From positions 1 to 64,000 of the forward strand of contig JAKSIH010000012.1 in NCBI GenBank assembly GCA_024398935.1: a DNA stretch of 64,000 nucleotides, read 5' to 3'. Shown in pieces: positions 1-64,000 of this stretch (position 1 is the stretch's first letter; each line of letters starts with the position of its first letter). This DNA comes from Fibrobacter sp. Lineage in GTDB: Bacteria; Fibrobacterota; Fibrobacteria; Fibrobacterales; Fibrobacteraceae. Below the pieces are notes generated by a model. The model searched no databases. It was not told the origin of the DNA and saw only the letters and a list, made by a program, of their open reading frames with translations. Both the position numbers and the translations under genes were made by a program.

Positions 1-625
1 AATTGCCGATCTCGACACCGTGATTGCAAATTCCGACTTCCTTACCGTTCATGTTCCGTTCATCAAGGGTGTTACCGAAAACCTCCTGAACCGTAAGAAT
101 CTGGCAAACTTCAAGGGCTCTCATATCCTGAACTTCGCCCGTAACGGTCTGGTTGAAATGGACCCCATTTATGAAATGCTGGACAACGGCACTCTCCAGG
201 GTTACCTCTGCGACTTCCCCGATGCAAAGCAGATTCAGCACGACAAGATTATGTGCTTCCCGCACCTGGGCGCTTCTACTGAAGAAGCAGAAGAAAACTG
301 CGCAGTCATGGCTGTCGAAGAACTGAAGGACTACATCGAATACGGTTGTGTCCGCAATTCCGTCAACTTCCCGGCCCTCATGGACAAGCCCCACATGGGC
401 GTCAAGAGCCGTGTCGTGGTGATCAACGAAGACGTCCCCAATATGATCGCAGAAATCACCAAGGTGATCGGCGGTGCTGGCATCAATATCGCTTCCTTCT
501 CCAACAAGAGCAACGGCAAGATCGGTTACAACCTGATCGACTCCGAAGCCACCATCGGTGATGAAGTGATTGACCTGCTGAAGAAGCTCCCGAAGGTCAT
601 CAAGGTCCGCGTGATCCATTTCTAA
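1..625 (+). CDS. serA: D-3-phosphoglycerate dehydrogenase, C-terminal part (cut by window start)
   Basis: First step of serine synthesis: NAD-dependent oxidation of 3-phosphoglycerate, in the cytoplasm. The reading frame is already open at base 2, so the N-terminus lies outside the window. The visible part holds the end of the D-2-hydroxyacid dehydrogenase fold: VHVPF near the start, FARNGLV, then HLGAST with the catalytic-type histidine. A C-terminal ACT-like domain follows (VVINEDVPNMIAEI, then GINIASFSNKS), the usual serine-sensing domain of SerA. The gene ends at a perfect hairpin at 625-647. Other 2-hydroxyacid dehydrogenases are possible, but the ACT tail favours SerA. Confidence 0.9.
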   Translation, partial: IADLDTVIANSDFLTVHVPFIKGVTENLLNRKNLANFKGSHILNFARNGLVEMDPIYEMLDNGTLQGYLCDFPDAKQIQHDKIMCFPHLGASTEEAEENCAVMAVEELKDYIEYGCVRNSVNFPALMDKPHMGVKSRVVVINEDVPNMIAEITKVIGGAGINIASFSNKSNGKIGYNLIDSEATIGDEVIDLLKKLPKVIKVRVIHF

Positions 626-647
626 AAATCAGCGAAGCTGATTTTTA
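625..647 (+). terminator. Hairpin terminator after serA
   Basis: A 10-bp perfect stem (AAAAATCAGC / GCTGATTTTT) with a GAA loop begins on the last base of the serA stop codon, and its 3' arm supplies the T-run. The 648-740 stretch holds further short inverted repeats (GGCTTCGCC, GGCCTACGGCC) and no gene. Confidence 0.7.
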
Positions 648-740
648 GGGCTGTCAGGTCGGTCGGCTTCGCCTCCCTATGAGGAATGAGCCGGCCTACG
701 GCCTTTGAGCTAGAAAATTTCGCCATTGGCGTAAAAATGG

Positions 741-773
741 AAAATCCGACGAGTTCAACTCGCCGGATTTTTT
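741..773. terminator. Bidirectional terminator between serA and the acyl-CoA ligase
   Basis: Stem AAAATCCG-a-CGAG, loop TTCAA, CTCG-c-CGGATTTT, with A-run and T-run flanks. It sits between two convergent genes and can terminate both transcripts. Confidence 0.8.
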
Positions 774-816
774 AGTGCGGTTCGCTTCCTGTGGCCTCGC
801 GCCTGGAGCCTGGGAC

Positions 817-2589
817 CTACCTATACATTTCCTCGATCTGCTCGGCGTATTTTTCTTCGGTAGCCTTTCGGCGTATTTTCAGGGTGGGGGTCAAAAGTCC
901 GGACTCGACGGTGAGTTCGTCGGTGATGAGAGTCCACTTTCGGACTTGTTCCCAGTGGTTCAGTTTTCTGTTGATGCGATTAACATGGCGGGAAACCGCT
1001 TCCCTGATTCTTGGGCTGTCTTTCGATTTTTTGAAGTCGAAATTCTGCGAACTAAGGTCTAGCAGTCGCTTGCAGTTGACTGGATTCAGGAATATAAGTG
1101 CGGATACGAACTTGCGGTCGTTGGCGATGACCAGCGCCTGCTCGATGACGGAATGGCGGTTCAGCTCCAGCTCGATGGGGTTGGGGCTGACGTATTTTCC
1201 GGTGCTGGTTTTTAGCAGTTCCTTAATGCGCCCTGTTAGGTACAGGTAGCCGTCTCCGTCGAAGGAGCCCTGGTCACCTGTTTTCAGGTAGCCGTCGCTG
1301 GTGAAAATTTCCTGGTTGAGATCGGGGCGGTTATGGTACCCGCGGAATACGCTGTCGCCCTTAACCAGTACTTCGCTGTTCTCCCCGATTTTTACATCCA
1401 GATGGGGGAGGGGGAGTCCCACGCTTCCGGGCCTTACGTAGAAGGACTTGTTTGCGCTTACGACGGGAGAGCATTCTGTAAGTCCGTAGCCTTCGCAGAC
1501 GGTAATGCCTACGTTCAGCAAAAATCTGCAGATGGTCTTGTTCAGGGCGCCGCCACCAGAAACGATGATGCGGAACCTGCCGCCGATGGCCTCTCGCATC
1601 TTGCTGTAGACCAGCCTGTCGTAAAGTTTTTTTGCGAGACTGGGTGATGTTTCTGGGTCTTCCGTTTTTGCCAGCTTGATAGCCTTGTTGATGATGACTT
1701 TCTGAACGCCCTTGCATCGTTCTCCCGCTGCGGTCATGCTTTCGTAAATGCGCTCCAGGATGCGGGGCACCACGGTCATGAAGGTGGGGCGGACTTCCTT
1801 GATGAGACTTGCCGCGTTTTTCGGGCTGTCGGCGAAATAGACGGTGGTTCCGCTGAGAACATAATAATAGACGGCCATGCGTTCAAAGACATGGGCGACG
1901 GGTAGCACCACCAGGCAGATGTCGCTTTTGTTGTAGAGTCGGATGTAATCCTGCCGAAGGATTCTCAGCTGGCTCATCATATTCCGGTGGGTCAGTTCGG
2001 CTCCCTTGGGCCGCCCTGTGGAACCGCTGGTGTAGATGATGGAGAAAAGGTCGTCGGGCTTAATAGACAGAAGCTGCTCTTCTAGCCATTTGGACGACTC
2101 GGGGGCCTTCGCGATTTCGGCCCCTTCCTTCAGGAGGTCGTTCCAGTAAATTCCGTTTGGTACGAGGCGGGATTCCGGGTCGATGCAGATGACTGCCTTG
2201 AAGCGGCCGAGACAATTTTGCAGTTCCGGGTCCAGTTCGTCAACGTTGTTTAGTACCAGGATCTGGACATCGGAATCGTCGCACTGGAAATTGAAATTTT
2301 CCGATGAAATGTTCGGAAAAAGGGGAACGGTGATAGCGTGGTTCAGCTGGGTGGCGATATCCGCCATCATCCATTCGGGGCAACTGTTGGCTACGATTCC
2401 CACGCTTTGTCCTGGACGGATTCCCCGGCTTCGTAGGGCGAGCGCCAGGTTGAATGTCCTTAGGCGGAGGTCCTGACGGGAAAAATGGACCCAGGCCCCT
2501 TTCTTGCGGTGGAACCAGCCGCCGAAATCCTCTCTTTCGCAGTTTGCGAAAAACATCTGAGGTAGCGAAAAGTACTGTAGTGGTTCCAT
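817..2589 (-). CDS. Long-chain fatty acid-CoA ligase (AMP-binding family)
   Basis: Activates a fatty acid with ATP to acyl-AMP and then acyl-CoA, at the inner face of the membrane. The 590-residue protein carries the ANL-family signatures in order: the ATP loop YTSGSTGRPKGAELTH, GYGLTECSP, YLKTGDQGSFDGDGYLYLTG and the hinge/catalytic region GRIKELLKTSTGKYVSPNPIE, which resembles eukaryotic and bacterial FAA1/FadD15-type ligases. The frame is open for 60 more codons upstream, but the ATG at 2589 is preferred: AAAGGTC lies just upstream and the protein then starts MEPLQYFSLPQM, as homologues do. The extra N-terminal stretch looks like read-through of the divergent promoter region. Exact acyl chain preference cannot be read from the sequence. 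Confidence 0.88.
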   Translation of the reverse strand: MEPLQYFSLPQMFFANCEREDFGGWFHRKKGAWVHFSRQDLRLRTFNLALALRSRGIRPGQSVGIVANSCPEWMMADIATQLNHAITVPLFPNISSENFNFQCDDSDVQILVLNNVDELDPELQNCLGRFKAVICIDPESRLVPNGIYWNDLLKEGAEIAKAPESSKWLEEQLLSIKPDDLFSIIYTSGSTGRPKGAELTHRNMMSQLRILRQDYIRLYNKSDICLVVLPVAHVFERMAVYYYVLSGTTVYFADSPKNAASLIKEVRPTFMTVVPRILERIYESMTAAGERCKGVQKVIINKAIKLAKTEDPETSPSLAKKLYDRLVYSKMREAIGGRFRIIVSGGGALNKTICRFLLNVGITVCEGYGLTECSPVVSANKSFYVRPGSVGLPLPHLDVKIGENSEVLVKGDSVFRGYHNRPDLNQEIFTSDGYLKTGDQGSFDGDGYLYLTGRIKELLKTSTGKYVSPNPIELELNRHSVIEQALVIANDRKFVSALIFLNPVNCKRLLDLSSQNFDFKKSKDSPRIREAVSRHVNRINRKLNHWEQVRKWTLITDELTVESGLLTPTLKIRRKATEEKYAEQIEEMYR

Positions 2590-2761
2590 CTTGTTTCGAC
2601 CTTTGCGTTTTTCCGGGAAGTCGGAAAAGTCTGATGATAAGATATGTTTATCTGTAGAGAATGGCTTGGAAAAATGTGAAAAATTCCATAAATAATGGAT
2701 TTCAGAAAAATTTTGCTTTAGTTTTGTGGTAAATGCGGAATTTTTGTGAAAAGGAGCGCTT

Positions 2762-3106
2762 ATGATCAAGAAACTGGATGACTATCTGTCCTTGCTGAAA
2801 CGGCTGATTGCGAAGGGGGCGCCTTTGACGGCGGACCAGCTGGAATCGGTCCGGACCCATATAGGCTTTTTCCAGCACGAACGCCTGACCCATGAACTGG
2901 TCGTGCTTGTGTTTGCGTTGTTGTCTGTGCTGGGCATCCTGTATTTTGCCATTTTTCCGGATGTTCCCGTATTTTGCCTGGATGTGCTGTTCCTTGCCTT
3001 GCTGATTCCCTACATCAAGCATTACTATAACCTGGAAAATGGTGTCCAGCAGTTATACGAGGTCTATGATGAGTTGGAAAAGCTTGATGAAAATGCTGAA
3101 AAATAA
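2762..3106 (+). CDS. Small inner-membrane protein, unknown function
   Basis: The 114-residue protein starts MIKKLDDYLSLLKRL, with a good ribosome binding site (AAAGGAG) upstream of the ATG. An amphipathic N-terminal part of about 40 residues is followed by two predicted membrane helices (about residues 42-62 and 66-84) and a charged, probably coiled C-terminus (QQLYEVYDELEKLDENAEK). No family is recognised. It is divergent from the acyl-CoA ligase, with about 170 bp between the two start codons. Coding status is supported by the ribosome binding site and a clean membrane topology, not by a known homologue. Confidence 0.7.
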   Translation: MIKKLDDYLSLLKRLIAKGAPLTADQLESVRTHIGFFQHERLTHELVVLVFALLSVLGILYFAIFPDVPVFCLDVLFLALLIPYIKHYYNLENGVQQLYEVYDELEKLDENAEK

Positions 3107-3166
3107 AAATGAGAACATGAAAATTAAAATAATTTGAATTTTATTTAATTTTCGTCAATTTTTCTA

Positions 3167-3195
3167 TTGCTTTTGTAAAATATTGAATATATATT
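3167..3195 (+). promoter_or_regulatory. Promoter of the pectate lyase gene
   Basis: TTGCTT (3167-3172) and TATATT (3190-3195), separated by exactly 17 bp, match a housekeeping promoter and lie about 70 bp upstream of the lyase ATG. Copies of TGAGAAC lie at 3110-3116, 3196-3202 and 3208-3214, the last two directly after the -10 box. Confidence 0.6.
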
Positions 3196-3266
3196 TGAGA
3201 ACATAAATGAGAACGACGGGTTGGAATGGTGCAAAGCCGTCGAAAACTTTAAAATGGGATGTGTGT

Positions 3267-5828
3267 ATGTCTTTTAAAAACTCTCTCTCCAAGATGGCTG
3301 TGGCCGCGGTTGTTTCCTTCGGCGCAGCCACTGCTTTTGCGCAGGTGACGGTAAATAAGGCCGATGGCTGGTTCGAAACGGCCTATGCCGAATGGGCTCC
3401 TGTTTCCGGAGCCTCCTCCTACAACGTTTACGCGGACGGTGTCAAGGTGGATGACCCGCTGATCCGTAGCTATGGTTCTTATGTCCGTGTCGATGTGCCG
3501 GGCTTGAAGGCTGGTTCTCACACCTTGAAGATCGCTCCTGTGGTGGGTGGTTCCGAAGGTACAGCCGTTACCAAGACTGTGGAAGTAAAGGCTCACGACC
3601 GTAGCGGTTTTGCTTTTAGCAACGGTCGCGTTCCTGGCGCCTATAAGGCTGATGGTACTTTGAAGAGTGGTGCCGTGGTTCTCTACGTTACTGAAAATAA
3701 CAAGAATACCATTACCATGGATGTGGTGACCAATGCCAAGGGCGCAACTACCAAGTGCCTGAGTTTCCAGGGCATTCTAAACTGCATGAAGAAGGGTTAT
3801 GAAACCCGCCCGGTGGATTTCCGCTTTATCGGTAACGTGACGGATTCCGATTCCCTGGTGCAGGGGGATATGCTTATTGACCTGGGTTCTTCCGAAAATT
3901 CCTATGTGACTGTGGAAGGTATCGGTGAAGATGCGACTGTAAACGGCTGGGGCATTCGTATCAAGAACGCCCAGAATGTGGAAGTCCGTAACGTAGGCAT
4001 CATGAACGTGAACAGCGGAGAAGGTGACAACATTGGCCTTCAGCAGAATGACCAGTACGTCTGGGTTCACAATAACGATTTCTTCTATGGCGATGCCGGT
4101 TCCGATAAGGATCAGGTTAAGGGTGATGGTGCTCTGGACTGCAAGAAGTCCACCTATATTACCTTTAGTTACAACCATTTCTTCGATAATGGTAAGTCTA
4201 ACTTGCTGGGCCTTTCCGAAGGCACCACCGAAGGTCTCTACATTACCTATCATCATAACTGGTACGACCATTCCGATAGCCGTCATCCTCGTGTCCGCTT
4301 CTATAGCGCCCATGTCTATAACAACTACTACGATGGTAACGCCAAGTATGGTATCGGCTCTACTCTTGGTTCCTCCATCTTTGCGGAAGCCAACTACTTC
4401 CGTAACTGCAAATACCCCATGCTCACTTCCATGCAGGGTAGTGATGTTTACGCAGGTGGCACCAAGCGCGACCCGGCAAATTACGGTACCTTTAGCGGCG
4501 AAGCGGGTGGCTCTATCAAGGCTTTCAATAACTACATCGAAGGCGGAACCTTTATTGCCTATGGTGAAAGCAAGTATATCCTGAAAGGCTCTGAAACTGC
4601 AATCGGCGCTATTGATTCCAAGAAGGATTTTGATGCTTACGTCATTACAAGCCGTAATCAGGAAATGCCTTCTGCCATTGCTTCTTACCTGGGTGGAAAT
4701 AAGCATAATAACTTTGACTTGAATACGTCCCTCATGTACAAGTACACTGCCGAAGAACCTGCCGCAGCGAAGACTAGCGTGACTAAGTTTGCTGGCCGTA
4801 TGAATGGTGGCGATTTCAAGTGGACGTTCTCTACTGCCGATGACGAAAAGTATGAAGTGGATCAGGCTTTGAAAAATGCCCTGGTGGCCTATAAGGGAGC
4901 TGTCAAGAGTGTTCAGGGTCAGGGTAACATGGTTGTGGTGGATCCTTCTCCTGTGGAGTCCAGCTCTAGTGTGAAACCTGCTTCTTCCAGCTCTGTTAAT
5001 CCGGTTTCTAGCAGTTCTGTAAGTTCTTCCTCCAGCGTGAAGACGGAAAGTTCCAGCTCTAGTGTAGGAGGTTCCGCTGGCGTCATCAAGGGCGATGTGG
5101 TTCATAACTTTACGGAAGATGCAACCTCCAGCGATGTATTTGATTTCTTCGGAAGTCTTTCTACTAGCAAGGGTGTTGTGACTTACGAAGGCGTTGAACT
5201 TTCTCGCTGCCTGAAGATTGAAACCTCTACTACGATTGACTTTGAGCTGGCTGGTGCAGCAACCATGACGCTGGTGTTCAATGAAGATTTTGCCAAGACC
5301 ATTAAGGTGGATGGCGAAAAGGTAACAGCTACGGCTGGAGTCGCAACCGTCAAGCTGACTGCAGGCAAGCATACCATTACTAAGGGCGATACCGGTAACC
5401 TTTACCTGATTATCGTCAACTTCGATAAGACAACTCCGGGTTCCTCTTCCAGCGAAAAGGATGATTCCAGCAGTTCCGCGGTGAAGGATGAATCTAGTAG
5501 CTCTAACGTGGAGGACGGTTCCAGCAGCTCTTCTGAAAAAGGAGATGATGGCGATTCCAAGACGGACGACAAGGATGCAATCGTTGCTTCCGGCAAGGCG
5601 TTCGCCCAGGTGGTCCGCTACAACGCTTCTACTGCAAGCCTTGAAATTATGGCATCCGATGTTCGTCGCCTGGATATCGTCCGTATGGATGGCCGTAAGG
5701 TTTCCGTGAATGCGGTTCAGCTGGGCTCTGGTATGAACGTTGACCTGTCCGCCCTCCGTCCGGGAGTGTACTTCGTGCGGGTGATTGCGGATGGAAAAAT
5801 GTTCCAGCAGAAAATTCTCAAGAAGTAA
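3267..5828 (+). CDS. Secreted pectate lyase, polysaccharide lyase family 1, multimodular
   Basis: Cleaves polygalacturonate by beta-elimination outside the cell. The 853-residue protein begins MSFKNSLSKMAV with a signal peptide ending near ATAFAQ. This ATG is chosen over the one 20 codons upstream because the signal peptide begins here. Order: fibronectin-like domain (about 25-95), PL1 parallel beta-helix (about 140-420) with the family motifs GDGALDCKKSTYITFSYNHF, YHHNWYDHSDSRHPRVRF and HVYNNYY, poly-serine linker (about 560-605), a small beta domain (about 610-720), a second Ser/Asp linker (about 725-760), and an 80-residue C-terminal domain ending MFQQKILKK. That last domain resembles the secretion or sorting tails on other Fibrobacter secreted enzymes. 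The gene is followed by its own terminator, so it is probably monocistronic. Confidence 0.9.
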   Translation: MSFKNSLSKMAVAAVVSFGAATAFAQVTVNKADGWFETAYAEWAPVSGASSYNVYADGVKVDDPLIRSYGSYVRVDVPGLKAGSHTLKIAPVVGGSEGTAVTKTVEVKAHDRSGFAFSNGRVPGAYKADGTLKSGAVVLYVTENNKNTITMDVVTNAKGATTKCLSFQGILNCMKKGYETRPVDFRFIGNVTDSDSLVQGDMLIDLGSSENSYVTVEGIGEDATVNGWGIRIKNAQNVEVRNVGIMNVNSGEGDNIGLQQNDQYVWVHNNDFFYGDAGSDKDQVKGDGALDCKKSTYITFSYNHFFDNGKSNLLGLSEGTTEGLYITYHHNWYDHSDSRHPRVRFYSAHVYNNYYDGNAKYGIGSTLGSSIFAEANYFRNCKYPMLTSMQGSDVYAGGTKRDPANYGTFSGEAGGSIKAFNNYIEGGTFIAYGESKYILKGSETAIGAIDSKKDFDAYVITSRNQEMPSAIASYLGGNKHNNFDLNTSLMYKYTAEEPAAAKTSVTKFAGRMNGGDFKWTFSTADDEKYEVDQALKNALVAYKGAVKSVQGQGNMVVVDPSPVESSSSVKPASSSSVNPVSSSSVSSSSSVKTESSSSSVGGSAGVIKGDVVHNFTEDATSSDVFDFFGSLSTSKGVVTYEGVELSRCLKIETSTTIDFELAGAATMTLVFNEDFAKTIKVDGEKVTATAGVATVKLTAGKHTITKGDTGNLYLIIVNFDKTTPGSSSSEKDDSSSSAVKDESSSSNVEDGSSSSSEKGDDGDSKTDDKDAIVASGKAFAQVVRYNASTASLEIMASDVRRLDIVRMDGRKVSVNAVQLGSGMNVDLSALRPGVYFVRVIADGKMFQQKILKK

Positions 5829-5865
5829 ATCGTCTTTGAAAGAGTGTTCCGCGAAAGCGTAAAGT

Positions 5866-5894
5866 GGCCTCGGGGTTACCCGAGGTCATTTTTG
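5866..5894 (+). terminator. Terminator after the pectate lyase gene
   Basis: GCCTCGGG, loop GTTA, CCCGAGGT, then CATTTTTG. The rest of the gap up to 6105 is AT-rich leader for the next gene and shows no gene. Confidence 0.75.
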
Positions 5895-6105
5895 TTCCGA
5901 GATTGTTTTGGTGTGAATTCCCGTTGTTTTTATGCGGAGTGATCTTGCTATGTAAAAGTTCGTTTTCAAAAGCTGTTTTGAAGAGCGTAAAAGCAACCTT
6001 TCAAAAATATTACTTGGAATATTTTCCGCTCATTCTATCTTTTAATGCGGTGTATTGGATTGGTTAGAATTGGGATTGGATAAACACCAATTAATGAGGA
6101 TGTAA

Positions 6106-8886
6106 ATGAAGAAAGTCGTCGCCACCGCGCTCCTCGCCGCTGCAACAACTGCAATGGCCGCGAGTGCAAGCCGAGTTGGCCCTGTCAGCACCTATGGTGA
6201 ACTGAAGGCCGCCAAGATCAATAACATGGGCCAGCTGGTCGGTTCCTGCCCGTCCTACGCAAGCACTCCGGTGCAGGTCAAGGGTATGAGCCTTTTCTGG
6301 AGTTCCGCTGCAGATAGCTCCACCGTGTTCTATTCCGAAAAGGCCGTGAACCGCATGGTTTCCGAAATGAATATCGAAGTGATTCGTTTCGCCATGGGTG
6401 TTACTACTGAAAAGTTCCAGGACCAGGGCCGTGGTTACCTCAGCAGTGCAAATGGTAAGACCCTCCAGCTGGGTTACCTGAAGAACGTGGTGAACGCAGC
6501 CATTGAAAACGATATCTATGTCATTATCGACTGGCATATCGAAAGCTCCAACGGTAGCACCGAAGGTGCCAAGGAATTCTTCGAATACGCCGCCAAGGAA
6601 TATGGCTCCTACAACAATGTGATTTTTGAAGTGTGGAATGAACCGACCGGTAGCATGGACGCCGTGAAGACTCACGCCAATACCATCATTCCGATTATCC
6701 GTAAGTATTCCGATAACCTGGTGCTGGTGGGTAGCCCAGGCTGGTCTAGCCAGCCCGACGCCTGTGCGTCTGCAGGCATTCAGGACTCCAAGAATAACTT
6801 CGCTTGCACCTTGCACTTCTATGCAGGTTCCCACAAGGTGGGTAGCGGCTATGATAACGCTGCCCTGACCGCTATGAAGGCTGGCGTCCCTGTGTTCGCC
6901 TCTGAATGGGGTACGGTGAATGCCGATGGTAATGGCGGTGCCCAGCGGGACCCCAGCCAGGCCTGGATCAACTGGATGAACACCAACAAGGTGTCCTGGG
7001 CTAACTGGTCTGCTTCCGCCATTAACGAAGGCTCTGCTGCATTTAAGAATCTTGCTATCGATAACGGCTTGACTTATACTGAATCTGGCTCGATGGTTAA
7101 GGGCTGGATGAACGGCAAGACCGGCTATAAGGATTGTGGTCTCCAGAATGGCAACGGCGGTAGCGGTAACGCAGGTTTCTCTACGGGTGTTGCAAATGGT
7201 ACTTCCACTGATTTGATTGATGACCTGGAAGATGGCGACCGTTATGGTTATACCGGCGGTTGGTGGTCTGCTTTCGCTGATTCCGACGATGACACCGACG
7301 GCAAGGGTAACACCTCCATTTCCAATGGCAAGTGGACCGATGGTAAGGGCAAGGAGGTTTACGATGTCCTGATGAAGGCTCCCGGTGGCGACAAGAATAC
7401 CTCCAAGTATGTTGCCGGCATTACAAACATTAAGCTTTCCCAGGGCGCCTACAGCTATGCTCCCTATGTGGCTATTGGCTTGAATCTGAATGCCGACCCC
7501 AAGAAGTCTTTTGATCTTAGCTCCTGCAAGTCCATCAGCTATAAGTTCAAGGGCGCAAGCCATAACTTCCGAGTTGAAACTTCCAAGGTCACCAACTGGA
7601 ATTTCCACTATGTGACCAAGGATGGTTCCGACGACTGGAAGGAAGTGGAACTGACCTGGGACCAGTTTGTTCAGGAAGACTGGGGCGATAACGCAACTCA
7701 CTTCAGTCTGGATAAGGGCATGGGTACCGTGACCGCATTTGCCTGGCAGGTAAAGGGCGCCCTGGACGTTCCTGATGCGATGCAGAAGACCACTCATCCC
7801 TACCTCTATGTGGATGACGTTCGCTGCAACGGTGCTACTATCAAGGCCATTTCTGGTGCCGCTGGCGATACTCCGGCAACTTCCTCTTCTAGCATTGCTG
7901 GTGGCAAGTCCAGCTCCTCCATTGCAGGTGGTGCAAGTTCTTCCAGCGTAGTTAATCCTGGCGTTTCCTCCAGCTCTGTTCTGCCGGCAGTTTCTTCCTC
8001 TTCTGTAGCACCTGTTCCTAACAAGGTCCTGGTGATTATCGATGATGTGGAAGACATGAACGAAGTTGCGAATTCTACCGGAACCTGGTATGCCTATACT
8101 GATAAGGAACCGGGCGGTAAGTCCTCTATTACCAATGTTTACGATCCTGCTCTTCCGGGTTACATTGTGACTTTCCCGGGAACTACTGACCCGACGAACG
8201 GCTCTGCCGGCTTTGTGGGCCTGACTGGTATTAGCTGGGATCAGGCTGAATATGGGGAAGCTCCTTTCGTAGCTCTCGGTCTGAACATGCTGGCGGATAC
8301 TTCTGCCGGTCTGGACTTGAGCGCCTGCGAGGCTCTGGCCTACCGCTATAAGGGTGCCGCCCATAGGTTTAAGGTTCAGGACGGTCAGGTGGAAGACTTT
8401 GCCTTCCACGAAATAAAGAATGTTGACGCATCCGAATGGACTCAGGTCATTGCAACTTGGGAAAAGTTGAAGCAGCCGTCCTGGACTCAGGATCCTAAGG
8501 ACCTGAATCGTGCCAGCATCAAGAAGCTTGCCTGGGAAGTCATTGGTTATAAGGGCTTTGATATGCAGCCGGAAATCCCTGAACTTTATGTGGATGACTT
8601 GACCTGTATGGTTTATGATCCGACTTGGGGTGTTCGCCCGGTGCGTATCGCTCAGTCTGGCGTCAAACTGTCTGCTCAGGGAACTCGCCTGAACGTATCT
8701 GTTGCTCGCGGTGGTCTGGTCAAGATTTCCGTGTTCGACATGATGGGTAACATGGTGAAGTCCATGAACGAAAACATGACCGCTGGCAATCACCAGGTTT
8801 CTCTGGAAAGCCTCACTCGCGGTAACTATGTGGTTCGCATCCAGAGTGGTAGTGAACAGAAATCTGCCCGAATCGCTATTAAGTAA
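6106..8886 (+). CDS. Secreted endoglucanase, GH5, with two CBM11-like modules
   Basis: Hydrolyses internal beta-1,4-glucan bonds outside the cell. The 926-residue protein has a signal peptide (MKKVVATALLAAATTAMA) and a ribosome binding site GAGGA before the ATG. The GH5 catalytic domain spans about residues 35-330. The acid/base Glu179 sits in VWNEPTG and the nucleophile Glu267 in SEWGTV. Two homologous CBM11-like domains follow, about 368-577 (starts LIDDLEDGDRYGY, ends LYVDDVRC) and about 641-835 (starts IIDDVEDMNEV, ends LYVDDLTC), separated by a Ser/Gly linker (about 591-635). The last 90 residues form a C-terminal domain of the same kind as in the pectate lyase (ISVFDMMGNMVKS, ending SARIAIK). 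The arrangement is typical of Fibrobacter cellulases. Confidence 0.92.
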   Translation: MKKVVATALLAAATTAMAASASRVGPVSTYGELKAAKINNMGQLVGSCPSYASTPVQVKGMSLFWSSAADSSTVFYSEKAVNRMVSEMNIEVIRFAMGVTTEKFQDQGRGYLSSANGKTLQLGYLKNVVNAAIENDIYVIIDWHIESSNGSTEGAKEFFEYAAKEYGSYNNVIFEVWNEPTGSMDAVKTHANTIIPIIRKYSDNLVLVGSPGWSSQPDACASAGIQDSKNNFACTLHFYAGSHKVGSGYDNAALTAMKAGVPVFASEWGTVNADGNGGAQRDPSQAWINWMNTNKVSWANWSASAINEGSAAFKNLAIDNGLTYTESGSMVKGWMNGKTGYKDCGLQNGNGGSGNAGFSTGVANGTSTDLIDDLEDGDRYGYTGGWWSAFADSDDDTDGKGNTSISNGKWTDGKGKEVYDVLMKAPGGDKNTSKYVAGITNIKLSQGAYSYAPYVAIGLNLNADPKKSFDLSSCKSISYKFKGASHNFRVETSKVTNWNFHYVTKDGSDDWKEVELTWDQFVQEDWGDNATHFSLDKGMGTVTAFAWQVKGALDVPDAMQKTTHPYLYVDDVRCNGATIKAISGAAGDTPATSSSSIAGGKSSSSIAGGASSSSVVNPGVSSSSVLPAVSSSSVAPVPNKVLVIIDDVEDMNEVANSTGTWYAYTDKEPGGKSSITNVYDPALPGYIVTFPGTTDPTNGSAGFVGLTGISWDQAEYGEAPFVALGLNMLADTSAGLDLSACEALAYRYKGAAHRFKVQDGQVEDFAFHEIKNVDASEWTQVIATWEKLKQPSWTQDPKDLNRASIKKLAWEVIGYKGFDMQPEIPELYVDDLTCMVYDPTWGVRPVRIAQSGVKLSAQGTRLNVSVARGGLVKISVFDMMGNMVKSMNENMTAGNHQVSLESLTRGNYVVRIQSGSEQKSARIAIK

Positions 8887-8913
8887 GCTTACCTGATTAA
8901 AATTTGGGTGTGG

Positions 8914-8947
8914 ATACCCCGTGGGATTAACCTGCGGGGTATTCTTA
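8914..8947 (+). terminator. Terminator after the endoglucanase gene
   Basis: ATACCCCG ... CGGGGTAT stem with a 13-base loop, then TCTTA. It lies between two convergent genes. Confidence 0.65.
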
Positions 8948-8950
8948 CAT

Positions 8951-8982
8951 AAAAAAGGAAAGGTCCCGGCATAACCGGAACC
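8951..8982 (-). terminator. Terminator after lemA
   Basis: Read on the minus strand, GGTTCCGG and CCGGGACC (one G-T pair) flank TTATG and are followed by TTTCCTTTTTT, directly downstream of the lemA stop. Confidence 0.65.
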
Positions 8983-8985
8983 GGT

Positions 8986-9600
8986 TTATTTTATGTTAAT
9001 GTCTACCTTGGGGGCGGTGCTTGCTGCAACATCAGCGGCAAAGGGTACCTTGGGGGCGGCTCCTGCAAAACCGGCGACCAAACTGTTGGGGAACTTTCTG
9101 ATGAAGGCGTTGTATTTACCGACAACTTCGTTGTAGTCCCTACGGGCGACGGCGATGCGGTTTTCTGTACCTTCCAGCTGAATTCTTAATTCGCTGAAAC
9201 CTTGATTGGATTTGAGTTCCGGATAGTTTTCGGATATGGCCATCAACCGCTGGAGTGCTCCTCCTAGAGTTGCCTGGACTTCCTGGAACTTTTTCATTGC
9301 CTGTTCGTCGTTGAGCATGTTCTCGTCGATTTTGATGGAACCTCCCATGCGGCTGCGGGCATCCGTCACTTCCTTGAGGGTGCTCTTTTCGAAGTTTGCC
9401 TGGGCTTCCAGTGTGTTTACCAGCTGGGGAACCAGGTCAAAACGACGCTGGTATTGGGTTTCCACATTTGCCCATACCGTCTTTACGCCTTTTTCGCCCA
9501 CTTCCAGTTCGATAATTTCGTTGTAGATGCCGACAAACTGTCCGACAAGGGCTGCTAGGAGCAGGACGATAACGCCAAGAATGATCAACACTTTCTTCAT
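8986..9600 (-). CDS. lemA: LemA family protein
   Basis: The 204-residue protein has one N-terminal membrane helix (VLIILGVIVLLLAALVG) and a LemA helical domain with typical motifs: QYQRRFDLVPQLV, then AISENYPELKSNQGF and ELEGTENRI-type helices (here QLEGTENRIAVARRDYN). LemA proteins are membrane-anchored with the helical domain outside the cytoplasm; their molecular role is not settled. It is the last gene of a five-gene operon and lies 3 bp after the preceding stop. Co-occurrence with a TPM-domain protein two genes upstream is common in bacteria, so this looks like an envelope module. Confidence 0.93.
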   Translation of the reverse strand: MKKVLIILGVIVLLLAALVGQFVGIYNEIIELEVGEKGVKTVWANVETQYQRRFDLVPQLVNTLEAQANFEKSTLKEVTDARSRMGGSIKIDENMLNDEQAMKKFQEVQATLGGALQRLMAISENYPELKSNQGFSELRIQLEGTENRIAVARRDYNEVVGKYNAFIRKFPNSLVAGFAGAAPKVPFAADVAASTAPKVDINIK

Positions 9601-9603
9601 TTT

Positions 9604-10290
9604 TTAGACCTCCAGGGTATCAACGATGTTGATGATTTTTGTGACTGCCTCGATATAAAGGTTTACATTCTTCAGGAAGAGTTCCTTGTCCTTAAAGCTT
9701 TGAGGTGCTCTAAGTGCAGGATATTTGGAATAAATTTCTTCGTGGCTATTGGGATAGGTCTTGTTCAGCAGGTAGTGTACCCCGTACATGACCGGTAGCA
9801 TCGTGGCATTTGCCCTAACAAAGAATGCCAGTGGGTTTCGGTCTTCCTTGATATAGATGTAAGCCTGTCTCAGGTGGATCATGAGTCCGCGAAGTTCCCT
9901 TTCGCATTCCAGTCTCAGGTTGTTCATGTCGGGAGTGAAATTTGACAGAGGCTGTTCGCCCACGATAACCTGGTTTCGGTTGACTAGGTGAAGATATTCC
10001 AGGGGGAACACATCTCCGGAGGCGTTGATTTCCTCCTGGGTAAAAAAGTAGAGGAACTCCATGTTGGCTTTCTGCGCTTTTGGAAGTAGTTCCTGAAGCT
10101 TCTTGAGTTTTTCGATGGAATTGTCCTTAAGAATAAAACTGATTGTCCAGGGGGCGTTGATTGCATCATGGCCTTCCATAAGGCAGTCGCCCTGAAGAAA
10201 TGCAGAAACCAGGTTATCTCCTAGTGTGTCCTTCAGAAGTCTAGGCCACTCGGATGACTGAATTTCAGATATGCTAAGTTGTTTTTTCAT
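9604..10290 (-). CDS. Unknown protein in the lemA operon, possibly nucleotidyltransferase-like fold
   Basis: Protein of 228 residues starting MKKQLSISEIQ. This ATG is chosen because AAGGA lies 12 bases upstream; a TTG 33 bases further up would overlap the TPM gene. The N-terminal half (LGDNLVSAFLQGDCLMEGHD, then WTISFILKD) recalls the opening strand-turn of a nucleotidyltransferase fold, but the usual GS motif and paired catalytic aspartates are not evident, so enzymatic activity is doubtful. The C-terminal half is helical (RLECERELRGLMIHLRQAYIYI). No signal peptide or membrane helix is seen, so it should be cytoplasmic. Function unknown; its position between the TPM and LemA genes suggests a partner of that module. 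Confidence 0.75.
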   Translation of the reverse strand: MKKQLSISEIQSSEWPRLLKDTLGDNLVSAFLQGDCLMEGHDAINAPWTISFILKDNSIEKLKKLQELLPKAQKANMEFLYFFTQEEINASGDVFPLEYLHLVNRNQVIVGEQPLSNFTPDMNNLRLECERELRGLMIHLRQAYIYIKEDRNPLAFFVRANATMLPVMYGVHYLLNKTYPNSHEEIYSKYPALRAPQSFKDKELFLKNVNLYIEAVTKIINIVDTLEV

Positions 10291-10316
10291 AGTCTGCAAT
10301 TCCTTATTGTATGAAT

Positions 10317-11192
10317 TTACCAACTGCCGCTGGATCCGCCTCCACCGAATCCACCGCCACCAAAACCGCCTCCGAAACCGCTGCTTCGTCCGCCTCTGCT
10401 GCTTCCGCCGAAACCTCCGCCAAAGCTTCCGCCCCGGTTAATACTTCTGCCCAGGGAACTTCCTGCAGAGCCCGCTAGACCGCCAGTAACTGCGGATCCG
10501 AGACATCCTCGGCTCTTTGTCCCTCTAGATTTAAGTATGATGACGACGAATAGAACGAACAACCCAAACAGAATCATGCTGTATCCCGCATTGTTCTGTT
10601 TTTTATAGTTGATTGCATCGACTCCTAGGTTTACCTTTTTTTCCTTTGCGACGATTTCTGCGATGTCATAGGATAGGGCCAGGATTCCTTCGCCATACTT
10701 TTCCATCTTGAAAGCGGGAACGAGGTCCTTCTCCTGTAGCTTGTGAACCTGTAGGTCAGGAAGATAGCCTTCAGCTCCGAGGCCGACTTCTATACGAAAC
10801 CTGTGCTGCTTAAATGCAACCGTAATGAGAACGCCTTCATTGGTAGGTCCGCCAACGCCCCATTTACGAGCCAGGTCAAGAGAGTATTCTTCAATGGGAT
10901 AATTGCCGATGTCGTTGACGATAGCGACTGCAATGGCAACATTTGTTTTCCTGAAAAGCGAGTCGGAAAGTTCGCTGAACTTCTGAATTTCATCAGTAGT
11001 CATCAGCTTATTTTCGTCATGGACATAATTTAGGTGTTCTTCGACAATCTGGCCTTCGGCATTGTAGATAAAGGTACTGACCGGTTTGTCGGGAAGTTTT
11101 TCCGGTTCGACTGCTACGGCAAACGTAACGAAAAGAAACAGGAGGAGAAAAGCAATTCCTACAAAAGAGTTTATGCGCATTTGTCTTTTCAT
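10317..11192 (-). CDS. TPM-domain membrane protein (YgcG family)
   Basis: Protein of 291 residues with a signal peptide or first membrane helix (IAFLLLFLFVTFAVAV), a TPM domain at about 50-200 (VAIAVAIVNDIGNYPIEEYS, ARKWGVGG, EGVLITVAF, RIEVGLGAEGYLPD), a second membrane helix (MILFGLFVLFVVIIL) and a Gly/Ser-rich tail ending in GGGGSSGSW. This is the standard layout of YgcG-type TPM proteins, which face the periplasm. It starts 3 bases after the stop of the upstream gene, so translation is probably coupled. Function in the family is not firmly known; links to membrane protein quality control have been proposed. Confidence 0.88.
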   Translation of the reverse strand: MKRQMRINSFVGIAFLLLFLFVTFAVAVEPEKLPDKPVSTFIYNAEGQIVEEHLNYVHDENKLMTTDEIQKFSELSDSLFRKTNVAIAVAIVNDIGNYPIEEYSLDLARKWGVGGPTNEGVLITVAFKQHRFRIEVGLGAEGYLPDLQVHKLQEKDLVPAFKMEKYGEGILALSYDIAEIVAKEKKVNLGVDAINYKKQNNAGYSMILFGLFVLFVVIILKSRGTKSRGCLGSAVTGGLAGSAGSSLGRSINRGGSFGGGFGGSSRGGRSSGFGGGFGGGGFGGGGSSGSW

Positions 11193-11195
11193 TGC

Positions 11196-12401
11196 TTATT
11201 TACAGCTGTTTTCCAACTGCTTCTGCAACTTGGAAAAGTCTAGTTTGTTGATTGCACGTACCAGAGCGTCAACTTCGTTTTTCCCAGCTCCTTTGGGGGA
11301 TTCAGAAAAGAAAATTCCGTCACCGCGAAGTGTGATATTCATATAGTAGGAAACGAGATTACCCAGAGTGTTCTTTTCCTGAGCAGAAACCTGGACCGTT
11401 AAGGGAATCGCGTCACTCTTGTTGCTTGCAAAAATGGAATTTTTGGAAAGTCCGTTTTCGATAGCGTTGCAGATGTTTGCAACAGCGGTGCAACTCAGTT
11501 GAACGGAACACTTGGACTGGGATACGGTGTAGGGAATCTCAATACTGTTCTGGATTCCCGCGGCCTGCATGAACGATGCAGAGAGGTTTGGTTCAACCGT
11601 AATGATAAAGGGCCCGTTACTGATATTTACGTTTCGCAAGACGAATGTCGCGGTTCCCTTGTTCTGGGTTCTTCTTTCGGACAGGGGCTGGTAGTCCTGC
11701 TTTGCTACTAGCGGAAAATTGGGGAGTGGGCCGAACTCGTCTGAAACCTTGACTTCCCAAGGAGGCATTTCCGGTTTGGTCAGGGTAAACCTTTGTGTCG
11801 GTCCCTCAATCTTGATTTTTGAGAGTCTGTCAATAAGCAGGGTTTCGGTCTTGTCTATCGTATGACGAATCCTGTGGGAATCGTTTACGGGATAGATCCT
11901 GCCCAGCTGGTCCAATACTTTCTGGTGTTGTCTTAGGAGAGGTTTTGCTTTTTCTATGGCGCGAACAGCGTTGTAATAGAGACGGTCGTTGATAGCTTTC
12001 TGCGCAGCTTCTTCCTGTTCGGAAACCTCTTGCTGGATGGTACGGATTCTTAACTGCAGGTCGGCGGTGAACTCGTCTAGGTCTATGTTTACCGTAGCCT
12101 TGTAGCCCTTGTCCATCCTGACAGGGATGATTTGAAAGCCTTTTAGCTTTATGTCGCTAGAGACGCGGTTCTGCGCCTTGTAGCTTTGACTGAAGGAACT
12201 GTTGCCGTTGATGTCCGTTTCGCTTTTTTTTGATACCTGGTCCACGCTGACCTGGGAAGAGATCTGCTTGGCTACACCGGCGATGGCTGCGTTGTTTGCA
12301 TCTTCCTGCGAGACATTGGACGTCGCCGTATATGTAATGACACGGCCAGCAAGAGCCGGTCCGGCCATTAACAAACACAGCGCGAACAACTTCAGTTTCA
12401 T
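11196..12401 (-). CDS. Secreted LPP20-like protein
   Basis: The 401-residue protein has a cleavable signal peptide (MKLKLFALCLLMAGPALA) but no lipobox. Residues about 20-120 (YTATSNVSQEDANNAAIAGVAKQIS, ending in KATVNIDLDE) resemble the LPP20/FlgT N-terminal fold of surface lipoproteins. A helical stretch follows (QQEVSEQEEAAQKAINDRLYYNAVRAI), then a beta-rich C-terminal half with two cysteines close together (SKCSVQLSC). It lies in the middle of the lemA operon, 6 bp after the upstream stop. Assignment to LPP20 is by motif only. Confidence 0.7.
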   Translation of the reverse strand: MKLKLFALCLLMAGPALAGRVITYTATSNVSQEDANNAAIAGVAKQISSQVSVDQVSKKSETDINGNSSFSQSYKAQNRVSSDIKLKGFQIIPVRMDKGYKATVNIDLDEFTADLQLRIRTIQQEVSEQEEAAQKAINDRLYYNAVRAIEKAKPLLRQHQKVLDQLGRIYPVNDSHRIRHTIDKTETLLIDRLSKIKIEGPTQRFTLTKPEMPPWEVKVSDEFGPLPNFPLVAKQDYQPLSERRTQNKGTATFVLRNVNISNGPFIITVEPNLSASFMQAAGIQNSIEIPYTVSQSKCSVQLSCTAVANICNAIENGLSKNSIFASNKSDAIPLTVQVSAQEKNTLGNLVSYYMNITLRGDGIFFSESPKGAGKNEVDALVRAINKLDFSKLQKQLENSCK

Positions 12402-12407
12402 GGAAAG

Positions 12408-13463
12408 TTACTTGACGTCCATGATAATCAGTTTTTTGGTGAGATTAACCTTCTTGGTTTCGGCGAAGGACTTCAGGGCGCCACGGATTTCGCTATAGGC
12501 TGCCTGGGCGTCGTCAATCTTTTCTGCGTTAGCATACACAACCAAGTCGATTGTCTGGGGAGTAATGGTGTTTACGCGAACCTTGTTAAAGATGTTCTTC
12601 ATGCGCTTGACGATGTCGTCCTGAATATCTTCCAGCTGGCTGTCGGTGTATTCGCCCTTCAGGTTCATGATGACCTTGTAGGGGGTGCCGTTCTTCATAT
12701 CTTCTATCCAGTAGTTCTGGATCTTGGATTCCAGGCTGCCCATTGCCTTGCGGGCTGCGGTCTTCAGGTTGGCCTGCATGTCCTGCTGGGTAACACGTCC
12801 GTGGCTATCGACGAAGCTGCTCTGAGAGCCCAGCTGACGGGCGGTAGAGGTTTCGTAGGCGCTCAGTTCAACGATCACCTGGCCGTTTTCGTTCAGGGAG
12901 CCGGAGAACTTGATATAGACGTCGGCGCTGAGAGAAAGACTTGCAAGATAAGCCAGGTCATCATCGGTACCGGCGATGTCGTTCTGCATCTGGATTACAT
13001 TATCCAGTTCTGCACCGCCTTCCAGGGACTTTACTTCGTAGCCCTTCTTGGTAAGGTATTCCATAACGCCTTCCATTGCGGCACGGGCGTTGGGGTTGGA
13101 GGCGACCACTTCCTGGACGGAGGTGCCCTTGCCGTTTGGGGCGGGCATTACCATGACCACGGGCTTGGGCTGGTTGCTCAGGTCTACAGGAGACGGATCG
13201 CTATTTTCGGTAACGCGGACCTTGTTTTCGGGAGCCGCGGCAGATGCGTTGATGGACTGGCTCTTGGGGGCTGCCTCGGACTTCGCTGCGGGTGCTGCCT
13301 TTGCTCGGGGAGCCTCGTCTTCGTCAATTTCTGCGTAGGCTGCGCGAGCCTTCTGACGGGTTTCATTATTATTAGAAGTTGCCGGAGCAACGTTCTGACT
13401 GCTGGAGCAGGCTACACCTGCAACCATGATTGCACTGCAAAAGAGAAATTTTAAGCTTTTCAT
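12408..13463 (-). CDS. Lipoprotein, DUF6175-like
   Basis: First gene of the five-gene lemA operon. The start MKSLKFLFCSA gives a clean lipoprotein signal with lipobox VAGVAC, cysteine about residue 19. An alternative ATG 7 codons upstream is possible. A low-complexity Ala/Pro/Lys linker (about 25-100) precedes a folded part with KPVVMVMPAPNGKGTSVQEV and LTKKGYEVKSLEGGAELD, which resembles DUF6175 of Bacteroidetes/Fibrobacteres. An independent C-terminal domain ends KLIIMDVK. It should be membrane-anchored in the periplasm. Molecular role unknown. Confidence 0.72.
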   Translation of the reverse strand: MKSLKFLFCSAIMVAGVACSSSQNVAPATSNNNETRQKARAAYAEIDEDEAPRAKAAPAAKSEAAPKSQSINASAAAPENKVRVTENSDPSPVDLSNQPKPVVMVMPAPNGKGTSVQEVVASNPNARAAMEGVMEYLTKKGYEVKSLEGGAELDNVIQMQNDIAGTDDDLAYLASLSLSADVYIKFSGSLNENGQVIVELSAYETSTARQLGSQSSFVDSHGRVTQQDMQANLKTAARKAMGSLESKIQNYWIEDMKNGTPYKVIMNLKGEYTDSQLEDIQDDIVKRMKNIFNKVRVNTITPQTIDLVVYANAEKIDDAQAAYSEIRGALKSFAETKKVNLTKKLIIMDVK

Positions 13464-13612
13464 ACTTAAAAAATATCTAAACAAGTTTTTTTGGTCAAGT
13501 AGATGAGCGAAAATATGGGTGTAAAATCACTTTTTTTAGGGAAGAATGGAACATTACAAAAAAAGGCTATATATTTAAAAAAGAATTTACAAAAAGGGAT
13601 GCGAGGTTCTGG

Positions 13613-14257
13613 ATGAGCGAAAAATGGATTTGGTTACCTGATTGGGCGTCCGATTTAAGCCTGTGGGAAGATGACCTGGTCGATGTAAATCCCGACGGGG
13701 ACCACATGTTTGTCTCGTATGAGAAGATGACTTCCAATTTAGATGACCTCTATAGCATAGAGGGACTCGCATCTGCGTCACATGTGGTTGCCTGGGGAAT
13801 GGGCGCACTTGCCCTTCTAAAATGCGCTGACAGGCGTCCCGAAAAGCAAGACTGGACCCTCCTTTCTCCCTATGCGGATTTCTGTTCCGAGGAAAATAAC
13901 TGGAATCAGCAGAACCTGCTCTTTATTGCAAATCAGACAAAAACTTCCGTGGATCCTTTTCTTAATGCCTTTACTGAGCTTTTTGAAGAAGAATTCGGAG
14001 ACTGGGTCGATGAGTGGAAGGCCTCCGCCAAGAAAATGTCCCCGGAGGCGCTTGGTAAGGGGTTGGCCTATTTAGCTCAGAACCGGATTGAAAAGGAAAT
14101 CTCTTTTGACGGACCGGGAAAGACTAGCGTGCTTTTTGGACGGATGGATCGTGCAATCAAGCCTTCCATGACCCAGAAATTGAAGGACTTCCTTCCGGGG
14201 GCCAGCTTTAAGGAACGTCCCAAGGCGGGGCATTGGCCCCCCATGCTGTTATTCTAG
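13613..14257 (+). CDS. Alpha/beta hydrolase-like protein lacking the nucleophile serine
   Basis: Protein of 214 residues resembling BioH/BioG-type pimeloyl-ACP esterases: WLPDWASDLSLW at the first strand, a nucleophile elbow at 57-65, an Asp in FGRMDRAI and a final His in AGHWP. The elbow reads AWGMGA, so the GxSxG serine is Gly62 (codon GGA). With Asp and His kept but no serine, ordinary esterase activity is not expected. It could be an inactive relative or use another residue. No signal peptide. The stop codon overlaps the stop of lnt on the other strand (CTAG, 14254-14257). Confidence 0.75.
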   Translation: MSEKWIWLPDWASDLSLWEDDLVDVNPDGDHMFVSYEKMTSNLDDLYSIEGLASASHVVAWGMGALALLKCADRRPEKQDWTLLSPYADFCSEENNWNQQNLLFIANQTKTSVDPFLNAFTELFEEEFGDWVDEWKASAKKMSPEALGKGLAYLAQNRIEKEISFDGPGKTSVLFGRMDRAIKPSMTQKLKDFLPGASFKERPKAGHWPPMLLF

Positions 14258-16239
14258 AGCAGAATTTGTTTTTTCTGTCTTTGCGTCTGCACTTTGTAAA
14301 GAGCAAGGGAGAATAACAGATAAACTAGGAAAAACCAGAGAAGCGCAGTCTCTACAGAATCGCCAATGTGGCTGTACAGGGTGTCTCGCGTCTTGAGAGG
14401 CACCTTTCTTTGTATGACTGCGTCCACAAAGATTTCCGTATTCATGTCGTAGTGACCGTACTGGTCTATAAAGAGGGATACGCCTGAGTTGGCCAGTCGG
14501 GCTACGGGCATTCCGTTTTCAATGGCCCTGTAACGGATCAGGTTCATGTGCTGGTAGGGGGCTGTACTCTTGCCGAACCAGCCGTCGTTGGTTATGTTGA
14601 CCATAAGCCTTGAACCTGCGCGAATAGCCTCGCGAACCAGATCTCCAAAAATGGCATCGTAGCAGATATAAGGTGTCCACTGGAACTTCCCGTATACGGG
14701 AGTTTCCTTTCCGGGAACGAAGTCGCCTTCGCCAAGATCGACATAGTTCAGAATCGGGAAAATGTCATCAAAGGGAATGCGTTCGCTGAAAGGGACGAGA
14801 TGCTTCTTGATGTAACGTTGGGGGAAGCGAATGTCGTCCGGCGTGAAGAGGAATGCTGCATTGTAGATGTCAAAACGCCTGATTGACCCGGGGTCGTTTC
14901 GCTTGTAGTCCAAGGCTCCGGTAAGGATACTTGCATTCTTCTTGTTGGATACATTATGGAGTCGTCTGATAACACCTGGTTGACGCCGGATGTGGTCGGG
15001 GATGGCTGTTTCTGCAAGAACGATCAGGTCTGCCCCCGGTTTTACGCTGTCCTGGACCATGCCCAAAGTCTTGTTGACGATTCCCTCAAAACGCTCCTTG
15101 CTCCACTTGGCCCCTTGCTGGATACTTGGCTGCACCAAGGCTATGTTTGGGTTGCCTTCATGTTCTGCGTTGAAAAAGGGGGTTGCTTCCGGCTGGGAAA
15201 GAACGGCTGACCCCTGGATGAAAAGGACCGCGATGATGGAGAAGGGAATCGCTATACGTGGGGCTATTTTTCGGAGGAGCATGGTCCTGTTTCGGCAATC
15301 GGACTTTTGAATGGTGTCGAAGCCGAGTGCGACAACCTGGTTGGAAGCGATGACCAGCGCCGTATATCCAAAAATACCAATCCAGGGGAGTGCTTGAAGC
15401 AATGTCAGGTGGTTGCCGAATGCGTATCCCAGATGGCTCCACGGAAAGCTGAAGTCTCCACGGGTTCGGGTCATTTCGATGCCTGCATAAAAAACGGGGA
15501 AGATCCACAGGAGAACGCGGTGCCCCTTGATGGAAATATCCTTCACTAGAGTATAGACAAATCCGGCCAGGACGTTGTAGGCGCTGAAGTAGGCGATAAG
15601 GAGGAACAGCCCAAAAAGAATCAGGCCTGACGGGGCTGTCTCCACATTCATTACATTGTAGATCCAGTAGTAGTTGATGGTGTTGTAGAGAATGGCCGAC
15701 CAGAAGGTTGCAAACATGGCCTGGGCACGGCCGAATTTGTTCAGTACGATGAACCAGGGAACAAGCAGTAGCAGTGCTAACGGGCCCAGAGGAAGTGGGG
15801 GAAATGCTAGTGCGTACAGTCCCCAGGACAGAAGGGCAAGGAGAATCGCCTTTCGGGAGTCTCTTTCCTTAATGCGTCTGAAATTCCAGCGGACAAAGAG
15901 CGCTATCCAGAAAAGGCCTACGGGTAGAAATGTCGTTGCAATCTGAATTAGACCTGCATGTCCTGCTCCATTGTAGCTGGCCGTGTTGTAGTCCAGGGCC
16001 AAGAAGAAAAAAGACAGAAGGCTGTAGGTGTATAGGGCACGGACAAAGCCTTTTTTTATAGCGAAGAAAATGCAGAAGCCAAGGGCCAGCACGAAGGGCG
16101 CAAACTGCAGACTTTGGGTGTAAAGACCAGGAAGGTCGGGGCGCAGAACGAATGTCGCGATTTCCGCTAACAGAAGTATGGCGGTGTAAATCCAGTAGAT
16201 TCTGGGGAGAGTCCTTACATAATTAATGATTTTCTGCAT
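14254..16239 (-). CDS. lnt: Apolipoprotein N-acyltransferase
   Basis: Transfers an acyl chain to the N-terminal cysteine of lipoproteins in the inner membrane, the last lipoprotein maturation step. The 661-residue protein is longer than the roughly 510 of E. coli. It has multiple N-terminal membrane helices (about 1-330) and a nitrilase-like domain (about 360-610) with the catalytic triad in context: Glu in VLAETAIPD, Lys in YIKKHLVPFSE, Cys in YICYDAIFG, then NITNDGWFG and RYRAIENG. A final membrane helix precedes the C-terminus. Its ATG directly follows the rsmI stop (TAAATG), so the two are translated from one message. Many lipoproteins in this window are its likely substrates. Confidence 0.93.
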   Translation of the reverse strand: MQKIINYVRTLPRIYWIYTAILLLAEIATFVLRPDLPGLYTQSLQFAPFVLALGFCIFFAIKKGFVRALYTYSLLSFFFLALDYNTASYNGAGHAGLIQIATTFLPVGLFWIALFVRWNFRRIKERDSRKAILLALLSWGLYALAFPPLPLGPLALLLLVPWFIVLNKFGRAQAMFATFWSAILYNTINYYWIYNVMNVETAPSGLILFGLFLLIAYFSAYNVLAGFVYTLVKDISIKGHRVLLWIFPVFYAGIEMTRTRGDFSFPWSHLGYAFGNHLTLLQALPWIGIFGYTALVIASNQVVALGFDTIQKSDCRNRTMLLRKIAPRIAIPFSIIAVLFIQGSAVLSQPEATPFFNAEHEGNPNIALVQPSIQQGAKWSKERFEGIVNKTLGMVQDSVKPGADLIVLAETAIPDHIRRQPGVIRRLHNVSNKKNASILTGALDYKRNDPGSIRRFDIYNAAFLFTPDDIRFPQRYIKKHLVPFSERIPFDDIFPILNYVDLGEGDFVPGKETPVYGKFQWTPYICYDAIFGDLVREAIRAGSRLMVNITNDGWFGKSTAPYQHMNLIRYRAIENGMPVARLANSGVSLFIDQYGHYDMNTEIFVDAVIQRKVPLKTRDTLYSHIGDSVETALLWFFLVYLLFSLALYKVQTQRQKKQILL

Positions 16240-16926
16240 TTACAGTCCGCTCTTGTCCTGGGGGTTGAAAATGAGAACGAATTCTCCTTTGGGCGGATGA
16301 CTTTTAAAATGGGCGGAAATTTCTGTAGGGGTTCCGATCAGATGTTCTTCGAACTTCTTGGTCAGTTCTCGCATCAGGGCAATCTTTATATCTCCAAAGA
16401 CCAACTTGATTTCTTCCACGAACTTGTCAATGTTGTGGGGGCTGGCGTAGAAGATCTGGGTGGATTCCTCGTCCTTCAGCTTTTCCAGCAGGTGGATTCG
16501 CTGGGCACTTTTTTTGGGAGAAAAATACTGGAAGGTGAAGTGGTCTGTGGGCATGCCGCTGGATACGAGGGCGGTAATCATGGCGCAGGGACCCGGAATC
16601 GCGCGGACATCGATGCCTTCGCGGACGCATTCCCGAACCAGGTTGAATGCTGGGTCCGCCACACCGGGTGTGCCCGCGTCGCTAATGAGGGCGATGTCGC
16701 CTTCATTTTTTAAAAATTCCACATACTTCGGGGTCACCTTTTCCTTATTGAAGTCGTGGTAGGCTTCCATAGGCGTCCCTATGTTGTAGGCGTCAAAAAG
16801 AAGTCGGGAATGACGGGTGTCTTCGGCGAGAACCAGAGGGACTTCCTTGAGGATGCGTACTGCACGGTAGGTGATGTCTTCCATGTTGCCGATAGGCGTT
16901 GCTACAATGTAGAGTGTGTGGGCCAT
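16240..16926 (-). CDS. rsmI: 16S rRNA (cytidine-1402-2'-O)-methyltransferase
   Basis: Methylates the ribose of C1402 in the ribosomal decoding centre using S-adenosylmethionine. The 228-residue protein shows the tetrapyrrole-methylase-type fold: YIVATPIGNMEDIT at the N-terminus, LAEDTRHSRLL, ALISDAGTPGVADPA and IPGPCAMITALVSSG. It is shorter than E. coli RsmI (286) because the C-terminal extension is missing; short versions are known in other phyla. Middle gene of a minus-strand operon, lipoprotein - rsmI - lnt. Confidence 0.93.
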   Translation of the reverse strand: MAHTLYIVATPIGNMEDITYRAVRILKEVPLVLAEDTRHSRLLFDAYNIGTPMEAYHDFNKEKVTPKYVEFLKNEGDIALISDAGTPGVADPAFNLVRECVREGIDVRAIPGPCAMITALVSSGMPTDHFTFQYFSPKKSAQRIHLLEKLKDEESTQIFYASPHNIDKFVEEIKLVFGDIKIALMRELTKKFEEHLIGTPTEISAHFKSHPPKGEFVLIFNPQDKSGL

Positions 16927-16939
16927 TTGAAAATCCAGT

Positions 16940-17506
16940 TTAGGACATGCCAGAATTGAGATCGCTATTGCGGTTTGACTTGAGTTCGTACCTTAGACGT
17001 TCCAGCAGTCTTTGGTGCATTGCCTCGGAAGCCTCGTTCACCAGGTCTGCACGGAGCTTTCCGTACCAGAAGGCCTTGACCTTTTCAAACTCATCGAATT
17101 CCGCCTTGTAGGTAAGGCTCCCGTTGCAGAATATTCGGACCGTCATGTGATAATTCCAGGTCTCGTTGATGGGCATTGCGGGCCATAAAGGGAAAATGGT
17201 GAGAGGTGTATACCAGGCTGCATTCACGGAGTCGGGTAGAACCCGGGCTTCGATGTCTACATTGCCGCGGCAACTTTCCATGGGGTAGGAAACAGTGTCC
17301 ACTGCTGCTGTATAGGCTCGCTGAAGCTGGACATCGAGGGGATGACTTTCTCCATTGAACAGGATATGGATCGGCTCGAAGAATGGAATGACCTTGGGAT
17401 AATCAATCTGGTTGAGACGGGTCAGGTCCATAGAACAGGATGCGAGAAGAAACAGAGCGGCGGCGACCGCCGAAAAAGCCCCGATTTTTTTTTCTTTGCT
17501 AAACAT
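16940..17506 (-). CDS. Hypothetical lipoprotein
   Basis: Protein of 188 residues with a lipoprotein signal: charged start MFSKEKKIG, hydrophobic stretch, lipobox LLASC (cysteine about 24). The mature part is beta-rich (YPMESCRGNVDIEARVLPD, NYHMTVRIFCNG) and ends in a charged helix (EASEAMHQRLLERLRYEL). Size, operon with lnt and closeness to lpxH would suit an LptE-like or other outer-membrane assembly lipoprotein, but no diagnostic motif is visible, so the function is left open. Divergent from lpxH with a 39-bp gap. Confidence 0.7.
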   Translation of the reverse strand: MFSKEKKIGAFSAVAAALFLLASCSMDLTRLNQIDYPKVIPFFEPIHILFNGESHPLDVQLQRAYTAAVDTVSYPMESCRGNVDIEARVLPDSVNAAWYTPLTIFPLWPAMPINETWNYHMTVRIFCNGSLTYKAEFDEFEKVKAFWYGKLRADLVNEASEAMHQRLLERLRYELKSNRNSDLNSGMS

Positions 17507-17545
17507 CTTTCATAAAATAGCAAAAGATTTTTTTAGATTGGAGTT

Positions 17546-18271
17546 ATGAACCGCAAAGCCGTCTTTATTTCTGACGCTCATCTGGGCGTGAACCCTCCGG
17601 GATCTATTGCAGATCGCGAAAAACGCCTTGTCCATTTTTTGGATTCTCTGAGAGGCTCTGTGTCCCATGTCGTGATTGTGGGGGATCTTTTTGAATTTTG
17701 GTATGAATATAATGACTATGTCTGCCGAAATCATTTCGATCTTTTCTTTTCCATGAAACAGCTGGTGGATTCTGGAACGGAAGTGCATCTTTTGCAGGGA
17801 AATCATGATTTTGCCTATGGGGATTTTTTCCCAAAGTCTTTGGGGGTTCGGGTCCATAAGCAGGTGGTTCTGGAAATTCAGGGAAAGCGCTTTTTTTTCA
17901 GGCATGGTGATGGCGTTGCAAAATCCGACTGCGGATATCGCCTGTTCCGAAAAATTCTGGATTTTCCGTTAAATCGATTTCTATTCAAGCAGGTTCACCC
18001 GGACTGGGGGATGGCTCTTGCCCGTTTCGTTGGGAAAAGCAGCAGGAAGGTGGGCGAAGACCGCCTTATCAACATGGATGAATACCTGCAGTGGGCAAAT
18101 TCCATGCTGAAAAGGGAAAAATGCGATTACTGTATTTTCGGACATACCCATCTTTCCGGCATCTGGAATGTGAAAAGCGGGGTTGCGGCATCCTCGGGCG
18201 AGTGGATAAAAAAACTCACCTATCTCCAGATGGAGAAAGGTGAGTTAAGCTTGAAACAGCTGGATCTCTAG
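17546..18271 (+). CDS. lpxH: UDP-2,3-diacylglucosamine diphosphatase
   Basis: Hydrolyses UDP-2,3-diacylglucosamine to lipid X and UMP in lipid A synthesis, at the inner membrane. The 241-residue protein shows all metallophosphoesterase motifs: FISDAHLG, VGDLFEFW, LQGNHD, RHGDG and FGHTHLSGIW, plus the LpxH-type cap region with HPDWGMALAR. The ribosome binding site TTGGAG lies before the ATG. It indicates that this organism makes lipid A by a recognisable pathway. Confidence 0.9.
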   Translation: MNRKAVFISDAHLGVNPPGSIADREKRLVHFLDSLRGSVSHVVIVGDLFEFWYEYNDYVCRNHFDLFFSMKQLVDSGTEVHLLQGNHDFAYGDFFPKSLGVRVHKQVVLEIQGKRFFFRHGDGVAKSDCGYRLFRKILDFPLNRFLFKQVHPDWGMALARFVGKSSRKVGEDRLINMDEYLQWANSMLKREKCDYCIFGHTHLSGIWNVKSGVAASSGEWIKKLTYLQMEKGELSLKQLDL

Positions 18272-18274
18272 AGA

Positions 18275-18721
18275 TTACTTGTCCAGGTTGTCCGCGTCGT
18301 TAATGCGGCTCTCTGTGGAAGTCTTTACCTTTTTTCCGGCGTTCTCGCCCCAGATGGCAGCGACAACATCTGTGTTGGAAATGGTTTCCCAGATGTCTTC
18401 AACCCAGCACCAGTGGTGCTTCTTGCCTTTTTCGTCGGTCACTTCCCAGTTTGCCACAGAGAAAGTAATCTTTTCGGGTTCTTTCTGGAAGCCGTCGTCA
18501 TAGGTTTTTTCTGCAGAATCCGGTTCTACCGTAATTGTCCATGCCCTGCCGTTGGTCTTTTTGTAGATGAATACATTCAAAACCAGCAGAAGCATGAAAA
18601 ATATCGGGGCCACTTTAAGATTTTTCTTCGTTAGAAGGAAAATCGTAATCAATAGCAGCAGTACACTGACCGCAGCCAAATTGTAGTGTGTGGGATAGAA
18701 AACCTTGAATACTTCCAACAT
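18275..18721 (-). CDS. Hypothetical two-helix membrane protein
   Basis: Protein of 148 residues with two close N-terminal membrane helices (about 15-31 and 38-53), then a soluble domain with a Trp-rich motif (KKHHWCWVEDIWETI). No family recognised. The start lies 21 bp after the stop of the upstream gene on the same strand, so the two are probably co-transcribed. Convergent with lpxH, with only 3 bp between. Confidence 0.65.
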   Translation of the reverse strand: MLEVFKVFYPTHYNLAAVSVLLLLITIFLLTKKNLKVAPIFFMLLLVLNVFIYKKTNGRAWTITVEPDSAEKTYDDGFQKEPEKITFSVANWEVTDEKGKKHHWCWVEDIWETISNTDVVAAIWGENAGKKVKTSTESRINDADNLDK

Positions 18722-18742
18722 TTGAGAACCTCCAGAGTAAGG

Positions 18743-19489
18743 TTATTTTTTGGAGCTCTTTGCAGCCTTCTGGTTTGCAAGGAGAGGAGCTACTCCAAAT
18801 GTAAGAATTTTTCCGCTGACGGAGCATTCGGTACGGTAGCTACTCTTGGGCAAAGCGATACCATGGGAAGAAAGTGTTCCCATAAAGGATGCGTTTGCGT
18901 GGCTTGCGATGGTACGGACGTTGATAAAGCCCTTGTCCTTGCTGAATGTCAAGGTGAAGGTCTTCTTTGCCTTGTCAAATTCTGCGGTCATGGTCTTGTT
19001 GACCACAGTGTTTACGCTACCCTTGGTGTTGCGGTCAAAAATGATTGTCCCGCGGGAGTCGATAGAGAGCATGGTCTTGTTCGCAACGGCGTTTCTGCAA
19101 GCGATGGGCTGCCAGGCCCCCTTCTTCTTGTTGGAATTTGCGTTGGAGAAAATGTACCTGTTGCCATCTTTTTCAAGTTCATAGGCGCCGGTGGCAATCT
19201 TTTCGCCAATGGCGTTCAGAGCACCCTTGAAATAGAGGAACTTGGACTTGGAACCGTTGACGCCCGGGATAAAGCGGAAGGAGGTTGCCTTTGCGTCCTT
19301 GATCGGCGTAATTGCGATGCGCTTGCTTACAGGATCAACTTCGATGTCCGCATAGGGACCGATTTCGACGACTTCGCCCTTCTTTCCGGTTTCCTGCTTT
19401 GCCAGCTTATCAAGCTTCATTGCCTTGATTGCCTGGACGGGGAAACGGAGAAAACCGCGAATATCCATTTTTACGATAATGCTTTCCAT
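18743..19489 (-). CDS. Hypothetical cytoplasmic protein
   Basis: Protein of 248 residues, lysine-rich (Lys at about one residue in eight), without signal peptide or membrane helix. GAGGT upstream supports the ATG at 19489; an ATG 7 codons later gives MDIRGFLRFPV. The N-terminus (RFPVQAIKAMKL, then VEIGPYADIEVDPVSKRIAITP) resembles a small beta domain of the kind seen in DNA-binding AbrB-like proteins, but this is only an impression. No family recognised. It leads a two-gene unit with the following membrane-protein gene. Confidence 0.65.
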   Translation of the reverse strand: MESIIVKMDIRGFLRFPVQAIKAMKLDKLAKQETGKKGEVVEIGPYADIEVDPVSKRIAITPIKDAKATSFRFIPGVNGSKSKFLYFKGALNAIGEKIATGAYELEKDGNRYIFSNANSNKKKGAWQPIACRNAVANKTMLSIDSRGTIIFDRNTKGSVNTVVNKTMTAEFDKAKKTFTLTFSKDKGFINVRTIASHANASFMGTLSSHGIALPKSSYRTECSVSGKILTFGVAPLLANQKAAKSSKK

Positions 19490-19582
19490 AAATACCTCGA
19501 AAAATTTTTAATGTAAATTAACAAAAATTTATCACTATCGTAATGGTAAATTACAAAAAAAGAATAAAGTAACTTTTGGAAT

Positions 19583-19618
19583 ACGCTTTTTGTAAGCGTT
19601 TACGAGGTGTTTAAACGC
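19583..19618. other. Two overlapping, mutually exclusive hairpins
   Basis: ACGCTT/AAGCGT (19583-19599) and GCGTTTA/TAAACGC (19596-19618) share the bases GCGT, so only one can form at a time. They lie in the 209-bp gap between two minus-strand genes, which otherwise holds AT-rich promoter-like sequence and no gene. Confidence 0.4.
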
Positions 19619-19698
19619 AATTGTATGAAAAAAAGTACTTTTCCCCCGCTCAAAGCCAGTTTTGAACAAAGTCTGTAGAACGTTCTTTCGGAGTATTT

Positions 19699-20460
19699 CT
19701 AGGGCTTTAAAATGGGGAGGAGCGCATCCTGAAGAGGAACTCCCTTGCGGTAAATTCTGATGGCCTTGACCAACGGTGCTGCGTTTTCTGTGGTTCTCGT
19801 TTCGTGCTGTGCTCTGTCGTAGACGACAATGGCGCGGGAATCGATTTCTTCGAGTCGTTCCTTGTGTACAGACACGTTGGCGCGGATTAAGAATTTGGGG
19901 TAGAGTGCACGGTACTTGTTAGCGATGGCGTCCTTGATGCTGAAAACCGGGTCGAGGAATAGATATTGTCCCTTTACGCTTGTCTGCTGTGCCGCGAGAA
20001 TGGCGCCTGTGCCGCGCCCTGCAAAAAATGCGATACCACTGGGGTCCGCCTGGGCTGCGCACTCCGCAATTTGCCTTGCGTCGGATTCGAAGGTCTCCTG
20101 GGAAGGCGTTCCCTTGTTTTCTCCGCTGCCTCTGTAGTTGAAGGAGACTAGTCTTGCCTGGGAAAACTCTCCCATTTCGGCAAGGAACTGGGCTGCATCC
20201 TCCTCTGCATCGGGGTAGTAGAGGAGGACAGGTGCGCCAGCGCTTCCTATGATCCATCCGCCAAGAATTGTCCCGTCGTCTAGAGTGCAGGATACGTTTT
20301 TTGCCTTGCCGGCGATGGCCTGGTTTGCCTCGGCGTGCGTGATTGCCCTAGGAAACGCGTTACGCCGTTCCGTGAGTGCCAGATAAAATACCATGCAGAT
20401 ATAAATAACGGCAAGAACACCCACAAAACGAAGGACGCGGAATAAAAAAGACTTGATCAT
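19699..20460 (-). CDS. Membrane-anchored alpha/beta hydrolase-like protein without catalytic serine
   Basis: Protein of 253 residues starting MIKSFLFRVLRF. The frame is open further upstream into the 137-bp repeat, but this ATG begins the single N-terminal membrane helix (FVGVLAVIYICMVFYLAL). The rest matches the family of anchored serine hydrolases related to FrsA/YqkD: DGTILGGWIIG, VLLYYPDAEEDAAQF, SFNYRGSGENKGTPSQE, and the nucleophile region FFAGRGTGAILA. Where family members have GRSxG this one has GRGTG: Gly150, codon GGC, one base from Ser AGC. No clear catalytic His is seen near the C-terminus, so it is probably non-catalytic. Confidence 0.72.
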   Translation of the reverse strand: MIKSFLFRVLRFVGVLAVIYICMVFYLALTERRNAFPRAITHAEANQAIAGKAKNVSCTLDDGTILGGWIIGSAGAPVLLYYPDAEEDAAQFLAEMGEFSQARLVSFNYRGSGENKGTPSQETFESDARQIAECAAQADPSGIAFFAGRGTGAILAAQQTSVKGQYLFLDPVFSIKDAIANKYRALYPKFLIRANVSVHKERLEEIDSRAIVVYDRAQHETRTTENAAPLVKAIRIYRKGVPLQDALLPILKP

Positions 20461-20548
20461 AGAACGAAAAATAAAAAATATCTTTTTATGGAATGGGCAA
20501 ATAACCCCGCAGTAAAAAACGGAAAGACCGCTTAAGACCCGATTCCCG

Positions 20549-20970
20549 GCGAAGCCCCAGTAAAATGCGGACAATCAGAATGTAAAATCAGACAACCGCA
20601 GTCGCGAAAGCGAGAGCCAAGGGGGTTCTGGCTAATGAACACTTGGGGCTTTAGCCCTTAGTGTGAATTGTCCACTTTGTGGATGGCGAAGCCCCAGTAA
20701 GATGCGGACAATCAGAATGTAAAATCAGGCAACCGCACTCGCGAAAGCGAGTGCCAAGGGGGTTCTGGCTAATGAACACTTAGGGCTTTAGCCCTTAGTG
20801 TGAATTGTCCACCTTGTGGATGGCGAAGCCCCGGTAAAATGCAGACAATCAGAATGTAAAATCAGGCAACCGCAGTCGCGAAAGCGAGTGCCAAGGGGAT
20901 TCGGGCTAATGAACACTTAGGGCTTTAGCCCTTAGTGTGAATTGTCCACTTTGTGGATGGCGAAGCCCCC
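20549..20970. repeat. Three tandem 137-bp structured repeats
   Basis: Units start at 20549, 20686 and 20823, each with GCGAAGCCCC, and a truncated fourth begins at 20960; the period is exactly 137 bp. Units differ at only a few positions. Each holds an outer pairing GGACAAT...ATTGTCC (20706-20712 with 20804-20810 in unit 2) that encloses two stem-loops, GCACTCGC-GAAA-GCGAGTGC (20735-20754) and a near-palindrome around TTAGGGCTTTAGCCC (20777-20800). A TCCAC/GTGGA hairpin closes the unit. There are no spacers, so it is not a CRISPR array. No gene lies in 20575-21238. Confidence 0.9.
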
Positions 20971-20983
20971 TGAGTAATAAAAA

Positions 20984-21013
20984 GGACTCTCGCCTGGAGT
21001 GTGGCGAGAGTCC
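20984..21013 (-). terminator. Strong hairpin, terminator-like on the minus strand
   Basis: Perfect 11-bp stem GGACTCTCGCC/GGCGAGAGTCC with an 8-base loop. Only the minus-strand reading has a following T-run (TTTTTATTA), so it would stop a leftward transcript coming from the 21.0-21.2 kb region. Confidence 0.6.
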
Positions 21014-21026
21014 GAGGGATGGGATT

Positions 21027-21207
21027 GGGTGTTCCCTAAATATACCCTAAAAAATTTGCAGGTGGTACACTTTTTTTGATAGCCGTTCCCGAAAGTGTTC
21101 TCTAGGTGTTCTCTGACACTCTCTATGGGTTTTTATTGGCTGAAAAGGGATTGTTTACTTCAAAAGTACCCCCTTTTTGGGGCTTTTTTTATATGCAGGG
21201 TGTTCCC
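21027..21207 (+). promoter_or_regulatory. Leader of the TIGR02147 gene with repeated GTGTTCYC motifs and an internal terminator-like hairpin
   Basis: GGGTGTTCCC occurs at 21027-21036 and 21198-21207, and GTGTTCTCT at 21095-21103 and 21106-21114: four copies of GTGTTCYC in 180 bp, an operator-like pattern. At 21162-21190 the sequence AAAAG-TA-CCCC, loop, GGGG-CTTTTTTT forms a stem followed by seven T, 49 bp before the start codon. Confidence 0.45.
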
Positions 21208-21238
21208 AAAAAATCGCAAAAAATTATCTTTATCCCCG

Positions 21239-22087
21239 ATGAACGTATACGCATATTATAACTACAGGAAGTACCTCCAGGACTACTATGACTATCGCAA
21301 GTCCGTCCAGAGATATTTTTCCTATAGGTCATTCGCGAAGAAAGCCGGGTATTCTTCTTCCGGCTTTTATCTGGATTTGATTCGCGGCAGAAAATCCTTG
21401 ACTCCCCAGATGCTCCCGAAGTTTATTGCCGCTTTGGGCTTGAACGAAAAGGAAGGGCGCTATTTTACCCTGATGGTGGACTTCACTCATGCCACGACGG
21501 CTGCTTCCAAGCAGGCGATTTTTGAACAGATGTCCGCCCTACTGCCGAGTGCGGTCAAGTCTCTGACGAAGAACCAGCAGGAATACTACAGCAAGTGGTA
21601 TTATGTCGCCGCCCGCGAAGCTTTGGCTATTTTGAATGTGGGGGAGAAGAATATTCAGGAACTAGCCTTGTTCCTGAATCCCCGCATTACGCTTCCCCAG
21701 GCTAAGCAAGCTATTCAGCTTTTGCTAAGCCTCGGTCTCATTGAACTGGACCTGACTGGCTGTTACCGTTCGGTGAACAAGGCTATCTTCAGTGGATCTG
21801 AAGTGACTCCGTTGTTTGTCCACCAGTTCCAGAAACAGATGATAGATTTGGGCAAGGATGCCCTGGATCACTACAGCACGGAACGCAGAAATGTATCTTG
21901 TATGACCATGAGCGTTTCTGCCGAAGGCTTGGAACGCATTATCAGCAAGATTGACTTGTTCCGCAAGGAAGTGGTGGATATTGTTCGTTCCGATGAAGGT
22001 GAGACCATGGTGGCCCAAATGAACATTCAGTTCTTCCCCCTGAGCAAGGAAAAAGTGGCTTTGCCGCCTGAAAACGAGGAGGACTAA
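21239..22087 (+). CDS. TIGR02147 family protein (Fibrobacter paralogous family, HTH-like regulator)
   Basis: Protein of 282 residues starting MNVYAYYNYRKYLQDYYDYRK. The frame is open 48 codons upstream, but that part runs through a terminator-like hairpin, and this ATG gives the normal family start. The N-terminal part (YFSYRSFAKKAGYSSSGFYLDLIRGRKSLTPQMLPKFIAALGL) looks like a helix-turn-helix. The rest matches the DUF4423-like body: FTLMVDFTHA, YYSKWYYVAAREAL, and near the end MSVSAEGLERIISKID, typical of TIGR02147. Cytoplasmic, presumably a transcription regulator, though the family has no established ligand. It is followed after 1 bp by a lipoprotein gene with overlapping translation signals. 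Confidence 0.88.
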   Translation: MNVYAYYNYRKYLQDYYDYRKSVQRYFSYRSFAKKAGYSSSGFYLDLIRGRKSLTPQMLPKFIAALGLNEKEGRYFTLMVDFTHATTAASKQAIFEQMSALLPSAVKSLTKNQQEYYSKWYYVAAREALAILNVGEKNIQELALFLNPRITLPQAKQAIQLLLSLGLIELDLTGCYRSVNKAIFSGSEVTPLFVHQFQKQMIDLGKDALDHYSTERRNVSCMTMSVSAEGLERIISKIDLFRKEVVDIVRSDEGETMVAQMNIQFFPLSKEKVALPPENEED

Positions 22088-22088
22088 A

Positions 22089-23498
22089 ATGAACAGAATG
22101 TTTGCAAAGACCTTGTTCTTACAGTTCCTTGGTATATTTGCGGTTCTGTGTAGCGTGGTTGCCTGTAGTGATAAGCATACGGCGGGTACTGTTACGGATA
22201 CCGGAAACACGGTTGCCGAAGTTACCGGCGTTGTTCATCGCGCGGATGGCAAATTGGCTTCGAATGCTGTAGTTCGTATGGCTCGTGTTGTGGTGGATGA
22301 TTCGCTCATCGTTCCTGAAATGCTGGAAAGCGTTACGGATACCGATGGTGTATTCGCCTTTGATTCCGCAATTGCCGATACCTTCCAACTGGCCATTATT
22401 GATACTTCTGCAGAAGAAATCTTCTATATGCCGAGGACTACAGCTGAAGCTGGCAATTTTGATAGCATCAAGCTCGAGAAGGCTGCTTTCTTCAGTAGTG
22501 TGCTTTATTATGAGAATGTGGCTGAACTGGAAGTTGCCGTGGGCTCTCACTTTATTGTGTACCTGACGGGAACGCCTTTCTACCAGAGTGTTTTCGCTGG
22601 CGATAGCTTTAGCGTCATGATTCCTCAGGGAACCTGGTGGATGGAATTCTTCCCGGGAGATCCGCAGATAGTGGCTAAACTTCAGAGCTCCGGCGTGGCG
22701 GACAGCCTGATTTACCGCAGTTGGAAAATGACTTCTGAGGTAAAGCCTGGCGATACTTTGGATGTAAGGCCTTTCCTCTGGAGTACTGCAGCTGACGTAG
22801 ATACTCTGGTGAAGGAAACAGAAGAAGCCGCTAAGGATGTTTCTCGCCTATATGGTAAGGTTGCCTGCAAGAATGGGAAACCTTGCGAAGGTGTGGAAGT
22901 GGCTTTGATTACGGATCTGTATGGCTTTACTTTTATGGAAGGAGATTCCCTGGAATTTGATGTCCTTACGAAGACGGATAGTCTTGGACGTTGGTGGTTA
23001 AATCTCCCCAAGGAAGTCCCAGAAGACTCCTTCCGTGTGGAATTCCGTAAGGTTCAGGATGACATCGTCGTTCAGGCGGGGACTTCTCGCTATGTTAAGA
23101 AGTCTGAAATTGCAAAATTGAAGGACACTCTGGATGTTGGCGTAGATACCCTGCAGCGTCCCGCATCCCTTTTGAGTGGGGTGAGATTGGTTGTGGATTC
23201 CCAGGATACCACGCAGTCCAGTAACTGTATGGTGAACAGTGTGGTTGTGGGGATTAAGGGAACATCCCATTTCATTCGCGACGTGAGCTGCGATATGCTG
23301 ACTCTTACGGGTATTCCTGCAGGAATACAGGAAATCGTCCTATATTCCGGTGACCCGAAGGTTATTTCTGTTCTGGAGAAGTCTGACGCCGTAAGGTGGA
23401 GCTATGTCACTCTGACTGGGGTGGATTTGCCGGAAAATGCGGAACAGAAGGTCCAATGGATTACTTATACCCCGCCAAGTAAAAATATTTTGGAATAA
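22089..23498 (+). CDS. Lipoprotein with carboxypeptidase-regulatory-like domains, partner of the TIGR02147 gene
   Basis: Protein of 469 residues with lipobox LCSVVAC (cysteine 26) and a following TDTGN motif. Two beta-sandwich units of the carboxypeptidase-regulatory type are visible: about 42-125 (VTGVVHRADGKLASNAVVRMA ... TDTDGVFAFD) and about 255-330 (LYGKVACKNGKPCEGVEVALI ... TKTDSLGRWWL). The rest is beta-rich without known motifs. Its ribosome binding site GAGGAGG lies inside the end of the TIGR02147 gene and only one base separates stop and start, so the two genes are translationally coupled. Location: periplasm or outer membrane. Function unknown. Confidence 0.82.
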   Translation: MNRMFAKTLFLQFLGIFAVLCSVVACSDKHTAGTVTDTGNTVAEVTGVVHRADGKLASNAVVRMARVVVDDSLIVPEMLESVTDTDGVFAFDSAIADTFQLAIIDTSAEEIFYMPRTTAEAGNFDSIKLEKAAFFSSVLYYENVAELEVAVGSHFIVYLTGTPFYQSVFAGDSFSVMIPQGTWWMEFFPGDPQIVAKLQSSGVADSLIYRSWKMTSEVKPGDTLDVRPFLWSTAADVDTLVKETEEAAKDVSRLYGKVACKNGKPCEGVEVALITDLYGFTFMEGDSLEFDVLTKTDSLGRWWLNLPKEVPEDSFRVEFRKVQDDIVVQAGTSRYVKKSEIAKLKDTLDVGVDTLQRPASLLSGVRLVVDSQDTTQSSNCMVNSVVVGIKGTSHFIRDVSCDMLTLTGIPAGIQEIVLYSGDPKVISVLEKSDAVRWSYVTLTGVDLPENAEQKVQWITYTPPSKNILE

Positions 23499-23503
23499 CC
23501 CCT

Positions 23504-23536
23504 TGCCAAAGCAAAAGTGATTAACTAACTTTGGCA
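23504..23536 (+). other. Perfect inverted repeat just upstream of tRNA-Gln
   Basis: TGCCAAAG and CTTTGGCA pair perfectly across a 17-base loop between the lipoprotein stop and the tRNA. It has no T-run, so it may be a weak terminator or a processing signal. Confidence 0.4.
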
Positions 23537-23544
23537 CACAACGA

Positions 23545-23615
23545 TGAGTTATGGTGTAACGGTAGCACAACAGATTCTGACTCTGTTTGTCTAGGTTCGA
23601 ATCCTGGTAACTCAA
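23545..23615 (+). tRNA. tRNA-Gln (anticodon CTG)
   Basis: Complete cloverleaf: acceptor TGAGTTA/TAACTCA (7 bp, with the T1-A72 pair typical of glutamine tRNAs), D-arm with GGTGTAACGGTAGCAC, anticodon stem ACAGA/TCTGT with loop TTCTGAC (anticodon CTG), T-arm CTAGG-TTCGAAT-CCTGG. CCA is not encoded. A terminator follows at once. Confidence 0.95.
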
Positions 23616-23620
23616 CTTCA

Positions 23621-23653
23621 AAAACTCGGTCTAGTTTAGGCCGAGTTTTTTTT
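23621..23653 (+). terminator. Terminator after tRNA-Gln
   Basis: AAAACTCGG ... CCGAGTTTT stem followed by more T, starting 6 bases after the tRNA. Confidence 0.85.
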
Positions 23654-23660
23654 GTACAAA

Positions 23661-23960
23661 GGGGAAACTCTGTTCCCCCTTTGGAATCCCCCATGCTAGC
23701 TCCGCGGCTTTGCCCCGTCACTAGTTGTATTTGGGATGTATCGTCGGGTTCCCTCGTGTTGAGGGGAAACTCTGTTCCCCCTTTGGAATCCCCCATGCTA
23801 GCTCCGTGGCTTTGCCCCGTCACTAGTTGTATTTGGGATGTATCGTCGGGTTCCCTCGTGTTGAGGGGAAACTCTGTTCCCCCTTTGGAATCCCCCATGC
23901 TAGCTCCGTGGCTTTGCCCCGTCACTAGTTGTATTCGGGATGTTCCGTCGGAGTGTTGCG
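23661..23960. repeat. Three tandem 102-bp repeats downstream of tRNA-Gln
   Basis: Units start with GGGGAAACTCTGTTCCCC at 23661, 23763 and 23865; the period is exactly 102 bp. The first two differ by about one base (CTCCGCGG against CTCCGTGG); the third diverges after about 75 bp. The opening 18 bases form a hairpin GGGGAA/TTCCCC. Because 102 is a multiple of three and no stops occur, the repeats are open on both strands, but composition and context give no support for a protein. Confidence 0.9.
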
Positions 23961-23978
23961 TAAGGAGGGGTGCTTGCG

Positions 23979-24014
23979 ATGGTATGGGTAGGGAATTTCT
24001 ATGTTTGCTGGTGA
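23979..24014 (+). CDS. Possible 11-residue leader peptide upstream of the RsmB-like gene
   Basis: The best ribosome binding site of the region, AAGGAGGGG (23962-23970), stands 8 bases before an ATG at 23979 that opens MVWVGNFYVCW and stops. Its TGA overlaps the start codon of the methyltransferase gene (TGATG). The downstream start has no binding site of its own, which suggests translational coupling or a regulatory leader. Alternatively the site serves an in-frame ATG at 23984, 13 bases away, which would make a longer methyltransferase. Confidence 0.4.
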   Translation: MVWVGNFYVCW

Positions 24015-24775
24015 TGGAATTTTTTGATTATTACGAAAAATTGTTTGGAAATCGCTGGCCAGCCCTTCTGGAGGCTCTCAAGGGCGAAGGGAAGGCTACA
24101 GAGTTAAAGTTTGGCGACGATCTTGAACCTTACTATTTGGATGAAGCGTCCGTGTTTGCGGCAAACGCTCTTGGAGTCGTGCCTGGAGACGATGTTCTGG
24201 ATATGTGTGCCGCTCCTGGGGGAAAAACTTTGGTAATTGCGTCTATGCTAAAAGGCGAAGGTTCCCTGCAGAGTAACGACCGTTCTCCGGATCGTCGGAT
24301 GCGCTTGACCCGCGTTATCGAACAGACTCTTCCTTCGGAATGGAGCGGAATTATTCATGTATCCGGTTACGATGGTATGAAGTTCGGTCTTCACAAGAAG
24401 GAATCTTACGACAAGATTCTGCTGGATGCGCCTTGTTCCTCGGACCGTCATGTGCTGAATTCGCCGGAGCACTTGAAGGTGTGGTCTGCAAAGCGGGTAA
24501 AGCGCCTATCCGTGGAACAGGGTGCACTTCTTGCATCCGCAGTGGATGCCCTTCGCCTGGGCGGCACCATCATCTATGGAACTTGCGCCCTTTCTCCCAT
24601 GGAAAACGATGATGTGGTAAAAAAAATTCTGAAGAAACGCCCTGCAATGAAATCAGTACAGATTGAAAATCTGTTGCCGGGGGCGGATCGTACGGAATTT
24701 GGAGTCCATATTCTGCCGGATCAGTCGGAAGGTCGAGGCCCCATTTATTGTGCAAAGCTTATGAAGGCTTGCTAG
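24014..24775 (+). CDS. RsmB/NOP-type RNA cytosine-5 methyltransferase
   Basis: Methylates cytosine C5 in RNA using S-adenosylmethionine. Protein of 253 residues starting MEFFDYYEKLFGNRWPALLEAL. Motifs: YYLDEASVFAANAL, VLDMCAAPGGKTL (SAM-binding motif I), DKILLDAPCSSDR (motif IV with the catalytic-type Cys) and GGTIIYGTCALSPMENDDVV (motif VI with the second Cys). It lacks the N-terminal RNA-binding extension of RsmB/RsmF and resembles the short NSUN4-like form. The frame is open far upstream through the 102-bp repeats, but that is not coding. The start at 24014 overlaps the small upstream ORF; the in-frame ATG at 23984 is the alternative. Confidence 0.85.
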   Translation: MEFFDYYEKLFGNRWPALLEALKGEGKATELKFGDDLEPYYLDEASVFAANALGVVPGDDVLDMCAAPGGKTLVIASMLKGEGSLQSNDRSPDRRMRLTRVIEQTLPSEWSGIIHVSGYDGMKFGLHKKESYDKILLDAPCSSDRHVLNSPEHLKVWSAKRVKRLSVEQGALLASAVDALRLGGTIIYGTCALSPMENDDVVKKILKKRPAMKSVQIENLLPGADRTEFGVHILPDQSEGRGPIYCAKLMKAC

Positions 24776-24852
24776 AAAACGATACTCCTGCTTGCATTAC
24801 TTTTTTTGAAGATTCCTTTTTGAAAAATCTGTTTTTAATGTATTTTAGAAGT

Positions 24853-26349
24853 ATGTCTAGTCGTTCTCTCCTGGCGTTTCTCTGTGCTTTCGCCCTGTCC
24901 TTTGGAGCGGAAGATTCTCTGCCTGTAGCTGCGTCTTCGGATTCGGCTGTTCCTACTCCTGAAGTAAAAGCCAGTCGTGAGGTTCCCGTTCGTTACTGGG
25001 TGGCTGGTGATTCCGTGGAACAGATGGCGATTTTCGTAAAGATCCAGAATGATACGGTTTTTTTGAAAAATCCGGGAGAAACGGAACAGAAACAGATTGA
25101 AAAACTGGTCGATCGAGAAAATCAGGCACTTCAGGCAAGTAATGGCCAGGAAGTGGAAGATTCTGATGATCAGGACGGCGAAGATGTTGAAATCCAGAAG
25201 CCTGCTGCAGAAATTATCATGACGGATGCGGTGAAGGATTCCGTTGCTGCCCAGAGTGAAGCAGCTCCCGTAGAAGTTGTTCCCGAAGATGACGGGGAGG
25301 ATGACGACTTGGAAACGGCCTTGGCAAAGGAGGACCAACGCCAGAAAATGGAGGAAATCGCCAAGGTGGAAGAAGAAATCCGCAAACGCGATATCCAGGA
25401 TAGTATTGAAGCCGCCGTAAAAAATCCTTACATCAAGATTTTCCGTTTTGAGCTGAAGCGCCTGTTTAATCTGGAAGACAATGTCATGATTGACCTGTCC
25501 CAGTCTAACTATGTTGTTCCTGAAATCGTAGAGGAAGAGGAATCCATTGAACTTTATCCTCCGGGAAATGGCAACATGCTTGTAATAGGTGAATCCGAAG
25601 CCTGTTCCCTTTTTGTGAACGGTATTCCCTTGAACCAGGTGACCCCCGATACCATCAAGAATATTAAGCCGGGCAAGTACACCATCTCCATCAAAAAGGT
25701 GGTGAAGGATGTGGAACGCTGGGGCGTTCAGACGGTAAAGATCAATGCGGATAGCCTGAACAGGGTGTCTATTTCCATGTTGAAACCGGCCACCCGACTC
25801 ACCTTGAATACCAATCCCGAAAATGTGGAAGTGTTCCTGAACGAGGCTCCTACCGAAAATATAATGCCTCACTTCATGACCGATGTTATCGTCGATGAAG
25901 TAAAGCCTCAGGTATCTGCGGTTCTCTATTTCAGAAAGGTTGGATACCGTGATACTTCCGTGACCGCAGAAATTCGCCCCTATATGCCGAATCTCATCAA
26001 TGTGGAAATGACTCCGGTGCTGGATGATCTAGACTTTATCCAGCAACAGCGTGCTTTTGACAAGGAACGTGGTCAGCGTCGTGTTGGTCGTGGGCTCCTC
26101 TGGAGCTCTATAGCTCCCATTGTGGCTGGTGGCGTTCTGTGGTATCTTGCGGAACGAAACTGGAGTGACGCTGCCGACAAGAAGAAGGCCTATAACAAGC
26201 TATCCGCTTTTGATAGCGAAGATACCCGTAAGATGGTTCGGGATAATCATCGCCTGAATGATCGTGGCGATATGGAATTCGGTATTGCGGCTGGCCTGGG
26301 TGGCATTGGCCTTGGACTTCTAACAGCAGGTTTTATACTAGCTTTCTAG
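24853..26349 (+). CDS. Secreted/membrane protein with PEGA-like domains
   Basis: Protein of 498 residues. The start MSSRSLLAFLCAFALSFGAE gives a clean signal peptide; upstream in-frame codons overlap the previous gene. A long acidic, partly coiled stretch (about 85-200, with many Glu/Asp and DQRQKMEEIAKVEEEIRKRD) is followed by two PEGA-like beta units: ACSLFVNGIPLNQVTPDTIKN and RLTLNTNPENVEVFLNEAPT, each ending near a hydrophobic strand. The C-terminus carries two hydrophobic segments (LLWSSIAPIVAGGVLWYL and AAGLGGIGLGLLTAGFILAF). The PEGA assignment rests on the NTNPENVEVFLN pattern. Probably an envelope protein; function unknown. Confidence 0.7.
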   Translation: MSSRSLLAFLCAFALSFGAEDSLPVAASSDSAVPTPEVKASREVPVRYWVAGDSVEQMAIFVKIQNDTVFLKNPGETEQKQIEKLVDRENQALQASNGQEVEDSDDQDGEDVEIQKPAAEIIMTDAVKDSVAAQSEAAPVEVVPEDDGEDDDLETALAKEDQRQKMEEIAKVEEEIRKRDIQDSIEAAVKNPYIKIFRFELKRLFNLEDNVMIDLSQSNYVVPEIVEEEESIELYPPGNGNMLVIGESEACSLFVNGIPLNQVTPDTIKNIKPGKYTISIKKVVKDVERWGVQTVKINADSLNRVSISMLKPATRLTLNTNPENVEVFLNEAPTENIMPHFMTDVIVDEVKPQVSAVLYFRKVGYRDTSVTAEIRPYMPNLINVEMTPVLDDLDFIQQQRAFDKERGQRRVGRGLLWSSIAPIVAGGVLWYLAERNWSDAADKKKAYNKLSAFDSEDTRKMVRDNHRLNDRGDMEFGIAAGLGGIGLGLLTAGFILAF

Positions 26350-26562
26350 GTTTCTTGTTTTTATAGGCGATGCTTTGGAGGGTTTGACCTTGTTTAGGTC
26401 GTTTCAGGCCAATGTGGATTGACTCTATTTAAGATACGGAATGAAATAATTACAAGATATTCTACTTATGCTTTGACATTGCAGTCCTTGTGGTTGTCTT
26501 AATTGCGTTTTTGAATAGATGCCCCTTCTTTTGTTCAAAGAGTTTTTTCTATTTTTGTGAGC

Positions 26563-27459
26563 ATGAGAAGAATTGCGTTGTTTGTACTGTTTTTGTCTTT
26601 GACCTGTTTCGCTCAGGAAGAATCCGCAAATGATTTGCAACCTGTTTCTGTAGGTGATTCGTCGGTTGTTCTTGAACAGAAAACGGTTGCCGATCAGCAA
26701 GAAATTGCTCCAGTTGAAAAAAGTGTAAAAGCGCCTTTAGTTGCTGCCCCTGCGATGGATGAAGAAACTCCAGTCAAGAAGAAAGGTGGTCTTTTAGATG
26801 GCTTGTTGCCCGTTTCATCCGATGAAGCGATTGCCAAGGGGCGTATTTATGGCGGTGTGTCTCTTTCCCTTATTCAGGGAAATACGGATGACGACGCCTT
26901 GAATGTACTGATTGGCGACGTGTATGAAGCCTATGGCTATACCTTTACAGTGGAAGCTTTCGGTGGTTATTTCATTAAGGATGCTATGGCAATTGGTCTT
27001 CGTGCGGGTTATTCCCGTACCTGGTTTGATGTGGATTTTGCCCTCATGGAAGATTTGCTGGATTTGAAGGAACATCGCAAGTATGTAAGTAACGGATTCT
27101 TCGTTCAGCCGTTGTTGAAAAATTATTTGAAGGTCTTTGATTCGGAAACATTCTATTTCTTCAACGAAACTTCAATATCCGTTGAGTATTCCTATGGCAT
27201 GTCCCAGACCGATGACGGTGAGGACATGAAGAAAACCTTGAATAACGCCTGGTCCATTGATGTTGGAATTAATCCGGGTATTTGCATTATGGTGCTGAAC
27301 CGTTTTGCTTTTGAAACTTCCGTAGGCTTGCTTGGACTTAACTCCAGCGTGATGAATGTGGAAGAAAACGGGGAGTCAAAGAGCAAGTTCGTTTACAATA
27401 TTGTGAACTTTACTATCAACCTGTTGGCCTTGGACTTTTCCTTGGTTTACTTTTTCTAG
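26563..27459 (+). CDS. Outer-membrane beta-barrel-like protein
   Basis: Protein of 298 residues starting MRRIALFVLFLSLTCFAQ (signal peptide). A low-complexity Pro/Glu/Val linker (about 20-75) leads to a beta-rich part with alternating aromatic strands (IYGGVSLSLIQGNTDDD, YGYTFTVEAFGGYFI, MAIGLRAGYSRTWFDVDF) and a C-terminal strand ending LDFSLVYFF. A terminal Phe is the usual BAM recognition signal. The ATG at 26563 is chosen over a GTG two codons upstream. First gene of a three-gene operon with two PCMD lipoproteins (gaps 12 and 11 bp). Confidence 0.75.
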   Translation: MRRIALFVLFLSLTCFAQEESANDLQPVSVGDSSVVLEQKTVADQQEIAPVEKSVKAPLVAAPAMDEETPVKKKGGLLDGLLPVSSDEAIAKGRIYGGVSLSLIQGNTDDDALNVLIGDVYEAYGYTFTVEAFGGYFIKDAMAIGLRAGYSRTWFDVDFALMEDLLDLKEHRKYVSNGFFVQPLLKNYLKVFDSETFYFFNETSISVEYSYGMSQTDDGEDMKKTLNNAWSIDVGINPGICIMVLNRFAFETSVGLLGLNSSVMNVEENGESKSKFVYNIVNFTINLLALDFSLVYFF

Positions 27460-27471
27460 GGAGGTTCAAGC

Positions 27472-29043
27472 ATGCTGAAAAATTTGAAACTTGGACTTGG
27501 CTTAGCTTTGGTAAGCCTTGGCTTGAACGGTTGTGGCGAGCATGATTTTGCTCCTCCCGTTAATAATTTGCAGGACTTGCCTCTATTTGAAAATAGTGAA
27601 GTGGACGTTGACTGGGAAGCATCCGTAATTATGCTTCCCGAAATGACGGATTCGTTGAAGGTTGGCGACCTAGCTTCCCTAGGTGGCTCCAAGTATTATC
27701 TGACTTTGGATGGAGACTTGGTTGATCCAGAAATTGACTGGGACCATCCCTTGGCAGAGGACGCTGTAATCGTTGCGGGCGAAGATGGCTTTGCCAATAT
27801 CGTGGTGATGGATGATGCCAATCGTGTTATCGGCGTTTGGCAGGTGAAAACACCGGAAGTGCCGTCGTCATCTTCTGAAGAAGTTTCTTCCTGCAGTTCC
27901 GAAACTTTGCCGGTAAGCTCTAGCTCCGGTAGCGAAGGCTCTTCCTCCAGTTCTGAAACCGTTGAATCTAGCTCTGGTAGCGAAGAGGTCTCTTCAAGTT
28001 CTAATGTAGTTGAATGCAGTTCCAGCGTTGAATCTGAATCTAGTAGCTCCGGAGCTGAGGAAAGTTCCAGCAGCGAGACCGCGGAGTCTAGTTCCAGCGC
28101 AGAGACTGTGTCCAGTAGCTCTGTGGTTGAGGAAAGTTCCAGCAGCGAAATTGTTGAGTCTAGCTCCAGCATAGAGCCTGTATCCAGTAGTTCTGAATTT
28201 GTGAAAAGTTCCAGCAGCGAAGTTATTGAGTCTAGTTCCAGCAATGAAGTTGTTGAATCTAGCTCCAGTGAAATGTCCAGTTCTAGTGAGAATGCTGCTG
28301 AACCGCAGTTGCCCGGCTCCGACTTTAGCAGTTGGAATAAGTCCTTTTGGGGCTCCACCAGCGATGTTATGGCAAATGAGAAAACTGTTGCTGCAATTAA
28401 GCTGAAGTCTTCTGCAAATGCTGAATTTTCTAATTCCAGGATGACGCTCACAACGCGAGAAATCACGGGTTCCTTCATAGGTATTGAAGGCAGTTGGAAG
28501 ATTGCTGGCGGTTTTTATTTTGCGGGATCTTTTGCCGATACGGACATCGCTCATCTGTACCAGTGGAACTACACATCGGGGACGCCTGATGCAAGCTATG
28601 CTTCCGACATATCTCAGGGCATGACCTTTGGACGCCCCTTCTCTGCCCGTCCGGTTTCCTTTGAAGTGTCTTACGCCTATACCCATGTAGCAAATTCCAA
28701 TGAAAATTTCCCTCAGCAGGGATTGATTTACGTAGCTCTTGTAAGCGCAGACCATAAAATTGTTGCCGCCGGATCCATCGTGAAATCGGAATCTTCAGAT
28801 ATGACAACGGAAACTGTTGAACTGCAGTACGGCTCCGATGCAGGCTTGATTAGTGCAGGCTATGCCGGAGTATCCGATTTGACGGTTGGTTCTGGAGATG
28901 AAACCGTAGAGTCTATTCGAGTGATGTTTGCTTCCTCTGCCTATGCCTTTGTGGTAGATGGCGGGGCTCTTGGAAATAGCGAAAAGTATCGCGGAGGCGA
29001 GAATTCCAAACTCGTCATAGATAACTTCAAACTGAATTACTAA
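27472..29043 (+). CDS. Lipoprotein with long poly-serine linker and PCMD-like C-terminal domain
   Basis: Protein of 523 residues, lipobox LGLNGC (cysteine 21), ribosome binding site AGGGAGG. A small N-terminal beta domain (about 25-130) ends GVWQVKTPEV. A 150-residue linker of Ser-rich units spaced by Glu/Val follows (about 131-280). The C-terminal 240 residues have the features of the putative carbohydrate-metabolism domain PCMD: SSWNKSFWG, FYFAGSFADTDI, MTFGRPFSARPVSFEVSYAYT and LVIDNFKLNY. The DNA of the linker is itself repetitive and may vary in length. It is anchored in the membrane with the PCMD domain held away by the linker. Substrate unknown. Confidence 0.82.
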   Translation: MLKNLKLGLGLALVSLGLNGCGEHDFAPPVNNLQDLPLFENSEVDVDWEASVIMLPEMTDSLKVGDLASLGGSKYYLTLDGDLVDPEIDWDHPLAEDAVIVAGEDGFANIVVMDDANRVIGVWQVKTPEVPSSSSEEVSSCSSETLPVSSSSGSEGSSSSSETVESSSGSEEVSSSSNVVECSSSVESESSSSGAEESSSSETAESSSSAETVSSSSVVEESSSSEIVESSSSIEPVSSSSEFVKSSSSEVIESSSSNEVVESSSSEMSSSSENAAEPQLPGSDFSSWNKSFWGSTSDVMANEKTVAAIKLKSSANAEFSNSRMTLTTREITGSFIGIEGSWKIAGGFYFAGSFADTDIAHLYQWNYTSGTPDASYASDISQGMTFGRPFSARPVSFEVSYAYTHVANSNENFPQQGLIYVALVSADHKIVAAGSIVKSESSDMTTETVELQYGSDAGLISAGYAGVSDLTVGSGDETVESIRVMFASSAYAFVVDGGALGNSEKYRGGENSKLVIDNFKLNY

Positions 29044-29054
29044 GGAACCGGATT

Positions 29055-31772
29055 ATGAATCGTTTTTTGGTTTTTCTGATTTTTGCAATTTCTCTGTTTG
29101 GCCTTTGGGCATGTACAGCGGATTATGATACATTCAGTAAGTCTCACTATAAGGCATTTAATGGAATCGCCTTTGATGAACAGGATGGTGAACCTTCCGT
29201 CTATTCCGAAGAGCACTTGATTAAGGTGACTCTTGTGGCTCCGCCGGAATCTCTTTCTACCTGGGATTCCGTTACGGTAGCATCTTTTGATGTAAGCTCG
29301 CTTGCGTCTATCCATTTGGTGGATGGAAAGTTCAAGGAATTCCCCAGTGATTCTGCAGCACTGGATTCTCTTGCAAACGATGTGTCCTATGCGTCTGAAA
29401 AAATTCATGTGGGCGACAAGATTCGTATTCCAAAGAGCTTGGTGGTGTATATCATGGTGGTTGCCGAAAATGGTGATCCTTCCATTTGGCAAATGTCCTT
29501 TACGATTCCTGGTGTAGAAGTTCCTAGCAGTTCTTCTTCTGATGATAAACCTGGGTCGGATAATCCTAACGACGATAATCCCGGGGATGAGTCTTCTTCC
29601 AGTTCTTCTGATGAAGCTGAAAAAACAGAATCTTCAAGTAGTGCGGCTCTCAGCGATAATAATGATTTCAAGATATCCTTTAAGGACGAACTGGAAAATG
29701 AAACCAGTGGCGACACCATTTATGTGACCTTTGCCCAGGGAACAGATTTATCCAAGGTTTCTTTCGAAACTTCTGAAATTCATCGTAGTGCAAAGATTGA
29801 TTCTGATCCTGCAAAGGTAACGGACTGGAGTAAGGTTCAGAAGTTTGTGGTTACCGCAGAAGATGGGACAGAACGAAATTGGATTGTCGTTGTTCAGGCC
29901 GTTCTTAGCTCTGCAACAGATTTCCAGATTTGGTTCAAGAATCAGTTGAAGGTGAATCGTAATGAAGATACGATTGCTGTTAAGCTGCAGAATAGCGAAA
30001 CTATTGCCGCTGCCGTGGTGGATTCCTTCAAGGTCTCTGCTGGTGCGTCGGTCTCTCCGAACCCGAAGGATGTGAAGTGGGCGGAATCCCAGAAGTTCAC
30101 CGTCACTGCCGAAGATAGAACAGAAAAAACTTGGGTGCTTACTCTGGATGTTGCTGCCGCCGACGAAGTTGCCTCCGACGAAAAGGAACTGATTTCTATT
30201 TCCGCCAAGGGTGAAATTGAAGCGGCGACGGTTGATGCTGAAAAGAAAACGATCGTTGTTCATTTGGCCGATCAGCGGGCTGTAAGTGCGGTTGAGTTGA
30301 CCGTTAAGATTTCTGAAACTGCATCCCAGGATCTGCAGGCTGGAGTTCTGGATTTGCGTTCTCCGGTTGTCATGACCATTACTGCGGAAGATGCAAGCAC
30401 AGCCGTTTGGACTATTTCTGCTGACTTCCCACTGTCTTCCGAGGCTGATATCAAGACATTCGCTCTGGATGGTGTTGCTACGGAGTCCGCGCCGGAAATC
30501 AATGCCTCAAAGCATGAAATTTCCTTTGAGGTTGCTTATGGCACGGACCTTTCCGAGGTGTTCTTCACTGCCACTTACTCTGATTATGCGAAGGGCCCTG
30601 CTGCTGCGGACTGCCATTTGGATTTGACAAGTGGCAGTGGAAAAATTGAAGTAACCGCCCAGGATGGCTCCAAGGTGGAGTGGACTGTGAAAGTGACCGT
30701 GGGGGAGGCTCCTGTGATTGCCGCTCCTGAAATCGTATCCATTGCTGTTGGTTCTGCAAAGGTTAGTGGGATTATTGATGCTTCCGCAGGAACAATTTCT
30801 TTTGAAATGGACTACGCAAAGGATGTGCGACTGGATTCTCTTCCCCTTGCTTCACTGAAACTTTCTGATGGAGCCACGGTCGAAAATTTTGAGGTTGGCA
30901 AGTCCTATGACTTTGCTAAGACAAAGACTGTGGTTGTAAAAAATGGAAATGGTGAAACGAAAACATATAAATTAAAGGCTGGCTATCAGTATCCCAGTAT
31001 GAAAATCGCATCTTCCAGTTGGGTAAAGGATGATAACGGTAATCTTTATGATTTGTCCGGTTGGGATAATGGAAATAATGGGTTTACTAAACAGCTTGCT
31101 GTAAGTACGGAATCTGGCGAAGTCCTTAAAATGGCGACAACGAAATACATGGGCAAGATTGCCAGTGGAAATACTTTTACAGCCTACTTTAATCCCAAAA
31201 ATGTGAATGCAATAAGCATGTTGAGCTATAAGGATGGAAACGAACTAATTGACTTTGGTCGTCCTTTCTATGGTAGACCTGAATATGTGGAATTTGATGT
31301 GATGTATGAGGGTAAGGGAGACTCCTGTGACTTGTACATTGTGTTGGAAAGCAGAAGAACCGCCGAAGGAAATATTCGTCTTGACAGAGATGGTCGAAAC
31401 CAGTATAGAGCGTCTACGGATGTTCAGACCTTGGTTGCTTCTGCATGGTACCGTTCTACAAGTGTTGAAGATAAGACTTTGCCCGATGTTGTATCCATTA
31501 CCGATGCAAAGCGTGCTGGCTACAAGACTATTCGAATGAAATTGAAGTACGGCGTTCCCTTAGAGGGTTCTCCTCTTTATCAGTCTAGCACTTTCAACGC
31601 AAAATTGAATAATAGTGCGGGTATAGATAACCATCTGGTCCAAACGGAAAGCCCTGATGACTTTTCTGTAACTCATCTACGTTTGGTGATGGCTGCCAGT
31701 GCCAATGGCAACACTTATGTGGGTGTAGAGGGCGCAACTCTTTATGTGGATGAAATCCGCCTAATCTATTAA
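29055..31772 (+). CDS. Lipoprotein with DUF5018-like repeats and PCMD-like C-terminal domain
   Basis: Protein of 905 residues, lipobox FGLWAC (cysteine 20). After an N-terminal domain ending WQMSFTIPGVEVP comes a Ser/Asp linker (about 157-200), then a series of about five Ig-like units, each ending in a motif like TAEDGTERNWIVVV, TAEDRTEKTWVLTL, TAEDASTAVWTISA or TAQDGSKVEWTVKV, as in DUF5018-type repeats. The C-terminal part (SSSWVKDDNGNLYD, FGRPFYGRPEYVEFDVMYEG, LYVDEIRLIY) is a PCMD-like domain homologous to that of the upstream neighbour. Last gene of the operon. Probably a surface-exposed stalked lipoprotein. Confidence 0.82.
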   Translation: MNRFLVFLIFAISLFGLWACTADYDTFSKSHYKAFNGIAFDEQDGEPSVYSEEHLIKVTLVAPPESLSTWDSVTVASFDVSSLASIHLVDGKFKEFPSDSAALDSLANDVSYASEKIHVGDKIRIPKSLVVYIMVVAENGDPSIWQMSFTIPGVEVPSSSSSDDKPGSDNPNDDNPGDESSSSSSDEAEKTESSSSAALSDNNDFKISFKDELENETSGDTIYVTFAQGTDLSKVSFETSEIHRSAKIDSDPAKVTDWSKVQKFVVTAEDGTERNWIVVVQAVLSSATDFQIWFKNQLKVNRNEDTIAVKLQNSETIAAAVVDSFKVSAGASVSPNPKDVKWAESQKFTVTAEDRTEKTWVLTLDVAAADEVASDEKELISISAKGEIEAATVDAEKKTIVVHLADQRAVSAVELTVKISETASQDLQAGVLDLRSPVVMTITAEDASTAVWTISADFPLSSEADIKTFALDGVATESAPEINASKHEISFEVAYGTDLSEVFFTATYSDYAKGPAAADCHLDLTSGSGKIEVTAQDGSKVEWTVKVTVGEAPVIAAPEIVSIAVGSAKVSGIIDASAGTISFEMDYAKDVRLDSLPLASLKLSDGATVENFEVGKSYDFAKTKTVVVKNGNGETKTYKLKAGYQYPSMKIASSSWVKDDNGNLYDLSGWDNGNNGFTKQLAVSTESGEVLKMATTKYMGKIASGNTFTAYFNPKNVNAISMLSYKDGNELIDFGRPFYGRPEYVEFDVMYEGKGDSCDLYIVLESRRTAEGNIRLDRDGRNQYRASTDVQTLVASAWYRSTSVEDKTLPDVVSITDAKRAGYKTIRMKLKYGVPLEGSPLYQSSTFNAKLNNSAGIDNHLVQTESPDDFSVTHLRLVMAASANGNTYVGVEGATLYVDEIRLIY

Positions 31773-31861
31773 AGACTAAAATTCCCCTTCCATATAGCAC
31801 AGAGATTTTTGCTATATTGATGTGTGAAAAATAAAGCCCTCTGGGCAAATGGAGATGTTTT

Positions 31862-32185
31862 ATGGCTGCTTTGAATCTTTCTGCAGAAAAGTTTGATGAA
31901 GTAATTAGTTCTGGTCAGCTTGTTTTTGTTGACTTCTGGGCAACCTGGTGCCGTCCTTGCATGATGATGGGCCCTGTCGTTGAAGAACTTGCTAATGAGT
32001 ATGAAGGTAAGGCGATCATTGCCAAGATGAATGTGGATGATCCGGGTGTTTCTGATATCTGCGCTCGTTTCGGCATTACCAACATTCCCAACATGAAACT
32101 GTTCAAGAACGGTGTCGAGGTGGGCAATGTGGTTGGTGCAGTTCCTAAGAATACAGTTAAGATCGCTATCGACCGTAATCTTTAA
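31862..32185 (+). CDS. trxA: Thioredoxin
   Basis: Cytoplasmic disulfide reductase, reduced by thioredoxin reductase. The 107-residue protein has the normal thioredoxin length and carries FVDFWATWCRPCMMMGPVVEEL. The active site is WCRPC instead of the common WCGPC, a known variant. The cis-proline lies in ITNIPNMKLFKNG. Good ribosome binding context (ATGGAGATG upstream). Transcribed alone; a terminator follows. Confidence 0.95.
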   Translation: MAALNLSAEKFDEVISSGQLVFVDFWATWCRPCMMMGPVVEELANEYEGKAIIAKMNVDDPGVSDICARFGITNIPNMKLFKNGVEVGNVVGAVPKNTVKIAIDRNL

Positions 32186-32211
32186 CTGACCGCTCGTTTG
32201 GCTTAAATTGA

Positions 32212-32246
32212 AAAAATCTGCAGGTATTCATCTGCGGATTTTTCTG
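32212..32246 (+). terminator. Terminator after trxA
   Basis: AAATCTGCAG, loop GTATTCAT, CTGCGGATTT, then TTTCTGTTTTT. Confidence 0.75.
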
Positions 32247-32262
32247 TTTTTATCATTCCTGT

Positions 32263-32290
32263 TTCATTGTTCATTGTTCATTGTTCATTG
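32263..32290 (+). repeat. Four perfect TTCATTG heptads upstream of hisF
   Basis: TTCATTG is repeated four times without a mismatch and ends 20 bp before the hisF ATG. Related heptad arrays occur before other genes in this window. Confidence 0.9.
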
Positions 32291-32310
32291 TTAATTTCTA
32301 TTTTTCGGCT

Positions 32311-33102
32311 ATGCTTACGAAACGATTGATTGTGTGCTTGGATGTCCGTGACCGTAAGGTGACGAAGGGTGTTAAATTCAAAGGCAACATCGATATCGGT
32401 GATCCGGTGGAGATGGGTGCCCGCTATAGTGATGACGGCGTCGATGAACTGGTGTTTTATGATATTACCGCCAGCGCTGAAAATCGCCCCTGTGACATGG
32501 AAATGATTCGTCAGATTGCAAAGCGGGTGTTTATTCCCTTTGCTGTTGGCGGCGGTATCCGCAATCTGGACGACATGCACCAGGCCCTGCTTGCCGGAGC
32601 CGAAAAGGTAAGCGTGAACAGCCTTGCTGTTCTTCATCCCGAAATTATTGCAGAGGGCGCCAAGGCTTTTGGACGTCAGTGCATCGTTCTTGGCATGGAT
32701 GCCAAGTTTGTGGGCGTTTCTGAAAAGTTCCCCAGCGGTTATGAAGTGTATATTCGCGGTGGTCGTCAGGCTATGGGTCTTGATGCCGTGGAATGGGCCA
32801 AGAAGGCCGAAGAGCTGGGTGTGGGCGAAATTTGCCTGAATGCCATTGATACGGATGGCGTTCGTAACGGCTACGAACTGAACATCACCGATCAGGTGGC
32901 CAAGGCTGTGCAGATTCCTGTCATTGCAAGTGGTGGTGCGGGAACTCCTGACCACATTGTGGACCTGTTCAACAAGACTTCTGCCGATGCTGCTTTGGTT
33001 GCTTCCATGGTTCATTTTGGTGATTATACCGTGCCGCAGATTAAAGGCGAAATGCTTGCTGCAGGAATACCTGTCCGCAAGAAAATGAACGGAGAAGTTT
33101 AA
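32311..33102 (+). CDS. hisF: Imidazole glycerol phosphate synthase, cyclase subunit
   Basis: Forms imidazole glycerol phosphate and AICAR in histidine synthesis, with HisH supplying ammonia. The 263-residue TIM barrel has the expected length and motifs: [18 protein letters not shown], with the catalytic Asp of CLDV and the KGVKF phosphate loop, [12 protein letters not shown], and [13 protein letters not shown]. The second catalytic Asp lies in NAIDTDGV. The ATG at 32311 is chosen because homologues start MLTKRLI; the upstream codons run through the heptad array. No other his genes are in the window. tldD follows immediately. Confidence 0.95.
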
Positions 33103-34485
33103 ATGAATCCGTCTGTTGCCGTGAAAATTTTTGAAGCAGGCCGTCAGGCCGGTGCGGACTTCGTCGAAATTTTTGAAGAAGAAACCCGCAGTTCTGTTCT
33201 TGGTCTGAAGTCCAGCCAGATTGATTCTGCAACTGCAGGAACGGATTACGGCATTGGAATTCGTTTGCTTTATGGTACCGAAGTCCTGTATGGCTTTACT
33301 AGCGATGATTCCGAAGAAGCTTTGATCAAGCTGGTGCAGACACTTGCCTTCGGTCGCATTGCCGGTATGGAACAGAAACCGGTGGAACTGAATCCAGCAA
33401 AGCGCGTGGTGGATTTTAACGCAGCCGCTTTCAAGGATCCCCGCGTTCTCGGACAGGCGGTAAAGCAGGATTTTCTTTTCCGTGCGGATAAGGCTGCCCG
33501 CGCTATTTCTGACAAGGTGGCTCAGGTTGCTGTTTCCGTGGCGGACGATTGCACTCACATTCATTTGCTGAACAGTGAAGGTGTAAATCTGGAAATGGAC
33601 CGTTCCCATGTGCGTCTAAGCGTAAGCGTTACGGCAACCGATGGTACGGAACGCTTGACCTCCGCGGAACGCCCCGGTGCCATTGGCGGGTACGAACTGC
33701 TGGAAATTTATAATCCCGAAGAAATGGCAAAATCCGCCGGTGAACGCGCTGTTCGTATGCTTTCTGCAGGCTACATTAACGGTGGCCAGATGCCCGTGAT
33801 TATGGGCAATGGCTTTGGTGGCGTTATTTTCCATGAAGCCTGTGGCCATCCGTTGGAAACGGAATCCATCCGTCGAAATGCAAGCCCCTTCTGCGGTAAG
33901 CTGGGAGAAGCTATCGGCCAGCCTTGCCTGACCGCTATCGACGACGGCACTCTGGATGGCGTCTGGGGTAGCCTGAAGGTGGATGACGAAGGAACTCCTA
34001 CAGAACGCACTGTCCTTATTGAAAATGGCATTCTGAAAACTTATATGTCCGACCGTGTCGGAGCTTCGGAAGTGGGCGTGAAACGTTCCGGCAGTGCCCG
34101 CCGCGAATCCTACAAGTACGCCCCTGTGAGCCGCATGCGCAATACTTTTATTGCTCCCGGCAAGGATTCCCTGGATGATATGATTGCGAGTGTGGATTAC
34201 GGCCTCTATGCAGCCCGCATGGCTGGTGGTTCTGTGAATCCTGCAACCGGTGAATTCAACTTTGCCGTGGACGAAGGTTATGTTATCCGTAACGGCAAGA
34301 TTTGTGAACCTGTTCGCGGTGCAGCTCTCATCGGTAAGGGGCACGAAATTATGCCTCGCATTAGCATGGTTGGCACCGATTTGAAGCTGGCTGCAGGTGT
34401 TTGCGGTGCAAGTTCCGGTCATGTTCCCGTGACGGTTGGTCAGCCCTCTATCAAGGTGGACCAGATTCTCGTGGGTGGCCGATAA
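33103..34485 (+). CDS. tldD: Metalloprotease TldD
   Basis: Subunit of the TldD/TldE (PmbA) zinc protease that degrades or matures peptides in the cytoplasm. The 460-residue protein has the full family length. The metal site is the HExxxH motif in FHEACGHPLE; the C-terminal domain includes MSDRVGASEVG and AALIGKG. The ATG directly follows the hisF stop, so the two genes probably share a transcript. A tldE partner is not in the window. Confidence 0.92.
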   Translation: MNPSVAVKIFEAGRQAGADFVEIFEEETRSSVLGLKSSQIDSATAGTDYGIGIRLLYGTEVLYGFTSDDSEEALIKLVQTLAFGRIAGMEQKPVELNPAKRVVDFNAAAFKDPRVLGQAVKQDFLFRADKAARAISDKVAQVAVSVADDCTHIHLLNSEGVNLEMDRSHVRLSVSVTATDGTERLTSAERPGAIGGYELLEIYNPEEMAKSAGERAVRMLSAGYINGGQMPVIMGNGFGGVIFHEACGHPLETESIRRNASPFCGKLGEAIGQPCLTAIDDGTLDGVWGSLKVDDEGTPTERTVLIENGILKTYMSDRVGASEVGVKRSGSARRESYKYAPVSRMRNTFIAPGKDSLDDMIASVDYGLYAARMAGGSVNPATGEFNFAVDEGYVIRNGKICEPVRGAALIGKGHEIMPRISMVGTDLKLAAGVCGASSGHVPVTVGQPSIKVDQILVGGR

Positions 34486-34496
34486 CATCAGTGCCA

Positions 34497-34556
34497 TTCT
34501 GGAGAACCAGTTGTTCTGGAGACCCCGTCATTCTGGAGCGAAGCGATAGAATCCAT
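34497..34556. repeat. REP-like palindromic element with three TTCTGGAG copies
   Basis: TTCTGGAG recurs at 34497, 34514 and 34531. The last copy begins an imperfect palindrome of the form ATTCTGGAGCGAAGCGATAGAAT. Sequences like GAGCGAAGCGA with flanking inverted arms are common dispersed intergenic elements in many bacteria. Confidence 0.55.
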
Positions 34557-34595
34557 CTTGATCAATTAAAGTGCAAATAAAGAAACTCTGAAAAT

Positions 34596-34627
34596 AAAAA
34601 GCTGTGTAGAATACACAGCTTTTTTTT
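34596..34627. terminator. Bidirectional terminator between tldD and murD
   Basis: AAAAAGCTGTGTA, loop GAA, TACACAGCTTTTT, with A- and T-runs on both sides, between convergent genes. Confidence 0.85.
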
Positions 34628-34666
34628 AATGAGTAAAGTCGATGCCGAGGGAACGCGGCATGATTT

Positions 34667-36013
34667 TTAGTCTAGATCGGCGACCAGCTTGTCGAATACC
34701 TGACCGCGAACTTTGTAGTTCTTGAACAGGCCGAAGCTTGCACAGGCGGGACTCATGATGACGGTGCCGCCTTCGCCGATGGAAAGACTGTCTGCAAAGG
34801 CTTCTTCCAGGGTGGGGAAGATGGCGGTCTTGATACCTGCTTCATCTACACCTGCCTTCTTCAGGTCTGCAAGCATGCGTTCCGCAGTGGCGCCAATCAA
34901 GGCGATTCGCTTCAGGTTGGGGCGATCCTTTACCAGAATCTCGCTAAGCTCTGTAAAGTCGGCGTTCTTTTCGGAGCCGCCAAGAATCAGCGCGAAGGGA
35001 CGCTTCATGCTGCCGGTGGCGGCGATGGTCGCGTCGGGTCGAGTGGCGTAGCTGTCGTTAAAGAATTCAATGCCTTTCTTCTCGCCCTTGAATTCCATAC
35101 GGAAGGGGAGGGTTTCGTAACTCTTGAGGGCTTCGAAGGCGTCTGCAGTCTTGATACCCAGGGCGCTGACGGCCAGAGTTGCTGCAGCCATGTTTTCCAG
35201 CTGGTAGATACCGCGGACCTTGCAGTCGCTGAGGAATAGCTTGTCGTTTCCGATGGTGAGAACAGAACCTTCAATGTTGGCGTCCCCGTCGCCAAAGCTA
35301 ACTGCAAGCTTGTTGCGGGCAGGGCTTTCGCTTGCGATCTTTGCGGAGGGGGCAGCGTCCTTCAGATAGACGCAAGTACCGGCACTCTTCTGCCAACGGA
35401 CAAGGTTTGCCTTTGCATCGCGGTATTCTTCCACGCTGGTATGCCAATCCAAATGTTCCGTAGATACTCGCAGGACAACGCCTACATCCGGAGACTTGGA
35501 CAAGGTCATCAGCTGGAAACTGGACAACTCCAGAATGCTTACGCGTTCTGCAGTATCGTCTTCTAGCAGGTCCAGAGCGGGAACGCCGAAGTTTCCTCCG
35601 ATGATGTTTGCCTTGCCGCACTTGTCCAGAATGTGGCTTATCATGCTAACGGTACTTCCTTTTCCCAGAGTGCCCGTAACACCGATTACCTTTTTAGATT
35701 TCGTCTGTTCCAGGAACAACTGGATCTGGCTTGTCATCATGCCGCCGTTCATCTGGAACTTGAACAAGTCCTGGCTCATGGGATAGACGCCTGCGGAACG
35801 CACTACGGTAACGCATTCGCGGAGACCGTCCAGATAGTTTTCACCGCTGAAAACTTTTACGTTAATGCCGATGGGGGCTTCCGGCAGGTTCACCGGGTTC
35901 TTGTCCATCACGACGATTTCCTTGACGCCTTCACGGAACAGATAACGAAGTGTGCTCTGGCCTTCAACGCCAAAGCCGAGAATACCAACAGGAGAAACCA
36001 AATTGTTGTTCAT
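34667..36013 (-). CDS. murD: UDP-N-acetylmuramoyl-L-alanine:D-glutamate ligase
   Basis: Adds D-glutamate to UDP-MurNAc-L-Ala in peptidoglycan synthesis. The 448-residue protein has the MurD length and order: N-terminal UDP-binding Rossmann part (VGILGFGVEGQSTLRYL), ATP loop GVTGTLGKGSTVSMI, LELSSFQLM, NDSYATRPDATIAA and the C-terminal LILGGSEKNADFTEL. The start MNNNLVSP is chosen, with AAAGG upstream; the longer frame adds an unlikely 17 residues. TGTLGKGST differs slightly from the usual GTNGKTT loop but keeps the Lys. No other mur genes nearby. Confidence 0.92.
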   Translation of the reverse strand: MNNNLVSPVGILGFGVEGQSTLRYLFREGVKEIVVMDKNPVNLPEAPIGINVKVFSGENYLDGLRECVTVVRSAGVYPMSQDLFKFQMNGGMMTSQIQLFLEQTKSKKVIGVTGTLGKGSTVSMISHILDKCGKANIIGGNFGVPALDLLEDDTAERVSILELSSFQLMTLSKSPDVGVVLRVSTEHLDWHTSVEEYRDAKANLVRWQKSAGTCVYLKDAAPSAKIASESPARNKLAVSFGDGDANIEGSVLTIGNDKLFLSDCKVRGIYQLENMAAATLAVSALGIKTADAFEALKSYETLPFRMEFKGEKKGIEFFNDSYATRPDATIAATGSMKRPFALILGGSEKNADFTELSEILVKDRPNLKRIALIGATAERMLADLKKAGVDEAGIKTAIFPTLEEAFADSLSIGEGGTVIMSPACASFGLFKNYKVRGQVFDKLVADLD

Positions 36014-36123
36014 ATAAAACCTTTTTTGCGCGGTACAGAACCGCAATTTTTCGCGCGGAACCATCCCGCGAACTACGGGCTAAAATTTAGCAAGATGTGA
36101 TTGAAAAAAATAGAAGGAAACTC

Positions 36124-36393
36124 TTACTTGCAATTGTAGGAATGTTTCTCTTGACAGTATTTTTGAATATTAATCCTTTCGGGGAGAGCCGTAGATTCCT
36201 GCTCTTTAATACATGCGTCAACCTTGTCCTGGTCGTAGCAGATTCGGTTGTCGAGGTCTCTATCACGATTTTCTGCGGCTTTCTTTTCTTCTTCTTCTCG
36301 GCAAGTTTCGCCATAATCATCGACTGTTCCGCAACTGCAGGACACTGTTGCCAGACAGACTGCGAAAATTATCATTGCTGGAAAAATTTTCAT
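36124..36393 (-). CDS. Small cysteine-rich lipoprotein
   Basis: Protein of 89 residues with ribosome binding site CAGGAG 7 bases before the ATG. The signal MKIFPAMIIFAVCLATVSC ends in a lipobox; the mature part is short, charged and holds several cysteines (SCGTVDDYGETCREEEEKK, RICYDQDKVDACIKEQ, YCQEKHSYNC). No family recognised. It stands alone between murD and tRNA-Leu. Confidence 0.65.
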   Translation of the reverse strand: MKIFPAMIIFAVCLATVSCSCGTVDDYGETCREEEEKKAAENRDRDLDNRICYDQDKVDACIKEQESTALPERINIQKYCQEKHSYNCK

Positions 36394-36455
36394 GTAAAAC
36401 TCCTGACCTCTGTTGTTGAAAAATACAAAAATGATTCTGCATGAGATTTGGATTA

Positions 36456-36486
36456 CAAAAAAAGAAGTCCAGTCTTTCGACTGGAC
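36456..36486 (-). terminator. Terminator after tRNA-Leu
   Basis: Stem GTCCAGTC/GACTGGAC with loop TTTC (36467-36486); on the minus strand it runs into an A/T tract rich in T. Confidence 0.8.
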
Positions 36487-36493
36487 CTTTTAC

Positions 36494-36577
36494 TGCGGTC
36501 GGACAGACTTGAACTGTCATGGGATCGCTCCCACTAGCACCTCAAGCTAGCGTGTCTACCAATTCCACCACGACCGC
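36494..36577 (-). tRNA. tRNA-Leu (anticodon GAG)
   Basis: Minus strand, 84 nt. Acceptor GCGGTCG/CGACCGC; anticodon stem CTAGC/GCTAG with loop TTGAGGT, anticodon GAG; a long variable arm (TGGGAGCGATCCCA) as in class II leucine tRNAs; T-loop TTCAAGT. It lies 75 bp downstream of secG on the same strand and probably shares its transcript. Confidence 0.95.
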
Positions 36578-36651
36578 AAACTCCGCACAGTAACGCTCAA
36601 TCCTCCCGGGGAGCGATAAAACGCTGCTATGCAAAAGCCTTTGTCTTGGCC

Positions 36652-37035
36652 TTAGTTGGCGGCGGGAGCCGGAGCTTCTGCCGGAGCTTCAGCAGGTGCG
36701 CCGAAGTTAGCGGGCATTTCCGGAATAACGGGAGCTTCCTGCTGGGCGGCGCTTTCGTGAGAAGCCTTCTGCATTGCAGATTCTTCTACAACCTGATCCT
36801 GCTTTGCGGTGATAAGGCCGAGGGCGAAAACCACGACGAAGAAGATAACTGCAACGACACGGGTCAGTTTCTGGATGAAGGTCGCAGCACCAGCGGTGGA
36901 GAAAGCAGACTGAGAAGTCATACCACCGAGACCTGCAAGGCCGCCCATCTTGTCGTTCTGAACCAGAACCAGAAGCATGAGGAACAAGCAGAGGAATACG
37001 TGGAGTACGATACCAATCCAAAAGAGAGTTGTCAT
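36652..37035 (-). CDS. secG: Protein translocase subunit SecG
   Basis: Small subunit of the SecYEG channel in the inner membrane. Protein of 127 residues with two membrane helices (about 5-25 and 57-76) joined by the conserved loop LVLVQNDKMGGLAGLGG, and a Pro/Ala-rich tail of about 50 residues (PAEAPAEAPAPAAN) longer than in E. coli. It lies downstream of tpiA, the common tpiA-secG-tRNA order of many bacteria. Confidence 0.93.
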   Translation of the reverse strand: MTTLFWIGIVLHVFLCLFLMLLVLVQNDKMGGLAGLGGMTSQSAFSTAGAATFIQKLTRVVAVIFFVVVFALGLITAKQDQVVEESAMQKASHESAAQQEAPVIPEMPANFGAPAEAPAEAPAPAAN

Positions 37036-37079
37036 AGCGTTATTACCTTGTGTAGTTTAAAAGTTTTTGTCGGGGCTAA

Positions 37080-37841
37080 TTACTTAGCTTCGGCTGCAGC
37101 GATGATTTCCATGAAGGTGTTAGCCTTGAGGCCTGCACCACCAATGAGACCGCCGTCGATGTCCTTCTGAGCGAGGAGACCAGCAGCGTTGGCACCCTTC
37201 ATGGAGCCACCGTACTGGATGCGCATGCCTTCAGCAATTGCTTCGCCGTAGATTTCCTTAACAACGGAACGTACGAAAGCCTGGGTGTCCTGAGCCTGTT
37301 CGTCGGTAGCGGTAACGCCAGTACCGATTGCCCAAACCGGTTCGTATGCGAGAACGCACTTAGCAGCGTCTTCAGCGGAAACGCCTTCGAAAGCGCCCTT
37401 AACCTGAGTGGAGAGAACGGCTTCGAGCTTGCCGCCGTTGCGTTCGTCGAGAGTTTCGCCGATGCAGATGATGGGCTTCAGGCCAGCTTCGAGAGTCTTC
37501 TTGACCTTGAGGTTTACGGTTTCTTCGGTTTCGTGGAAGTACTGACGCTGTTCGGAGTGACCGATGATGATGTATTCTGCACCGATTTCCTTAACCATGT
37601 CAACGGAAACCTTACCGGTGTATGCGCCCTGGTCCTTCCAGTGGATGTCCTGGATAGCGAGCTTCACGTTGGTGCCCTTAACGACGTCTGCAACCTTGGC
37701 AGCAGCGAGGTAGGTCGGAGCGATGACGACTTCGGTCTTCTTCACGTCCTTGACGGCTTCAACGATGTCCTTAGCGAGCTGAACGGATTCGCTAACGGTC
37801 TTGTTCATCTTCCAGTTACCAGCGATGATATACTGACGCAT
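37080..37841 (-). CDS. tpiA: Triosephosphate isomerase
   Basis: Interconverts dihydroxyacetone phosphate and glyceraldehyde 3-phosphate in glycolysis. The 253-residue TIM barrel has the expected length: GNWKMNKT (Asn, Lys of the active site), IIGHSEQR (catalytic His), AYEPVWAIGTG (catalytic Glu) and IQYGGSMKGANA. Good ribosome binding site (CAAGGAG). First gene of the tpiA-secG-tRNA-Leu transcript. Confidence 0.97.
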   Translation of the reverse strand: MRQYIIAGNWKMNKTVSESVQLAKDIVEAVKDVKKTEVVIAPTYLAAAKVADVVKGTNVKLAIQDIHWKDQGAYTGKVSVDMVKEIGAEYIIIGHSEQRQYFHETEETVNLKVKKTLEAGLKPIICIGETLDERNGGKLEAVLSTQVKGAFEGVSAEDAAKCVLAYEPVWAIGTGVTATDEQAQDTQAFVRSVVKEIYGEAIAEGMRIQYGGSMKGANAAGLLAQKDIDGGLIGGAGLKANTFMEIIAAAEAK

Positions 37842-37886
37842 AATTAACTCCTTGAGAGGTTTAAAAATTTAACGGGGTAAATTTAG

Positions 37887-37924
37887 TAAAAAAAGACCGC
37901 CAGGGGAAGTCCGGGCAGTCTTTT
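37887..37924 (-). terminator. Terminator after the BamE-like lipoprotein gene
   Basis: AAAAGAC ... GTCTTTT with an inner GCC/GGC pairing; on the minus strand a T-run follows. Confidence 0.7.
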
Positions 37925-37933
37925 ATCTTGAAA

Positions 37934-38374
37934 TTAGTAGTTAGAGCTGTGCTTGCTAACGGGAGCCGGGGATCCGCCGTAGCGGTCTCCTTCAATCTTT
38001 TCCAGGATCCATTCTTCTTCGTAGCCCTTCAGGCGAGCCTGGTCGGGATGTTTCCAGAAAAGGCGGGTAATAAGCTTGCCTTCGCGGGTGTAGTATTCCC
38101 ATACGCAGCTCTTTTCGGTTTCCTTTTCGTGGTCAGGAGGTCCCCAGAGAAGGTTCACCATGTCGTTGGTCATGCCTTCTTCGATGTAGCCCTGCTTGAA
38201 AATATCCTTCAGGCGCTTGTCGATACCCATACTTTCCTTGACGGCGAAGTATTCGCGTTCGTATTCCTTGCGGCCTTCGCCACGTTCGATGAGAATCGGC
38301 GAAGAATAGCGGCTGGCACAAGCCCAGAACATCAGGGCGCTAATGCCGAGCACACACAAATGGGACAGCTTCAT
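37934..38374 (-). CDS. BamE/SmpA-like lipoprotein
   Basis: Protein of 146 residues, lipobox LMFWAC (cysteine about 19). A charged helix (EGRKEYEREYFAVKES) precedes a fold reminiscent of BamE/OmlA: IEEGMTNDMVNLLWGPPDHEK, then CVWEYYT and ITRLFWKHP, corresponding to the helix GMTxxqV-GxP and following strands. BamE is a component of the outer-membrane barrel assembly machine. The resemblance is at motif level; it could be another lipoprotein with the same small fold. Confidence 0.65.
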   Translation of the reverse strand: MKLSHLCVLGISALMFWACASRYSSPILIERGEGRKEYEREYFAVKESMGIDKRLKDIFKQGYIEEGMTNDMVNLLWGPPDHEKETEKSCVWEYYTREGKLITRLFWKHPDQARLKGYEEEWILEKIEGDRYGGSPAPVSKHSSNY

Positions 38375-38455
38375 ATAGTCTCCTCAGAAATTGATGACCA
38401 CAAAATAAGAACTTTATGGTGCGTTAAACAAAAATAATTTAAATTTTACATCGAA

Positions 38456-39430
38456 ATGGAGCTCTTTAGACGATTTTTCTGTGTTCTGGCTGTCTGCTTT
38501 TGGATGGCTGGCTCTGCCTTTGCCCAAAATTTCAATTATGGGACCCTTTGCGGTTTCCGCTATGGCCCGAATCTTTCGTGGACTTTTTCCGGAAATACGC
38601 CCTTTGTATGGGGGCAGTGGCTTCCCCAGGCCTATGGATCGCTCCACTATACCTGGCTAGAACCTCTGGATCGTCTGACCTACGGAGATAAGCTTGGACG
38701 GACCCCCTCCTATTGGAGAATGGATGCCGCTGTCGAAGTTACGCCTTTCTATGGCGGCTATCTTGCTGGCATAGGCATCCGCCCTTTCCAGTTCAATCCG
38801 CAACTTGAACTGAATGTGACCTACGAAAGTTACCTCTACTTCAAGTCTAACCTGGAGATGGTAACCGCCGATGTGAAGGGTGGCGGACGTATTGCCGAAA
38901 CCTGGAATGCGGACTACATTACGAATAATGTCTTTAATGACGAGGCTGAATTTGATTACGCCCAGTTGGTGGATATGAGTGCAGTCCTGACTTATGCGTT
39001 CCCCAGGGGTTCTATTCTCGGAGTGTCCATGCACTATATCCTTTCCGATGTAAGCACGGACTACAATGGCAAGAGTTATGATTACAAGCGGAATATCCCT
39101 GTGTTTAGTCGCGATTTCCTCATTGAATTTGAAAACTTTGGGCGAATTCCTTTAAATGAAAATTTCGCATTGTTGTACGAAACCACTTATTATCGTACGG
39201 GCTATCTTCGCAGTGAACATACCGTTCAGAAAGAAGCTCTAAGTTACGGTAAGATGCTGCTGGGTGGTCATTTCTCCTGGAATGACGGCTTCCAGAATAT
39301 TTCTCTTGAAGTAGGCGCCTGGAAGCGTTTCAAGGAACGCTTTTACGATGGAAAGCTTTCTCAAAGATTTCTGGTGCAGTTGACCTATGAAGGGTATTTC
39401 TCGTTCCCCTTCCATAGGAATGCGGAATAG
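38456..39430 (+). CDS. Outer-membrane beta-barrel-like protein
   Basis: Protein of 324 residues with a signal peptide (RRFFCVLAVCFWMAGSAFAQ). The mature part is full of amphipathic strands with aromatic residues (YGSLHYTWLEPLD, MDAAVEVTPFYGGYLAGIGI, LELNVTYESYLYF, LVQLTYEGYFSFPF), as in outer-membrane barrels. No specific family is recognised. It stands alone between genes on the other strand. Confidence 0.7.
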   Translation: MELFRRFFCVLAVCFWMAGSAFAQNFNYGTLCGFRYGPNLSWTFSGNTPFVWGQWLPQAYGSLHYTWLEPLDRLTYGDKLGRTPSYWRMDAAVEVTPFYGGYLAGIGIRPFQFNPQLELNVTYESYLYFKSNLEMVTADVKGGGRIAETWNADYITNNVFNDEAEFDYAQLVDMSAVLTYAFPRGSILGVSMHYILSDVSTDYNGKSYDYKRNIPVFSRDFLIEFENFGRIPLNENFALLYETTYYRTGYLRSEHTVQKEALSYGKMLLGGHFSWNDGFQNISLEVGAWKRFKERFYDGKLSQRFLVQLTYEGYFSFPFHRNAE

Positions 39431-39451
39431 AACTGTTTTAGGGGGACCGTG

Positions 39452-40081
39452 CTACGGGGCCGCATTTTGTTGAACTGCAGAAAACCGGACTGTTCCGGAA
39501 AAGTTCTTCCCAGTGATGCTGACTGTTTCCGGCAGGATATTCCCTGAAAATTCCTTCCACTCCGAAATGGAATAGGATCGATTGTCATTCCAGCGCTGGA
39601 CGGAAATTTCCTTTGGCTGGGGAAGGGAGTCCAATTCCAGGATTGCCTGAGTTTCCGGGATGGCTGTAGTTAGAATTCTTGGATCGCTGGATGTGGAATC
39701 CGGACACAGAAACCATCCGTTGGCAAGCAATTCCAGGTCGTCAAATTTCATTGGCGTGTTTCCGATGTTCTCTCGCATCTGTCGACCGCCAATCTGGCGC
39801 TTTGCGCCTGTGTTCATGTATTTTACAAAACGATAATCCCCTGCAGTAATGTACAGAAGCTTTTCAAATCCGGGGGTGCTGATGAAAAAGGAATCCTGTG
39901 CTGCAGGATTGTGGTGCCACTCGATGTCTATGCTTGTTTTGGAAATGTTCTCGTTGATATATTTCCCTTCAATCTTTAGAATGCCGGGCGTGTTGGCCAA
40001 CGGCTTGGCGCAATAGGTAAAATCCTGTGCAAAGGAACATAAGATAAGGGATGCGGTGGCAAGGAGTGTTTTCTTGAGCAT
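39452..40081 (-). CDS. Hypothetical secreted protein
   Basis: Protein of 209 residues with a signal peptide (MLKKTLLATASLILCSFAQ). The mature part is mostly beta-like (GILKIEGKYINENISKTSIDIEW, FRFVKYMN-type strands). No family recognised. It lies downstream of the recA terminator, so probably has its own promoter. Confidence 0.6.
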   Translation of the reverse strand: MLKKTLLATASLILCSFAQDFTYCAKPLANTPGILKIEGKYINENISKTSIDIEWHHNPAAQDSFFISTPGFEKLLYITAGDYRFVKYMNTGAKRQIGGRQMRENIGNTPMKFDDLELLANGWFLCPDSTSSDPRILTTAIPETQAILELDSLPQPKEISVQRWNDNRSYSISEWKEFSGNILPETVSITGKNFSGTVRFSAVQQNAAP

Positions 40082-40092
40082 GGCGTAAAGAT

Positions 40093-40146
40093 AAAAAAGA
40101 AAACTCCGGTCAATCCCAATGGCTAGAAAGAGAGACCGGAGTTTTT
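40093..40146 (-). terminator. Terminator after recA
   Basis: AAACTCCGGTC and GACCGGAGTTT (11 bp) around a 22-base loop, with a T-rich run following on the minus strand. Confidence 0.75.
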
Positions 40147-40176
40147 ACTTAAGGAAGAAATTTATGTGAACACGAA

Positions 40177-41271
40177 TTAAGCTTCATCTGAACTCAGTTC
40201 GATTTCGCCATCGGCGGCCACGGCATCGCCTTCGCTCAGCTTGAACAACTCGACATCCTTCATGCTTTCGCGAATCTTCTGCTCGATTTCGTTGCAGAGT
40301 TCTGCGTTGTCCTTCAGGAACAGGCGGGTGTTTTCGCGACCCTGACCGATGCGTTCGTTGTTGTAGCTGAACCAGGAACCACTCTTCTGGATGATGTCCA
40401 GTTCGGTTGCCAGATCCAGGATGGAGGCTTCGCGGGAAATGCCGCAACCATAGAGAATGTCGAATTCGCACTGGGTGAAGGGGGCTGCCACCTTGTTCTT
40501 GACAACCTTGACGCGGGTGCGGTTACCGATGACATCTTCTCCGTCCTTGATGGCGGCGATGCGGCGAATGTCGATACGCTGGGTTGCGTAGAACTTAAGG
40601 GCGTTACCGCCGGTAGTGGTTTCCGGGTTGCCGAACATGACGCCAATCTTCATACGCAGCTGGTTGATGAACAGCATGCAGGTGTTGGACTTGGAGAGAA
40701 TGCCGGTAAGCTTACGGAGTGCCTGGCTCATAAGGCGAGCCTGAAGGCCTACGTGATTGTCGCCCATTTCGCCGTTGATTTCCGCCTGGGGGACAAGTGC
40801 TGCTACGGAGTCGATCACGATGATGTCGATAGCGCCGGAGCGGACCAGGGTTTCTGCAATGTCCAGGGCCTGTTCGCCGGTGTCCGGCTGGGAAACCAGG
40901 AGGGATTCGATATCTACACCCAGCTTGCGGGCATAAACGGCGTCGAAGGCGTGTTCCGCGTCGATGAATGCTGCGACTCCGCCCAGCTTCTGGGCTTCTG
41001 CGATAGCATGGAGGGTGAGGGTGGTCTTACCGGAAGATTCGGGTCCATAAATTTCAATAATGCGTCCACGAGGGAATCCGCCTACGCCAAGGGCCATATC
41101 CAGCTGGATGCAACCGGTGGGGATAACGGGAATGTCTTCGTTGGGCTGCTGGCCCAGTGCCATGATGGAACCCTTTCCATAATTCTTTTCAATCTGGGCG
41201 ATGGCTGCCTCGACGGCCTTGGCCTTGTCTGCGGAAAGGTTGCTGGTGGGGGTGGTGGTTTTCTTGGCCAT
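40177..41271 (-). CDS. recA: Recombinase RecA
   Basis: Central protein of homologous recombination and the SOS response. Protein of 364 residues. The start MAKKTTTP is used because GGAG lies 7 bases upstream; the longer frame adds 11 residues. Key motifs: Walker [28 protein letters not shown] (Walker B region), [11 protein letters not shown] and the loop 2 region [15 protein letters not shown]. The C-terminus is acidic, as usual. It follows pncC on the same strand, a common bacterial neighbour order. Confidence 0.97.
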
Positions 41272-41313
41272 AATTGACTCCATTTTTGTTTTTTCTGTTT
41301 TCAAATATAATAA

Positions 41314-41829
41314 TTAGTGTACTTTTGTGCAAGTGCTTTTTTGTCTATTTATCAAATTTAAAAGCAGTTGCATCGCCTTATAAACGCTTTTTTCCCGTAC
41401 ATTGTTGCGATCGCCACTAAAAATTTCACAAAAAGCCTCATTTTGCAAACTACTGGCGACAGCTATCCACACTGTACCAACAGGCTTGCCTGGTTCTGCT
41501 CCGCCGGGCCCTGCGATTCCCGAGGTGGAAACGGCCCATTCGCAACCGAACTTCTTTCGTGCGCCCTCGGCCATTTCCCTGACGGTTTCCGCACTGACCA
41601 CGCCATATTTATCGATGGTTTCTGCAGATACGTCCAGGAGCTTTACCTTGATTTCGTTCTGGTAGGCGACAATGCCTCCGGCAAGGACTGCCGACGATCC
41701 CGGAATGTCGACGATGCTGCTTGCGATTAGGCCGCCGGTGCAGGATTCTGCAGTGGCCATCATCTGTCCCTGGAGTTCCAGGGCTTCCTTGATTGCTCTT
41801 GCAAGATCGTTGATGGATTCGTTTTTCAT
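41314..41829 (-). CDS. pncC: CinA C-terminal domain protein (nicotinamide-nucleotide amidohydrolase type)
   Basis: Converts nicotinamide mononucleotide to nicotinate mononucleotide in NAD salvage. The 171-residue protein corresponds to the stand-alone C-terminal domain of CinA: MATAESCTGGLIASSI, VLAGGIVAYQNEIKVKLL, YGVVSAETVREMAEGAR, TSGIAGPGGAEPGKPVGTVWIA. The gene lies 42 bp upstream of recA on the same strand, echoing the cinA-recA pairing in other bacteria. Confidence 0.9.
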   Translation of the reverse strand: MKNESINDLARAIKEALELQGQMMATAESCTGGLIASSIVDIPGSSAVLAGGIVAYQNEIKVKLLDVSAETIDKYGVVSAETVREMAEGARKKFGCEWAVSTSGIAGPGGAEPGKPVGTVWIAVASSLQNEAFCEIFSGDRNNVREKSVYKAMQLLLNLINRQKSTCTKVH

Positions 41830-41969
41830 TGTCGTTCCTTTGATGTTTCAAATATAAAAACAGATTTGTGACAAAAAATGTCTTAAAACAAAAGACATCA
41901 AAAAAAGTAAAAAAATGCTGTGGAAAAAAAGAACCGCCTCCCGGGAAGAGTGCGCTTGCACCCATCTGT

Positions 41970-41997
41970 CCTAGATCCTCGCCCCTAGTCCCTGGCC
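41970..41997 (+). repeat. Heptad array CCTNGNC x4 before the DUF5683 gene
   Basis: CCTAGAT, CCTCGCC, CCTAGTC, CCTGGCC and then a fading CCTTATT keep exact 7-bp phase and end 10-16 bp before the next start codon. Confidence 0.75.
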
Positions 41998-42013
41998 CCT
42001 TATTACTATATTA

Positions 42014-42982
42014 ATGCTTATGTTTTTTCGGTCCCTTATTCCAGGTTTGCTAGTGTCACTGCTCATGGCGGTGTCCGCTTTTGGAGCAAGCCCGCTGGAA
42101 AAGGGGAAAACTGGCATTGAATCCATTGACACTCTTGCGGTAAATGAGTGGGACATTCCGACGGAACGCAATTCGCTTGCTGCTACGATGCTTTTGAGCA
42201 TTCTGCCGGGTGGCGGACAGTATTACACGGAACATTATGTGCGGGGTGGTTTCATCACGGGGATTGAACTGCTCCTCTTTTATGAAGTGGTCTTTAACAA
42301 GTCCTTTCAGTACGATAGGGTGCTGGAACAGGCGGCACCCTTTAGGGATTCCGTTGCGTATTACACCAATCTCATGATAAAGTCCCCTTCCAGGGATAGC
42401 CTGGAAGTCTATCAGCAAAAGCGTCTAGAGCATGCCAACAGGGTACGCTCCTTTAACGACAAGAAGATGGAACAGGAAGATTTACGCAAGGCGGAAACCG
42501 CCTGGCTCTACGGCGTACATCTGTATAGTGTCTTTGATGCTTTTGGAATATGGTACAATAACAATTATCGCAGTGTTGAACAGAAAAGTATGAAAACGGC
42601 ACTTCTGTGGTCCATTATACCAGGAGCGGGGCAGATTTACAATAGGGAATTTGGCAAGGCGGGCCTACTCTACATGGGTTTGCTTGGATCTGCGGTTAGC
42701 GTGTGGACATCCCAGAATATGGTTGAGTACTATCTGGACCGTAAGCATCTTATGGCTGGGGAGAATCCGTCCGGCGAAGATTACGAAAAAATCAAGGAAC
42801 GGGTAACGTATTACAGAAAAAACAGAAACCAGTACATCTGGGCCAGTGCGTTACTTTATCTATACGCCGTGGGCGATGCCGCCGTAGATGCTCTCCTGAG
42901 CGACTTCGATAATCCCGTTCACATGGCTGTCGTGCCCCAGTTTGGGGGCGGTGCGCAAGCTGTATTTACTTTTGACTTTTAG
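42014..42982 (+). CDS. DUF5683-like membrane protein
   Basis: Protein of 322 residues with a signal peptide (MFFRSLIPGLLVSLLMAVSAFGA; the second ATG two codons in is an equal candidate start). It holds two copies of a glycine-rich membrane motif typical of DUF5683: LLSILPGGGQYYTEHYVRGGFITG (about 60-82) and LWSIIPGAGQIYNREFGKAGLLYMG (about 200-222), linked by a helical segment. The C-terminus ends in Phe (VFTFDF). Envelope protein of unknown function. Confidence 0.78.
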   Translation: MLMFFRSLIPGLLVSLLMAVSAFGASPLEKGKTGIESIDTLAVNEWDIPTERNSLAATMLLSILPGGGQYYTEHYVRGGFITGIELLLFYEVVFNKSFQYDRVLEQAAPFRDSVAYYTNLMIKSPSRDSLEVYQQKRLEHANRVRSFNDKKMEQEDLRKAETAWLYGVHLYSVFDAFGIWYNNNYRSVEQKSMKTALLWSIIPGAGQIYNREFGKAGLLYMGLLGSAVSVWTSQNMVEYYLDRKHLMAGENPSGEDYEKIKERVTYYRKNRNQYIWASALLYLYAVGDAAVDALLSDFDNPVHMAVVPQFGGGAQAVFTFDF

Positions 42983-43008
42983 TTTAATGGCCGGGACCTG
43001 CGAAGATC

Positions 43009-43626
43009 CTAGCCGATCTTGAGGGGACGCATCTGGATACCGTCGTGAATCTTTGTGAAGGTTCCGCGGTAGTGCCCTTCGGCGTTTCGCTTGAATTCAA
43101 AGCGGGTTACCATGGCGTAGCTGAATGCGCCTTCTACGAACTGGTCGTCAGGGAGGCCACAGGCGAAATGCTGCAGTGCCGCAATGACACCGGCGTGGCT
43201 TACCCATAGAAATTCTCCATCGTCATCCAGGGTGTCGAGAAGTTTTCCTGCACGATTGTCGATGTCGTAGAAATTTTCTCCGTTTGGGAAACGGTAACCG
43301 CGCAAATTCTCTGCCCAGCCTTTCATCTGTTCCCTGGGGACTTCTGTCAGTTTCTTTCCTTCCCAGTCACCGAAGTTGATTTCGATAATTTCATCTCTTT
43401 TCTGGACGGGCAAGCCTACCGCCTTGGAGACTTTTTCCGCAAGACGCATGCAGCGCAGGAGCGGACTTGCGAAAAGTTGCGAGGGCTTTGCGTTCGCATC
43501 GAGCAGGGCCTTGATGGCGCCGTCGCTTTCTTCTTCAAAAGTGGGGGAGACGTCAAAATCCAGACGGCCGTAGCATAGGTCATTGGGGTTATAGGGCTTG
43601 GTGTGGCGGATGGTCCAGAGAATCAT
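43009..43626 (-). CDS. Histidine phosphatase family protein, CobC-like
   Basis: Protein of 205 residues. The phosphohistidine motif is IRHTKP near the N-terminus, and the following CYGRLDFDVSPTF matches the CobC/alpha-ribazole phosphatase subgroup, which typically has RHTxP and CYGxxD. Later come FASPLLRCMRLAEKV (second Arg), INFGDWEGK and VSHAGVIAAL (second His). That subgroup removes the phosphate of alpha-ribazole phosphate in cobalamin assembly, but no other cobalamin gene is in the window, so a general phosphatase is also possible. The start codon abuts a heptad array. Confidence 0.8.
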   Translation of the reverse strand: MILWTIRHTKPYNPNDLCYGRLDFDVSPTFEEESDGAIKALLDANAKPSQLFASPLLRCMRLAEKVSKAVGLPVQKRDEIIEINFGDWEGKKLTEVPREQMKGWAENLRGYRFPNGENFYDIDNRAGKLLDTLDDDGEFLWVSHAGVIAALQHFACGLPDDQFVEGAFSYAMVTRFEFKRNAEGHYRGTFTKIHDGIQMRPLKIG

Positions 43627-43627
43627 A

Positions 43628-43676
43628 GTGAACGGTGAATAGTGAAGAGTGAAGAATGAAAAATGAAGAATGAAGG
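43628..43676. repeat. Seven consecutive degenerate GTGAANA/ATGAANA heptads
   Basis: GTGAACG, GTGAATA, GTGAAGA, GTGAAGA, ATGAAAA, ATGAAGA, ATGAAGG in unbroken 7-bp phase, beginning 2 bp upstream of the phosphatase start codon. In the sense of that gene the units read TTCAYTN. Confidence 0.9.
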
Positions 43677-43688
43677 GTGGGGGTGGCG

Positions 43689-43730
43689 AAAAAATAAAAA
43701 ATAACCCGCGGTTTGTTTCCCGGCGGGTTA
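43689..43730 (-). terminator. Terminator of the SRP RNA gene
   Basis: TAACCCGC/GCGGGTTA stem (43702-43730) with a T-run on the minus strand, 9 bases downstream of the RNA. Confidence 0.8.
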
Positions 43731-43738
43731 ATAAAAAA

Positions 43739-43834
43739 TCCTAGGCTACCTGAGCACATAAAAACTCGCAAGTCCGTTGCTGCTTTCGCCCTGGCGATTT
43801 GCCCGCAAATAGTCATTGCGCAGGGCCTAGGACC
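43739..43834 (-). ncRNA. ffs: Bacterial small signal recognition particle RNA (4.5S type)
   Basis: Minus-strand RNA of about 96 nt folding into one long hairpin. The ends pair perfectly (TCCTAGGC/GCCTAGGA), extended by CCTG/CAGG. The apex shows the conserved SRP domain: CCAGG, a GC-GAAA-GC tetraloop hairpin, then AGCAACGG, corresponding to the symmetric loop that binds Ffh. A strong promoter and a terminator flank it. AGCAA replaces the usual AGCAG. Tetraloop and loop position match family RNAs; a covariance search would settle it. Confidence 0.78.
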
Positions 43835-43838
43835 CTGG

Positions 43839-43867
43839 AATATAGATAATGTTCTTTACTTTTTCAA
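43839..43867 (-). promoter_or_regulatory. Promoter of the SRP RNA gene
   Basis: On the minus strand TTGAAA (43862-43867), 17 bp spacer, TATATT (43839-43844), about 6 bp before the RNA start: a near-consensus housekeeping promoter. Confidence 0.8.
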
Positions 43868-43966
43868 GAGTATATGTCGATATAAATGAGAAAGTTCGGG
43901 ATAAGATTCTCTGGAACAGGGAACAGGTCTTTTTTGTTCTCGATGGAACCGGTAAAATTGAGTACA

Positions 43967-44039
43967 GCGGGATGAACATTCGTTTTTGCGGGATGAATGT
44001 CTTTTTTGGGACGATCGGAAAGATGTGATGAAAATCACG
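43967..44039 (+). promoter_or_regulatory. Operator-like region upstream of the giant surface protein
   Basis: GCGGGATGAA occurs at 43967-43976 and 43988-43997, 21 bp apart (two helical turns). TGTGATGAAAATCACG (44024-44039) is a symmetric half-site pair TGTGA-N6-TCACG like CRP/FNR family operators. The gap from 43868 to 44225 holds no gene; it also has a GGAACAG doublet at about 43915. Confidence 0.5.
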
Positions 44040-44225
44040 GTTGTTGATTAGGTGTTGAGAAAATGGGAACTTTTACCACACTTTTTTGACTTGTTCCAAG
44101 CTGGATTATTGCATGTGTAATTTTTTTTTAGTATTTTTCGTAAGAGATAGGGTGTGAAGGAACTTATTCCAAATTGGAATATTTGTGAGTTTTTTTTGTT
44201 CGTTTTTCATCTAAGGAGATGGAAT

Positions 44226-47200
44226 ATGCGATTTGGACAAGACTTGTTAAGAAAAATTGCCATGGCACTGGCTATGGTGGTCCCCGCTATGGCTGCGGAT
44301 GTTGCTCCGCTGTACTTCCAGGGCGCGACCGACGACCAGGCATACTGGGACGAACTCATGTCGTTCAAGATGTGGGGTACCAATGGCATTAAGTTTGGTC
44401 ATGCGACGATGACCGACCTTAGCGGCGCCGTGGGTACGGCGGGCGATCTTTACCTGGATATTGAAAAGCATACAATCGGCGGCCCGATCTTCGTGGGTGG
44501 CAAAGTGTATGGTAGTAACGGCGGTGATACCTTGATGAGCGGTCCGGTCCGTGTCAAGGGGGATTTTACCGCAGGTCAGAATGGCAGCCGCTATAACGGA
44601 ACCTACTGTATCGAAGGTACTGCTAACGATAACCTCAAGAAGTATTCTCATAGTGGTGGAAGCGTAGAGCCCAGAGAAGAAGATGAAATTTACGGTCGGG
44701 TTTATTCCGGTGACGACGCAAAGGCCGGTGACTGCGCCTATGATGTCCTGAAGGATGTTCCCACTCACTTGACCATTCCTCTGATTCCGGATCATGAATA
44801 TGCTCCGGCAATTACGGTTCGTGGCCAAAATCTCTATGTGAAGAATTCATACGGTGGAGATTCCTTAATTGGAAACTACATTGATGTTCCTCCTCTGAGT
44901 GAAGGTAAGCTTCAGGACTTCTACATCGAAAAGATTTCTTTCAATAATGATGCGACACTTATCATCCGTATGGAATCTGCCAAGAGCCTGACTCGCATAT
45001 TCCTAAATGAAAACATTAATGTCAGCTCTCAGACGAACATCAAGATTGTCTATGTTGATTCCGACGCAAAGTTTGTGGACGGAAAGTGGACCAACGTGAC
45101 TTCTATGACCCAGGTAGATAATGAAGACTACGCTGGTAATTTGCTTTTTTACATGAAGGGCGACATGACCTGGCCGTCCATGAATAAGGGCACCTCCGAA
45201 CAGGGTACCTTTATCTCTCAGGGAACAATTACTGTTGGTGCAAACCTTAAGTTGGCTGGTCAGTTCCTCGCAGATAGTGTTGTTGTGGGACACGAATTTG
45301 ATGGTACCGGATTCCGTTATGTTCCGTTCGATCCTCCTGTTCTGAATCTGGAACCCGAGGTCGGTACCAAGCTTGAATTCCCGGAAAATGGTGTCTTTGT
45401 AAAGGTTCCCATTAAACTTGACGAATTCCCCAAGGTGAACGTCTACTTTAACTACTGTTTCGAAGTCCTTTCTGGTTCTGGAGCCGCATCTCTCGAAGAC
45501 TTTGGCGAAGACGAAAATGGTGTATACCAGCGTCCTCTTTGCTCTCAGGGACAGGTAGGGAAGGTTGCCATTATGGCTGGTGCCAAGAGCCCTGCCGATG
45601 GTGCCGATGTAAGTGCCTGGATCAAGGTGCTCATGGATGATGAAATCGAAGGTAACGAAACCTTGCGCTTTGTCATCAAGGACTTGAGCGGTGCCGTGAT
45701 GCCTGGCGACAAGCGTGAAGGTTTCTTTGATTTGATTCTGGTTGATTCCGACCTGCACCCGAAGACCAAGGATGATTCTATCCATGTGGTTGAAGATTCT
45801 CCGTATACCTTTGCAACAACTAAGTTTGCTTATCAGGGTGTGAATGCTCAGAAAGGTGTTGCTATCAGGACGCTTCCTACGAAGGGCTATTTGCTCCTGG
45901 ATGGAGATACCGTTACAACTGCCATGATCGTTAATCTGGCCGATATTGAAGACGGTAAGCTGCAGTATATCAATGAAAAGGATGAATACAACGGATCCAA
46001 GGTGTATGCAACCTTTACCTTCGGTGTTATCGATATCGAAAACAATGCTACCGAAGATAAGGACATCAAGACCATGTCCATCTATGTGCAGCCCGTCAAC
46101 GACGCTCCTTTCGTTGCGGAAAGCCAGGAAATGTCTGTTGATGAAAACGCGAAGAATGGTTCCGTAGTGGATACCTTCATTGCAACTGATGTTGACGGCG
46201 ATGTTCTTACCTATGCTTTTGATAAGGACGATGCCAACTACGCTACCGTTTCTTCCATCTTCGCAATCGACAGCAAGACTGGTGTTGTTACTGTGAAGGA
46301 TGGCTCCAAGCTTGACTTCGAATCTGGTGTAACTTCCTACACCATTAATGTCAAGGTTACCGACGACGCTTCTACGACTGGTGGCTCCAATGTGAAGACT
46401 TCTACCGGTTCCTTGACCATCAATGTTAACGATGTTAATGAAGAGCATATTGTCAAGAATATCGTCTGGTCCATTACCGAAGGCGAAACCTACGGCTCCT
46501 ATCCGAGTGGTTTCGGAAACATCAAGGATTCCATTGTGGATCCGGATTCCCTGTCTGCAACCAAGGCATGGAAGACTTATTCCTTTGTGATTGTGGAAAA
46601 TCAGGATGAGGATAAGACTAATGATGTTCCTTTCTATCTCAATGCAAAGACTGGCGTCATGAAGATTGAGAATGATTCTTCTGTAAAAATCGATTTTGAA
46701 ACCAATCCTCAGTACACATTCCATGTCCTGGTGAAGGATAGCGTGAAGAATGAAGATGGTTCCTATGGTCAGTATGAATACACTGCCCTGGTGACCGTAA
46801 ACGTGGAGGATATCCCCGAAGCTCCTGAATTTGGCAAGGTCAAGGGTTCCTACGCCGTTGACGAACATACTCCGGGTGGAGAACTCTTTGACAAGATTCC
46901 TTTGTTTGATCAGGATTCTGGCGAATTCGGCAAGGACGGAAGAGCTACTGTTGAACTTGTGGACAATAATCCTGTAGATGGAGCTCTTTCTGCAACAGAT
47001 CTTTTTGACGTGTCCTTCGCTACTGCTGCAGATGGTAAGACTTACGTGGTGGCGCTGACTGTTAAGGATGTAAAGGATGTGGAAAAGCTTTTGGACTACG
47101 AAGCTCTCTACGAATCCCACTTTGAAAAGGATTCTTCCGCAGTTCTCTTTGATGTTACGATTACTGTTACTGATAAGGACGGCTTGACCGCTTCCACCAC

Positions 47201-50200
47201 CACCAAGATTAAGGTGGTTGACATTAACGAAGAGCCGACGGCCCAGGATGATACCTTTGAAGTTGCCGAATACACTGAAAATGGTGCAGAAGGTTCTTCT
47301 AAGGAAGGTGACTTTGTTGGTCAGGTGATTGCCTCTGACCCGGATACCAAGAATCCGGACTTTGGTACCCTCTACTATTCTATTGTTGAAAATACGGATG
47401 AAGATAAGACCAACGATGTGCCTTTCACCGTTACCGAAGATGGTAAGATTCTTGTGGGTAAGGATGCTGACCGTCTGAACCTTGAGGGTGATGAAGCAAG
47501 TTTCGTTATTCACGTTGCCGTGACCGATGGCGTGATTGATGAACCCAAGATTGCAACCATTACTATTAACCTGACCAATGTGAATGAACCGCCTACCATC
47601 ACCGATGATGGCAAGGACTGGAACATTAATGAACATGTGGCCAAGGGGACCGAGGTTTCTGGTCAGAACCTTGTGGCTTCTGATGCGGACAAGGGCGATG
47701 CCCTGACCTACTCCATGACCGATGCTTCTGGTATCTTTACCATTGATCCCAGCACGGGCAAGGTTTCCGTCAAGGATTCCGTAAAGCTCGACTATGAACT
47801 GTATGCCAAGTCTGAAAAGGAAAAGGTTTCCTTTGTGGTGACTATCACTGCAACCGACAAGGATGGCGAAACCGCTTCTGTGAACAAGACTATTGTCATC
47901 AATGATGTAAACGAAGATCCTTCTGCTAAGGATGATACCTTTGAAGTGGCTGAATTCACCGGCGTGGGTGAGGAAGGTTCTTCTAAGGAAGGTGATTTTG
48001 TGGGTCAGGTAACCGCAGCTGATCCGGATACCAAGAATGCCGACTTCGGTACTCTCTACTATTCCATCGTTGAAAATACCGATGCAGACAAGACCAATGA
48101 CGTCCCCTTCACTGTTACCGAAGATGGTAAGATCCTTGTGGGCAAGGATGTTGAACGCCTCAACCTTGAAGGTGACGAAGCAAGCTTCGTTATCCATGTG
48201 GCTGTAACTGATGGTGTGATTAAGGAACCTAAGATTGCTGAAATTACCATCAGCTTGACCAACGTGAATGAAAATCCTGTCATTACCGACGATGGCAAGG
48301 ATTGGAATATCAACGAACATGTGGCCAAGGGAACGGAGGTTTCCGGTCAGAACCTTTCTGCAAGTGATCCGGATGCTGGTGACAAGCTGACATTCTCCAT
48401 GACTGATGCTTCTGGCATCTTCACCATCGATCCGAGCACCGGTAAGGTTTCTGTCAAGGATTCCGTAAAGCTTGATTATGAACAGTATGCCAAGTCTGAA
48501 AAGGAAAAGGTTTCCTTCGACGTGACCATCGTTGTTACCGACGCCGACGGAAAGACCGCGTCTAAGAAGAAGACTATCGTCATCAATGATGTTAACGAAG
48601 AGCCTTCTACAAAGGACGACTCCTTCGAAGTTGCTGAATTTACCGGCGTTGGCGAAGAAGGCTCTTCCAAGGAAGGTGATTTCGTGGGTCAGGTAACTGC
48701 AACTGATCCGGATACCAAGAATGCCGACTTCGGTACTCTCTACTATTCCATCGTTGAAAATACGGATGCAGACAAGACCAATGACGTTCCCTTCACGGTT
48801 ACTGCAGACGGTAAGATTTTGGTTGGTAAGGATGTCGAACGCCTCAATCTCGAAGGTGACGAAGCTAGCTTCGTTATTCATGTGGCTGTAACTGACGGTG
48901 TTATTAAGGAACCTAAGATTGCTGAAATTACCATTAGCTTGACCAACGTGAATGAACCGCCCACCATTGCTGATGATGGTAAGGACTGGAACATCAACGA
49001 ACATGTGGCCAAGGGTTCCGTGGTGGTTGGTCAGAATCTCACTGCTTCTGATTCCGACGAAGGCGATGCATTGACCTTCTCTATGACCGATGCATCTGGC
49101 ATCTTCACCATCGATCCTGTTACCGGTAAGGTTTCCGTCAAGGATTCTGTAAAGCTCGACTACGAACTTTATGCCAAGTCCGAAAAGGAAAAGGTGTCCT
49201 TCGAAGTGACTGTTACTGTTGCTGATAAGGATGGCAGAACGGATGCGGTGAAGAAGACTATCGTTATTAACGATGTCAATGAAGCTCCGGAGTTCGAAGA
49301 TCCGAATGTACCTGATGTTGGCGAACTTCGCAAGAATGGCGATGTAGTCGCAACTGTCGTTGCAAACGAACCGGATGCCAAGAATGTTGAATTCCGTCAT
49401 CTGGAATACACCATCCTTACTCCCAATATGCCTATGGCAATGGATTCCAATAAGGTTGTGGTAACGGATGCAAGCAAGTTTGACTTCGAAACCAATCCCA
49501 AGTTCAACTTCGAAGTTGAAGTGAAGAACTGCCTGAAGAATGCTACTACAGGTAAGTACACCGAAAGCTGCCTGGCTGACACCGTTGAAGTTACCCTGGG
49601 TCTCTTTGACGAAGACGAAAAGCCGGAAATTATTCCTGTACCTGATCCGGAATGTGATGAAAATGATCCGAATTGCCACAAGTGTGATGCAACCATCGCT
49701 GATTGCGGTCATCCGGATGTACCTCCTCCCAGCGATTGCGTCGAAAACTGCGGTTATGCTGTAAAGGACACTATCTACATCAACGTGAAGGAAAATTCTC
49801 CTGCCGGTACCGTTATCCTGGAATACCTGGTGAAGGATGAAGACAAGGATGAAGTGACCAAGTTGATTCCGACCTTTGAATCCGTGAACAAGTCCGGTGC
49901 AGATTCCCTGTTTGACATTTCCCTGGAAAAGAAGGGGGACGATTACAAGATTGTGCTGAAGGTTGCCGAAGGTGCTGACCTTGACTATGAAAAGGTAAAT
50001 GAACTCCATAAGTTGGTGATTACCGTAACGGATCCCACCAATCTCAAGGATGACATCTTCCGCGTCATCAAGGTCGTGGACGTGAACGAACCTCCGTTCA
50101 TCGTCAAGCAGGAATTTGACTTCGATGAACATAACGAAGCTGGTTCCACCGTGGGTAAGATTGAATGGGGTGATGACTTGGATACCAAGGAACCCAGTTT

Positions 50201-53192
50201 CCGCGATAACAAGGTTGAGCTGGTTGGTGGTGACACGGACAAGTTTGCTGTTGACCCCACTGGTCTCATTACCACGAAGGTTCCTTTCAACTATGAAACT
50301 AACGACTCTGTCTACACCCTTGTCGTGAAGGTTGTCGATAAGAATGACCCGACGCTCTTCGTTGTGGATACCATGACGATTAAGCTGAACAATGTTCCTG
50401 AAACTCCGTATATCACTTCTACCGAATTTGAAATTCCGGAAAATCCGAAGAACAAGGAAGTCATCGGTGTCATTACTTCCGAAGACCTGGATGATTTGGA
50501 AAATAAGGATGAACGTGTCTATACCTTGGTCGGTACCAGTGATTATGTCACTGTTACTGAAGATGGTAAGATTCTCGTGAAGGATAGCACCAAGTTCGAC
50601 TTCGAGAAGGTTGAAACTATCAAGATCAAGGTGAAGGTAACCGATCCTCAGGGCGAATCCTCCGATACAACCATCGTAATCAATATTAAGGATGAAAACG
50701 AGGAACCCACCATTGAAGACCAGACCATCACGGTTTCCGAAGATGCCGCACCCAACACTGTCATTGACACTCTGGTTGCAAGCGATCCGGATATCAAGTC
50801 TAAGGACTTTGGTGAACTGACTTACACCATTGTAGGTGGTGATACCGCTGTATTCAAGGTCGATCCCAAGACTGGTGAAGTGATTCTGAAGGATTCCCTG
50901 GATTATGAAAAGAAGAAAGAATACGAACTTGTGGTTGAAGTTTCCGATGGTACTTACAGCGATACTGCCAAGGTTACCATTAAGGTTGACAACGTGGATG
51001 AAAAGTCTGTCGTTGAAATTACCCAGGTTTGCGATAGCGATTCCTGCCGTGTAAAGCCGGACTCCGTATTCACTCATATTCCTGACATAACGATTTGCTG
51101 GAATGAAGGTCGTGAAATTTGCGAAAAGTCCAAGTGCACCGTCCTGAGCAAGGAAGTCTGCCAGGATACCACCCTGACCGAAGGTATTCATACCATCGTG
51201 AAGGAATTCAAGGACCCGTCTACCGATGTTCCGGGCTTTGATACTGTTGTGGTATTCGTAAGCACCTCTACGCCTATCGTGACTGTGTCTGCGAATACGG
51301 ATTCCCTGGATGCCGCAAACATCTATACGGTTGAAGAATCTCTGGGTGAAAACGACTCTAACATCTATGTGAACAGTTCCACGAACGATATTCGAGTGAC
51401 GATCAAGGATCCGGTCACCAAGAAGGATTCCTCCTTCGTGGTGAAACTGGAACTGGATACCCTGAATGTCGGCAAGAAGGACCTGGAAACAGTGACTTCC
51501 GTGGTGGAAAAGGGTAGCGTTTCGCTTAACCTCAACCCCACGGGTACCGTAACGCATACTCCGGTGAACGGAACCGAAGTGAAGGTTTCCTACACTGAAG
51601 AGGTAAACGGCAAGAAGGTTACCGTAAGCTATGTAACCGATAACGCAGGCGAAGTTGTCAAGACTCCGGTTTACGACGAAAAGGGTAATGTAGACTCTAT
51701 TGAAGTGATTACGGTTTCTTATGAAATCACTCTCGGCGGCAAGAAGGTTACCGTTTCTTACCAGGCTGACGCTATTACCGGTCAGGCTCTGAATGTTGCT
51801 GCCGATGGATCTCTGACTACAGCAGAAAAGCTGGTGGTTGCTGGATCTAACGGATCCTCCGATAAGGACAATACCTCTAGTGGCAAGCCCGGTTCTAGCG
51901 ACAACGGTGGTAAGCCCGGTTCCAGCAGCTCTAACGGTAGCAAGCCTGGCTCTAGTACTTCTACGGGTTCTTCTGTTAGCGATGAAATCGTACAGAACGT
52001 GGGTTCCTACAAGGTTACCTACGACTATGTGGATGAAAAGGGTAACTCTGTTGTTGTGACCTATACCATCGACGAGGAAGGCAACATCGTGAAGAATGGT
52101 GAAGGTGACATTGGTTATACCGTTTCCTACACCTATGTGAACAAGTTCGGTAACTCTGCAACTCAGTCCGTGTTCATTGTTCTTGACCAGGTTGGTCCGA
52201 AGGTTGAAATTCTTGCTCCGACCCACATGCAGGTCATTCGTTCCAACTTTGTGGAAGTTACCTGGACCGTTAATGGCGTTGTCCAGGATACCCTGACCTT
52301 GCAGGGTCTTGAAAAGGGACCCAACTGGATTGCCCGTTACTACCGCGACAAGGCTGGTAACGAAGCAAGAGATTCCGTTCTGGTCATCATGAAGGATGGT
52401 AAGGATGTGGATCTCGCTGTGGAACAGCCTGTAGTTGAAATCACCAAGGAAAAGGTTGAAGAATACTACGCTGTGAACCCGCCGAAGGAAGGTGAAAAGG
52501 TTGCAATTAGCATTAGGAATCCCTCTACCGGTAAGGAAGTGGAAACCTTGATTGCTGGTACCTTCGGAACAGAAGATGGGTCTGGCGACACTCCGTATCC
52601 GGGTGTTTCCGGTGATACTCACCTTGGTCCGACCCTCTCTATGGAAGTTCGTCTGCCTGTGGTTAACGACGTGGGTGGCCTTGCAACCCTCGACGACCTG
52701 ATCGGCTCTGACGGTCTGATTTCCCTGGACGGTGTGGATGCCAAGAATGCTGAAAAGGTTTCCGTGGAAGAATACGTGGATACCTACTGTAAGGAAGGTT
52801 TCAAGTTCGATGGCGACTTTAGCCGTGTCAACCTCTATAAGTCCAAGATGATTGTGCAGGTCTGGATCTACACGACCCTCGGAAACTTCGTAGACTACTA
52901 CACCTTCAAGCAGGACCTGAACGATCCGGATTTCACCAACGAAGCAGGTATGCTTGAAATGTACATGGAACTTAAACCGGACCGCGAAGGCGAAGTTCAC
53001 ACTGAAGATGGTCATGTCCTCGCTACGGGTGCTTACCTCTACAAGGTGGATGCAAAGATTCGAGCCGAGCTGCAGTGTACTCTGCCTCCGGTGAAGGATC
53101 AGACCACTTCCGCCAAGAAGAAGGGTGATGTCATCAAGAAGTCTGATGAAATGCTGAAATCCTTCGGTTATAAGCGTCCGAACAAGAAGTAA
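44226..53192 (+). CDS. Giant secreted cadherin-repeat surface protein
   Basis: Protein of 2988 residues starting MRFGQDLLRKIAMALAMVV, with ribosome binding site AAGGAG; the longer frame adds an unlikely 24 residues. Order: signal peptide (about 1-24), N-terminal beta region (about 30-380, with IGGPIFVGGKVYGSNGG), a Calx-beta-like unit (about 390-510), then about fourteen cadherin-like repeats (about 510-2250), each closed by a motif like VNEPP, VNEAP or VNEEPS. Three units of 228 residues are nearly identical. The C-terminal part has cysteines, Gly/Ser/Lys linkers (about 2540-2580), Tyr/Thr-rich strands and a Lys-rich tail (SFGYKRPNKK). Such proteins act in Ca-dependent adhesion. No LPXTG or lipobox; export route unknown. 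Confidence 0.85.
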   Translation: MRFGQDLLRKIAMALAMVVPAMAADVAPLYFQGATDDQAYWDELMSFKMWGTNGIKFGHATMTDLSGAVGTAGDLYLDIEKHTIGGPIFVGGKVYGSNGGDTLMSGPVRVKGDFTAGQNGSRYNGTYCIEGTANDNLKKYSHSGGSVEPREEDEIYGRVYSGDDAKAGDCAYDVLKDVPTHLTIPLIPDHEYAPAITVRGQNLYVKNSYGGDSLIGNYIDVPPLSEGKLQDFYIEKISFNNDATLIIRMESAKSLTRIFLNENINVSSQTNIKIVYVDSDAKFVDGKWTNVTSMTQVDNEDYAGNLLFYMKGDMTWPSMNKGTSEQGTFISQGTITVGANLKLAGQFLADSVVVGHEFDGTGFRYVPFDPPVLNLEPEVGTKLEFPENGVFVKVPIKLDEFPKVNVYFNYCFEVLSGSGAASLEDFGEDENGVYQRPLCSQGQVGKVAIMAGAKSPADGADVSAWIKVLMDDEIEGNETLRFVIKDLSGAVMPGDKREGFFDLILVDSDLHPKTKDDSIHVVEDSPYTFATTKFAYQGVNAQKGVAIRTLPTKGYLLLDGDTVTTAMIVNLADIEDGKLQYINEKDEYNGSKVYATFTFGVIDIENNATEDKDIKTMSIYVQPVNDAPFVAESQEMSVDENAKNGSVVDTFIATDVDGDVLTYAFDKDDANYATVSSIFAIDSKTGVVTVKDGSKLDFESGVTSYTINVKVTDDASTTGGSNVKTSTGSLTINVNDVNEEHIVKNIVWSITEGETYGSYPSGFGNIKDSIVDPDSLSATKAWKTYSFVIVENQDEDKTNDVPFYLNAKTGVMKIENDSSVKIDFETNPQYTFHVLVKDSVKNEDGSYGQYEYTALVTVNVEDIPEAPEFGKVKGSYAVDEHTPGGELFDKIPLFDQDSGEFGKDGRATVELVDNNPVDGALSATDLFDVSFATAADGKTYVVALTVKDVKDVEKLLDYEALYESHFEKDSSAVLFDVTITVTDKDGLTASTTTKIKVVDINEEPTAQDDTFEVAEYTENGAEGSSKEGDFVGQVIASDPDTKNPDFGTLYYSIVENTDEDKTNDVPFTVTEDGKILVGKDADRLNLEGDEASFVIHVAVTDGVIDEPKIATITINLTNVNEPPTITDDGKDWNINEHVAKGTEVSGQNLVASDADKGDALTYSMTDASGIFTIDPSTGKVSVKDSVKLDYELYAKSEKEKVSFVVTITATDKDGETASVNKTIVINDVNEDPSAKDDTFEVAEFTGVGEEGSSKEGDFVGQVTAADPDTKNADFGTLYYSIVENTDADKTNDVPFTVTEDGKILVGKDVERLNLEGDEASFVIHVAVTDGVIKEPKIAEITISLTNVNENPVITDDGKDWNINEHVAKGTEVSGQNLSASDPDAGDKLTFSMTDASGIFTIDPSTGKVSVKDSVKLDYEQYAKSEKEKVSFDVTIVVTDADGKTASKKKTIVINDVNEEPSTKDDSFEVAEFTGVGEEGSSKEGDFVGQVTATDPDTKNADFGTLYYSIVENTDADKTNDVPFTVTADGKILVGKDVERLNLEGDEASFVIHVAVTDGVIKEPKIAEITISLTNVNEPPTIADDGKDWNINEHVAKGSVVVGQNLTASDSDEGDALTFSMTDASGIFTIDPVTGKVSVKDSVKLDYELYAKSEKEKVSFEVTVTVADKDGRTDAVKKTIVINDVNEAPEFEDPNVPDVGELRKNGDVVATVVANEPDAKNVEFRHLEYTILTPNMPMAMDSNKVVVTDASKFDFETNPKFNFEVEVKNCLKNATTGKYTESCLADTVEVTLGLFDEDEKPEIIPVPDPECDENDPNCHKCDATIADCGHPDVPPPSDCVENCGYAVKDTIYINVKENSPAGTVILEYLVKDEDKDEVTKLIPTFESVNKSGADSLFDISLEKKGDDYKIVLKVAEGADLDYEKVNELHKLVITVTDPTNLKDDIFRVIKVVDVNEPPFIVKQEFDFDEHNEAGSTVGKIEWGDDLDTKEPSFRDNKVELVGGDTDKFAVDPTGLITTKVPFNYETNDSVYTLVVKVVDKNDPTLFVVDTMTIKLNNVPETPYITSTEFEIPENPKNKEVIGVITSEDLDDLENKDERVYTLVGTSDYVTVTEDGKILVKDSTKFDFEKVETIKIKVKVTDPQGESSDTTIVINIKDENEEPTIEDQTITVSEDAAPNTVIDTLVASDPDIKSKDFGELTYTIVGGDTAVFKVDPKTGEVILKDSLDYEKKKEYELVVEVSDGTYSDTAKVTIKVDNVDEKSVVEITQVCDSDSCRVKPDSVFTHIPDITICWNEGREICEKSKCTVLSKEVCQDTTLTEGIHTIVKEFKDPSTDVPGFDTVVVFVSTSTPIVTVSANTDSLDAANIYTVEESLGENDSNIYVNSSTNDIRVTIKDPVTKKDSSFVVKLELDTLNVGKKDLETVTSVVEKGSVSLNLNPTGTVTHTPVNGTEVKVSYTEEVNGKKVTVSYVTDNAGEVVKTPVYDEKGNVDSIEVITVSYEITLGGKKVTVSYQADAITGQALNVAADGSLTTAEKLVVAGSNGSSDKDNTSSGKPGSSDNGGKPGSSSSNGSKPGSSTSTGSSVSDEIVQNVGSYKVTYDYVDEKGNSVVVTYTIDEEGNIVKNGEGDIGYTVSYTYVNKFGNSATQSVFIVLDQVGPKVEILAPTHMQVIRSNFVEVTWTVNGVVQDTLTLQGLEKGPNWIARYYRDKAGNEARDSVLVIMKDGKDVDLAVEQPVVEITKEKVEEYYAVNPPKEGEKVAISIRNPSTGKEVETLIAGTFGTEDGSGDTPYPGVSGDTHLGPTLSMEVRLPVVNDVGGLATLDDLIGSDGLISLDGVDAKNAEKVSVEEYVDTYCKEGFKFDGDFSRVNLYKSKMIVQVWIYTTLGNFVDYYTFKQDLNDPDFTNEAGMLEMYMELKPDREGEVHTEDGHVLATGAYLYKVDAKIRAELQCTLPPVKDQTTSAKKKGDVIKKSDEMLKSFGYKRPNKK
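47229..49280 (+). repeat. Three tandem 684-bp units inside the cadherin gene
   Basis: Units start at 47229, 47913 and 48597, each with a GAAGAxCC opening, and the next domain begins at 49281: exactly 684 bp (228 codons) each. Each unit encodes two cadherin-like domains. Synonymous changes show that they are not fresh copies. Confidence 0.9.
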
Positions 53193-53206
53193 TTTAAAAA
53201 GTATCC

Positions 53207-53250
53207 AAGGCGGGGCCGGTTTTGCCGGACCCGCCTTTTTTTTTTCTAAA
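53207..53250 (+). terminator. Terminator after the giant surface protein gene
   Basis: AAGGCGGG-g-CCGG, loop, CCGG-a-CCCGCCTT followed by a long T-run. Confidence 0.85.
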
Positions 53251-53312
53251 ATGTCAGTCGGCGATGGATCTAGATTCCAACGCAGTCTAGCCCTTCTGTA
53301 AAAGGAGTGAAA

Positions 53313-53639
53313 ATGGGTGTCGAAGATCGTTCTACATTAGTGTATTCTACGGAATCGGGGCGTATTAAGCAGGAAAAGCCCAAGGCGGAGCCGCCTAAGG
53401 GGGATGGTACGGTGAGGATTCTGCTAAAACGCCTGGGTGGAGGCAAAATGGCCAGCGTGGTTACCGGCTTGTCCCTGCCAGAGGACGAATTGAAGGAACT
53501 GGGCCGTCAGCTAAAACAGAAATGTGGTGTAGGCGGCTCGGTCAAGGATTTTAATATTGAAATCCAGGGAGATAAGCGCAACATCCTGAAACAGGAACTG
53601 GAAAAGAAGGGGTATGCCGTAAAGCTGGCTGGTGGTTAA
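53313..53639 (+). CDS. SUI1/YciH family translation initiation factor-like protein
   Basis: Related to eukaryotic eIF1; bacterial YciH binds the ribosome and influences start-site fidelity. Protein of 108 residues with VRILLKRLGGGKMASVVTGL, then LKELGRQLKQKCGVGGSVKD and IEIQGDKRNILKQELEKKGY, the standard SUI1 motifs. The ATG at 53313 is preferred, with AAGGAG 6 bases upstream, over a GTG two codons before. Confidence 0.92.
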   Translation: MGVEDRSTLVYSTESGRIKQEKPKAEPPKGDGTVRILLKRLGGGKMASVVTGLSLPEDELKELGRQLKQKCGVGGSVKDFNIEIQGDKRNILKQELEKKGYAVKLAGG

Positions 53640-53729
53640 GATAGGAGTCCAAAAACACTACAAAAAAATAACATAGTCCTTTTTTTGCAAAAAAAGTCTA
53701 GTTTCATTGAATGTAGATTTAGAGGGCGT

Positions 53730-55346
53730 ATGTTTTTCCATAACTCCGTTTTTCGTGTCGTTGCCGCGTTGGCTTTGATTCCTACTTTTGCCTTCTCTGC
53801 GCCTGCTGCAGGTAAGGTCCGCTCTGCCCTTGGTGAAGTCGATCGACAGAAGGTTCGTCAGACAGATTGGACTGCCCTTCGAGTTGGTGCGAATATCTAT
53901 CAGTCGGATAAGGTTCGCACGGGTAATGAGTCCGAGGTGATTTTTGCCCTTCCTGATGGAAGTTCCATTACCATTGCTGAAAATGCGGAAGTGGAGATGC
54001 ACAACCTTCTGGAACCTAATGGCCAGGGCGGATTTGAAACCCGTCTGGACATTAAGAAAGGACACATAAATTTCGCTGTCCATAAGCTCCAGGATAAGAA
54101 TTCCAAGTTCATTTTCAAGACAGGTACAGCGACTGCATCCATTCGAGGTACGGAAGGCTATATCGGTGGCGACGGCGCCTTCTTTGCAGGCCTTAAGACA
54201 GGTAAGCTGGAGATTACCCCGGAGGGTAGCGACAGTCCATTGGCAATTGTTGCCGGTGAGACCATGTTTGGTCGCGATTCCATGGTCGTAATGAAGCTTT
54301 CCTCTTCGGGTGATGCACGATTTGCCAAGAGACTGAACCGGATTCTTTCGGACAAGTCCAAGAGCATGGATGCCATTGTTTCTGATGTCCAGAAGGCGGA
54401 TTCCACATTCCAGGAGGAATTGAAGGCCGAGGCACAGTCCGCTGCGGCAGCCCTGCCGGATAACGGCTTTGCCCTTACGACGGCGTCTCCCTTTGAAGTC
54501 TGTGAACAGGGACTTGTGGTTGAAGGGGCCTATCGTACAAACGATACTAGCGCCACTTTGATTGTTTCTATGGGCAAGGGATATCAGTCTGGTAACTTGA
54601 TCAAACTGGCAGACGGTGCTTCCCACAGCTTTATGCAGAAAATTCCCGTTTCCGACGAAAATGGACTGTGGGCCACTGAAAAGGCTACGGTAACATTTGT
54701 GGGTGGCGGAACTACTGATACGAAGACGATCGATGTTGCTGTCAACAAGGCCTGTGGCGACGTAAACCATAAGGCTCCTTCCATTACCTTGTCCTCCTAT
54801 GATTCCTTGCGCTGTGCGGCAAATATTTCCATAGGCGATATGCAGAATGACGCTGGTATTTTTGCAGTGGAGGTGGATGGAGCTCCCAGCTCGGAAGATG
54901 CCATTACCCGAAATGCCCAGAAGCGCATTAAGCTTAAGGCCGGAAGTCACGAATACATGATGAGGGCTGAAGACCAGGCGGGAAACAAGACCGAGGTTTC
55001 CAGGACCATGGGGTGCTATCCCATGAAAAAGTTTAATGTGGAGGTGATGGGACCTTCCAAGGAACGCCTGGGACGTCCTCGCGGAAATCCTGATGCCGCA
55101 GACCGTATTATTGAAACTCTCCAGTTTAGAATCAAGATTCCCGAAAACAATCCCGAATTCCTGTATAAGGTAATCGTAAAGCAAAACGGAAAGATTATAT
55201 TGCAGGAAACCCTCTCCCAGATTCAGGGCCTTGATTATCAGGTCCCTGTGGAATTGACCCGCGGTGGAGCTAACCGGCTTGATATTGAAGTTATTCACAA
55301 GAGTGGTTACAGGTCCAAGGCGAAGAAGGTTTACGAGGTCTATTAA
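53730..55346 (+). CDS. Secreted FecR-domain protein
   Basis: Protein of 538 residues starting MFFHNSVFRVVAALALIPTFAFS (signal peptide); GAGGG upstream supports this ATG. Residues about 25-190 form a FecR domain: GKVRSALGEVDRQ, VGANIYQSDKVRTGNESEVIFALPDGSSITIAENAEVEM, FKTGTATASIRGTEGYIG. Further beta-sandwich repeats follow. Unlike anti-sigma FecR it has no cytoplasmic part, so it is a periplasmic or surface type. The stop overlaps the next start (TAATG), so the two products are made together. Confidence 0.82.
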   Translation: MFFHNSVFRVVAALALIPTFAFSAPAAGKVRSALGEVDRQKVRQTDWTALRVGANIYQSDKVRTGNESEVIFALPDGSSITIAENAEVEMHNLLEPNGQGGFETRLDIKKGHINFAVHKLQDKNSKFIFKTGTATASIRGTEGYIGGDGAFFAGLKTGKLEITPEGSDSPLAIVAGETMFGRDSMVVMKLSSSGDARFAKRLNRILSDKSKSMDAIVSDVQKADSTFQEELKAEAQSAAAALPDNGFALTTASPFEVCEQGLVVEGAYRTNDTSATLIVSMGKGYQSGNLIKLADGASHSFMQKIPVSDENGLWATEKATVTFVGGGTTDTKTIDVAVNKACGDVNHKAPSITLSSYDSLRCAANISIGDMQNDAGIFAVEVDGAPSSEDAITRNAQKRIKLKAGSHEYMMRAEDQAGNKTEVSRTMGCYPMKKFNVEVMGPSKERLGRPRGNPDAADRIIETLQFRIKIPENNPEFLYKVIVKQNGKIILQETLSQIQGLDYQVPVELTRGGANRLDIEVIHKSGYRSKAKKVYEVY

Positions 55347-58300
55347 TGTTTCCTAGAGTTCTTTCTCTGACGATGGTTCTCGCGCTAGCACTCCATGGGG
55401 GTGCTTTTGCCGTTGATGGCGGATCTATCCAGGGTGGTGTCTTAAGTGGCTTTTTGAAAAAGAACGGTTCACCATACCAGATTTCGGAGACGGTTGTTGT
55501 TCCCGAGGGTAAGGCCCTTGTGGTTGAAGCGGGAACGGTTCTTGAGTTTGCGGAAGGGGTTGGCCTGGATGTTCGGGGAGGCTCTCTTGCCGTGATTGGG
55601 GAATCCAATAATCCTGTGGTTTTCAAGGCAAAGGGAAATTTATGGAATGGGGTTTCTGTTACAGGGACCAAGGTTTCCGATATTCAGGATTTGCGTATTG
55701 AAAATGCGGAGTATGGACTTACTGTAGAAAAGGGTGCCGTGGAATTGCGTTCCGTAGCGATTGATGGTGCGGAAAAAATAGGTCTTTTTGCAAAAAATGC
55801 CCAGGTGGATGCGCAGTGGATTTCTGTGACCCGCTGTAAGAACGCGGGAGTCTGGGCTGCACAAGGGGCGAAAATCGAAATTGCCAGTTCGAAGCTGGAG
55901 GAAAACCGCATTGCGGCAATTGCTGCAGATGGTTCTCAAATGCGTTTCCAGTCTTCCGGAATACGAAACAATGATGTAGGTATTCTTTTTAGTGGAGAAA
56001 ATGCCTTCTTTCAGCGAGGGCTTGTGGTTGAGCAGAATCGGGTAGCCATCGCCTCTGCAGAACGTCCGGGAAATGGTGTCATATCTGCGGTAAAGGTTAA
56101 TGACCACAAGCGTTCCCGTAAGGTGGACGAACTGATGCTCTCCCTTGGGGAGGAACCTGAAAATCCTTATGCCAATGGAATGGCGTCTACTCTGGAAGAA
56201 TCCTCCCTGGCTTCCTGGAAGGTTTCCGGGAGTGTCGATCTCGAGTTGGGGTATCATGCAGTCTTTACAAACCATAACCATTACCAGCGTGAAATCTTTG
56301 GCGAGGATACAGTTCGCCGGGGAGAAAAATTTGTAAACCACTTCCAGGTTCCGGGATTCTTTGCAAACTGGGTTGCCAATGTGGTAATGGAGTCTGAAGA
56401 CGGGAAGACTATCGAAGTTTCTACGGATATTTCTGGTGACCGGTGGAATAAGTTTAATGTGCATTCCTTCCAGGCAGTTTATACCGATCAGATTCAGAGA
56501 CTTGCCGTGGGTGATATTTATGCTAGCGCCGGCGATCTTTACCTTGCCGGAGTGAACGCCCTGGGCGCTTCTTATGAACTTTCTCTTTTTCAGAATGCCG
56601 CTAAGGAACCCCTGTTTGAACTTCTGACTTTTGGTGGAGAAACCCAGGCACCGAAGATTGTGGGTGAACGGGATCGCGACTTTTATAACGAGTATATTGA
56701 CGACGGAGAGGCGCTGGCGCAGGGCATGATTTTTGGATCCAAGGTACGCTGGAATATGCACCGCCGTTTTAATGGAAGCCTTGGGTTTGTCGGTAGCAAG
56801 GATTATCTAGAGAATCCTTTCCTGAGGGACGGCATGTCTCCTGATGCCAATACCATCAATCCGCTAGTGACTTCCAGGACCTTCTTTGCAGATGGAAACT
56901 GGCTCGTTTATCCCGGGGACATCAAGCTGAACGGACAGGTGGCTGTAGGTGCCGCCGATACGGCGAATTCCGCGGCGATCCATGCGGTGAACAAGGTTTT
57001 TGCCGATGCCGGCCTGGATGCCTCCAATTTTTCCCTGTTGAACCGCCTGATGAAGAATCCCTCCCTGGTACGCTCTCTTTCCGCAGAACAGCTGGAATCC
57101 ATTTTTGGCGATAATTCCATGATGACAGCCTCCGAAATGAAGGCAGAATTGCAGGAACTGCTTGTGAAGGCCCAGGCAGAGGCTAAGAATCACAAGGGAC
57201 ACGAAGATACCCGTCCCTCCCACGCCAATTTCTGGGACTACAAGAACTGGGCTGTGTCCGGTTCCTATGAATGGAGCAACGACAATACCTTCATTGAAGG
57301 TTATTTCCGCTATGTTGGGGCGGGATTCTTTAGTGCGGGTTCTCCGGACTTATTGCAGAATACCAGAAAGTATGGCGGTAACCTGAAACAAAAAATTTTT
57401 GATTTCTGGAAACTGAATTTTGGTTATGAGGTGAATATTGAAAACGCTGCAGGCGCTGGGAATGATTACAATATCTTTGGCCTTGGGGAAGGCGAGAAGT
57501 GGGGCCTATTGGGTGCCGACGACAGCTGGCTCAGGAAGCATGAACAGGATGAAAACAGGACACTCTATGTTCATGATGCTTATTTAGGAAATGAATTCAA
57601 AATTCTGGAAAATCTTTCCCTGTCTGTGAAGTACGCTGTCAATTACCGTACTCGCAATACCGCCCAGCGGCTCTACGCGAATTATTCCGCTGGCTCAGGG
57701 ATTTATTCGGACAGCTGGTTTAGTGCAAGAAAAGGACAGGCCACGCTGGACCTTGTCTATGAGGGTGATACCATGAAGGTGGATTCCGCCCGATGGATGA
57801 AGTACTATCGTCTCGCCGATGAGAAATTCCTCGCGACGCAGTTTGAAGAAAATCTTCTGAAACATACGGTGGAACTGGTCGTGACCTGCAAGTTCACCAA
57901 GAATGTGCTGAAGGTGGGGGGTACCTGGGTTTACCGAACGGACCTGTCTGAATTTAAGCAGGATGATTTACTGAAGGGAATTGATTTCTCAAATGAGACC
58001 TACGGAATTCTCGGCTATTATTTCCATGGCGGAGATTACTTCGAACAACGTTATCCCGTATCCCTGACGACCACCCTGGATGATATCCGCAATACATTTG
58101 CATTTATGCCGCGGTACAAAATCTATAACCGCGACGACATGACTGAATTTGAATGGAACCTGTCCGATGATCTTTCTTTCCCGCTGTCCAAGGATTTCAT
58201 GGAAATGACTCTTTCGGGTAGCCTGCGCCAGAATTTCCTGAACCGTACCTATAAGGGTGAAAACCAGGATGAAATGGAACTGGATGTGAATGGCTCTGCC

Positions 58301-58435
58301 ACCTTGCGGGTTCACCATACATCCTCCCTGTATACGGACTGGACTTTGGGCGCTGTCTATAATTACCGTCCTGACAACAGGGCGGATCAGTACAAGGACT
58401 TCTACATCATCGCAAACCTTAATTACTCCTTCTAG
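55346..58435 (+). CDS. Secreted protein with N-terminal beta-helix and C-terminal outer-membrane barrel
   Basis: Protein of 1029 residues with signal peptide ([22 protein letters not shown]). Residues about 40-250 show parallel beta-helix repeats ([59 protein letters not shown]). From about 290 to the end the sequence is dominated by amphipathic aromatic strands and finishes [12 protein letters not shown], with the terminal Phe expected for a barrel recognised by the BAM complex. The order helix-then-barrel is like an autotransporter, but the barrel part (about 700 residues) is far larger than the classical unit. It overlaps the FecR gene by one base. Confidence 0.75.
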
Positions 58436-58436
58436 T

Positions 58437-59264
58437 ATGCACATAGGCTGTCATCTTTCTTCATCCGAAGGCTTTTTTGCAATGGGAAAAACCGCGCTTT
58501 CCATTGGTGCGGATACTTTCCAGTTCTTTACCCGAAATCCCCGTGGTGGGGCTGCAAAGCCTTTTGACAAGGCGGATGCGGCAAAGCTCGTGGAACTTCT
58601 GGAGACAAATCATTTTGCACCCATATTGGCTCATGCACCCTATACACTAAATGCCTGCGCTTCCGACGCGGGGCTTCGCCAATTTGCGGAAGATGTGATG
58701 GCGGATGATATTGTGCGTATGGACCATTTTCCGGGGGCTATGTATAATTTCCATCCGGGAAGCCATGTAAAGCAGGGACCGGATGTAGGTATAGAATACA
58801 TTTCCTCCATGTTGAATCGCCTGCTGAAGCCGTCCCAAAAAACGGTAGTCCTGTTGGAAACCATGGCTGGTAAAGGTTCCGAGGTTGGCCGTACTTTTGA
58901 AGAACTGAAAGCGATTCTTGACCGGGTGGAACTGAGGGACAAGATGGGCATTTGTCTGGACACCTGCCATGTTTTTGATGGCGGGTACGATATTGTGAAT
59001 CATCTGGACGATGTGCTGGAACAGTTTGACAAGGTCATTGGACTAAAGAAACTGAAGGCTATTCACTTGAATGACAGCAAGAATCCCATGGGGAGCCATA
59101 AAGACCGGCATGAGGTCATTGGGGGAGGCTTTATTGGCCTGGAAGCCCTGGTGCGTGTCATAAATCATCCTTCTCTGAGAAATTTGCCTTTTTACCTGGA
59201 AACGCCAAATGAGTTGCCGGGATACGCTGCTGAAATAGCCTTGATGCGTGACAGGAGTGCCTAG
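58437..59264 (+). CDS. nfo: Endonuclease IV (AP endonuclease)
   Basis: Cleaves DNA at abasic sites in base-excision repair. Protein of 275 residues; the start [12 protein letters not shown] is 1 base after the previous stop. Motifs of the zinc TIM barrel: [84 protein letters not shown]. All metal-binding residues in these motifs are in place. Confidence 0.95.
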
Positions 59265-59349
59265 TACCCCTGCAGTGCGGTTCTTGCGGTAAACGAAATT
59301 TCCTAAAAGGGGTCTGCTCTATAGGCTCCTTAAAATTTATTCTTGAGGC

Positions 59350-61068
59350 ATGAAAATGCCTGTTCGATACAACCATGTGGGATACGTTCCCGAAGCTCCG
59401 AAAATTTTCTTTGTTGATGTAAGCGACTTTCATGCGGAAGGTTCTTTTGAAATCATTGATGAGAAGGGCTCCACGGTGTATGGTGGCTCTCTTGTGCAGG
59501 GAACCTTCGGGTATAAGGGCGTCTGTGAGTATTCGGGTGAAAATCTCTGGACGGGAGACTTTTCTGCGGTAAGGAGCGAAGGGCGGTATTCTATTCGGGT
59601 TCCCGGTTGTTTTGTCCAGGCGGATAGTACTTCGGAAAATGTTAATTCCAGGGGATTTTACCAGACGGAATTTTTCGAGATTTCCGACAGCTGGATTTTT
59701 TCCCAGTTGCAGGCGAATATCAAGTCCTTTTTCTACCAGCGTAGCGGTGTAGAGCTCCCCGAAATTTTTGCAGGAAAGTGGGCAAGACCTGCGGCGCATT
59801 TTGACAGGAACATAGGCTTTCACAAGATGATGGGACGGGAGGGCTCCTGGGATGCCCGTGGCGGCTGGTATGATGCAGGAGACTACGGAAAATATATTGT
59901 CAATGGAGGCATATCCGTAGGAACGCTTCTGTTGGCATGCCTGCTGGGGGCTGATTCTAACGAAAAGATTTCTAGAGTAATTAACGAGGGTGGGTCCTTT
60001 GAACAGCCTTTTAGCCTGAAAGAGGAAATTCGTTTTGAACTGGATTTCTTTTTAAGAATGCAGGATATGGACGGAGGTGTTTTCTTTAAGGTTTCTCCGG
60101 AACATTGGGATGGCTTCATATCTCCCAGGGATTCTGACCTGCTTCAGAAACGCCTAATTTTAGGAAAGTCTACGACTTCCACGCTGAATTTTGCGGGAGC
60201 TCTGGCTCAGGCTTCAGTTGTTTTTAGAAAGGATGATTCTGCTTTTGCAAGTACATGCCTGGAAGCAGCCCTGAAGGCATATGGCTGGGCCTTGAAAAAT
60301 CCTGACGAGACTTGGCCGCATAATACGGAAGGTAGCGGTGGCTATGGTGATGAACATTATGATGATGAATTTTTCTGGGCGAGAGCCGCGCTTTTTTGTG
60401 CTTTAAATGAAATGGACAGGAAAGATTCCGTTCTTGAAAAGATTCTTGAACTTTTGCCTTCAGACATGGAAAAGAATCCTGCCGCCTTTGGCATGGACTG
60501 GCGGGATACCCAGAATATGGGCTGGATTCTGCTTGCGGAACAGAATTATGACCTGGAACTGCAAAATCGGGCCCGTGATGCTCTGACAAAGGTTGCCGCA
60601 GAAATTGTTCGCTTGCAGGGGGAGGACGCATATGGTCTCGCCATTCGCAGGTTTATCTGGGGTAGCAACGGCGAAGCAAGCAACCATGCCTTGACCTTGC
60701 TTGTCGTTTCCGGCTGGCAGAACGAGCTGAATGGGAAAAAACTCGTGGACTGTAGCCGTGAAATGCTGAACTTTGTTTATGGGCGAAACCCTGTAAATAC
60801 TTGCTTTGTGACCGGCGCTGCCTGGAGTTCCCCGCGAAATCCCCACCACCGTCTAAGCCACTCCGATGGGGTGGACGATCCGATTCCCGGACTTGTGGTG
60901 GGTGGCATTAACTGCGACCGCCAGGATGGTCACCGTGCGCCACACTACCCTGGAGACTTGCCGGGACTTTCCTATACGGATGAACGGTGTTCTTTTGCCA
61001 GCAATGAGACTGCCATTAACTGGAGCTCTCCGCTGACGGCGGCTCTTTTACTTCTTTGTTGCCGGTAA
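59350..61068 (+). CDS. GH9 glycoside hydrolase without signal peptide
   Basis: Family 9 enzyme of 572 residues for beta-1,4-glucans. An N-terminal Ig-like CelD domain (about 1-100, MPVRYNHVGYVPEAPKIF) precedes the (alpha/alpha)6 barrel with GGWYDAGDYGKYIVNGG (Asp175 and Asp178), YGRNPVNTCFVTG, NPHHRLSHSDG and the acid Glu553 in SNETAINWSSP. All catalytic residues are present. There is no signal peptide, no linker, no binding module and no C-terminal tail, unlike the secreted cellulases of the window, so it probably acts in the cytoplasm on short cello-oligomers. The ATG at 59356 has the better spacing to GAGG and is an alternative start. The 3' end overlaps the convergent gene by 21 bp. Confidence 0.88.
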   Translation: MKMPVRYNHVGYVPEAPKIFFVDVSDFHAEGSFEIIDEKGSTVYGGSLVQGTFGYKGVCEYSGENLWTGDFSAVRSEGRYSIRVPGCFVQADSTSENVNSRGFYQTEFFEISDSWIFSQLQANIKSFFYQRSGVELPEIFAGKWARPAAHFDRNIGFHKMMGREGSWDARGGWYDAGDYGKYIVNGGISVGTLLLACLLGADSNEKISRVINEGGSFEQPFSLKEEIRFELDFFLRMQDMDGGVFFKVSPEHWDGFISPRDSDLLQKRLILGKSTTSTLNFAGALAQASVVFRKDDSAFASTCLEAALKAYGWALKNPDETWPHNTEGSGGYGDEHYDDEFFWARAALFCALNEMDRKDSVLEKILELLPSDMEKNPAAFGMDWRDTQNMGWILLAEQNYDLELQNRARDALTKVAAEIVRLQGEDAYGLAIRRFIWGSNGEASNHALTLLVVSGWQNELNGKKLVDCSREMLNFVYGRNPVNTCFVTGAAWSSPRNPHHRLSHSDGVDDPIPGLVVGGINCDRQDGHRAPHYPGDLPGLSYTDERCSFASNETAINWSSPLTAALLLLCCR

Positions 61069-61902
61069 GGTTTCCGTATTTGTACTTGCTAGGGAATCCT
61101 GCTCTGGCGTAACCACCGTAGCAGAGTCCGCTATGCTTTCCTCTTTCCTGATTTTAGGTTCCGTTTTTGGGAGGAGAGCCTGTAGGTCCACTACAGGATT
61201 TTTCTGCTGCTCTAGCTCCTTGAGGGATACGATTGGCCTGTAGTAGGAAGAGTCCGCAGCGGTCAAAATCCCTGCCGGCCATAGATCGATAATGGATATA
61301 AAGTAGGCTGCCCATTCCCTAAGCCAACTTTTGCGGGATTCGCGATTGGTGTACCAAGAGTCGGGATTGTACTGGTAATGATGAATGTCCGCCGTAATAA
61401 ATACGGGACTTTCACCGGCGAGCGTGCTGAAAATATTCTTGACACGGTGGGTTGCCGACGCACTTGTGACAAGCAGGACCGTATCAGCGTTCCGTGCCTT
61501 AAGCCAGGGAATGACAGTGTAGGCCTCGCCAATGGTGGATGGGTCGTCATGCGCCGCAATGAAGACTGTACTGCTGTCGAAGCTACCTTGCTGCATGAAG
61601 TCTTCTACATAGAATTCCGCATTGTTGCGGTTTCTGAGACAGCGTCTTCCCAGGATAAGAACAGAGTCCACCTTGCCTTCTGTCATGAGGCTTGCGATAT
61701 AGTCGGTACGTTCCATATCGGCAGATTGTCCGTCCAGAACAAGGGCCCACTTCACATGTCCGAATTCGTCGTCATTCACCAACCAGCGACCGCTATAGGT
61801 CATGACAACATAAAAGAGAATGACCAGAGCGATGAAAATGGTAGAGACGACTGCCAGTTTCTTCTTCTGGTTTCTGGATTTCTTTTGTTGGCCTGTAGAC
61901 AA
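61048..61902 (-). CDS. ElyC/SanA/YdcF family membrane protein
   Basis: DUF218-type protein of 284 residues. The start codon is TTG at 61902, supported by GAGG 7 bases upstream and by the lack of an ATG before the membrane helix (VVSTIFIALVILFYVVMTY). The periplasmic domain shows ALVLDGQSADMERTDYIASLM, DSVLILGRRCLRNR, DPSTIGEAYTVIPWLKARN and TVLLVTSASATHRVKNIF, the usual YdcF order. The C-terminal 60 residues are low-complexity. Family members act in envelope processes, perhaps lipid carrier metabolism. Third gene of tsaB - rimI - elyC-like. Confidence 0.82.
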   Translation of the reverse strand: MSTGQQKKSRNQKKKLAVVSTIFIALVILFYVVMTYSGRWLVNDDEFGHVKWALVLDGQSADMERTDYIASLMTEGKVDSVLILGRRCLRNRNNAEFYVEDFMQQGSFDSSTVFIAAHDDPSTIGEAYTVIPWLKARNADTVLLVTSASATHRVKNIFSTLAGESPVFITADIHHYQYNPDSWYTNRESRKSWLREWAAYFISIIDLWPAGILTAADSSYYRPIVSLKELEQQKNPVVDLQALLPKTEPKIRKEESIADSATVVTPEQDSLASTNTETLPATKK

Positions 61903-61914
61903 ATTAAACCTCGC

Positions 61915-62370
61915 TTAAACCTTGCTGGATTGGCAATTTTCTCGCCTATAGAGAATAGCGTTTTCACCGTCGGAATAATAATTCCTTCGGTGGCTATACA
62001 TCTTAAATTCATTTTTCTCGTAGAAATGACGAGCCTTGGCGTTGCCTTCGCGAACTTCCAGGAAGCAGCAGTCTCCGTTGGCAAAGTCTAGCTGTTCAAG
62101 GCCTGCATCAAGAAGTTTTTGCCCGATGCCTTTTCTTTGCTGGCTTTCGACCGTTGCAATACTGAGTAGTTCCGAATCGGGGCCCATGAGATGGAAAATG
62201 GAATAACCTAAAATTTCGTCGGAAGAATCTGCTTCAAACACGAAACACGCTGCGTAGGACGCCTTGATCTCACTTGTAAACTGCTTCTCGTTCCATTCCT
62301 GAAACTGCAGTTCTTCCTGAATGGATAGCACCGCGGGAATGTCTTTGATTTCCATCTTGCGAATGGGCAT
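61915..62370 (-). CDS. rimI: Ribosomal protein alanine N-acetyltransferase
   Basis: GNAT acetyltransferase of 151 residues that modifies the N-terminus of ribosomal protein S18. Motifs: IRKMEIKDIPAVLSIQEE, SIATVESQQRKGIGQKLLD (acetyl-CoA loop QxxGxG) and LEVREGNAKARHFYEKNEF. It lies directly between tsaB and the elyC-like gene; the tsaB-rimI pair is widespread in bacteria, which strengthens the name. Confidence 0.9.
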   Translation of the reverse strand: MPIRKMEIKDIPAVLSIQEELQFQEWNEKQFTSEIKASYAACFVFEADSSDEILGYSIFHLMGPDSELLSIATVESQQRKGIGQKLLDAGLEQLDFANGDCCFLEVREGNAKARHFYEKNEFKMYSHRRNYYSDGENAILYRRENCQSSKV

Positions 62371-62401
62371 TCTAGTTTCTGTTTCCTCGGGTCGTCGAGT
62401 C

Positions 62402-63067
62402 TTACTTCAGTTTTTCAAAGTAGGACGGCTGAATGTAGTTGGCTTCCTGGATGAGACTTGCCTGTTCGGAAGTGAACAACGGTGACCACAGGTTGAGTGG
62501 CTTTCCAGCGTCCTGAATAGCTGTGGCGCCAATTTCTTTAAAGAGACTGGCCAAAGTTTCATCGGCTGCGGCGGCTTCGTCAACCACAACAGTCTTGACC
62601 GGATTTGCCTTTAGGCGTTCTGTAACTTCTGCTGTTTCGATAAAGACTTCGTCTGCCTTTCCATTGACCGTCTGACGCAAGTACCAGTAGCCGGGACGAG
62701 CTCTAATTACCACAGCGACGTTATCCTTGCTTGTAGAATCTGCAGTGCCGAAACATTCAAGGGCCTGCAGTGTGCTGACTCCGAATAGATCTCGTTTGCC
62801 GCTAAAGCAGAGTCCCTGGCAGAAGGCCACGCCGGTACGAAGCCCGCTGAAAGAGCCTGGGCCCACCGTTACCAGTACGCGCTTGATGTCGTCTAATTGG
62901 GCGCTTGTGCGGTTCAGCAGTTCATCAAGAATTGCAGAGGCCGTTTCTCCGCGAGCGGCGGTATCGACGGTCTCTTCGTAGATCGCGGCAGAACCATTCT
63001 GCGCAATCTGGGAAAGCGCCATGGAAATTCCCTTGCGGGATGTGTCTACAAATAGGTCTAAGTTCAT
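62402..63067 (-). CDS. tsaB: tRNA threonylcarbamoyladenosine biosynthesis protein TsaB
   Basis: Partner of TsaD and TsaE in making the t6A modification of tRNA. The 221-residue protein has the ASKHA-type start (LFVDTSRKGISMAL) and the family motif VLVTVGPGSFSGLRTGVAFCQGL, followed by STLQALECF. Length is normal. An array of heptad repeats lies directly upstream of its ATG. Confidence 0.92.
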   Translation of the reverse strand: MNLDLFVDTSRKGISMALSQIAQNGSAAIYEETVDTAARGETASAILDELLNRTSAQLDDIKRVLVTVGPGSFSGLRTGVAFCQGLCFSGKRDLFGVSTLQALECFGTADSTSKDNVAVVIRARPGYWYLRQTVNGKADEVFIETAEVTERLKANPVKTVVVDEAAAADETLASLFKEIGATAIQDAGKPLNLWSPLFTSEQASLIQEANYIQPSYFEKLK

Positions 63068-63072
63068 AAGTA

Positions 63073-63107
63073 ATTAATGATTGATAATGGATGATTGATG
63101 ATTGTTA
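63073..63107. repeat. Five ATTGATG-like heptads upstream of tsaB
   Basis: ATTAATG, ATTGATA, ATGGATG, ATTGATG, ATTGTTA in exact 7-bp phase, starting 5 bp from the tsaB start codon. Confidence 0.85.
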
Positions 63108-63137
63108 AATATAGCGGCGTAGCGGCGATTATAACTA

Positions 63138-63165
63138 ATTATCAATTTTCAATCATCAATCCTCA
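63138..63165. repeat. Four ATNNTCA heptads in opposite orientation
   Basis: ATTATCA, ATTTTCA, ATCATCA, ATCCTCA. Their reverse complement resembles the array at 63073-63107, so the two can pair across a 30-bp middle part. They lie in the gap between ddl and tsaB. Confidence 0.85.
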
Positions 63166-63193
63166 ATTTTAGGAGATTTCAATATAAAATCTC

Positions 63194-64000
63194 TTATCTC
63201 TTAATATACAGGCTCTTGTCGATAATCATGTCGATGAGCTGGCTGTAGGTGATGCCGTTGCAGGCAGCCTGCTGGGGGAGAAGGCTGGTGGGAGTCATGC
63301 CGGGGAGCGTGTTGGTCTCGATGGCGAACAACTCGCCGTCCTTGGTAATACGGACGTCGGTGCGGCTGTAGCCTGCGCCACCCAGGGCGTAGTGGGCGTT
63401 CTTCACCAGTTCCTGGATGCGGGCGGTCAGTTCCGGAGCAAATTCCGCTGGAGTTACTTCCTTGCATTCGCCATTGTACTTGGCTTCGTAGTCGAAGTAT
63501 TCGCGGGTGGTCATGCGCATTTCGGTAGGCGGCAGGGGCTTTTCGCCTTCGATGTAGCCGCAGCTGGCTTCGCCACCGGCGATGAACTTTTCGCAGAGGA
63601 GACGGTTGGAATCCTTGAACAGGTCCTGAGCAATCTTGCCGGCTTCGTCCAAATCCTTAGCGATACCGATACCGATGGAAGAACCTCCCAGGGGGTCCTT
63701 GATGACCAGCGGGAAACCCAGTTCGTCGGAAACCTTCACCAAAGTGTCGCCGGTAAAGTCGTGCTTCCAGATGACCTTGTAAGGAGGAGTGGGAATGCCG
63801 TTTGCGCGGTAGATTTCCTTGGACTTGATCTTGTCCATGGCGAGGGCGGATGCCAAAAGTCCGCAACCGGTGTAGGGGATACCCCAGTTTTCAAGCATGG
63901 CCTGGATGTGACCATCTTCGCCCCACTTGCCGTGAAGAGCGAGGAATGCAATATCTGCATCAGGCAATTCGGAAAGAGCCGGATTCTTCTTTGTGTTTGC
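63194..64000 (-). CDS. ddl: D-alanine-D-alanine ligase, C-terminal part (cut by window end)
   Basis: Joins two D-alanines for peptidoglycan. The frame continues to the window end, so the N-terminus is missing. Visible: FLALHGKWGEDGHIQAMLE, YTGCGLLASALAMDK (ATP-grasp start), PLVIKDPLGGSSIGIGIA, CEKFIAGGEASCGYIEG and the metal-site motif IETNTLPGMTPTSLLPQQA. All fit Ddl. Its terminator region is the inverted heptad pair just downstream. Confidence 0.93.
   Translation of the reverse strand, partial: ANTKKNPALSELPDADIAFLALHGKWGEDGHIQAMLENWGIPYTGCGLLASALAMDKIKSKEIYRANGIPTPPYKVIWKHDFTGDTLVKVSDELGFPLVIKDPLGGSSIGIGIAKDLDEAGKIAQDLFKDSNRLLCEKFIAGGEASCGYIEGEKPLPPTEMRMTTREYFDYEAKYNGECKEVTPAEFAPELTARIQELVKNAHYALGGAGYSRTDVRITKDGELFAIETNTLPGMTPTSLLPQQAACNGITYSQLIDMIIDKSLYIKR

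Follow-up and report, generated by a model that had tools for sequence, protein, structure and literature searches.

Heptad arrays between genes of Fibrobacter are probably arms of a family of short palindromic repeats

The tandem arrays of 7-nt units that lie between the genes of Fibrobacter are probably paired or single arms of short palindromic repeats, an intergenic family that is spread or homogenised by copying, a reading to which we assign a probability of roughly 0.6. The hairpin repeat family is apparently previously undescribed, and our literature search turned up no publication that connects such repeats with Fibrobacter. A full element measures about 100-130 bp. It begins with purine heptads and continues through a short linker rich in A and T to a hairpin of GC pairs, usually GCGGC-NNN-GCCGC, which is followed by GATTATAAA and finally by pyrimidine heptads; it usually spans the gap from the stop of one gene to the start of the next. 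The solo arrays may be elements whose second arm was lost or never present.

The arrays were noticed in a window of 64,000 nucleotides (contig JAKSIH010000012.1 of assembly GCA_024398935.1), whose features are collected in Table 1. According to Pfam, the neighbouring genes encode HisF, a His_Phos_1 histidine phosphatase (the CobC-like gene), a TsaB-type protein, Ddl and a DUF5683 protein. The tsaB and ddl arrays are two arms of one hairpin element, and the inverted array after ddl, which the first-pass annotation had counted separately, is actually the second arm of the element to which the tsaB array belongs. The arrays at hisF, CobC and DUF5683 resemble solo arms. An SRP RNA gene immediately precedes the CobC-like gene, and this neighbourhood was conserved in nearly all of the 30 genus loci inspected. 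Two long tandem repeats with about 95-97% identity were also observed in the window, at 20548-20969 (137 bp x 3.1) and 23660-23951 (102 bp x 2.9), as was a 3012-aa open frame at 44154-53192 that contains an antisense open frame of 2670 aa at 45003-53015.

Table 1. Arrays, hairpin core and RNA gene context in the 64,000-nucleotide window
Feature	Position	Strand	Basis	Units and setting
Element arm 1 (purine strand)	63073..63104	+	lag-7 segment, heptad consensus match	TTAATGA TTGATAA TGGATGA TTGATGA; the minus strand is a pyrimidine-rich leader that stops 5 nt short of the tsaB start (63067, -)
Element core hairpin GCGGC-GTA-GCGGC-GATTAT	63114..63132	+	whole-genome pattern search	member of the GCNNC-NNN-GNNGC-GATTAT family with a single stem mismatch
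Element arm 2 (purine strand = minus)	63137..63167	-	lag-7 segment, orientation, consensus match	TTGAGGA TTGATGA TTGAAAA TTGATAA (minus strand); core on one side, ddl (stop 63194) on the other
Apparent solo pyrimidine arm, hisF	32263..32304	+	lag-7 segment	4 x TTCATTG, then TTAATTT; 6 nt upstream of the hisF start at 32311
Apparent solo pyrimidine arm, CobC-like gene	43628..43675	-	lag-7 segment; unstructured as RNA	TTCATTC TTCATTT TTCATTC TTCACTC TTCACTA TTCACCG (CobC sense); 1 nt upstream of the start at 43626 (-); preceded by the SRP RNA gene with its terminator-like hairpin
Apparent solo pyrimidine arm, weak and degenerate, DUF5683 gene	41969..42000	+	score 7.5, partial consensus match	CCTAGAT CCTCGCC CCTAGTC CCTGGCC CCT; 13 nt upstream of the ATG at 42014
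Bacterial small SRP RNA gene (context)	43736..43832	-	Rfam RF00169, 42.9 bits vs gathering score 40	

The period of these arrays is specific. In the window, four segments with a score of at least 11 were found at lag 7 and none at lags 4-6, 8-11 or 13. The lag-7 autocorrelation check that had been proposed along with the annotation was carried out on 841 kb of the source genome (G000, a 2.9-Mb draft that is 82.6% complete) and bore the period out: with a score threshold of 12, there were 73 self-match segments at lag 7, compared with none at lags 4, 5, 8 and 13, one each at lags 10 and 11, and a single lag-7 segment in a fifth-order Markov simulation of the same length. The array density in these 841 kb is a biased estimate, because the stretches came mostly from contigs with a match to TTCANT. 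Arrays with lag 7 were also present in 14 other genomes of the genus and in one genome from another family of the class, and several 16-60 kb samples contained none. The exact 7-bp phase claimed for the window was thus recovered at hisF, CobC and tsaB and after ddl, and only weakly at DUF5683.

When 114 arrays were fitted for orientation and phase, they yielded one unit, which reads TKRWNRR on the purine strand and YYNWYMA on the complementary strand; C was almost missing from most positions. All 18 whole heptads in the four clear window arrays agree with TKRWNRR at every position, the DUF5683 array being the sole deviant, and the arrays therefore do not differ in sequence in the way that the annotation had described. 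The most frequent heptads were TGGTTAG, TGAAGAA, TTGATGA, TGAAAGA and TGAACAA. The annotation's further proposal, that selection or a copying process acts on length 7 and not on one motif, holds for the length, which is kept at 7 throughout the genus while the bases change, so that something acting on length 7 remains a sound idea; the supposed freedom of the bases is contradicted by the single consensus and the single orientation rule.

We then considered how the arrays lie relative to genes, as called by a simple purpose-written caller. Of the 73 arrays, 72 were mainly intergenic and one lay mainly inside a called gene. The nearest gene end was a start for 42 of the 71 intergenic arrays, compared with 39.4 +/- 3.7 when arrays were scattered at random over the same gaps; 25 arrays lay within 20 bp of a stop and 21 within 20 bp of a start, with about 14.7 expected for each. 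Array-bearing gaps showed no clear preference among codirectional, divergent and convergent classes in comparison with array-free gaps (p = 0.16). The arrays thus adjoin gene edges of both kinds, and the suggested link to start codons was rejected, on the very outcome that the annotation had named as its refutation. They would lie at start codons because the elements fill short gaps between a stop and a start.

The strict rule is one of orientation: reading out of a gene past its stop gives the purine strand, and reading into a gene at its start gives the pyrimidine strand. Near starts the pyrimidine strand was sense in 39 cases and antisense in 3, while near stops it was antisense in 22 and sense in 7. 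Neighbouring arrays were ordered from purine to pyrimidine in 37 instances and in reverse in only 2. Lone arrays in codirectional gaps obeyed the same rule in 12 of 12 cases near starts and in 8 of 11 near stops. The arm lengths of lag-7 pairs were not correlated (rho = -0.05). Of 27 genes preceded by an array at a distance of no more than 60 nt, only 2 possessed a Shine-Dalgarno (SD)-like motif, compared with 288 of 582. This scarcity arises because the pyrimidine strand occupies that position, though the arrays may still affect translation.

Many array pairs flank a GC hairpin of the form GCGGC-NNN-GCCGC-GATTAT. A search of 19 genomes of the genus located the core GCGGCNNNGCCGCGATTA in 15 of them, with up to 28 copies per genome; it was absent from all 12 genomes of other genera, and the reversed-pattern control gave no match. 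Among 90 copies of GCGGCNNNGCCGCGATTA inspected, 55 lay between two arrays, 30 had an array at one side only and 5 had none, and 3 of these last 5 look coding. A longer core pattern was searched for across 84,980 species, and all 50 matches carried Fibrobacter in their titles. Of these, 47 could be placed; none of the 47 fell in a called gene, and 44 had at least one arm; the left arms were of the purine type in 32 of 34 copies and the right arms of the pyrimidine type in 35 of 38, and the median distances from the core midpoint to the flanking genes were 55 and 72 bp.

The stem of the core covaries. With the partly freed pattern GCNNCNNNGNNGCGATTAT, the free positions were complementary in 139 of 150 copies among the matches listed, and the stem pairs included GG/CC, GC/GC, AG/CT, GA/TC, AC/GT and TG/CA. 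The pattern GCNNC-NNN-GNNGC-GATTAT reached about 35 copies per genome. Relative to the flank, loop triplets were about as common as their reverse complements (GAA 19 and TTC 14, AAA 10 and TTT 12), which favours processing at the DNA level over a selected RNA loop.

Other small repeats were observed beside these cores and arrays. Six copies of GCGCC-NNN-GGCGC-GATTAT were present in G026, which belongs to another genus of the same order, so the core family may predate the genus. At five loci of the source genome, a second core, composite and about 75 bp long (GGGATGTCGGGAATACTCC...AAAGATGTAACCTCCTTGAAATCGCAAGCACTTGCATCCCGCGGCCCTA), occurred in about nine copies, with heptads of TGGTTAG at one flank and of CCCTAGAC at the opposite flank. 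A third repeat, CTCTAGGAGCGAAGCTCCGACCTCATACCTCAAGCGAAGCGTACCCCCTGAACTAG, lay amid heptad arrays at four loci of this genome, and at the same four loci a GTCATTCTGA...GAAGAATC repeat was interspersed among the arrays. A palindrome of the GTCATCCTGAGCGGAGCAACGAAGTTGCGTAGTCGAAGGATCC type was seen at three loci in the intergenic DNA upstream of hisF in relatives, and a second small hairpin, TCATGCACTTCGTGCATC-like, was often found next to the GCGGC core on its purine-arm side in the genomes G001 and G006 (L280-L319).

The two arms of the window element (63068-63172) pair in the predicted fold (MFE -24.8, z = -4.93), and the solo CobC array (43600-43690, minus strand) is unstructured (z = 0.55). 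The annotation's suggestion of an unstructured leader therefore suits the solo arrays and fails for the paired ones, which form a strong hairpin. In the core-bearing set, an arm aligned better with its own partner than with a partner swapped within the genome in 59 of 85 cases (p = 1.3e-4), and the RNA duplex was also stronger with its own partner (-25.3 vs -21.9, p = 8e-5), with both strands in agreement. Whole elements had an MFE of -37.0, compared with -27.1 when the arms were shuffled. Because own and swapped partners did not differ significantly in complementarity over all lag-7 pairs (p = 0.36), the effect of arm pairing is moderate and partly one of subfamily.

Sites were compared across the genus with one genome per species. 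At hisF, most of the sampled members carried no array and two carried other heptads. At the CobC and ddl-tsaB sites, the heptads differed between species at the same place, and in the ddl-tsaB gap both arms had changed together in several species. Flank homology revealed about fifteen element sites common to different species, a number that looks well above that from random insertion, and element positions are inherited. The heptads were the same at some shared sites, as in L311 and L333, while at others the core was kept and both arms had changed type (CTTCCTA in L310 and L334, CTAACCA in L322, TTGATGA in L253). At several shared sites the core was inverted between species. In addition, exact heptad blocks of 31-46 nt were common to non-homologous loci, some of them with the variant unit CTTCTAA at a fixed place, which argues that arms were copied as blocks.

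The hairpin would accordingly be the conserved part of the family, and copies may arise and be homogenised by copying of DNA between dispersed elements, through REP- or MITE-like spread or through gene conversion. Slippage would add and remove units in 7-bp steps, and the arms may remain complementary since the unit that is copied, corrected or selected is the hairpin as such. No mobilising enzyme was found, and a link to a RAYT/IS200 transposase was not supported: the Y1/RAYT family PF01797 was absent from the 82.6%-complete G000 and also from G006, a genome with a completeness rating of 100% and 28 core copies, and the nine Y1 loci found in other genomes contained no core copy. As many arrays lie with a core A, a core B or no core, and about half of the array-bearing gaps hold one array only, one element family may not explain everything.

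Several other explanations were weighed against a palindromic repeat family. A functional intercistronic RNA hairpin, in which the folded transcript stabilises, insulates or couples two cistrons, is possible, though we hold it to be improbable. It would agree with the strong fold of whole elements, the stem covariation, the retention at orthologous sites and the short distances between core and genes, but elements occur in divergent and convergent gaps too, and no RNA loop sequence is preferred, because a loop is roughly as frequent as its reverse complement and the orientation of the core varies between species at several sites. We consider it unlikely that the pyrimidine heptads at starts are leader elements, selected as an unstructured region for SD-less initiation or for binding of a regulator, a comparable role having been proposed for TAACTGA repeats in Beggiatoaceae (PMC4679880). 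The sense orientation of the pyrimidine strand at starts, including every single start-proximal array in codirectional gaps, the rarity of SD-like motifs and the lack of structure in solo arrays all accord with such a role. However, stops are adjoined as often as starts, the genes are unrelated and the gap classes unselective, most relatives lack an array at the hisF site, and the absence of SD motifs is a trivial outcome of a pyrimidine strand at that place.

Plain neutral tandem repeats, produced by independent polymerase slippage with a preference for 7 nt and tolerated only between genes, would account for the intergenic location. Among long simple repeats, heptads are the most frequent in many bacteria, and the polymerase footprint has been put forward as a cause (Mrazek 2007, as cited in PMC4679880 and PMC4692102). 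The inverted orientation rule, the conserved and covarying core, the complementarity of the arms and the identical blocks at unrelated loci are nevertheless left unexplained, and this reading seems to us rather unlikely. Sequence and gap class speak against two further readings. Bidirectional transcription terminators, intrinsic or Rho-dependent, would be composed of the hairpin and a pyrimidine arm, and a G-poor strand does exit in each direction; yet intrinsic terminators have a U-run directly after the hairpin, whereas the Fibrobacter core is followed by GATTATAAA and then pyrimidine heptads, there is no enrichment in convergent gaps, which make up 3 of the 49 array gaps and hold 7 of the 47 cores, and there is little room for Rho before the next gene because the arms abut start codons. 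Such a function is very improbable. The least credible reading, in our estimate, is that of G-quadruplex repeats like the heptads GGGAATC of Xanthomonas and GGGGA(C/T)T of Nostoc: the gene geometry and the inverted pairs do match that report (PMC4692102), but most Fibrobacter heptads (TGAAGAA, TTGATGA, TGAACAA, TTAACAA) have no G-tract.

These Xanthomonas and Nostoc/Anabaena heptads are the closest published system. They are intergenic 7-nt repeats that were interpreted through G-quadruplexes; their purine strand is the coding strand right after stops and the non-coding strand right before starts, there are 70-75 inverted heptad pairs per Xanthomonas genome, related genomes mostly keep the sites but differ in the length and sequence of the repeats, and no class of genes is preferred (PMC4692102). 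The Fibrobacter arrays share with them the unit length, the strand rule, the inverted pairs and the retention of a site despite changes in sequence. Xanthomonas and Nostoc, however, have essentially one G-tract heptad per genome, whereas Fibrobacter has many heptads under one degenerate consensus, the commonest of them without GGG, as well as a defined covarying hairpin core and changes of whole-arm type between species. What is new is therefore a well-marked family of hairpin elements, and what was known but unexplained is the existence of intergenic heptads with the same geometry.

Direct TAACTGA repeats have been described in Beggiatoaceae, cyanobacteria and Bacteroidetes; they have one exact sequence, mostly in 2-6 copies, and are mostly start-oriented in the Beggiatoaceae genome (PMC4679880). 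They resemble the Fibrobacter arrays in having 7-nt units a few nucleotides from starts, rare SD motifs and unrelated genes, and differ in that no hairpin of paired arms is mentioned for them in the sections consulted (PMC4679880). TAACTGA was not among the commonest Fibrobacter heptads listed, and the Fibrobacter arrays, unlike those repeats, have no specific preference for starts. Elhai and colleagues reportedly described in 2008 the small dispersed repeats (SDR) of Nostoc as minute hairpins that show compensatory changes in their stems and are embedded in heptameric repeats. The Fibrobacter elements resemble hairpins of that kind but would differ from them in sequence, in host and in the inversion of the heptads at the hairpin. 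As short, dispersed extragenic palindromes with covarying stems, they are also similar to REP/BIME sequences and MITEs: they form a many-copy extragenic palindrome with a conserved stem-loop and flank, as REPs do, and their inverted arms, ordered 37:2 and pairing better with their own partners, correspond to the terminal inverted repeats of MITEs. They differ from REP/BIME in having no associated RAYT (Y1 transposase) gene in G000 or G006, and from all three in that the arms are tandem heptads and not unique sequence.

Few long simple repeats are as over-represented in bacteria as heptameric ones, whose cause and function still call for an explanation. In Fibrobacter, many heptad types come with one consensus, one orientation rule and a hairpin core that marks homologous sites, and these elements thereby separate what is constrained (length, strand and pairing) from what is free (the letters). 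The same geometry without G-tracts weakens the G-quadruplex explanation for Xanthomonas and Nostoc, and same-site comparisons can distinguish slippage, gene conversion and transposition. More speculatively, and we regard this as doubtful, the heptads of Fibrobacter, Xanthomonas and Nostoc might all belong to one class of intergenic palindromes, in which a dedicated copying process rewrites the arms together in 7-nt steps. If this were true, pairing and length would be inherited and the letters would not.
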